Assembly: GCA_014382125.1 (NCBI GenBank)
Contig: JACNKI010000224.1
Location: 1-33,645, forward strand
Origin: Bacteroidota bacterium
GTDB taxonomy: Bacteria; Bacteroidota; Bacteroidia; Bacteroidales; FEN-979
Reading direction: 5' to 3'
DNA length: 33,645 nucleotides
The position numbers were made by a program, and so were the translations under genes. Shown here in pieces: positions 1-33,645 of this stretch. Position 1 is the stretch's first letter; every line of letters starts with the position of its first letter. A model generated the notes under the pieces. It was not told the origin of the DNA. It saw only the letters and a program-made list of their open reading frames with translations, and made no database searches.

Positions 1-70
1 AGGCAAATATCAACAGAATGAGAGAGAGCTGAACCAGAGATCGACTGTAGTGAATGTATATGTGTTTCAT
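1..70 (-). CDS. N-terminus of a truncated secreted or membrane protein (runs off the left edge)
   Basis: Reverse strand from 70 reads MKHIYIHYSRSLVQLSLILLIFA..., open to the window edge and signal-peptide-like. A TACCTTTGT promoter-like motif lies 24 nt upstream. The ORF track omits it because it is short. Confidence 0.55.
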   Translation of the reverse strand, partial: MKHIYIHYSRSLVQLSLILLIFA

Positions 71-93
71 ATAGGTTGCGTGAATAAAGCCGG

Positions 94-102
94 ACAAAGG
101 TA
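94..102 (-). promoter_or_regulatory. Bacteroidota -7 box (TACCTTTGT) for the left-edge CDS
   Basis: Plus strand acaaaggta equals TACCTTTGT on the minus strand, matching TAnnTTTG. Confidence 0.45.
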
Positions 103-204
103 GATTATTTTCAAGAATCGGGAAAATTCAATCCATATTCTGTCTAAATAATCTGTAAAAATAGCGATAAATTACCAGAAATGGGGGTTTATGTTGAGCA
201 GGTT

Positions 205-1539
205 TTAATCAATGATCTTTCCGAGTAATGTGGCCGAAGTACACTGATGGATCTTTACCCGAACATAATCACCTGGTTTACTTCTTTTTTTTGGGAATAC
301 AACTACTTTATTTTGTGAGTTCCTTCCCATGAATTGATCCCCCGAGCGTTTGGATTCTCCTTCAACAAGTACCTCGAAAACCTGATGAAGATCCTCTGAA
401 TTTCGTTGATAAGAGAGTTTCTGCTGCAGGTCGATCACCTCTTTCAAACGTCGCTCTTTTACCTCCTGCGGGATGTTGTCATCCAGGGTCTCTGCTGCCA
501 GTGTTTGCGGTCGTTCTGAATAGTTGAACATGAATGCATAATCAAACCCGATCCACTCCATCAATGATAAGGTCTCCCGGTGGTCCTCTTCGGCTTCATT
601 ACAAAATCCGGTGATGATATCGGTGGAAATTGCGCATCCGGGAATGATCCGCCGGATTGCATCCACCCGCTCCATGTATTGTTCGCGGGAATATTTCCGG
701 TTCATCAACTCCAGCACACGGCTGCTTCCTGATTGAACCGGAAGATGGATCGATTTACAGATGTTCGGATGAGCTGCAATGGCCTCCAACAGTTCATCAG
801 AGATATCTTTGGGGTGGGATGTGGCAAACCGGATGCGCAACAGGGAATCAATTCTCGCAATCCGGATAAGTAGTTTTGCAAAGTTCACCTCTTCCTCCTC
901 CTCCGTCCAGCGATACGAGTTGACATTCTGGCCCAACAGGGTGATTTCCCTGTAACCCCGGGAAAACAGGTCTTGAGCCTCATGAATTATAGAACCTGTT
1001 TCCCGGCTACGCTCCCGGCCGCGGGTGGAGGGAACCACGCAATAGGAGCAGTAGTTCTCACATCCCCGCATGATGGAGATGAAAGCGGAGATCCCATTGC
1101 TGCCTAATCTGACAGGTGTGATGTCGGCATAGGTCTCTTCCATCGACAACAACGTATTCACCCCGGGCTGACCCGATTCAACTTGCTCCAGTAACCGGGG
1201 GAGATCTCTGTATGAATCAGGACCTGAAATCACATCCAGTAATTGCTCTTCTTCCAGTAACACGGTTTTTATACGGTCGGCCATACAACCCAGCAGACCA
1301 ATGATCAGTGCCGGATTCCTCTTTTTATAAGAACGGAATTGTTGCAACCGTTTTTTTACACGCTGTTCAGCGTTATCACGAATGGAACATGTATTGATGA
1401 AAATGATGTCCGCTTGCGTAATCTCCTCTGTGGAGAAATAACCTTTATCGAATAATATGGATGCAACGATCTCACTATCAGAAAAATTCATCTGACAACC
1501 ATAGGTCTCCATATAGATTTTTTTACTTTCCACGGTCAA
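205..1539 (-). CDS. miaB: tRNA-2-methylthio-N6-dimethylallyladenosine synthase MiaB
   Basis: METYGCQMNFSDSEIV N-terminus, radical-SAM motif RGCENYCSYCVVPSTRGRERSR, LPVQSGSSRVLELMNRKYSREQY, C-terminal TRAM-like region. Confidence 0.96.
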   Translation of the reverse strand: MTVESKKIYMETYGCQMNFSDSEIVASILFDKGYFSTEEITQADIIFINTCSIRDNAEQRVKKRLQQFRSYKKRNPALIIGLLGCMADRIKTVLLEEEQLLDVISGPDSYRDLPRLLEQVESGQPGVNTLLSMEETYADITPVRLGSNGISAFISIMRGCENYCSYCVVPSTRGRERSRETGSIIHEAQDLFSRGYREITLLGQNVNSYRWTEEEEEVNFAKLLIRIARIDSLLRIRFATSHPKDISDELLEAIAAHPNICKSIHLPVQSGSSRVLELMNRKYSREQYMERVDAIRRIIPGCAISTDIITGFCNEAEEDHRETLSLMEWIGFDYAFMFNYSERPQTLAAETLDDNIPQEVKERRLKEVIDLQQKLSYQRNSEDLHQVFEVLVEGESKRSGDQFMGRNSQNKVVVFPKKRSKPGDYVRVKIHQCTSATLLGKIID

Positions 1540-1587
1540 AACATATAACCTTTTGAGGTTGAACCCGATTAATAGGAAAAAAGAGGT

Positions 1588-1596
1588 GCAAAGGTA
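1588..1596 (-). promoter_or_regulatory. Bacteroidota -7 box TACCTTTGC for miaB
   Basis: Plus strand gcaaaggta; exact TAnnTTTGC on the minus strand, about 50 nt upstream of the miaB ATG. Confidence 0.6.
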
Positions 1597-1615
1597 CGGA
1601 TTAACTTTATTGTCT

Positions 1616-1623
1616 TACTTTTG
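1616..1623 (+). promoter_or_regulatory. Bacteroidota -7 box TACTTTTG for topA
   Basis: TAnnTTTG match 33 nt upstream of the topA ATG at 1657. Confidence 0.5.
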
Positions 1624-1656
1624 TAGCCTGATTTGGAGTTCAAAACAGATAGAAAG

Positions 1657-3978
1657 ATGACGAAAAACCTTGTGATAGTTGAGTCTCCCGCAAAAGCCAA
1701 AACGATAGAAGGATTTTTGGGAAAGGAGTACCAGGTGAAGTCCTGTTTCGGACATGTGATGGATTTGTCGAAAAAGGATTTAGGTGTAGATATTAATAAT
1801 GACTTTGTTCCAAAATATATCATATCCCCTGAAAAAAAGAAGATTGTAGCAGATCTGAAAAAAAAGGCGAAATCATCAGAGCTTGTCTGGCTCGCTTCTG
1901 ATGAAGACCGGGAGGGAGAGGCCATTGCCTATCACCTGATGGATGCACTGGAGATAGAGGATTTGAAAGTTCGGCGGATCGTTTTTCATGAAATCACCAA
2001 AACAGCCATCCTGGAAGCCATTGAACACCCGAGAAACATTGACAGGAACCTTGTCAACGCTCAGCAGGCGAGGCGTGTCCTTGACCGGCTCGTTGGTTTT
2101 GAACTTTCCCCATTGCTTTGGAAAAAGATCAAGCCGGCTCTTTCAGCCGGACGAGTGCAGTCGGTGGCTGTTCGATTGATTGTGGAAAGGGAAGAAGAGA
2201 TAAAGAACTTTAATGTGGTTTCATCATACCGTATTGCAGGTGATTTTATCGTTGACCATGAATCAAAAAGTATCGTGTTGCAAGCGGAACTAAACAAACG
2301 ATTTAAGACGCAGAAAGAGGCTGAAGAATTCCTTGAGACGTGTAAAGGAGCTGAATTTCAGATTGAGGATATTGAGACGAAACCTGCCAGGAAATCTCCG
2401 GCACCTCCTTTTACTACTTCAACACTTCAGCAGGAAGCATCGAGAAAGCTAGGCTTTTCTGTCGCCAATACAATGCGAATTGCGCAAGATCTCTATGAAT
2501 CGGGAAAGATAACTTACATGCGTACCGATTCCCTGAATATTTCCAACCTCGCAATCGGGATGGCTAAAAAAGAGATCACCGATACGTTTGGACAGAATTA
2601 TGTAAAAACCCGTAAATATACCACGCGTTCCAAGGGTGCTCAGGAGGCACATGAAGCGATCAGGCCGACTTATATGAATGTCCGGTCAGTGGAGGGCGAT
2701 AAATCACATAAAAGGTTGTATGATCTGATCTGGAAACGGACGATCGCATCTCAAATGGCTGCCGCTATCCTTGAGAAAACGACTGCAACCATTGGTATCA
2801 CAACTGCCGGCGAGAAATTCATAGCCAGGGGAGAGTTGATAAAGTTTGATGGTTTTCTGAAAGTGTACCTGGAATCGACGGATGAGGAAAATGGAAATGG
2901 CGAAGAAAGAATGCTTCCTCCTTTGACAAAAGGAGATTTTCTCTCCATGAAGCAGATACAGGCACAACAGAAGTTCTCCCTGCTACCGGCCCGCTATACG
3001 GAGGCAATGCTGGTTAAAAAGCTGGAGGAACTTGGTATCGGACGTCCCTCCACGTATGCACCAACGATCTCTACAATTCAACGTAGAGAATATGTTGTGA
3101 AGGAAGACAGGCATGGTGTGGACCGGGACTTTATCATCCTGACATTAAAAGGAGATGCCATTTCCCGGGATGACAGGACCGAGAAAGTGGGCTCTGAAAA
3201 AGCAAAACTCTTCCCTACAGATATCGGAGCACTGGTTAACCAGTTTCTGTTAGACCATTTCAAAAACATCCTTGATTACAATTTTACAGCTACGGTTGAG
3301 GAGGAGTTTGACGAGATCGCAGAAGGCAAACTGGTTTGGAATGCCATGATCAAAGATTTTTATGGCCCGTTCCACAAGCAGATAGAACAAACACTGGAAG
3401 GAACGAAGAAATTCAGCGGCGAGAAATTGCTTGGAACAGATCCCCAAACCGGGATAAATATTTTTGTTAAGATCGGACGATATGGCCCCATGGTACAGAT
3501 GGGAGATTCTGACATGGAGAACAAACCCCGGTTTGCCGCGCTGAAAAAAGGACAGAGCATGGAAACAATCACGCTCGATGAAGCAATGGACCTCTTCAAA
3601 TTACCACGAGACCTGGGGATATTCGAAGATTCAGAGGTGATTGTGGCTGCAGGAAGATTTGGCCCATACATTCGTCATGACTCCCAGTTCTTTTCGCTAA
3701 TGAAAACAGATGATCCCTTAGCAATCACCATGGAACGAGCTCAGGAGATCATGGCTGTCAAGAGAAAACTGGATAAAGAGAGGATCATCATGGAGTTCTC
3801 AGAGGAGAAGAACCTGAAGATCCTGAAGGGCAAATATGGACCATATATCTCCTTTAACAAACTGAATTATAAAATTCCAAAGGGAAAAAAAGCTGACGAA
3901 TTGACTCTGGAGGAGTGCCGGAAGATTGTCACTGACACCAAACCTACCAAATCAAGCAAATCACGGAAATCCAAATAG
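1657..3978 (+). CDS. topA: DNA topoisomerase I (type IA)
   Basis: MTKNLVIVESPAKAKTIEGFLG, WLASDEDREGEAIAYHL, SAGRVQSVAVRLIVEREEEI, ITYMRTDS, IGRPSTYAPTISTI. Start refined from 1633 to ATG 1657. Lys-rich tail after TopA C-terminal repeats. Confidence 0.97.
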   Translation: MTKNLVIVESPAKAKTIEGFLGKEYQVKSCFGHVMDLSKKDLGVDINNDFVPKYIISPEKKKIVADLKKKAKSSELVWLASDEDREGEAIAYHLMDALEIEDLKVRRIVFHEITKTAILEAIEHPRNIDRNLVNAQQARRVLDRLVGFELSPLLWKKIKPALSAGRVQSVAVRLIVEREEEIKNFNVVSSYRIAGDFIVDHESKSIVLQAELNKRFKTQKEAEEFLETCKGAEFQIEDIETKPARKSPAPPFTTSTLQQEASRKLGFSVANTMRIAQDLYESGKITYMRTDSLNISNLAIGMAKKEITDTFGQNYVKTRKYTTRSKGAQEAHEAIRPTYMNVRSVEGDKSHKRLYDLIWKRTIASQMAAAILEKTTATIGITTAGEKFIARGELIKFDGFLKVYLESTDEENGNGEERMLPPLTKGDFLSMKQIQAQQKFSLLPARYTEAMLVKKLEELGIGRPSTYAPTISTIQRREYVVKEDRHGVDRDFIILTLKGDAISRDDRTEKVGSEKAKLFPTDIGALVNQFLLDHFKNILDYNFTATVEEEFDEIAEGKLVWNAMIKDFYGPFHKQIEQTLEGTKKFSGEKLLGTDPQTGINIFVKIGRYGPMVQMGDSDMENKPRFAALKKGQSMETITLDEAMDLFKLPRDLGIFEDSEVIVAAGRFGPYIRHDSQFFSLMKTDDPLAITMERAQEIMAVKRKLDKERIIMEFSEEKNLKILKGKYGPYISFNKLNYKIPKGKKADELTLEECRKIVTDTKPTKSSKSRKSK

Positions 3979-3995
3979 ACAAAATCCATTGACTC

Positions 3996-5168
3996 ATGGA
4001 AGAGTTTTTTGATCCTGTTGACCTGAATGAAAGTTTTCTTTCCAGCGAGGAAGAAGGGCATCGCCGTATTGGCGACCTCATCAGGGCATTTGCAGAGCCC
4101 GGGGCAATCCCGGATTTAGAGAATTGTGATCTGGCAATTATTGGAGCCCCGGAAGAGCGTAACGCAGTGAATAACGAAGGTTGCGCTACAGGTGCAGATT
4201 TTATCCGTAAATACCTTTATCAGCTTTTTCCAGGCTCGTTTGTTCCACGGATCATTGATCTTGGAAACCTGAAACGGGGCCACACGCCAAAAGACACCTA
4301 TTTTGCACTTACAGGAATCATAACAGAGCTATTAAACGCCAATGTGATACCGATCATTCTTGGGGGAAGCCAGGATCTGACCTATGCTAACTACCAGGCA
4401 TATCAAAGCCTCGGACAAATCATCAACATCGTCAGTATTGACAATATGTTTGATCTCGGCAAATCAGAAGGAGAGCTCAACTCGCAATCATGGTTGAGCA
4501 GCATTATCCTCCACCAGCCGAATTACCTTTTTAACTTTGCCAACATCGGATACCAGACATACTTCATCGATCAGGAAGCTCTGAAACTTATGAGCAACCT
4601 CTTTTTCGACACGTACCGGTTAGGGATTGTCAGACAGGATCTCGAAGAGGTAGAGCCGATTGTCCGGAATGCGGATGCCCTGAGTTTCGATGTCTCCTCG
4701 ATCAGATGTTCTGATGCACCCGGGAACAGGAATACCACCCCAAACGGATTCTATGGCGAAGAAGCCTGTCAGATCATCCGGTATGCCGGGTTGAGCGACA
4801 AGTTGACATCGCTTGGCTTTTATGAGTACAATCCGAAATTTGACCACGATGGCCAAACGGCTCACCTGATTGCTCAGATGATCTGGTATTTCATGGAGGG
4901 ATACTACAGCCGGCCGAATGATTTCCCCTTCCGGGATGAAGATGATTACCTCAAGTACCATGTAACCATCAGTGATCACAAGCAGGATATCACATTTTAC
5001 AAGAGCAAAAAAACGGATCGCTGGTGGATGGAAATCCCACTCCCTGCTGAGCAACGGATCAAATACGAACGGCACTATCTCGTGCCCTGTTCATACAAAG
5101 ATTACCAGCAAGCTACCAAAGAAGAGATCCCCGACCGCTGGTGGATGGTATACCAAAAACTTATGTGA
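3996..5168 (+). CDS. Arginase/formimidoylglutamase-fold protein with apparently degenerate metal ligands
   Basis: Ureohydrolase-like segments: AIIGAPEERNAVNNEGCATGADFIR, IILGGSQDLTYANYQ, ALSFDVSSIRCSDAPG, GFYEYNPKFDHDGQTAHLIAQMI. Confidence 0.8.
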   Translation: MEEFFDPVDLNESFLSSEEEGHRRIGDLIRAFAEPGAIPDLENCDLAIIGAPEERNAVNNEGCATGADFIRKYLYQLFPGSFVPRIIDLGNLKRGHTPKDTYFALTGIITELLNANVIPIILGGSQDLTYANYQAYQSLGQIINIVSIDNMFDLGKSEGELNSQSWLSSIILHQPNYLFNFANIGYQTYFIDQEALKLMSNLFFDTYRLGIVRQDLEEVEPIVRNADALSFDVSSIRCSDAPGNRNTTPNGFYGEEACQIIRYAGLSDKLTSLGFYEYNPKFDHDGQTAHLIAQMIWYFMEGYYSRPNDFPFRDEDDYLKYHVTISDHKQDITFYKSKKTDRWWMEIPLPAEQRIKYERHYLVPCSYKDYQQATKEEIPDRWWMVYQKLM

Positions 5169-5712
5169 GCCTGTCTGGATTTGCACTCAGATAGCTCTTC
5201 CATCCCGAAAACTTCTTGTCATTTCCGGTGTTCCCCTTTTGAAAATAGTGACAGACAGCTACAGCAAGTCCGTCGCTGGCATCGAGTTGTTCGGGGGCCT
5301 CTTTCAACGAGAGGATATTCTGTAGCATGGCAGCAACCTGCTCTTTAGAAGCGCTTCCTTTGCCGGTGATCGATTGCTTGATTTTGCGTGGAGAGTATTC
5401 GAAAATTGGGACTGACCGGGATAAAGCTGCTGCCATCGTCACCCCTTGTGCCCGACCGAGCTTTAACATGGATTGAATATTTTTTCCAAAAAAGGGAGCT
5501 TCGATCGCCAGTTCGTCAGGCTTGAACTCCTGGATCAGAGAAATCGTTTTTTCAAAAATATGCTTCAGCTTTAACGGATGATCATCGGTTTTCACTAATT
5601 TTAAAACCCCAAGTGTAACCAGATCCAAGTTACTTCCGTAAACCTTTACGATTCCGTAACCCATGATATTGGTTCCGGGATCAATGCCTAATATGATTCG
5701 TTCAATGGCCAT
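5161..5712 (-). CDS. ruvC: Crossover junction endodeoxyribonuclease RuvC
   Basis: MAIERIILGIDPGTNIMGYGIV, ELAIEAPFFGKNIQSMLKLGRAQGV, EYSPRKIKQSITGKGSASKEQVAAMLQ, LDASDGLAVAVCH. Start refined from 5763 to 5712. The 3' end overlaps the preceding convergent CDS by 8 bp. Confidence 0.95.
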   Translation of the reverse strand: MAIERIILGIDPGTNIMGYGIVKVYGSNLDLVTLGVLKLVKTDDHPLKLKHIFEKTISLIQEFKPDELAIEAPFFGKNIQSMLKLGRAQGVTMAAALSRSVPIFEYSPRKIKQSITGKGSASKEQVAAMLQNILSLKEAPEQLDASDGLAVAVCHYFQKGNTGNDKKFSGWKSYLSANPDRLT

Positions 5713-5719
5713 TACATTT

Positions 5720-6757
5720 ATGAAAAACCAAACAAAAATAGGGAAAACATACAACTTAATCATCCAGCTGGCTATCCTGGTATTGGCATATTGGTTTATT
5801 TATGATCAAATCTTTGGTAAAAAGAACCTGCCTCGGATTCTTCAGGAATTACGGGAAGATCTCTCCAAACCTGATGTTATCTGGTTGATGTGCCTTGTGG
5901 TGTTCATGATGTTTGTGAACTGGGCCATTGAAACAATCAAATGGCGATACCTGATGGCCAAGATTGAACGGATCGGATTTTGGCGATCTTACCAGGCCGT
6001 GCTAACAGGAGTTACGGTCAGCTCATTTACACCTAACCGGATCGGTGAATATTTTGGCCGTGTCTTTATCCTGAATACCGGTAGCCGGATCGAAGGGATC
6101 CTGATAACTATCCTCGGGAGCATGAGCCAGTTATTGATCACGATCTTCACCGGAAGTCTTGCTATGTTAGCATTTATTCCGCTCTTCATGGCCCATTACT
6201 GGAGTTATAACGGCTATCTTTTATACGCTATCGGAGCTGTCGTAATCGGCTTCAATGCACTCTTACTGGGTTTCTACCTGAACGTCTCCTTCCTCTCCAC
6301 GTTTAAGGAAAAGATCCTCCGAAACGGATTGAAACGGGTCAGAAAATTCTTCAGGATATTCGCTTTTTACCACAACAAAGAGTTGTTGAGTGTTTTGTTA
6401 TACAGTTTTTTACGTTACATGGTTTTTTCAACCCAGTTTTTCCTGCTGTTGCGGATTTTTTCCATACCGATCCCATACCTGGACGCCCTCATGCTGATCT
6501 CCCTGATCTATTTTGTGATGGCGGTCATCCCAACGATTGCACTCACTGAATTGGGAATCAGGGGGTCGGTAGCTCTCTATTTCTTCGGGGTCTATTTTTC
6601 TAACCAACAGGTTATGAGCGAAACGATGAACTTAGGTATTCTGGCTGCCAGCACCCTGCTATGGGCCATCAATCTGGGGATTCCTGCACTGGTGGGGAGT
6701 GTTTTTGTATTTCACCTGAAATTTTTCCGGAAAAAGGTGAACAATTATCATTCATGA
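5720..6757 (+). CDS. UPF0104 / lysylphosphatidylglycerol-synthase-TM (flippase-like) membrane protein
   Basis: Multi-TM protein with FTPNRIGEYFGRVFIL and ALTELGIRGSVALYFFG, typical of this family. Start refined from 5663 to ATG 5720. Confidence 0.8.
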   Translation: MKNQTKIGKTYNLIIQLAILVLAYWFIYDQIFGKKNLPRILQELREDLSKPDVIWLMCLVVFMMFVNWAIETIKWRYLMAKIERIGFWRSYQAVLTGVTVSSFTPNRIGEYFGRVFILNTGSRIEGILITILGSMSQLLITIFTGSLAMLAFIPLFMAHYWSYNGYLLYAIGAVVIGFNALLLGFYLNVSFLSTFKEKILRNGLKRVRKFFRIFAFYHNKELLSVLLYSFLRYMVFSTQFFLLLRIFSIPIPYLDALMLISLIYFVMAVIPTIALTELGIRGSVALYFFGVYFSNQQVMSETMNLGILAASTLLWAINLGIPALVGSVFVFHLKFFRKKVNNYHS

Positions 6758-7902
6758 TGGCGCTGGTGATCATCGGCGGTACAATGATCCTTCTGGCCAT
6801 ACTCTATGCTTTCATCCTGATATTGGCCATGTCGGGTATTGTTCGGCTGCAAATCCCCGCAGCCGGGACGCATACTCCTTCAATTTTTACCAGCATCATC
6901 ATCCCCGTGCGAAATGAGGAAGATACCATCACCGAATGCCTGAAATCGATCATTCATCAAACGATATCGCCAAAACAATTTGAAGTGATCATCAGCGATG
7001 ATTTCTCAGAAGATAAGACGGTGGCTGTTATTCGTAGTTTTATTGCAGAATGGCCTCAGTACAACTGGGTCATCATCAGTGGAGATGAAGGGAAAATTGC
7101 TCAGTCAGGGAAGAAAGGAGCGATTAACCATGCGATCCTGCGAGCGCAGGGAGCCCTTGTGATAACTACGGATGCTGACACGTATCGAGGTGAACAATGG
7201 CTCTCTTCTATCATGACGTACTACAAGGAAACAGGAGCTAAAATGATCCTGGGGCCGGTGGCATTCGACCAGGAACAAACGCTCTTTCAGAAGCTGCAAT
7301 CGTTGGAGTTTCTTGGCATAATGGGAGTTACTGCCGGTCTGGCAAACCAGGGAATGGCAGTCATGTGCAACGGCGCTAATCTGGGGTATGAGAAAGAGGT
7401 ATTTCATCAGGCAGGTGGATTTGGAGAGAATAAGCGGTTTGCTTCCGGCGACGACCAGTTTTTACTTTGGACAATCAAAAAGAAATATGATAACAGGTCG
7501 ATCAGGTTTCTGCTGGATCAGGATGCCATTGTCACAACTCCCGGTGCAGACAATCTACGGACTTTCTTCATGCAGCGACTCCGCTGGGTATCCAAGAGCC
7601 GGGGGTATCGTGATGGGTTTGTCCTCTTTACGGGTGTGGTCACATATCTATTTCAGGCAGCGCTCCTGGCCGGGTTTTTCCTGGGATTTCTTTCACCAAT
7701 ATTTCTCTATCTCTCTGTTGGATTACTCCTTTTTAAGATCCTTGTTGATTTTCCACTTGTATTTTTTATGGGTCGCTTTTTCAGAAAACAACGACTCTGG
7801 CCATGGTATATTCCGGCACAGATCTTTCAAATCCTCTATGTAACTTTAACAGCCCCCCTTGCATTCATAATTCCGGTGAAGTGGAAGGGGCGGAAAATTT
7901 AA
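6754..7902 (+). CDS. Family 2 glycosyltransferase, membrane-associated
   Basis: SIIIPVRNEEDTITECLKSI, VIISDDFSEDKTV, ALVITTDADTYRG, GDDQFLLW, QRLRWVSKSRGY, plus C-terminal TMs. Overlaps the upstream CDS with ATGA; start refined from 6661. Confidence 0.88.
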   Translation: MMALVIIGGTMILLAILYAFILILAMSGIVRLQIPAAGTHTPSIFTSIIIPVRNEEDTITECLKSIIHQTISPKQFEVIISDDFSEDKTVAVIRSFIAEWPQYNWVIISGDEGKIAQSGKKGAINHAILRAQGALVITTDADTYRGEQWLSSIMTYYKETGAKMILGPVAFDQEQTLFQKLQSLEFLGIMGVTAGLANQGMAVMCNGANLGYEKEVFHQAGGFGENKRFASGDDQFLLWTIKKKYDNRSIRFLLDQDAIVTTPGADNLRTFFMQRLRWVSKSRGYRDGFVLFTGVVTYLFQAALLAGFFLGFLSPIFLYLSVGLLLFKILVDFPLVFFMGRFFRKQRLWPWYIPAQIFQILYVTLTAPLAFIIPVKWKGRKI

Positions 7903-8576
7903 TCAACGTTTGGTATATGATTTACCAGGAATTCAGCCTGAGCTAAATCGGATGGATGGGTAATCTTGATGTTGATGGTATCTCCGTCAACAAGGTGTAC
8001 TGTCTCACCCATTGCTTCGATTACTGTTGCATCATCGGTGAAACCGGAGTCGAAATCTTGCTGGTAAGCCTTTTTAATCAATGGGATCTTGAAGACTTGT
8101 GGTGTTTGAACAAGCCGGTAGTGAGCCCGGTCAATCGGCCGGCTCTCAGCCTCTTCCAGAATCCTCATCGATTCAGAGACCGGCACCACAGGTATTGCGT
8201 TTCCAAATGTTGTGGCAGTATCGAATGTCCGGCTGATCAACGTTTGCGACAGGAGAGGGCGGGCACCGTCGTGAATGGCAACCAGGCCATCCTGATTCAA
8301 GGCTTCCAGGCCATTCTTTACAGACTGGAAACGAGTTTCTCCACCAGCCATGACTGTGTGAGGAATAGAGCAATTGTACTGTTCAACGATCTCTTCCCAT
8401 CGGAGAAAAAAAGTTTCAGGCAGCACCAGAACCAGCTGAATATCAGGATCAAACTGCGTAAAGGCTTCGAGAGAGTAGAGTAAAAATGGTTTCTTTGCAA
8501 GTAAAAGAAACTGCTTGGGGGTTTTTGATTTCATGCGGGTTCCGCTCCCGCCTGCTACAATAATAGCTGAATTCAT
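7899..8576 (-). CDS. ispD: 2-C-methyl-D-erythritol 4-phosphate cytidylyltransferase
   Basis: AIIVAGGSGTRMKSKTPKQFLLLAKKPFLLYSLEAF, VAIHDGARPLLS, YRLVQTPQVFK, FTDDATVIEAMG, INIKITHPSDLAQAE. TGATG overlap with queA. Confidence 0.95.
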   Translation of the reverse strand: MNSAIIVAGGSGTRMKSKTPKQFLLLAKKPFLLYSLEAFTQFDPDIQLVLVLPETFFLRWEEIVEQYNCSIPHTVMAGGETRFQSVKNGLEALNQDGLVAIHDGARPLLSQTLISRTFDTATTFGNAIPVVPVSESMRILEEAESRPIDRAHYRLVQTPQVFKIPLIKKAYQQDFDSGFTDDATVIEAMGETVHLVDGDTINIKITHPSDLAQAEFLVNHIPNVD

Positions 8577-9625
8577 CAGATGATCAGCATAGGATAGCCG
8601 TATGTAAAAAACTTATACTTCTTTTTTATGGCTTCCTGGTAGGCTTTCAACAGGAAGTCGTGTCCGGCAAAAGCGGCCACCAGCATCATCATCGGAGTCT
8701 GAGGGAGCTGCAGATTGCTTAGCAACGCGTTGGCAATGTTGAATTCATACGGAGGAAAGATGAATCTATTGGTCCACCCCCGATAGGGCTTTAACATACC
8801 GGAAATGGTAACAGATGATTCGATTGCTTTCATGGTGGTTGTACCGATAGCGACCACCTTCTTTTTATTTGCTTTTGCCCGACTGACAATTTCAGCGGTC
8901 TCCGGCTCAATGATGATCTCTTCACTATCCATTTTATGCTTTGACAGATCCTCTACTTCGATAGCACGGAAGTTTCCCAATCCAACGTGCAACGTGACCT
9001 CAGCAAAAGATATCCCCTGTAACTCCATACGCTTCATGATCTCCCGGCTGAAATGAAGTCCGGCTGTAGGTGCTGCTACAGCGCCTTCATGCTTGGCATA
9101 AATGGTTTGATACCTGATTTCATCTTCTTCAGTTATCGGCCGGTCGTGAATTTTTGGTAGTGGGGTTTGTCCCAGTCGCTGAATGGTTCGTTTGAACTCG
9201 TCGTATGAGCCATCGAATAGGAATCGGATCGTGCGGCCACGGGAAGTGGTATTGTCAATTACCTCGGCAACCAGGGAACATTCTTCTCCAAAATATAGTT
9301 TATTTCCGATCCTGATTTTACGGGCTGGATCAACCAAAACATCCCACAAGCGGGAGTCTTTGTTCAACTCACGAAGCAGGAATACTTCAATTTTGGCTCC
9401 GGTTTTCTCCTTTTCACCAAAAAGACGGGCAGGAAAGACTTTGGTGTTATTCAGGATAAAAACATCACCATCTCCAAAATAGTCCAGAATATCTTTAAAA
9501 TGCTTGTGCTCAATGGTCTTGGTTTTTCTGTTCAATACCATCATGGGCACTTCATCTCTCTGCTTAGGGGGGGTGTTGGCAATTAGTTCCGGGGGTAGAT
9601 GAAAGCGAAATTGTGAAAGTTTCAT
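8576..9625 (-). CDS. queA: S-adenosylmethionine:tRNA ribosyltransferase-isomerase
   Basis: [93 protein letters not shown]. Start refined from 9769, because the longer ORF runs through the promoter. Confidence 0.95.
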
Positions 9626-9652
9626 AGTTGAGTTTTGCCTGTATCGGGGGGT

Positions 9653-9661
9653 GCAAAGGTA
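9653..9661 (-). promoter_or_regulatory. Bacteroidota -7 box TACCTTTGC for queA-ispD
   Basis: Plus strand gcaaaggta, exact TAnnTTTGC, about 28 nt upstream of the queA ATG. Confidence 0.6.
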
Positions 9662-9734
9662 ATGTTTTTTTAGCCTTTTGTCAAGGGAACAGGATGACAA
9701 TCCTACAAAAAACAGATATTGTGTGTCTATTTTA

Positions 9735-9742
9735 TACCTTTG
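9735..9742 (+). promoter_or_regulatory. Bacteroidota -7 box TACCTTTG for the MFS gene
   Basis: TAnnTTTG match 18 nt upstream of ATG 9761. Confidence 0.5.
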
Positions 9743-9760
9743 AGGAAACTTCTGTTTTCT

Positions 9761-11221
9761 ATGGATCAACCGGTACAGAAACGAAGTAAACAGATCGGTA
9801 TCATCTTCAGTGGATCCCTTGCAGGCTTCATGGTGTTGTTGGATAACAACATTGTTAACATCTCTCTCCCCAATATCGCATCCAGTTTCAATATCTCCAC
9901 ATCAACCGTCGTTCAGATCGTGTTGATATACCTGTTGATGCTCTCAAGTTCAATGATCATTTTCGGAAAGCTGGCAGACAAATATGGTGTAAAAAAAGTA
10001 TTCATCAGCGGTTTCATCGTCTTCACAGCCAGCTCTCTGCTTTGCGGATTGGCACCTAACTACCCTCTCTTGCTGTCTGCAAGAGGCCTCCAGGCATTAG
10101 GAGGATCTATGCTATTTGCCACAGCTCTTGCCCTGGTTACAAAATTCATTCCGGCCAACAGGAGAGGTTGGGCTTTTGGTATTTTTGCCCCGGTTTCTGC
10201 ATTGGGGTTGCTGATTGGCAATCCTTTAGGCGGACTGATAACAGGAATGCTGGACTGGCAATGGATTTTCTTTGTCAATATCCCGATAGGGATTTTGGCA
10301 ATAATCTTTGCCCTCCGTACGATTCCCGCAGATCATCCCCGGGTGGTGTCGAAAAAACGTGTTCGTTTCGATTACGTGGGATCATTTCTGAGCTTTGCAG
10401 GCCTGGCCCTGTTGGTTTATTTTCTGAGTAAAGGACGGATGCTGGGCTGGACTTCAACGATGACCTTAACCGGGTTGCTTGTATCAATTCTGTTACTGGT
10501 GGCTTTTGTCTTTTGGGAGAAAAGAGTCAAAGAACCTATTCTGGATTTATCGATCTTCCGAAACCGCAGTTTCTCGTTTGCTATTCTGGCATCCATTTTT
10601 GGATTTGGACTGATGGCAGGAAGTAATGTGCTGTTGCCTTTTTATCTCATTTATGGACTCAAGATAGACGTAACCCATGCTGGCTTTATCCTGATGACCT
10701 TTGCTGTGGTATTCAGTCTGTCAAGCATGGTAACAGGCCGATTATCGGACAGGGTTTCAAAAGTCCGGCTAACAATCCTCGGAATGCTGCTTGCAATAGG
10801 AAGTTGCATCGCTTTTGCCCTTCTTCTCCCACAGCTTCACCTTGGGATCTTATTCGGATTTATGATTCTGCTTGGAATATCCTATGCCCTCTTTATTACA
10901 CCAAACAACAACCAGGTGATGTCGATAGCTCCGGCCGAGAAGCAAGCAATCTCAACGAGTGTATTCAAGTTGAGCACAAACATGGGCCAGATGTTCGGCT
11001 TGATTATTATGGAGATGATCTTTTCCCTATCGTTTACTCATCCTTCAGAAGGTTCAGGTTTTACACTGAAATCAGTTCCTGTCGACCAGATGATGTATGG
11101 ATTTTCATGGGCTTATTTTGCAGGAGCAGGTTTATGTTTTCTGGCTATAATCTTTTTGCTCTTTGTCCGGGAACAGGGAACAACAGTTAAAACGGTCGAA
11201 GGAACTGCATTTCTGCATTGA
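9761..11221 (+). CDS. MFS transporter, DHA2/EmrB-like drug-efflux type
   Basis: [66 protein letters not shown]; many TM segments. Confidence 0.9.
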
Positions 11222-11825
11222 ATAGCTCCGTGATATCTTCCTCCGGTTTCAGATAATAGGCATGTAGCCCGGCTTTTCGGGCTCCTTCCACATGCTCAGT
11301 GGAGTCGTCAATGAACATCGTATCCGAAGCTTTGATCCCCGCATCTTTGATCACAAATTCAAAGATCTCAGGGAATGGTTTACGCAAACTTATCCGGTGT
11401 GAAAAGTATGCGTTGTCAAACAGGTCATTAAAATCACGAAATCCATAGATTCGTTGCAGGTCTGACAGGTAGTATTTGTAATGGATCTCGTTGGTGTTGC
11501 TCAATAAAAATAGCCTGTATGTTGATCGCAGTTGCTTCAATAGATCAATTCGTTGTTTTGGGATGTCAAGGAGCAATGCATTCCAGACCGTATCAATATC
11601 ATCATCAGTTACCCCTTCGTCAACATATTCCTTTAATGTATCCCTGAATTGCTGAGGCGTAATTCTTCCCGTTTCAAATGCTCCGAAAAAATTATCCCTG
11701 TCGGTCACCGAATAGGATTTGTCAAACTTTTTCAGTCCCATGTCATAAAACGCTTTTTCGGTCAACGAAATATCGATGTTGCAGATCACCCCTCCAAAGT
11801 CGAAGATGATATTTTTGATTGCCAT
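11187..11825 (-). CDS. HAD-family hydrolase (HAD-IA type phosphatase-like)
   Basis: IKNIIFDFGGVICNIDI, LFLLSNTNEIHYKYY, KPFPEIFEFVIKDAGI, TMFIDDSTEHVEGARKAGL. Start refined to ATG 11825. Confidence 0.9.
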   Translation of the reverse strand: MAIKNIIFDFGGVICNIDISLTEKAFYDMGLKKFDKSYSVTDRDNFFGAFETGRITPQQFRDTLKEYVDEGVTDDDIDTVWNALLLDIPKQRIDLLKQLRSTYRLFLLSNTNEIHYKYYLSDLQRIYGFRDFNDLFDNAYFSHRISLRKPFPEIFEFVIKDAGIKASDTMFIDDSTEHVEGARKAGLHAYYLKPEEDITELFNAEMQFLRPF

Positions 11826-12036
11826 ATTCTTGGATTGTATGTAATTTTGCTTCAAAGGTGGGAATTTTCTCTTGAATGAGGGAACAGAAAGCAAAGATTG
11901 TTGTATTTTCTAGGGCATTGACTATTTCATCGGTTCGGGGATATACCTGAAATAGGAGGAAAATTCCCGTCTCACATCTTGTTTTTTCCTATATAATTTA
12001 TTATATTTCGAGCGATAATTTTAAATCCTTGGAAAT

Positions 12037-13806
12037 ATGAAAACTCGCTCAATCATTCTGCTTTTCGTTTTTGCACCGTTGGCTGTACTTAGTCAATGGT
12101 CAAACAATCCATCACTCAACACCAAAATCATTGATACCACCGGGACCCAGGCAATACCCAAAGTGGCTGTCAATCCAACAAATGGCCAAAGTTATTTCTC
12201 CTGGTTTAATAAAACTGAAGCCAACCCGAATTTTGAAATTTATTTACAGCGGTTGGATGCTTCTGGAAATAAATTATGGAATGATGAAGGATTGCTGATC
12301 AGTAACCATCCAACCTGGAGCTGGGTTACAGATTACGATATGATTGCTGATTCTGAAGGGGATGCCATTATTGTCACCCAGGATGCCCGAACAGGCTTTA
12401 GCGATGTTTTTGCATACAGGATCTCACCGGATGGGACGTTCGAATGGGGAACAGATGGAATCGCACTGACTAATGACAATAATTTTGATCCTTCTCCACA
12501 GACTGTTGTCACCACGGATGAAAACATCGTGTTTATGTGGGCCGAAGAACCCGCTGACACGACTGACTTCATTCGTATTAACCTCCAAAAACTATCATTG
12601 GATGGTCAGTCTTTATGGACAGGTAATACGGTGATCAGCAAAGACACTATGCATTGCATGATGCCCCAGATGATCGCCACCGAAGATACGGGCGTCATAG
12701 TGGTTTGGGTAAATACCCATTCTACCGATACTTCCATGGTGGGGAACTGGCCGAACATGTATCCCATGGCGCAGAAAATAGATAAGGATGGGAAAGTACT
12801 CTGGGCAGAGCCCACGGCCCTTGATACTCTTGACAACATGCCCCTGGCATTTTTTGAGGTTGCATTGATCAGCGATGGGAACAATGGATTTTTTGTGGGA
12901 TGGATGGCATTTCCGGCTGGCCAATATTTAAACGCTTACATTCAGCATGTATCCTCCGACGGGACTCCGCAATGGGCTGCCAATGGACTTCCTGTTTCCG
13001 ACTCCCTCCAGTATCAGCATACCGATCCCTCCCTTGTCTGGCTTCCTCAGCATGAAGAGGTGTTCGTTTTCTGGAACATCATGTATCCGTTCGTGTGGAC
13101 AGAAGCGATCTACGGCCAGAAGTTTTCCATTGACGGACAAAACCTATGGATAGCTGGAGGAATTAATTTCACCGGCTGGATGACTGACACCCTTATCGCC
13201 CTGGCCGATATCAAAAGTGCAAGTGAGGATGATATCTGTATGTTTTTTGAAAATGAATTCATTGCAATATCAGGTAGCGATACAACACTGAACAATGATT
13301 ACTATGCTTGCAGGATCAACAGGGAGGGCGCCACGGTGTGGGGGGATACGACTACACTGTTCGCAAATTCAACCGGAGCAAAGTATGGCATGGCCCTGAG
13401 TGAGTTGAATAACGGACAATGGATCGCGGTATGGCAGGATTGCCGTAGCAATCCCGCATCCATACAAGAGACAGGCATCTATGCCCAGAATATCAGAACC
13501 AACGGGACTTTGGGTCCTCTGAATATCGGGGAGTTGCATCCAATAAGCAATCTCATGGTTTCATGCTATCCAAACCCTTTTGATAATAACTTCAATGTAG
13601 AATATGAAATCGAACAAGAAGGCAACGTTGAAATTTCCCTATATGATCTGTTTGGGAGAGAGATCAGGCAGCTCTTCTCAGCAGAGCAACAACCAGGGAG
13701 CTATAGGTATACATTTAATGGCACCGATCTACATGTTGGAGTCTACATAATCAAACTCCGGCAGAACGGGAATATGGCCTGTCACAAGATTGTGAAAAGC
13801 AAATAA
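12037..13806 (+). CDS. Secreted protein with C-terminal T9SS type A sorting domain
   Basis: Signal peptide MKTRSIILLFVFAPLAVLSQ; repeated GLPVSDSLQ/DGQNLW propeller-like segments; C-terminus VSCYPNPFDNNFNVEYEI...GVYIIKLRQNGNMACHKIVKSK. Confidence 0.88.
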   Translation: MKTRSIILLFVFAPLAVLSQWSNNPSLNTKIIDTTGTQAIPKVAVNPTNGQSYFSWFNKTEANPNFEIYLQRLDASGNKLWNDEGLLISNHPTWSWVTDYDMIADSEGDAIIVTQDARTGFSDVFAYRISPDGTFEWGTDGIALTNDNNFDPSPQTVVTTDENIVFMWAEEPADTTDFIRINLQKLSLDGQSLWTGNTVISKDTMHCMMPQMIATEDTGVIVVWVNTHSTDTSMVGNWPNMYPMAQKIDKDGKVLWAEPTALDTLDNMPLAFFEVALISDGNNGFFVGWMAFPAGQYLNAYIQHVSSDGTPQWAANGLPVSDSLQYQHTDPSLVWLPQHEEVFVFWNIMYPFVWTEAIYGQKFSIDGQNLWIAGGINFTGWMTDTLIALADIKSASEDDICMFFENEFIAISGSDTTLNNDYYACRINREGATVWGDTTTLFANSTGAKYGMALSELNNGQWIAVWQDCRSNPASIQETGIYAQNIRTNGTLGPLNIGELHPISNLMVSCYPNPFDNNFNVEYEIEQEGNVEISLYDLFGREIRQLFSAEQQPGSYRYTFNGTDLHVGVYIIKLRQNGNMACHKIVKSK

Positions 13807-13810
13807 TTCC

Positions 13811-13819
13811 TATCTTTGC
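13811..13819 (+). promoter_or_regulatory. Bacteroidota -7 box TATCTTTGC, likely tRNA promoter
   Basis: Exact TAnnTTTGC, 77 nt upstream of the tRNA 5' end. Confidence 0.5.
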
Positions 13820-13870
13820 ACCCCATTTGCGGTGCCCGGATGTTAGCTTGACGGCCTGGAATAAACAAAG

Positions 13871-13891
13871 CAAATCGTCAATCGTAAATCG
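13871..13891. repeat. Heptanucleotide-period repeat, 3 units (CAAATCG/TCAATCG/TAAATCG)
   Basis: Direct reading: caaatcg tcaatcg taaatcg. Confidence 0.75.
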
Positions 13892-13896
13892 AAAAA

Positions 13897-13970
13897 GGGC
13901 CCATAGCTCAGTTGGTTAGAGCAGTAGACTCATAATCTATTGGTCCCAGGTTCAAGTCCTGGTGGGCCCA
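13897..13970 (+). tRNA. tRNA with CAT anticodon (elongator Met, or Ile2 if lysidine-modified)
   Basis: Acceptor GGGCCCA/TGGGCCC plus discriminator A; D-arm GCTC...GAGC; anticodon arm GTAGA-CTCATAA-TCTAT; T-arm CCAGG-TTCAAGT-CCTGG. CCA not encoded. Confidence 0.95.
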
Positions 13971-13985
13971 CAGAAATTTCTTATA

Positions 13986-14020
13986 AAGGTTTGTATCACA
14001 ATAATATACAAGCCTTTTTT
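13986..14020 (+). terminator. Rho-independent terminator downstream of the tRNA
   Basis: 11-bp stem AAGGTTTGTAT / ATACAAGCCTT (one G-T wobble), 9-nt loop, then a T tract. Confidence 0.8.
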
Positions 14021-14134
14021 GCTTTTGAGGTTATACATAAGTTATCTGTTAAATGTCCCTTTTCCCCTTAACTGTCATAAAACACGTATCTTAGTAAATC
14101 CTAAAACGAATACGTGTCCACTTTGTCCGGCAAA

Positions 14135-15697
14135 ATGAAAAAACTCATCAAACACTTAATAATCAGCAATGTAATCATCACATTATTGATGTTTCCTATA
14201 GTAGTTTCTTCTCAAAACCTGGACAGCCTTTGGACGGTTTGGAATGATGACAGTCAACCTGATTCGGCGCGGCTTGAGGCTATTAACAGTTTTATTTGGA
14301 CTCGCTATTATCAAACTCAAATTAGTGATGACAGCCTTTTGATCATATCGCAAAATATGTATGATCTGGCAGTAGATGCAGGGCTAAAAAAGCCGCAGTC
14401 AGATGCCTTATTGCATTTAGGTCTTGTTTACAGATATGGTAGCAATAATCAAAAAGCGTTGGAATATTTTGAACAAAGTCTTTCACTTTCTACAGAAATT
14501 AATTACCTAAAAGGTATTGGACTAGCTTATGAAGGCATTGCAACCATGCTTGACATTGAAGCGAGATATAAAGAATCTTTAACTTACTATAAAAAAGGTC
14601 TGGAAAAGTATAAAGAAATTTCTGATAGTACCCAAATGGCCTATTGCTTAAATCGGATTGGTAGTGCATATCACCAACTATCCGATTATACTTTGGCCCG
14701 ATCCTATTATGATAGTGGTATAGCAATGCTTGATACTGTGGATGAATACTTCTTGTTTCAAGCAGTGAAAGGTAATATCGCGAGTATCTTAGCTGACCAG
14801 GGTGATTATAAGAATGCACTACCCATACAAATTAGAATTTTAAATTATTTTAAAACAGTTGGATATTACGAGGGAGTGGGCATTGGAAATGAGTTTATAG
14901 GTAATATATATGTTAATCAAGGAAAGTATGATTCAGCGCAGGCTTATTACCAGAAAAGTTTAAAAGTATTTCAGCAAATAAATTATAAGCTTGGTATAGC
15001 ATGGGTTTTTGGGTCTATAAGTGATGTTTATAAAAAACAGGGTAATTTCATAAAAGCATTAGAATATTTGAAAAGAAGTAAGATTGCATATACAGAAATC
15101 AATTATAGTCTTGGAATTGCTGAGTGTTTAATTTCATACGGGGAATTTTATGCTGATCTTGAAGATTACACTGTTTCCCTGGGTTATTTGCAAACTGCTC
15201 TTGAACTTTTTGAGGAGATTGGAAATAACAGGTTCATTGCAGAAGTATATTCTTTGATGGGAGGAATTTATCTTAAGCTTGCCGATTACTCACAAGCTTA
15301 CAAATATTATGAGATGAGCCTTTCCATTTTTATTGAACTGGAAATGAAAAGTCAAATAGCCGCTGTATATAACAAATTGGGAGTTTACTTTAAAGAATTG
15401 GGTGACTATAAAAATGCAAAGGATTATCTGATGCGTAGTAAAGAAATTTATGAAGAAATTGGACATAAAAAAGGTTTGGCAGAAGTCTGTATCGATTTAG
15501 GCGATCTAAACTTTCTGCAGGGCAATTTAAGTAATGGTATCGATTGGTGCAAAAATGGATATGACATTGCAGTTGAGATGGGCGTATTAACACTGGAACA
15601 AGAAGCAGCTAATAGCCTTTACAAAGCTCATAAGGCGATGGGCAACAACATCCTGGCCCTGAATTTCCTGGAGCGGTCTCTGGAATTTTATTATTAG
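14135..15697 (+). CDS. TPR-repeat protein, probably the detached sensor half of a hybrid two-component protein
   Basis: Signal peptide MKKLIKHLIISNVIITLLMFPIVVSSQ then many ~40-aa TPR/Kelch-free helical repeats (e.g. KALEYFEQSLSLSTEINYLKGIGLAYEGIATM). Start refined to ATG 14135. Ends abruptly at FLERSLEFYY. Confidence 0.8.
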   Translation: MKKLIKHLIISNVIITLLMFPIVVSSQNLDSLWTVWNDDSQPDSARLEAINSFIWTRYYQTQISDDSLLIISQNMYDLAVDAGLKKPQSDALLHLGLVYRYGSNNQKALEYFEQSLSLSTEINYLKGIGLAYEGIATMLDIEARYKESLTYYKKGLEKYKEISDSTQMAYCLNRIGSAYHQLSDYTLARSYYDSGIAMLDTVDEYFLFQAVKGNIASILADQGDYKNALPIQIRILNYFKTVGYYEGVGIGNEFIGNIYVNQGKYDSAQAYYQKSLKVFQQINYKLGIAWVFGSISDVYKKQGNFIKALEYLKRSKIAYTEINYSLGIAECLISYGEFYADLEDYTVSLGYLQTALELFEEIGNNRFIAEVYSLMGGIYLKLADYSQAYKYYEMSLSIFIELEMKSQIAAVYNKLGVYFKELGDYKNAKDYLMRSKEIYEEIGHKKGLAEVCIDLGDLNFLQGNLSNGIDWCKNGYDIAVEMGVLTLEQEAANSLYKAHKAMGNNILALNFLERSLEFYY

Positions 15698-15717
15698 CGC
15701 TTGGTATATTTCGCCGC

Positions 15718-17442
15718 ATGGTATATGTCAGGAGAACCAATAGGGAACTGGCCAGAAGAAATGAAATAATTGCAAAGGAAAAAGAGCGGGCTGAAGCATC
15801 AGAAAAAGCCAAGGAGATATTCTTCAATAATATCTCCCATGAATTTCGTACTCCCTTAACGTTAATTCTCGGGCCGCTTGATGAGACTCTTGAAAAAACT
15901 TCCGATGATACGATTAAACCCGGACTGCAAATTATGCAGCGTAACGCCCTTCGTTTGCAGGATATGATCACTGAGTTACTTGACTTATCAAAACTGGAAT
16001 TCGGGAAAGTAAAGCTTCTGGCCAAGGAAGAAAACATCGTAAAACTTACGCAAGATTACCTTCAATCTTTTGAATCCCTGGCAGACCAGCGCAGAATCAA
16101 ACTTAAGTTTAAATCAGACGCAAAAGAATACAAAGCGTGGATTGATTCAGAGAAATTTGAAAAGATCCTTGCGAACTTATTATCAAACGCATTTAACTTT
16201 TCCAGACCCCAGGGGGAGATCAGGATTACAGTTGGCAGTAAGCAGTCGGCAGTTGGTATGAAATCGATTAAAGATAGGAGACTTAAGAATGGGACAACAT
16301 TCAAAAACGGAGTATATATAACTGTCTCGGATTCAGGCATTGGGATCCCAAAAGAAAAGCTCCCCCATATTTTTGACCGCTTTTTCCAGGTGGGAGAATC
16401 CTCTCAAGCTCATCATGCAGGTACAGGGATCGGGTTGGCCCTGACTAAAGAGCTGGTTGAATTACATCATGGAACTATAAATGTGATAAGTGAACCGGGT
16501 AAGGGAACTACATTCACTGTTTTTATTCCTTTTGGTCATGAACATTTTTCAGAAGAAAAGATCTTTGTTGAACAAACAAAAGAAAAGGAAGCTGAAAAAA
16601 CAGAATGGGCCGTTGATAAGGAAATTTCAGGATATGTGACAGAAGAAGAAGTTAAAAAGAAAAATGAATTACCTATTCTCCTTATTATTGAAGATAATGC
16701 AGATATGCGGGCTTACATTAAATCGCATCTCGAAAAAAAGTATACAATTATAGAAGCCATTGATGGAGAAACCGGTCTTCAGGCGGCCATAGACAACATT
16801 CCCGATCTGATAATCAGCGATGTGATGATGCCTAAGATGGACGGTTATGAGATGACCGAAAAAATAAAAACCGATCCGCGGACAAACCATATCCCGGTGA
16901 TTATCCTCACAGCACGTGCTTCGGTGGAAAGCAAGATCGAGGGCCTCGAAACAGGTGCAGATGCACATGTAACAAAACCTTTTAATGCAAGAGAAATACA
17001 GGTCAGGGTAAAGAAACTTATCGAACAGCGTCAGAAACTCAGGGAGTATTTCAGTCGTACGCTTGAAAGTCTTGATTTGCACCTGGTAAAAGACTCCCGG
17101 CTGCCTTCGATGGACCAGCAATTCATCAAGAAAGCCATAGATGTGGTTACGGAGCACATAGCTGATGATGGTTTTAATGCCCGCACTTTTGCCCGTGAAA
17201 TGGCTTTGAGCCGTGTACAACTGCACCGTAAATTAAAAGCATTGACAAATAAAACTACTACTGAATTTATACGCACCCTTCGTTTGAACCGTGCAGCCAG
17301 CCTTCTGAAAGGCCAAACAGGTAATGTAACCGAAATAGCTTATGAGGTTGGATTCAGCAGCCTTTCGTATTTTACAAGCAGTTTTACCGAGCAGTTTGGT
17401 TCAACACCTTCGGCCTTTGTTCAAAAGAATAAAACCAGGTAG
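15718..17442 (+). CDS. Hybrid histidine kinase: HisKA - HATPase - receiver - AraC-type HTH, lacking its TM/sensor portion
   Basis: NNISHEFRTPLTLILGPLDE, LLSNAFNFS, DSGIGIPKEKLPHIFDRFFQV, GTGIGLALTKELVELHHG, IIEDNADMRAYI...ISDVMMPKMDGYEMTEKIK, HVTKPF, and a C-terminal AraC HTH (VTEIAYEVGFSSLSYFTSSFTEQFGSTPSAF). Confidence 0.92.
   Translation: MVYVRRTNRELARRNEIIAKEKERAEASEKAKEIFFNNISHEFRTPLTLILGPLDETLEKTSDDTIKPGLQIMQRNALRLQDMITELLDLSKLEFGKVKLLAKEENIVKLTQDYLQSFESLADQRRIKLKFKSDAKEYKAWIDSEKFEKILANLLSNAFNFSRPQGEIRITVGSKQSAVGMKSIKDRRLKNGTTFKNGVYITVSDSGIGIPKEKLPHIFDRFFQVGESSQAHHAGTGIGLALTKELVELHHGTINVISEPGKGTTFTVFIPFGHEHFSEEKIFVEQTKEKEAEKTEWAVDKEISGYVTEEEVKKKNELPILLIIEDNADMRAYIKSHLEKKYTIIEAIDGETGLQAAIDNIPDLIISDVMMPKMDGYEMTEKIKTDPRTNHIPVIILTARASVESKIEGLETGADAHVTKPFNAREIQVRVKKLIEQRQKLREYFSRTLESLDLHLVKDSRLPSMDQQFIKKAIDVVTEHIADDGFNARTFAREMALSRVQLHRKLKALTNKTTTEFIRTLRLNRAASLLKGQTGNVTEIAYEVGFSSLSYFTSSFTEQFGSTPSAFVQKNKTR
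16229..16256. repeat. Heptanucleotide-period repeat, 4 units (CAGTTGG CAGTAAG CAGTCGG CAGTTGG), inside the histidine kinase gene
   Basis: Direct reading; encodes TVGSKQSAVG in the kinase frame. Confidence 0.85.
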
Positions 17443-17470
17443 CTTCACAACTGACAGCTCAGGGAAATCT

Positions 17471-17491
17471 CATCACGCATCACGCGCCACT
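17471..17491. repeat. Heptanucleotide-period repeat, CATCACG CATCACG CGCCACT
   Basis: Direct reading, immediately 3' of the kinase stop codon. Confidence 0.65.
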
Positions 17492-17662
17492 TGTTTTCGG
17501 TGTTCTCTTAAACAAAATTTTTCTATTCCTGTCCACATTTTACGCTGAAAATGGAAATTGATACATTTCAGCAAAAGAATGAAACATATGAGATTGTAAT
17601 TGACCCTCCCCCGAAGGTACTTTTATCCCCATGAATTTATTTATTAATCAAAACCTTAGATC

Positions 17663-19600
17663 ATGAAAACAAAAATTACACTTTTTATCGGAATGGTGAT
17701 TTGCACAATTACATTATGCGGGCAAATCATTTATGTCCCGGCTGATCAACCCAGCATTCAGATGGGGATAAATGCAGCCACGGATGGAGATACCGTATTG
17801 ATCTCTGATGGATATTATTTTGAAAACATAACTTTTAACGGCAAAGCGATCACGGTTGCAAGTCAATTTTTAATGGACAGTGATAGCAGTCATATCTGGA
17901 ATACCATTATTGATGGAAGTCAGCCAGTGTTAAGTTCTACAGTATATTTTGGTTCCGGTGAAGATACAACTTCAATACTCTTTGGACTGACAATTACAGG
18001 TGGAACAGGTACACCAGTGAACGTTTATGGTGGTGCCCAACTCGGAGGAGGTATTGGTTGTTATACAGATACAGGAGAAGAATGGCTGGTTGTTGTTAAT
18101 AATACGATTTTTGACAACACATCCAGCGCAATCGGTGACACTGGTTGGCGCAGCGCTGCCGGAGGGGGAATGTATGCTCATTCCAATGCAAGGGTTTGCA
18201 ATAACATCATTCAATATAATACATGTTTTTCCACCCATACAGCTGATGGTGCAGGAGTCGAGTTTGAGTCTCCTCCATCCGGGAGCCCGTTCCTGGTACA
18301 ATTCGCAAATAACAATGTTCAGTTTAATACTGCCCTGGGAGACGGAATGGCATTCGGAGGAGGAGTTAGTATATACAATACTGAAATGAGTATAACCAAT
18401 AACAAGATCAGCAACAATACGCTGATTTGTGATATAGTGAATTTAGGTGCAGGGGTAAATCTGCTTGGATGGCTATCATTAGGGAATGTTGTATCCATCC
18501 GGGATAATGAATTTATTGGAAATAAGGTTGTGGGAGACGGAGTATCCCTTGGAACAGCAATTCATCTGGATAATGTTGATCACCTTGTTAAAATCAGGAA
18601 TAACCTTTTCTTCGCAAATGACGGAACAGAAAGCGATTATTCCTATGGAACGGTTTCCACCTGGTTCTATTCCGATGATTATATCGGAAAAAACTCAGAG
18701 ATCATACTCGATGGAAATATATTCAAGCATAATTCAACAAAATCAGGGGGAGCGGTTAGTGTTTACAATTCCTTTAATTTTTCGTTCACAAATAACTTAT
18801 TTCTATGTAATAATGCTGAATACGGGGGAGCAGTTTACCTGAAACAGATGACACAGAAATCTGGCACCCGGAGCGGATTACGCGAAGAAACAATGTCTTC
18901 CATGGCAAACAATACGTTTATTAATAATGAGGCCCAAACTATGGCTGGTGCCATATATAATGGATATACTACAGAAACCGTGGCGACATTTAACAATATC
19001 TTCTGGCAAAACGATGCATACTACTATAATGATATTTTCACTTCAAGCGAATTACCATTACTCGTGGCATATTCTGATATTGATACTGATGGTATTGAGG
19101 GAACATGGGAAGGCAACAATAACTTTATTGAAGATCCCGATTTAGAAGAAGATTCACTTCATATCAATAATATCAGTCCATGTTATAACCAGGGGACGGA
19201 AACTATTACATATAATGAGTTTTTATTTACTAGTCCCATTATAGATATTGACGGAGAAGATCGCCCTATGTATGGCGGAATTGATATTGGCGCTGATGAA
19301 TGTTTTAATGCTGTAGGATTGTGGCCAGATAACGTGTCAGAGGAAATTTCAATGCTGGTGTATCCAAATCCTTTTACTAATCATGCAACCATAAAATTTA
19401 ATCTTGATGAGCCATCATATTGCATTCTGGAAGTGTACAATTCATCCGGTATAACGATTGAAACAATAGCCAACAAACATTTTGGTGCAGGGCAGAACCA
19501 AATCCAGTGGCAAAGTCATAATTTACCTACTGGTATTTACTGTCTGAGATTAGCAACCGACAGTAAAATATACACGGCTAAAGTTTTGCATCTGAAATAA
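17663..19600 (+). CDS. Secreted right-handed beta-helix (pectate-lyase-like fold) protein with T9SS sorting domain
   Basis: Signal peptide, VPADQPSIQMGINAATDGDTVLISDGYYFENITFNGKAITVAS, repeated NNIIxxNT/GGGVSIYN coils, C-terminus MLVYPNPFTNHATIKFNL...GIYCLRLATDSKIYTAKVLHLK. Confidence 0.88.
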   Translation: MKTKITLFIGMVICTITLCGQIIYVPADQPSIQMGINAATDGDTVLISDGYYFENITFNGKAITVASQFLMDSDSSHIWNTIIDGSQPVLSSTVYFGSGEDTTSILFGLTITGGTGTPVNVYGGAQLGGGIGCYTDTGEEWLVVVNNTIFDNTSSAIGDTGWRSAAGGGMYAHSNARVCNNIIQYNTCFSTHTADGAGVEFESPPSGSPFLVQFANNNVQFNTALGDGMAFGGGVSIYNTEMSITNNKISNNTLICDIVNLGAGVNLLGWLSLGNVVSIRDNEFIGNKVVGDGVSLGTAIHLDNVDHLVKIRNNLFFANDGTESDYSYGTVSTWFYSDDYIGKNSEIILDGNIFKHNSTKSGGAVSVYNSFNFSFTNNLFLCNNAEYGGAVYLKQMTQKSGTRSGLREETMSSMANNTFINNEAQTMAGAIYNGYTTETVATFNNIFWQNDAYYYNDIFTSSELPLLVAYSDIDTDGIEGTWEGNNNFIEDPDLEEDSLHINNISPCYNQGTETITYNEFLFTSPIIDIDGEDRPMYGGIDIGADECFNAVGLWPDNVSEEISMLVYPNPFTNHATIKFNLDEPSYCILEVYNSSGITIETIANKHFGAGQNQIQWQSHNLPTGIYCLRLATDSKIYTAKVLHLK

Positions 19601-19618
19601 CACCACATAAAGTGTTAT
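19597..19618 (+). terminator. Possible hairpin overlapping the stop codon of the beta-helix gene
   Basis: 7-bp perfect stem ATAACAC / GTGTTAT with 8-nt loop. No T tract, so a weak terminator call. Confidence 0.35.
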
Positions 19619-19633
19619 TACAACTTTGGGCTG

Positions 19634-19650
19634 GTCCTGTTGGGCCCACA
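19634..19650. repeat. Imperfect copy of the tRNA 3' end (att-like)
   Basis: gtcctgttgggcccaca versus gtcctggtgggcccaca at 13956..13972; 16/17 identical. Confidence 0.7.
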
Positions 19651-19669
19651 TGAAAATCAAAATAAATGC

Positions 19670-20938
19670 TCACAATTCCATTCCAAAATGTTTTGTAACT
19701 TGATTAGAAGAGGCAATGGCGTCCTCGTGAAAACCTTTTCCAAAATAACTTCCACAAAAATAAGAATGATTGACACCATTTAATGAAGGCAATTTATTTT
19801 GGATACGAAGAGTGTCCAGCGTGTAATGAGGAAAATAATGTTCCATTTCTGTTACAATTGTATTTTCCCGAATAGGAAAAAAAGGATTAAAGGAGACAAA
19901 ATAGGGATTCTTCGATTTCTTCCCTGTAATATTATTTGCCCAATTCATTATGGAGGCTTGAATAAAACCGTTCTTGTCCTTTTCAAGATGGAAATTATAA
20001 GTTGACCATAAATTTTCATTTTGAACCAGCCGTGATGTATCTGTGTGCATAATGGATTTTATTTTATGGGCCTTCCAAATGCTAAGACAATTCAGTTCAT
20101 TTTCAGTGGGATCATCGAGTAATGTTAGTGCTTGATGTGGAAGTGTGGCAATGATGACTTTATCAAAATAATGACTTTCCCCATTCTGCATTTTTAAAAT
20201 AATCCCGTTCTTCTTACGGTACACTTTACGAATACCAGAATTGAGTTTAATATTCTCATTTCCTATTTTGCTTGTTATCTTTTGAATATAGTCAATACAT
20301 CCTCCTTGAATGGTTTTCCAATAAAAAGCAAATAACGGACTGATTAAATTATACTCCCCGACAAAATGTGCAAATTCTCCCGGATATTGCAGCGCCTCTT
20401 CATATGAAGGGCCCCAGGCTGCATTAATCTCAGAAAAAAATAAGTCACGAAATGCTTCAGAGTATCTCTTTTTTTTAAAGTAAAGCTCCAACGTAATATC
20501 ATGTAATTCCCCATTGCTGTGATCTTTTATGGTTTGTTTCTTAAAAACCAATAAATCACGAGATAGCATTAAATTCTCAGGATTGAATAAATCAAATCCC
20601 TGATCAACCAACCCTTTTAAATTATTAGTAATGCAATACTTCAATCTGTTATCATAGTACATAGTAAGCGAATTGATAACAAATCTGGGTTTCACGTCAA
20701 GTTGTGATAGTAGCTTTACAAATAAAGGGTATTTTTTGAGATTAAAGATAATGACGCCTGTATCAATTGGAATGCCATCATCGGTTATATAGGTATGAAT
20801 ACTTCCACCTGAATAGTAATTCTTTTCAAATATGGTGATTTCATGTTTTTGCCGTAAAATATATGCAGCGGTAAGTCCTGAAATGCCAGCACCAATCACG
20901 GCAATTTTATATCGTTTATCCAATGGCAATAGCGACAT
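19670..20938 (-). CDS. NAD(P)/FAD-dependent oxidoreductase, COG2907-like (amine-oxidase fold)
   Basis: YKIAVIGAGISGLTAAYILRQKHEITIFEKNYYSGGSIHTY Rossmann motif; FDKVIIATLPHQAL; C-terminal YFCGSYFGKGFHEDAIASSNQVTKHFG. Confidence 0.88.
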   Translation of the reverse strand: MSLLPLDKRYKIAVIGAGISGLTAAYILRQKHEITIFEKNYYSGGSIHTYITDDGIPIDTGVIIFNLKKYPLFVKLLSQLDVKPRFVINSLTMYYDNRLKYCITNNLKGLVDQGFDLFNPENLMLSRDLLVFKKQTIKDHSNGELHDITLELYFKKKRYSEAFRDLFFSEINAAWGPSYEEALQYPGEFAHFVGEYNLISPLFAFYWKTIQGGCIDYIQKITSKIGNENIKLNSGIRKVYRKKNGIILKMQNGESHYFDKVIIATLPHQALTLLDDPTENELNCLSIWKAHKIKSIMHTDTSRLVQNENLWSTYNFHLEKDKNGFIQASIMNWANNITGKKSKNPYFVSFNPFFPIRENTIVTEMEHYFPHYTLDTLRIQNKLPSLNGVNHSYFCGSYFGKGFHEDAIASSNQVTKHFGMEL

Positions 20939-20975
20939 TAAACAAATATAAGTTTAATGTCAGGATAATCAGTAT

Positions 20976-21280
20976 TTATTTCCTCTCCCTGCGAACATAA
21001 CTCAACTTATCCCTGGATCTCCAGGTGGCTCCATTATCGTTGGTGGACTCTATTTCGAGGATAAAATCATTATCTTCCATATCGCGGATAAGAATACGGG
21101 AATAGCTGTTTTTTTGTGTTGAATCCACATCGCTGATAAAAACCTGGTTTGCAATGAATGTACTGTCATTAAAATCAAACATGTAATCATCCACAAGCGG
21201 TTGAATATTTCTTCATAATACTATTTAGCTATAGAATGCCCGGTTTTCTGAGTAAATATTAGCTCATAAGTCCTTAAAAG
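20976..21280 (-). pseudogene. Deletion-fusion scar: 5' end/upstream of a PQQ-propeller gene joined to the 3' end of a DUF1579-like gene
   Basis: Translation ...FNDSTFIANQVFISDVDSTQKNSYSRILIRDMEDNDFILEIESTNDNGATWRSRDKLSYVRR parallels the C-terminus of 23364..24554. 21180-21275 parallels 25779-25873 (atgtaatcatccacaag...agctcataa). Confidence 0.8.
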
Positions 21281-21284
21281 TAAC

Positions 21285-22727
21285 TTATTTCTTCACCTTG
21301 TTCCCCTGATACCCAAAAAGTCGCTTCTCCTTAACCTCCTTCTCAACGTATTTTGGCACCATCTCCTCCCAGCCGGGTTCACCCTCCCGGATCATTCGCA
21401 GCACGTTGGCCGAGTCGATATACAGCCATTCCTTTCTAACGTCTGTGATGTCGAGAATCTTTCTGCTTTTTATCAGGTAATGATAGAGGTCTTCCTCTTC
21501 ATCTGAAAGGTGGATATCTTTTGACGTCAGGAGTTCTCCCGCAGCTTCCCGGGTTTTGATGGATACCGAGGGGATGGTTGGATAAATATAAAGCTTCATG
21601 TTATTCACAAAAAGTTTGCCGAACGCTTCCAGAATCCCCCCTTTGAGATCGGTATAGTACTTCTCGTTGATCACCTTGAGGAAGGTGGGAATCCCGATTA
21701 CAACTCGCAGATTTTTTATAGCAAACTGCGAAAAATAGCTGACCAGCCTGTAGTATTCCCGAAATTTTGAGATCATCACATTTTGCCCCAATCCATTCAG
21801 CAAATCGACCCGCTCGAGGAAATCGCGTTCATCAATTTCCCCTTTTCGTAACAGGTTGTTGACTGATATTTCGCAAAGTGATAATGTATTTTCCCTGGTA
21901 TAATCTTCATCCCGTTTGAAGATCCGGTAGCTGGACTTCAGCATATCAAATCCTACCTTATGGATGGGACGGAATGCTCCCCTGAAGAGCAAAACATTTT
22001 TTTTATATAGGATATCAGAGGGTTGTTGAACCTCGCCGTTCCGGTCAAAGATCATCGCTGATGTCATGCCGTTCTTCACCAGCTGAACCCCCAGAAGGCG
22101 ATTATCTACATAGTCAAGATCCGGACCACGCATTCTCATCATAGTGATCTCGATGCGATCTTTTGAGATATTATCCATCAGCGAGCGGATGAATTCAACC
22201 GGGTGTTTGATGAAATGATAACAGGCGAAAATCAGGTTAACGCCAAGAATGCCCAGCGTTTGTTGCTGAAGCAAGGTATCCTGCTCAAGGAGATTCACAT
22301 GAAGCAGTACTTCATTGGGTTCTGTTTCAGGATCATGCTGGAATCGCATTCCCATCCAGCCATTGCTGTAATTGTCCTTCTGGTAATTCAGGGTAGTCAC
22401 CGTGTTGGCAAAGGCAAAATATTTCGTTGGGTTCTCCCGCTTTCCCGTCAGCAGCCCGACAAGGTCATTGTACTCTTCATCCAGCATTTTACATAACCTG
22501 CCCTCTGATACGTATTTACCTGGTTTGTTCTGATTGTAGAGCCTGTCACTGAACAATTTATCATAAGCAGAGATTGATTTTGCGATGGTCCCGGAAGCGC
22601 CCCCTGCCTGGAAGAACTGCCGGGCTACCTCCTGCCCCCCGCCAATCTCTGCAATGGTACCGTAAATTGATGTATCCAGGTTTATGATTAATGCTTTTCG
22701 ATTGGCGCTGGGAATATCCCGTTCCAT
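21285..22727 (-). CDS. Conserved protein of uncertain function (family sometimes labelled nicotinate-nucleotide adenylyltransferase-like)
   Basis: LNIDTSIYGTIAEIGGGQEVARQFFQAGGASGTIAKSISAYD ... FAFANTVTTLNY...GWMGMRFQ pattern, recognised from memory as a widespread bacterial family. Function uncertain. Confidence 0.75.
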   Translation of the reverse strand: MERDIPSANRKALIINLDTSIYGTIAEIGGGQEVARQFFQAGGASGTIAKSISAYDKLFSDRLYNQNKPGKYVSEGRLCKMLDEEYNDLVGLLTGKRENPTKYFAFANTVTTLNYQKDNYSNGWMGMRFQHDPETEPNEVLLHVNLLEQDTLLQQQTLGILGVNLIFACYHFIKHPVEFIRSLMDNISKDRIEITMMRMRGPDLDYVDNRLLGVQLVKNGMTSAMIFDRNGEVQQPSDILYKKNVLLFRGAFRPIHKVGFDMLKSSYRIFKRDEDYTRENTLSLCEISVNNLLRKGEIDERDFLERVDLLNGLGQNVMISKFREYYRLVSYFSQFAIKNLRVVIGIPTFLKVINEKYYTDLKGGILEAFGKLFVNNMKLYIYPTIPSVSIKTREAAGELLTSKDIHLSDEEEDLYHYLIKSRKILDITDVRKEWLYIDSANVLRMIREGEPGWEEMVPKYVEKEVKEKRLFGYQGNKVKK

Positions 22728-22849
22728 ACGCTAGAGATTTTTTGGATAAGATCAAAGATACAAATTTCTCCGGTTTTGTTCAACACTTACCACATACCTG
22801 CGATATCGTTAAGAAAATTTCCGGATATGAAAATCTAAGTAAATTAAAG

Positions 22850-22906
22850 AAGGCAATTTATTTTGGATACGGAGAGTGTCCATCGTGTAACGAGGAAAAT
22901 AGTGGA
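22850..22906 (-). pseudogene. Relic of a second COG2907-like flavoprotein gene
   Basis: gaaggcaatttattttggatacggagagtgtccatcgtgtaacgaggaaaatagtg is nearly identical to ~19784-19839 inside the flavoprotein gene; minus strand encodes HYFPRYTMDTLRIQNKLPS versus HYFPHYTLDTLRIQNKLPS. Confidence 0.8.
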
Positions 22907-23006
22907 TACAGGAAAATCTCTTTATATCTATTATTCAATATTACAAAATATATAAAGCCTGGCGGGTCCATAACAAAGAAAGTAGCAACTATCATTTTAT
23001 TCAGAA

Positions 23007-23336
23007 TCACACCCTATTTTTATTCTTTTTTACTCGTTGAATCCTTCTGTACCTCTTTCTTGCTGCCTGCCTTCTCCAGTATTTCCCCCAAAGGATATTT
23101 GTCCAAAGCCTCTCGTGAAAATAATACAACACCAGTTTGGCAAGAATATCAATGGAAGTAATTATCGATACTGCACCCAGAACATCCCTAAAAGCTGTTT
23201 GCGTAGCCTGAGTAAAAATGGCGAAACTTATGATAAATGTTGCTCCGGAGGCCACAAACCTCCAACTGATAGCCTTTAAAACACTTCTGCTCGGGCTATC
23301 CTTGTCCAGAGGTTTATCTCTCCTTTTAGCAGACAT
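23007..23336 (-). CDS. DUF2061 membrane protein
   Basis: SRSVLKAISWRFVASGATFIISF...SIDILAKLVLYYFHERLWTNILWG, typical of the DUF2061 family. Confidence 0.85.
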   Translation of the reverse strand: MSAKRRDKPLDKDSPSRSVLKAISWRFVASGATFIISFAIFTQATQTAFRDVLGAVSIITSIDILAKLVLYYFHERLWTNILWGKYWRRQAARKRYRRIQRVKKNKNRV

Positions 23337-23363
23337 TTTCAATCGTTATCAAAAACAATATTA

Positions 23364-24554
23364 CTAAAAAAGCTCCTTCCTGCGAATATAAGTAAATTTA
23401 TCTTGTGGTCGCCAGTTGGCTCCGGCATCCCTGGTTGTCTTGACTTCAAATACAAACGAATCACCTTCCATATCCCGAAGAATAATACGGGAAAAAGCAT
23501 TTTGTTGTGTTGAATCCTCCCTGTTAATAAAAACCTGGTCTGCGATAAAGGTGCTGTCATTAAAATTACCTTCAAACAGTTCAAAATCAGATGAGAATCC
23601 GTTATAAACAATAATTTTGTATTTTTTTTCTGAGGAAATATAGGAGTAGTTTATCCATTTTGATTGCACATATATTCTGTCGTATATGATTTTCTCTAAC
23701 AACCTATTGGTTGACTCCCAAAGAATAATTGAAAAAGTGCTATCAAGACGATACCAGGACCCGCGCCTGGACCATACGTCCACTTTCACATCCCACTCTC
23801 CTTCCAAAAATGCCAGCTTTTTCATTTCAGCACTCCGGGGAAATTCAAATAGCTCCTCATCAACCTCTATGTTAAATTTTATATCCTCAATTTGAAGCAT
23901 CCTGTTGCGTTGGTAGAAGGTACGCTCAATGAAAAAGGGAATAACAATTCCGTTAACTGTCCTGAAATCATCGAAATAGGACTCTGCAGGACCGCCATAA
24001 CCAAAATCAGCCCATTCCGATTCGCATTTATATTCTAAATATGTATTCGCATCCAGGAACCATGTTTCTGATTTACCATTTGGCCGGGATAATTTAATGG
24101 CAAATACATCTATCCCGTCAACAGTTTGTTTGCCAAGTAATTCCACGGTGAAACCTCTCTCTTCCCATTTATAAAATGGAGTGAAAAATTCAGCTTTTTG
24201 ATTAAAAACATTGACTTCGGTTTTGTTTAATGCTCTCGGAAAACTGAAATCATGCCAGGGATCAATGGTCCACCCGGAAGTGCCGTTAAACGCTTCTGTA
24301 ACTTTATGTTTACCCAGATGCAGTTCGCTGTAGTAGGCTCCCGAATTTGTTTTCAGGGCATAAAAGTCATCCTCTTCGCTGAAGGCAATAAACCGGCCTC
24401 TGATCTCCATCGATTGAATCGCATCCCATTTATCGGTATCTCCATGTGCGTCGATATGTTTCGCTATAATTTCATCTATATCCTGAGCATGCATGATCGA
24501 TGAAATACAAAATAAACTGAGAATAACGAAAATTAGGCGTCTTACTGATTTCAT
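23364..24554 (-). CDS. Secreted protein: LolA-like N-terminal half plus DUF1579-like C-terminal half
   Basis: Signal peptide; IIAKHIDAHGDTDKWDAIQSMEIRGRF; LEYKCESEWADFG; LEGEWDVKVDVWSRRGSWYRLDSTFSI...KFTYIRRKE. Confidence 0.75.
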   Translation of the reverse strand: MKSVRRLIFVILSLFCISSIMHAQDIDEIIAKHIDAHGDTDKWDAIQSMEIRGRFIAFSEEDDFYALKTNSGAYYSELHLGKHKVTEAFNGTSGWTIDPWHDFSFPRALNKTEVNVFNQKAEFFTPFYKWEERGFTVELLGKQTVDGIDVFAIKLSRPNGKSETWFLDANTYLEYKCESEWADFGYGGPAESYFDDFRTVNGIVIPFFIERTFYQRNRMLQIEDIKFNIEVDEELFEFPRSAEMKKLAFLEGEWDVKVDVWSRRGSWYRLDSTFSIILWESTNRLLEKIIYDRIYVQSKWINYSYISSEKKYKIIVYNGFSSDFELFEGNFNDSTFIADQVFINREDSTQQNAFSRIILRDMEGDSFVFEVKTTRDAGANWRPQDKFTYIRRKELF

Positions 24555-24579
24555 GGTAATCCGGTTTATTTGTGAATGA

Positions 24580-25815
24580 TTACTTCAACGTATAACAAGC
24601 TGCTTCTGTAAGATTTCTTACATATATTTTCCCATCCTGAAATGAAGGAGCGGTCCATGATTTACCGGAAATGGACTGAATGGATCCATTTTCGATATAT
24701 GAATCGGGTGTTGCTTCAACAACAGCTAGCTTCCCCTGATCCGAAAGAACGAGCAATTTGTTGTCAACAAGGATAAGACTTCCTTTTCCAAAACCTCTTT
24801 TTGTCCATTTTACTTTACCTGTTTCTGCTGAAATACAACGCAATGAAGCCACATGAAATCCATAAATATATCCGTTGTAGTATAAACATGAACTAAAGTC
24901 ATTTTTCATGCTGTTTCCATGAATCAGTTCCGTGGCTTTGTTCTCTTCAATTTGAACGATGATAAATCCGGGATTGCGAATGCCGGAGAGAAAAATTTTG
25001 TTAGGGCCGATAAAGACAGGACTTGCGATAATATTTCCGAAAGGCATCGTATAAGACCATAATGTATCTCCTTGCGAAGTGTAGGCAACCAACTTTTGGC
25101 CGTTAGCAAATATAATCTGTTCCTGGCCATCGATCGTAACCAACAGGGGCGAGTTATACGAAGCATTTCCATTAGCTGAGGCCCAGATCGTATTTCCGTT
25201 CGTTTTATCAAACGACATAAAAGCGCTTGAATCTGTACCACCTACCTCCATAATAAGTTGATTGTCAACAAGGATAGGTGATGAAGAATACCCCCAGCGG
25301 GGACAGGTACTTCCGAACGCCTTTACAAGATCAAGCTGCCAGATCCGGTTGCCATCCTTTTTTGAATTGGCAGTGAGTTTTCCATTCGCACTTAAGCTAT
25401 AAATATTTAATTCGTCAACGGTAGGAGTTGATCGGGAACCATGTCCCCACCCATCTATCTCGATGAATATTGAATCTACATTTGACCTCCATAATTCATC
25501 ACCCGTATCCTCTTCGTAAGCCGCCACAAACTCGAAACCGGAGATACTATCCGTTTGTTCACTTGCCATAGTAAAAACTACCCCTTCAGAAACAATGAGT
25601 TCAGAAAAGGCAGGACCTATTTCCTTTTTCCATAAACGTGTGGGTTGTGTTTCAGCCCAGTTAATTTGCGATAGGTCTTCGGTTGAAACTCCATCTCCAT
25701 GCGGACCTCTGAATTGTGACCAGGATTCGGAGTTACTGTTTTGCGACAAACCTGTTAATGTGTAGATGAAAATCACGGATGTAATCATCCACAAGTGGTT
25801 GAGTATCTTCATCAT
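24580..25815 (-). CDS. PQQ-binding-like beta-propeller repeat protein, secreted
   Basis: Signal peptide; WSQFRGPHGDGVS; repeated GDELWRSNV / GNRIWQLDL / GNTIWASANG / GDTLWSYTM / GKVKWTKRG blades. Confidence 0.9.
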   Translation of the reverse strand: MMKILNHLWMITSVIFIYTLTGLSQNSNSESWSQFRGPHGDGVSTEDLSQINWAETQPTRLWKKEIGPAFSELIVSEGVVFTMASEQTDSISGFEFVAAYEEDTGDELWRSNVDSIFIEIDGWGHGSRSTPTVDELNIYSLSANGKLTANSKKDGNRIWQLDLVKAFGSTCPRWGYSSSPILVDNQLIMEVGGTDSSAFMSFDKTNGNTIWASANGNASYNSPLLVTIDGQEQIIFANGQKLVAYTSQGDTLWSYTMPFGNIIASPVFIGPNKIFLSGIRNPGFIIVQIEENKATELIHGNSMKNDFSSCLYYNGYIYGFHVASLRCISAETGKVKWTKRGFGKGSLILVDNKLLVLSDQGKLAVVEATPDSYIENGSIQSISGKSWTAPSFQDGKIYVRNLTEAACYTLK

Positions 25816-26050
25816 AATACATTAGCTGTTAGGTGCTTGACTTTCTGAGGAAAAATCAGCTCATAAAACTACTAAAAAAGAAGAAAATACAGCCCGTTAT
25901 TTTGATATGTTCTGGACGAATCTGCTAATCACTTAATTTAATCGATGAAACCGGATAAATGTAAATAACTTTTCATAAAACCACCTCTTTCAGATCCTGA
26001 TTTATTGCTGAATTGTTCTAATTTGCTTGTTTAACGAATACAGAACAATT

Positions 26051-27787
26051 ATGATGGCGTGGATCACGATTATTGGGAAAATCCTCACCCTGGTAGGCTC
26101 TCTGGGTCTTTTCTTGTTTGGTATGAAGCTCATGAGTGAAGCGCTCCAGAAAGTGGCCGGAAGTAAAATGAGACACATCCTGGCTGCCATGACCAACAGC
26201 CGGATAAAAGGTGCTTTCACCGGGATGCTGGTGACCACCACCATCCAGTCCTCCTCTGCCACTACCGTGATGGTGGTAAGTTTCGTCAACGCTGGGTTGC
26301 TTTCACTGGTTGCTGCAGTAGGCGTGATCATGGGGGCAAACATTGGGACCACGGTAACCGCCTGGCTTATCTCCCTCCTGGGATTTAAAATCAGCCTGAG
26401 CTTTTTATCGTTGCCACTGATTGGGATCAGCTTTCCTCTGTTCTTTTCCAAAAACAGCCTGCGAAAATCATGGGGCGAGTTCATCATTGGATTTGCCATC
26501 CTCTTTATTGGCCTTCAGTTTCTGAAAGAGTCTGTTCCCAACATCCAGAGCGATCCCGAATCCCTGCATTTTATATCCTCATTTACAGATCTGGGTTTCT
26601 TGTCTGTACTGATCTTCATCTTGATTGGTACAATCCTGACCATCCTCATTCAATCGTCGAGTGCCACCATGGCGTTAACCCTGGTAATGTGTTACAATGG
26701 GTTGATCCCATTTGAAATGGCTGCAGCCATGGTGCTGGGTGAAAACATCGGAACAACCGTTACGGCGAATTTTGCCGCTATGGTGGCCAATGTATCAGCC
26801 AAAAGAGCGGCCCGGGCCCACCTCATATTTAATTTGTTCGGAGTGATCTGGATGGTTGCTGTATTCCATTACTTTTTAAGGGGGATAGATTACTTCCTGC
26901 AACAGAAACATGGTGTCTCTATTTTAAATACTCATCTTACTACAAAAGATTTTGAGAGTATTCACAGTGTGTATCCGGTTGCACTCGCTATTTTCCACAC
27001 AAGCTTCAATATCATTAATACACTCCTTCTTATCGGATTTGCTGCATTTATTGCCAAAGTGGCGACAAAAATGGTCCCGGATAAAAGCGAAGATGATGAA
27101 GAGTTTACCCTGAAATATATTAGTTCAGGGTTGTTCTCCACCAGTGAATTATCCATCATACAAGCACGCAAAGAGGTATTTATTTTCGGAACTCGTATCG
27201 AAAAAATGTTTGAGTTATTGGAAAGCATGATGGTTGAGCCAAAACCGAAGAAATACTATAAGTTGCTGGATAAAATTAAAAAATATGAAGAGATAACCGA
27301 TGACCTTGAACTGGAAATTGCTTCTTACCTGACAAATGTATCCGAAGGCGAGATCAGCCATGAGAGCTCGAAGAAAATACGAGCCATGTTAAAGATCATT
27401 GATGATCTGGAAAGTATCGGAGATGTCATTTACGCATTCTCAAAAACCATAGATAATACAAACCAAGCCAAATCCAGGTTCACCCAGGAGCAGAAGGATC
27501 GACTCAATGAGATGTTTGAACTCTTGAAGCAGGCTTTCACAGAGATGAATCTGAACCTTGAAAAAGGATTCAGTGATGTGAACGTAGACCGTGCATATTT
27601 CCTTGAAAATCAGATAAACGAAAAAAGAGACCAGCTTCGTTTGCTACACGTCGAAGATCTGAAAGAGAAGAGATACAAACATAAAATTGGCGCTTTCTAC
27701 AGTGAAATGGTTTCCCAGAGCGAACGGATCGGGGATTACATCATCAACGTAAGCGAGGCCATCATCGAATACCAGGATACCGCCTGA
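26051..27787 (+). CDS. Na/Pi cotransporter family protein with C-terminal PhoU-like domain
   Basis: LGLFLFGMKLMSEALQKVAGSKMRHILAAMTNSRIKGAFTGMLVTTTIQSSSATTVMVVSFVNAGLL, second QSSSATMALTLVM repeat, helical PhoU-like tail. Confidence 0.93.
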   Translation: MMAWITIIGKILTLVGSLGLFLFGMKLMSEALQKVAGSKMRHILAAMTNSRIKGAFTGMLVTTTIQSSSATTVMVVSFVNAGLLSLVAAVGVIMGANIGTTVTAWLISLLGFKISLSFLSLPLIGISFPLFFSKNSLRKSWGEFIIGFAILFIGLQFLKESVPNIQSDPESLHFISSFTDLGFLSVLIFILIGTILTILIQSSSATMALTLVMCYNGLIPFEMAAAMVLGENIGTTVTANFAAMVANVSAKRAARAHLIFNLFGVIWMVAVFHYFLRGIDYFLQQKHGVSILNTHLTTKDFESIHSVYPVALAIFHTSFNIINTLLLIGFAAFIAKVATKMVPDKSEDDEEFTLKYISSGLFSTSELSIIQARKEVFIFGTRIEKMFELLESMMVEPKPKKYYKLLDKIKKYEEITDDLELEIASYLTNVSEGEISHESSKKIRAMLKIIDDLESIGDVIYAFSKTIDNTNQAKSRFTQEQKDRLNEMFELLKQAFTEMNLNLEKGFSDVNVDRAYFLENQINEKRDQLRLLHVEDLKEKRYKHKIGAFYSEMVSQSERIGDYIINVSEAIIEYQDTA

Positions 27788-27790
27788 TTG

Positions 27791-28078
27791 TTACCATTTA
27801 CGGCAGCCTGACTTCGTAGAACCACCATAGAAGATCATGATTCCAATGATAAAGCCAAGATTATAAGGCCATCCGGAATTGTTCACTTCATAAATACCCA
27901 CATTAGAATTAAAGAGGCTGATAATGAAGGTGATTAATGAGATGAAACCGTGCCAGAGGCCTGCCCAGAAACCGGCGGGATCGATATCAAATTTTTCATT
28001 TCCCGGAGCACAGGATGTCAGGATGATAGCTGCCAGCAGAATGAATGGCAACCAGTTAACGAATTTTGTAGATCTCAT
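27791..28078 (-). CDS. Small conserved lipoprotein/membrane protein
   Basis: Lipobox LTSC; GFWAGLWHGFISLITFIISLFNSNVGIYEVNNSGWPYNLGFIIGIMIFYGGSTKS. Confidence 0.7.
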   Translation of the reverse strand: MRSTKFVNWLPFILLAAIILTSCAPGNEKFDIDPAGFWAGLWHGFISLITFIISLFNSNVGIYEVNNSGWPYNLGFIIGIMIFYGGSTKSGCRKW

Positions 28079-28131
28079 GATAGTCGGTTTAATGAGATGC
28101 TAAATTAGAAAATTCCCCCGAATAATTAACA

Positions 28132-29160
28132 TCACTTTTTAATCGCTTTCACAATCATCACAATGATCAGGAGTAACAGAACACAACCGGTTACGATAAA
28201 TGCCCAGTTGTTCACCACGCTGGATTCCACAGAAAGCTCATACTCCTCAAATAATAATGAGAACGGCTGAACTTCCCAGCTCACCTGATTACCTTTCAGC
28301 ATGAACGAGTTGGTCTCAGTGATGATTCCAGGCATTTCAACCATCTCCGGATAGCTCTCCATATCAATCAGCGATTCAAAAAAGCTAACTTTTTTGGCGA
28401 ACTCTTCAAACAAAGGAGGATCCAGTTCTCCAAGCTTAAGCACTGCATCATTACCTGACCAATCAGCGAAAAGAGAGATGAACTTTTCCGGTTTCTCAAT
28501 CTCCCATTTATCAACTGTTTGATAGATGCTGTCATAGTACCTGGCAACATCTTCAGAAGCCTGTTTCGAACTCTCAAGTTTTGCAAGCCCCTCCTCCAGG
28601 ATATGAGAGATCTCGGCTGTTATGGTAGTAGCAAGAAAGACTTCTGCACGCTCTTCTGCTTTTTCAAGTCGGACCGTATCAGATTTGCTGACAATATCTT
28701 TTTTCCCTGATAGCCAGAGAATATCATCAGCAGAGAGGTAATCTTTATAGTTAAGAAAGGTAAATGGATTTGTGGGTTGGAAAACTTCCAGGAAACTCAG
28801 GTAGGAGTAAAAAAAGCCAAACCGGTATTCCACGGTAATTTTGCGCTTCAGCTGTCTTCTCCAGCTAGTGTCTGCATTGATCTCTCCGTTTAGTTCATCA
28901 CAATTCGTGTATATTTTTATATAGGTCAGGATATAATCATCATCATCTCCACTCGTATCTTTTGTGGCTACTTTATGCCAGGTTGAATCAACCGGATAGG
29001 GCAGGTCACCCCGAAATACATCCGATGAGTCACCGGTAATCCTGATAGTACGGGTGAAGGTTCCATCTTTATGAATTTGCGTGGAGACCGTGATCTCCCT
29101 GCACCCACTGATAACAAGAAGAACAATGAATATCAATATTAGGATTTCTCGTGTTTTCAT
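28132..29160 (-). CDS. Uncharacterised lipoprotein with C-terminal TM helix
   Basis: Lipobox LVISGC; C-terminal NWAFIVTGCVLLLLIIVMIVKAIKK; 4-nt overlap with the upstream gene. Confidence 0.7.
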   Translation of the reverse strand: MKTREILILIFIVLLVISGCREITVSTQIHKDGTFTRTIRITGDSSDVFRGDLPYPVDSTWHKVATKDTSGDDDDYILTYIKIYTNCDELNGEINADTSWRRQLKRKITVEYRFGFFYSYLSFLEVFQPTNPFTFLNYKDYLSADDILWLSGKKDIVSKSDTVRLEKAEERAEVFLATTITAEISHILEEGLAKLESSKQASEDVARYYDSIYQTVDKWEIEKPEKFISLFADWSGNDAVLKLGELDPPLFEEFAKKVSFFESLIDMESYPEMVEMPGIITETNSFMLKGNQVSWEVQPFSLLFEEYELSVESSVVNNWAFIVTGCVLLLLIIVMIVKAIKK

Positions 29161-29597
29161 TTTTTATTGTATTGAGGATTAATATTTAATTTTCTCATGG
29201 TCAGCCCTGTAGCAACTGATAAGAATTTCTTGCGAAGAGGAAATCTCTTTTGTAGTTCGGCAATTGGAATTCCACTCCTCGTTATTCGTGAAGCAAATTG
29301 AGCGTAAGAGAAATAGGTAACAGATCTGTTTTGGTTTTCCAACTGGTTGACTTTATCCACCACCATGTACTGTTCAATGCCAAATATCAGGAACAGGCAA
29401 ACGGAAGCCGCAGTCAGTAATCGTTGGAGGAGAATCAACCGGGGCAACCGACTGGATTTCATCGGGTGAAGAGAAGACCTATCCTGTTCCTCATGCTGAA
29501 TCGCCAGCATGATATCTTCGGTGAGCTTTTCAGGTTCTCGAAGTTCAGGTTCATTCCGCCTCAACTCTTTTACTATTTGTTTCAGATTATCTTTCAT
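29157..29597 (-). CDS. Small single-TM protein, putative anti-sigma factor
   Basis: Position directly after and overlapping an ECF sigma gene; N-terminal cytoplasmic-like helix, one TM (LLQRLLTAASVCLFLIFGIEQYMVV). No zinc-finger motif. Confidence 0.55.
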   Translation of the reverse strand: MKDNLKQIVKELRRNEPELREPEKLTEDIMLAIQHEEQDRSSLHPMKSSRLPRLILLQRLLTAASVCLFLIFGIEQYMVVDKVNQLENQNRSVTYFSYAQFASRITRSGIPIAELQKRFPLRKKFLSVATGLTMRKLNINPQYNKK

Positions 29598-30223
29598 ATT
29601 GTCCTCCGTTCGATTGCTGATAAGGTTAATAGTTTTTCGCGGATAGCATTTCGGGCATGGTAGAGATTGCTTTTTACCATGTTGGCTGTTAGATCCAGTA
29701 TTTGTTCAACCTCCTCCGAAGTCTGACCTTCTATATCCCGGAGGATAAATACCAGTTGTTGTTTCTCAGAGAGTTTACCCGCCAGTATCCGGATTACGTG
29801 TGCGATCTCTTTATTGTCAAGTTGACTGTCAGGTCTCAGGGTATTGGAACGTACTAACATTTCAGGGATCTGATCCAGGCCAACCTGGCCTCTACGCTTC
29901 AATGCTCTGAGCCGGTCGAGAGCGCTATTTGTGACAATCCGGTACATCCAGGTGGTAAATTTCTGTGAAGAACGAAAGTCACAGATCTTCGTCCATATCT
30001 TAATGAAACTCTCCTGTACAGCATCTCTGGCCTCCTCTTCGTTTTGCAAGATTCTGAATGCCAGGCTGTAAGCATATTGTTGATAAGTTTCTACAAGGGC
30101 CCGGAATGCTTCCTGGTCGCCCTGTTTTACCCGGTCTGTTATTTCCTGTATGTTTTTCAGCATCTGTTTTTGCTGTCCGTCAATTATTATACGATAGAAA
30201 TCAGGTAAAGTAAAATTAGACAT
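29594..30223 (-). CDS. ECF-type RNA polymerase sigma-70 factor
   Basis: QEAFRALVETYQQYAYSLAFRILQNEEEARDAVQESFIKIW, FTTWMYRIVTNSALDRLRALKRR, LSEKQQLVFILRDIEGQTSEEVEQILDLTANMVKSNLYHARNAIREKL. ATG 30223 chosen; start uncertain, and the ORF extends to 30268. Confidence 0.92.
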   Translation of the reverse strand: MSNFTLPDFYRIIIDGQQKQMLKNIQEITDRVKQGDQEAFRALVETYQQYAYSLAFRILQNEEEARDAVQESFIKIWTKICDFRSSQKFTTWMYRIVTNSALDRLRALKRRGQVGLDQIPEMLVRSNTLRPDSQLDNKEIAHVIRILAGKLSEKQQLVFILRDIEGQTSEEVEQILDLTANMVKSNLYHARNAIREKLLTLSAIERRTI

Positions 30224-30291
30224 TAATTCCAGGTTATTATATTTCAAAATAAAAATGTTACTTTGCAATTGGAAATGTCAAGATCTATATT

Positions 30292-30900
30292 GTGAGAACT
30301 ATTGCTATCCTGCTTTCGTTGTTGCTCTCCCTGAATTTGACAGCGCAATCCTGGAATTTCATTAAAGAGCGGAACGGGATTAAGATCTTTACCCGGAAAG
30401 AGAAAGGAAATTCGTTGAAATCGTTCAAGGGGGAGATGGTGATTCACTCCACTATGGAGATGATCGGAACGGTTGTTGGGAACGTAAAGAATTTCGATTG
30501 GTGGGACGATGGCATCAAGAGTGTCGAAGTGCTGGCCTATGAAAAGGATACCTTTTCTCAGTACTATCTAATTTATGATGTTCCCTGGCCGTTATCAGAC
30601 CGTGACCTGTGTGCGGAAGCACAGATAACAATTGACTCTGTTACAGGGAAAAAAATAATTCTGGCTCGCCCAATTCCTGATGAGGTCCCGGAAAAAGAAA
30701 ATATCATCCGGATCAGGAACTACTGGCAGTGCTGGACCATCGAACCACTTGGAAAGGGAATGTTTCGTTTAATCCTTGAAGGATTTGTCGATCCCGGCGG
30801 GATCGTCCCGGCATGGCTCTATAACATGATCATTACCGACACTCCTCTAAACCTCATGCGGGAGGTGAAGAAACGAGTAGAGATCAAAGACGATAATTGA
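30292..30900 (+). CDS. Secreted START-domain (lipid-transfer-like) protein, GTG start
   Basis: Signal peptide MRTIAILLSLLLSLNLTAQ; WNFIKERNGIKIFTRKEKGNSLKSFKGEMVI, YLIYDVPWPLSDRDLCAEAQI, GIVPAWLYNMIITDTPLNLMREVKKRVE. Confidence 0.82.
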   Translation: MRTIAILLSLLLSLNLTAQSWNFIKERNGIKIFTRKEKGNSLKSFKGEMVIHSTMEMIGTVVGNVKNFDWWDDGIKSVEVLAYEKDTFSQYYLIYDVPWPLSDRDLCAEAQITIDSVTGKKIILARPIPDEVPEKENIIRIRNYWQCWTIEPLGKGMFRLILEGFVDPGGIVPAWLYNMIITDTPLNLMREVKKRVEIKDDN

Positions 30901-30907
30901 TCAACTC

Positions 30908-31558
30908 ATGAAATTTATAAAAAACCATCTCTTTTTACTCTCCCTGGTTTTGGTGATGGTCCTTGATCCGTTCCTTGAAGATTACGCTTTCGGCACATTG
31001 ATCTCTCTGCTATTGCTCACCTTAAGTATCGGATTATGTATTTATGTGCTTTCGAACAATAAGAGTGTTTTCTGGACCATGATCATTATCAGCACTCCAA
31101 TTATTGGATTTAACTATTGCGCGTTACTCTTCCCTACCGAATCCTTAATTGCAGTCCAATACATCTCCATGTCTCTCCTCTTCTTTTTATATGCCTCATT
31201 TCTTTTTTACCTGCTTGTGACCCTGAAACGAATCTCAATATCAGATATCAGCCATGCCATTTCAGTCTATCTGTTGATTGGCATTGCATTTGGCTTTTTG
31301 TATAGTTTCCTTGAGGTGATCCAGCCTGGATCAATCGTATATCAGTTTGATGAAGGCAAAGAAATCAGTGGAGATATGATTTATTTCAGCTTTGTAACAC
31401 TCACTACACTGGGTTTTGGGGATATCCTTCCGATAAATAAAATAGCCAAAGTAGTTGTCATGGTGGAAGCGGTGATGGGTGTGTTATACATCGCCATCAT
31501 GATCGGTCGATTGGTTGGAATTAGCCCCCTGAAGTCAAATGAAAAAGACAACCAATAA
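30908..31558 (+). CDS. Potassium-channel family membrane protein
   Basis: Several TMs then a pore loop YFSFVTLTTLGFGDILPINKIAKVVVMVEAVMGVLYIAIMIGRLVG with a TLGFGD filter. Confidence 0.85.
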   Translation: MKFIKNHLFLLSLVLVMVLDPFLEDYAFGTLISLLLLTLSIGLCIYVLSNNKSVFWTMIIISTPIIGFNYCALLFPTESLIAVQYISMSLLFFLYASFLFYLLVTLKRISISDISHAISVYLLIGIAFGFLYSFLEVIQPGSIVYQFDEGKEISGDMIYFSFVTLTTLGFGDILPINKIAKVVVMVEAVMGVLYIAIMIGRLVGISPLKSNEKDNQ

Positions 31559-31566
31559 TTAAACAT

Positions 31567-32217
31567 ATGAATTCCGTGAACCCCAAAGAGATCATTCAGA
31601 CACCTGAGCGGCTGAATCGGATCACCGACATTGTCTTCGCAGTGTCTATGGTATTGTTTATCGTTTCAGGGATGCTGACGTTCAACGATGCAACATTCTG
31701 GGCTGATTATGAGACTGATCCCGGGCAGTTTGTATTAAATAGAGCCGGTGAACTTTTTACCGCATTCCTGGTGTTTCTATTCATAGCGCTTTATTGGTAT
31801 ACGAACGCCAATCAGTCCAAGTACATCGTAAAAGTAGATAATACCTATACATGGATAAGTCTTCTGTTTCTCTTTTTCATTGCCCTTGCTCCTTACCCAA
31901 ATGCGTTGAGCATGCAGTTTGGTGACGACTTTTACGTCCAGCTCTTTTTCAATATCGACATGTTCTTCATCGGACTGTTTGGTTACCTGGCGTGGTTTTA
32001 TGCCTCTAAAAACCACCGACTGATACACAAGGAGGTAACAAGAGGACAGATCACAGCCATAAACAGGGAGATGATCGTAGAACCACTCGTTGCCGTCCTG
32101 GCTACAGTAGTTACTTTAATCAATACAAGCTACTGGGAAGTCTCCCTGCTGTTATTGCCTGTTGGAATCATTGTTGTTGCGATGATTGGCAGGAAAAAAA
32201 GGAAAGCAGCTCAGTGA
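31567..32217 (+). CDS. TMEM175/DUF1211-like membrane protein, divergent
   Basis: RLNRITDIVFAVSMVLFIVSGMLTF resembles the RxxxFSDxVFA motif; YWYTNANQSKYIVKVDNTYTWISLLFLFFIALAPYPNAL. Confidence 0.7.
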   Translation: MNSVNPKEIIQTPERLNRITDIVFAVSMVLFIVSGMLTFNDATFWADYETDPGQFVLNRAGELFTAFLVFLFIALYWYTNANQSKYIVKVDNTYTWISLLFLFFIALAPYPNALSMQFGDDFYVQLFFNIDMFFIGLFGYLAWFYASKNHRLIHKEVTRGQITAINREMIVEPLVAVLATVVTLINTSYWEVSLLLLPVGIIVVAMIGRKKRKAAQ

Positions 32218-33179
32218 TTTTGGATCTTTTCTTGTAACACGTGTGCTTGTGGATAAAAATCATTCGCCGGATCTGTTAAAATCTTCGTGAGTTCTTTTAG
32301 CGCTTTTTTATCCCGGCTCAGCTTATGATAGCAAAACGCAAGATGATAAATCGCATCATAATTCAATGAATCACTGGCAATAATATCCCGAAACATCTTT
32401 GATGCTGATTTGTAGTCTTCTGCGTCGAAATAGACTTTGGCCAATTTCATGGTTGATAGAGAAGGAACCTGTTTAGCCTGGACAGATTTGCGGAAGCCGG
32501 CTTGTGTTTTGGGAGCCACTCCATCAACAACTCCACCCATGCCCGAAATAGCTTGCGTGTCGGCAATGACAGCAAGTTTTTCTTCAATTGCCGGCTTTTC
32601 CACAATCTCAGCCTCTGTCTCATCTACACCTACTTCAAATACTGATTCAACGATTGCAACAGGAGCCTCCACTTTTTTTGGAGTAATTTCAGGTATCGCA
32701 TCCGATCGGCTTCTGATCTCTTGTTGTTTTTGTTTACTGGCTTCAGGAGGCGGGGGGGGAGCTTCATCATCTGCTTTCTGTTGGAGATCATCTTCTTGTT
32801 CAGTTAGGGGGGTAGTTGCCTGTTCAGAAATCAGGGGCTCCTGGTTCTGCCAGACCACAAATCGAAATATAAACACGGCTCCCACTAAAAGAACGATTAC
32901 AGCAGCGGCTGCCAGGATCACTTTGGTGTTCAACCTAAAACGCCTGCTCTGACTGACTGCTACCCGCTGCTCCAACTCTTCTACGATAGCAGAAAGCTGT
33001 TCAGGATCCCTCATCTCTGTCAATCCCTCTACCTCGTCAGAACACATTTCACAATCAATCAGATGGATCTCGATCCGATGCTTCTCACTATCAGGAAGCC
33101 GGTTATAAACATATCCCAGCAGCTGATCATGTGTCGGGCAATCAGATCCTGAAAATACTGTATGGAGGTTATTATTCAT
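32211..33179 (-). CDS. Putative anti-sigma factor: N-terminal zinc-finger-like motif, TM, Pro-rich linker, C-terminal TPR
   Basis: IEIHLIDCEMCSDEV (HxxxCxxC); VILAAAAVIVLLVGAVFIFRFVVW; APPPPPEASK; ...KLAKVYFDAEDYKSASKMFRDIIASDSLNYDAIYHLAFCYHKLSRD. 8-nt overlap with the sigma gene. Confidence 0.8.
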   Translation of the reverse strand: MNNNLHTVFSGSDCPTHDQLLGYVYNRLPDSEKHRIEIHLIDCEMCSDEVEGLTEMRDPEQLSAIVEELEQRVAVSQSRRFRLNTKVILAAAAVIVLLVGAVFIFRFVVWQNQEPLISEQATTPLTEQEDDLQQKADDEAPPPPPEASKQKQQEIRSRSDAIPEITPKKVEAPVAIVESVFEVGVDETEAEIVEKPAIEEKLAVIADTQAISGMGGVVDGVAPKTQAGFRKSVQAKQVPSLSTMKLAKVYFDAEDYKSASKMFRDIIASDSLNYDAIYHLAFCYHKLSRDKKALKELTKILTDPANDFYPQAHVLQEKIQNH

Positions 33180-33645
33180 CTTTTTGTTCCAAAATGATCC
33201 GTAAATTTCGTTTCCCGTTCTGGATATGACTCTTCACTTGCTTGTAAGTGAATCCGGTTTCCTGAGAAACCTCCTGATAGCGCATTTTTTTGAGGTAGAA
33301 GAGTTCAATACATAAGCGCTGTTCTTTACTCAATAAAAGGATGGCATCTTCCAGATTACTTAATCGTTTCTCTTTTTCGTCAGAGAGATGCAGAATGTGT
33401 TCAGATTCCACAGTGTCAGGAATTTCATGGATGCGATTCTCCTTCAAGAGAAAGATCTCCTTCCTTTTGCGAAGCTGGATCAGACAATGATTTTTGGTGA
33501 CTGTATGCAGCCAGGGCTTGAAATCCCTGATCTCGTGTCTTTTCAATTTATGAAAGAGAGTTTCAAAGGTTTGCATCGTCATGTCTTTTGCCTGCTCTTC
33601 ATTTTTCAGATATTTCATACAAACCAGGAAGACAAAACGGGTATA
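33172..33645 (-). CDS. ECF-type RNA polymerase sigma-70 factor, truncated by the right window edge
   Basis: Frame is open upstream of the listed ATG: YTRFVFLVC-MKYLKNEEQAKDMTMQTFETLFHKL; IRDFKPWLHTVTKNHCLIQLRKRK; LSKEQRLCIELFYLKKMRYQEVSQETGFTYKQVKSHIQNGKRNLRIIL. Confidence 0.9.
   Translation of the reverse strand, partial: YTRFVFLVCMKYLKNEEQAKDMTMQTFETLFHKLKRHEIRDFKPWLHTVTKNHCLIQLRKRKEIFLLKENRIHEIPDTVESEHILHLSDEKEKRLSNLEDAILLLSKEQRLCIELFYLKKMRYQEVSQETGFTYKQVKSHIQNGKRNLRIILEQKDE

Follow-up and report, generated by a model that had tools for sequence, protein, structure and literature searches.

A short gene cluster that seems once to have been present twice in a Bacteroidota genome, each copy having lost what the other kept

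Duplication followed by reciprocal gene loss has been described mainly for whole-genome duplications. Paramecium is an example of reciprocal gene loss after whole-genome duplication (PMC10195154). The locus described here resembles such systems in having two copies of a gene set, each keeping what the other has lost, with remnants of the lost genes still recognisable; it differs from the whole-genome cases in that a local bacterial operon is concerned and its copies flank an older gene. Islands integrated at tRNA 3' ends are a further point of comparison, as one insert starts at a tRNA 3' end and has a 17-bp direct repeat downstream; unlike those islands, the genes between the repeats carry no integrase domain, and the flavoprotein gene and a scar lie just outside the second repeat. 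The flavoprotein, which we take to be of the COG2907 type following the initial annotation, is homologous to these FAD oxidoreductases over its full length, at about 31% identity; they are its nearest relatives found, they belong to distant groups, and they share with it the C-terminal FCG..(Y/F)..GFHED motif (FCGSYF..GFHEDA in common). Several of these distant relatives adjoin DUF1365 genes, whereas the gene studied here is linked to genes for a PQQ propeller and a LolA/DUF1579 protein instead. LolA-superfamily carriers of Bacteroidota, including LolA3 (PMC11885536, PMC13103446), have the same fold as the N-terminal domain of the latter, a 396-aa protein, which in comparison with the carriers adds a C-terminal DUF1579/nitrobindin-like barrel and a PQQ/BamB-type partner, and whose gene is often beside FtsX/MacB ABC transporter genes.

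The window, the whole stretch of DNA analysed, is one complete contig of 33,645 bp from a fragmented Bacteroidota draft genome (243 contigs, 84% complete). A pairwise self-comparison of this window gave no more than three strong matches off the diagonal, each of them direct and collinear: 191 nt at 73% identity between 20985-21175 and 23376-23566 (E 4e-25), 103 columns at 78% between 21168-21269 and 25766-25866 (E 7e-15) and 61 nt at 92% between 19780-19840 and 22844-22904 (E 4e-18). The comparison thus bears out the initial annotation, which had proposed two diverged copies of one cassette with complementary retention and scars. Two collinear homologous segments, agreeing in gene order and strand, each retain genes that the other has lost, and the remnants of the lost genes are directly recognisable; a short gene cluster seems once to have been present twice, each copy then losing what the other kept. 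The features of the two copies are as follows.

19670-20938, minus strand: intact COG2907-like FAD oxidoreductase of 422 aa, the surviving flavoprotein of the left copy (Pfam Amino_oxidase 5e-17, NAD_binding_8)
20979-21175, minus strand: left scar A, the final ~68 codons, with the stop codon, of a second LolA/DUF1579-like gene (73% nt and 58% aa identity to 23376-23566)
21168-21269, minus strand: left scar B, frameshifted initial codons of a second PQQ gene with its upstream region (78% to 25766-25866)
21285-22727, minus strand: conserved 480-aa protein, encoded by the ancestral gene that separates the two copies (83-84% identity to its counterparts in congeners G003, G004 and G005)
22827-22844, minus strand: right scar, piece from the 3' flank of the flavoprotein copy that was lost (16/18 to 19650-19667; 0/400 dinucleotide shuffles)
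22844-22904, minus strand: right scar, the 61 nt that remain of a second flavoprotein gene (codons ~366-387; 92% nt identity to 19780-19840)
22921-22939, minus strand: possible remnant of the N-terminal part of the lost flavoprotein copy (16/19 to 20906-20924, the first codons; 9/150 shuffles, suggestive only)
23007-23342, minus strand: DUF2061 membrane protein (Pfam PF09834, 1.8e-12)
23364-24554, minus strand: intact exported two-domain protein of 396 aa, with a LolA-superfamily N domain and a DUF1579/nitrobindin-like barrel (AlphaFold2, Foldseek)
24580-25815, minus strand: intact exported PQQ/BamB-type beta-propeller protein of 411 aa (Pfam PQQ_2 6e-22), its pairing with the preceding gene conserved in relatives

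Our preferred reading, to which we give a probability of roughly 60%, is that a lineage-specific operon (PQQ propeller > LolA/DUF1579-like > COG2907-like flavoprotein) was duplicated around the 480-aa gene and complementary parts were then deleted. The three genes would have formed one transcription unit, present twice, to the left and to the right of the 480-aa gene, and both copies would have decayed by deletion. In the left copy, a single microhomology-mediated deletion of ~2.2 kb would have removed most of the PQQ and LolA/DUF1579 genes; in the right copy, the flavoprotein would have been lost nearly completely, and the DUF2061 gene stands there now. The left event can be read directly from its junction: scars A and B are fused at 21168-21175 through 5-8 bp of microhomology, and because the left scar thus consists of pieces of two genes, one deletion of ~2.2 kb is implied. 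The LolA/DUF1579 remnant contains no interrupting stop codon, while the PQQ start is frameshifted and reads M K K Y S T A C G stop. In the window, homology of the left scar beyond 21269 is not significant; a truncated tRNA end at 21270 was considered as an extension of this scar and rejected for the same lack of significance, and a structured RNA in the scar region was likewise rejected, as Rfam detects the tRNA alone.

The scars lie nearly where the initial annotation had placed them, and the right one is probably longer, the piece at 22827-22844 being added. This piece is matched by 19650-19667, which lies immediately beyond the 3' end of the intact flavoprotein gene; together with the possible N-terminal piece, it suggests that the lost right flavoprotein was probably a whole gene that suffered internal deletions. 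In its own genome, the right scar matches the flavoprotein gene alone beyond chance level, and the 61-nt piece was rejected as a dispersed repeat, no further copy being present in this genome. The DUF2061 gene is found only in the right copy, between the flavoprotein scar and the LolA/DUF1579 gene and inside the right insertion, and tblastn gave no match to it in the congener loci examined or in the 27 loci of the pair considered below.

Comparison with congeners places the two copies in insertions on either side of the 480-aa gene, with the following borders.

13897-13971, plus strand: tRNA-Met (CAT), whose 3' end bounds the foreign segment on the left (ARAGORN, Rfam)
13956-13972, plus strand: 17-bp tRNA 3'-end sequence, first copy, attL-like (GTCCTGGTGGGCCCACA)
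13973-21284, no strand: left insertion, from tRNA-Met to the 480-aa gene, absent from G003 and 7.3 kb here
19634-19650, plus strand: 17-bp direct repeat of the tRNA 3' end, attR-like (16/17), 20 bp from the surviving flavoprotein
22771-25960, no strand: right insertion, ~3.2 kb of unmatched DNA that separates the 480-aa gene from the Na/Pi cotransporter gene

Congeners have the order tRNA / 480-aa gene / (small GlsB-like gene) / Na-Pi transporter. In G003, about 12-15 bp separate tRNA-Met from the 3' end of the 480-aa gene; this gene adjoins the Na/Pi cotransporter gene in G004 and, in G003 and G005, lies in the same small region with h95. On the right, congener homology ends at 22735-22770 and resumes at 25960-25962 (G004, G005). 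On the left, the insertion holds the TPR/histidine kinase genes, a T9SS-sorted protein, the flavoprotein and the left scar. GC3 is 30.5% for the flavoprotein and 38% for the PQQ and LolA/DUF1579 genes, against 55% for the 480-aa gene and about 50% for backbone genes. From the congener synteny and the low GC3 of the inserted genes it follows that the 480-aa gene belongs to the ancestral backbone, to which the cassettes were added on both sides of this gene. For how the copies came to flank this gene, we infer either tandem duplication or two separate insertions. The simplest route would be a tandem duplication of the 480-aa gene together with the operon, after which the left 480-aa gene, beside the tRNA-Met site, was lost. 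This route would explain the layout in one step; two separate insertions would explain it as well. The self-comparison of the window found no remnant of a second 480-aa gene.

Several observations concern the surroundings of the insertions. Within three mismatches, the only second copy of the tRNA-end sequence in the window is that at 19634-19650, and this repeat stops where the 18-nt homology to 22827-22844 starts. Between tRNA-Met and the repeat, 14114-17442 encodes a TPR protein, which ends with TAG at 15697, and, in an ORF starting at 15718, a hybrid histidine kinase that has an AraC output. The two resemble the halves of a single TPR-kinase gene interrupted by a frameshift near 15680-15700; no integrase domain was detected among the Pfam-scanned genes of 14114-19600. 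On the 5' side of tRNA-Met, 11968-13896 is unmatched in G003 and contains a T9SS-sorted protein (12037-13806); on either side, tRNA-Met has the look of a hot spot for insertions. The Na/Pi cotransporter gene is intact in the window (26027-27787); G004 and G005 have broken pieces only (L125:13266-14575; L126:4828-6049) and G003 gave no match. In congeners, a gene for a small glycine-rich membrane protein, GlsB/YeaQ-like by eye, lies beside the 480-aa gene (L125:12874-13122; L127:1307-1554), and the right insertion occupies its place in the window.

The alternative with the most weight, though clearly a minority one, is that two related cassettes, diverged beforehand, arrived independently, one at the tRNA-Met site and the other in the interval between the 480-aa and Na/Pi genes, and then decayed with no duplication in this genome. 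Both cassettes do lie in insertions absent from congeners, the left one being bordered by the tRNA-end repeat; the two regions are also hot spots, at which G005 carries a different insert, and 73% nucleotide identity is low for a local duplication. Against this, a protein tree with 27 homologs directly places the left scar as sister to the right LolA/DUF1579 gene (support 100/96), to the exclusion of all 27, which suggests that the two are copies within one lineage. The distribution of the flavoprotein also argues against separate acquisition. It is absent from 42 other genomes of the family and from 392 genomes sampled from the order, in which no other COG2907-type member was found, and a flavoprotein-only scan of the genome contigs gave no match; otherwise unseen around this genome, and unique to it among those searched, it is nevertheless part of both copies, with only 5/61 differences. 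As order and strand are kept in both, the flavoprotein would have been linked to the pair before the copies parted.

That low divergence invites a different account, in which the pair alone was duplicated and the 61-nt fragment arose by a separate later event, such as a small partial duplication or templated insertion, so that no reciprocal loss of three genes took place. The flavoprotein pair is indeed far less diverged than the LolA/DUF1579 pair (52/191 differing sites; Fisher p 0.0014), and its stretch is one of ordinary conservation (26% conserved, 29% overall), while the C-terminus of the LolA/DUF1579 protein evolves fast (32% conserved, 49% for the whole protein). These rates together suggest that the copies may be of unequal age or have undergone gene conversion, or that the flavoprotein piece may stem from a later event. 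At third codon positions, however, the difference is not significant (3/21 for the flavoprotein, 21/64 for LolA/DUF1579, p 0.16), so a single age for all the duplicated genes is possible. Moreover, the fragment has the collinear position and strand, and the 3'-flank and possible N-terminal pieces suggest a whole gene with internal deletions; we consider a later origin of the fragment quite unlikely. An assembly artefact, by which strains or repeats were merged in a metagenome-assembled genome, is suggested by the fragmented and incomplete draft, but synteny with G001, G003, G004 and G005 extends over the 480-aa gene and both flanks, and the copies are too diverged for assembly repeats, which makes it highly improbable. 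With the scars collinear and the left scar sister to the right gene, complementary decay of two copies, as originally proposed, is the account that we favour. The process is ordinary evolution with unusually readable scars and shows no new mechanism; on the preferred reading, the locus would provide a clean example of a duplicated bacterial operon whose copies have decayed in complementary ways, and its deletion junction can be read to the base.

It had also been proposed that the three genes form one functional unit, and in this respect the relatives tell otherwise. The LolA/DUF1579 gene was followed in 27 other Bacteroidota loci from the GTDB collection, a locus being counted as having room where the contig was long enough. 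The PQQ gene lies directly beside it in 26/26 loci with room, whereas the flavoprotein gene is present in 0/23 (at least 1.5 kb of downstream room, available in 23 of the 27). Genomes of Marinifilum, which can be cultured, carry the PQQ and LolA/DUF1579 pair. No relative among these 23 loci has all three genes adjacent and no intact three-gene unit is known in any relative, so a conserved unit was rejected. Eight loci from the search of the order, in genomes that partly overlap the 27 loci, agree in showing the PQQ pairing without the flavoprotein. Judged by its gene neighbourhoods, the flavoprotein would be a passenger or recruit of this lineage only and no core part of the pair. That it became a working partner of the PQQ and LolA/DUF1579 export pair, and that selection held the complementary decay so that each function survived once across two loci, seems to us rather doubtful.

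The locus further points to a little-studied Bacteroidota gene set, in which a LolA-DUF1579 fusion is always paired with a PQQ/BamB-like propeller in loci with room and is often near an FtsX/MacB ABC transporter. The AlphaFold2 model of the 396-aa protein has a mean pLDDT of 88.8, and its top Foldseek matches are the LolA-superfamily structure 3buu, P. gingivalis LolA3 (9tp6) and nitrobindin-type barrels; the LolA fold of the N domain is matched with E 9e-8 (3buu) and 1e-6 (9tp6), at TM by target of 0.50-0.62. Relatives of the family also carry stand-alone proteins of ~240-250 aa that match this domain. We found no literature joining DUF1579 with PQQ. Genes for a glycosyltransferase, an ABC ATPase and an FtsX/MacB-type permease are nearby in 7-10 of the 27 loci, mostly directly upstream, and from this gene context the pair is predicted to be the periplasmic partners of an FtsX/MacB-type ABC transporter or export system. 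One locus (L139:3-9185) has the order PQQ propeller, glycosyltransferase, ABC ATPase, FtsX permease, PQQ propeller, LolA-DUF1579; this arrangement recurs in several Bacteroidota and is possibly an undescribed export system.
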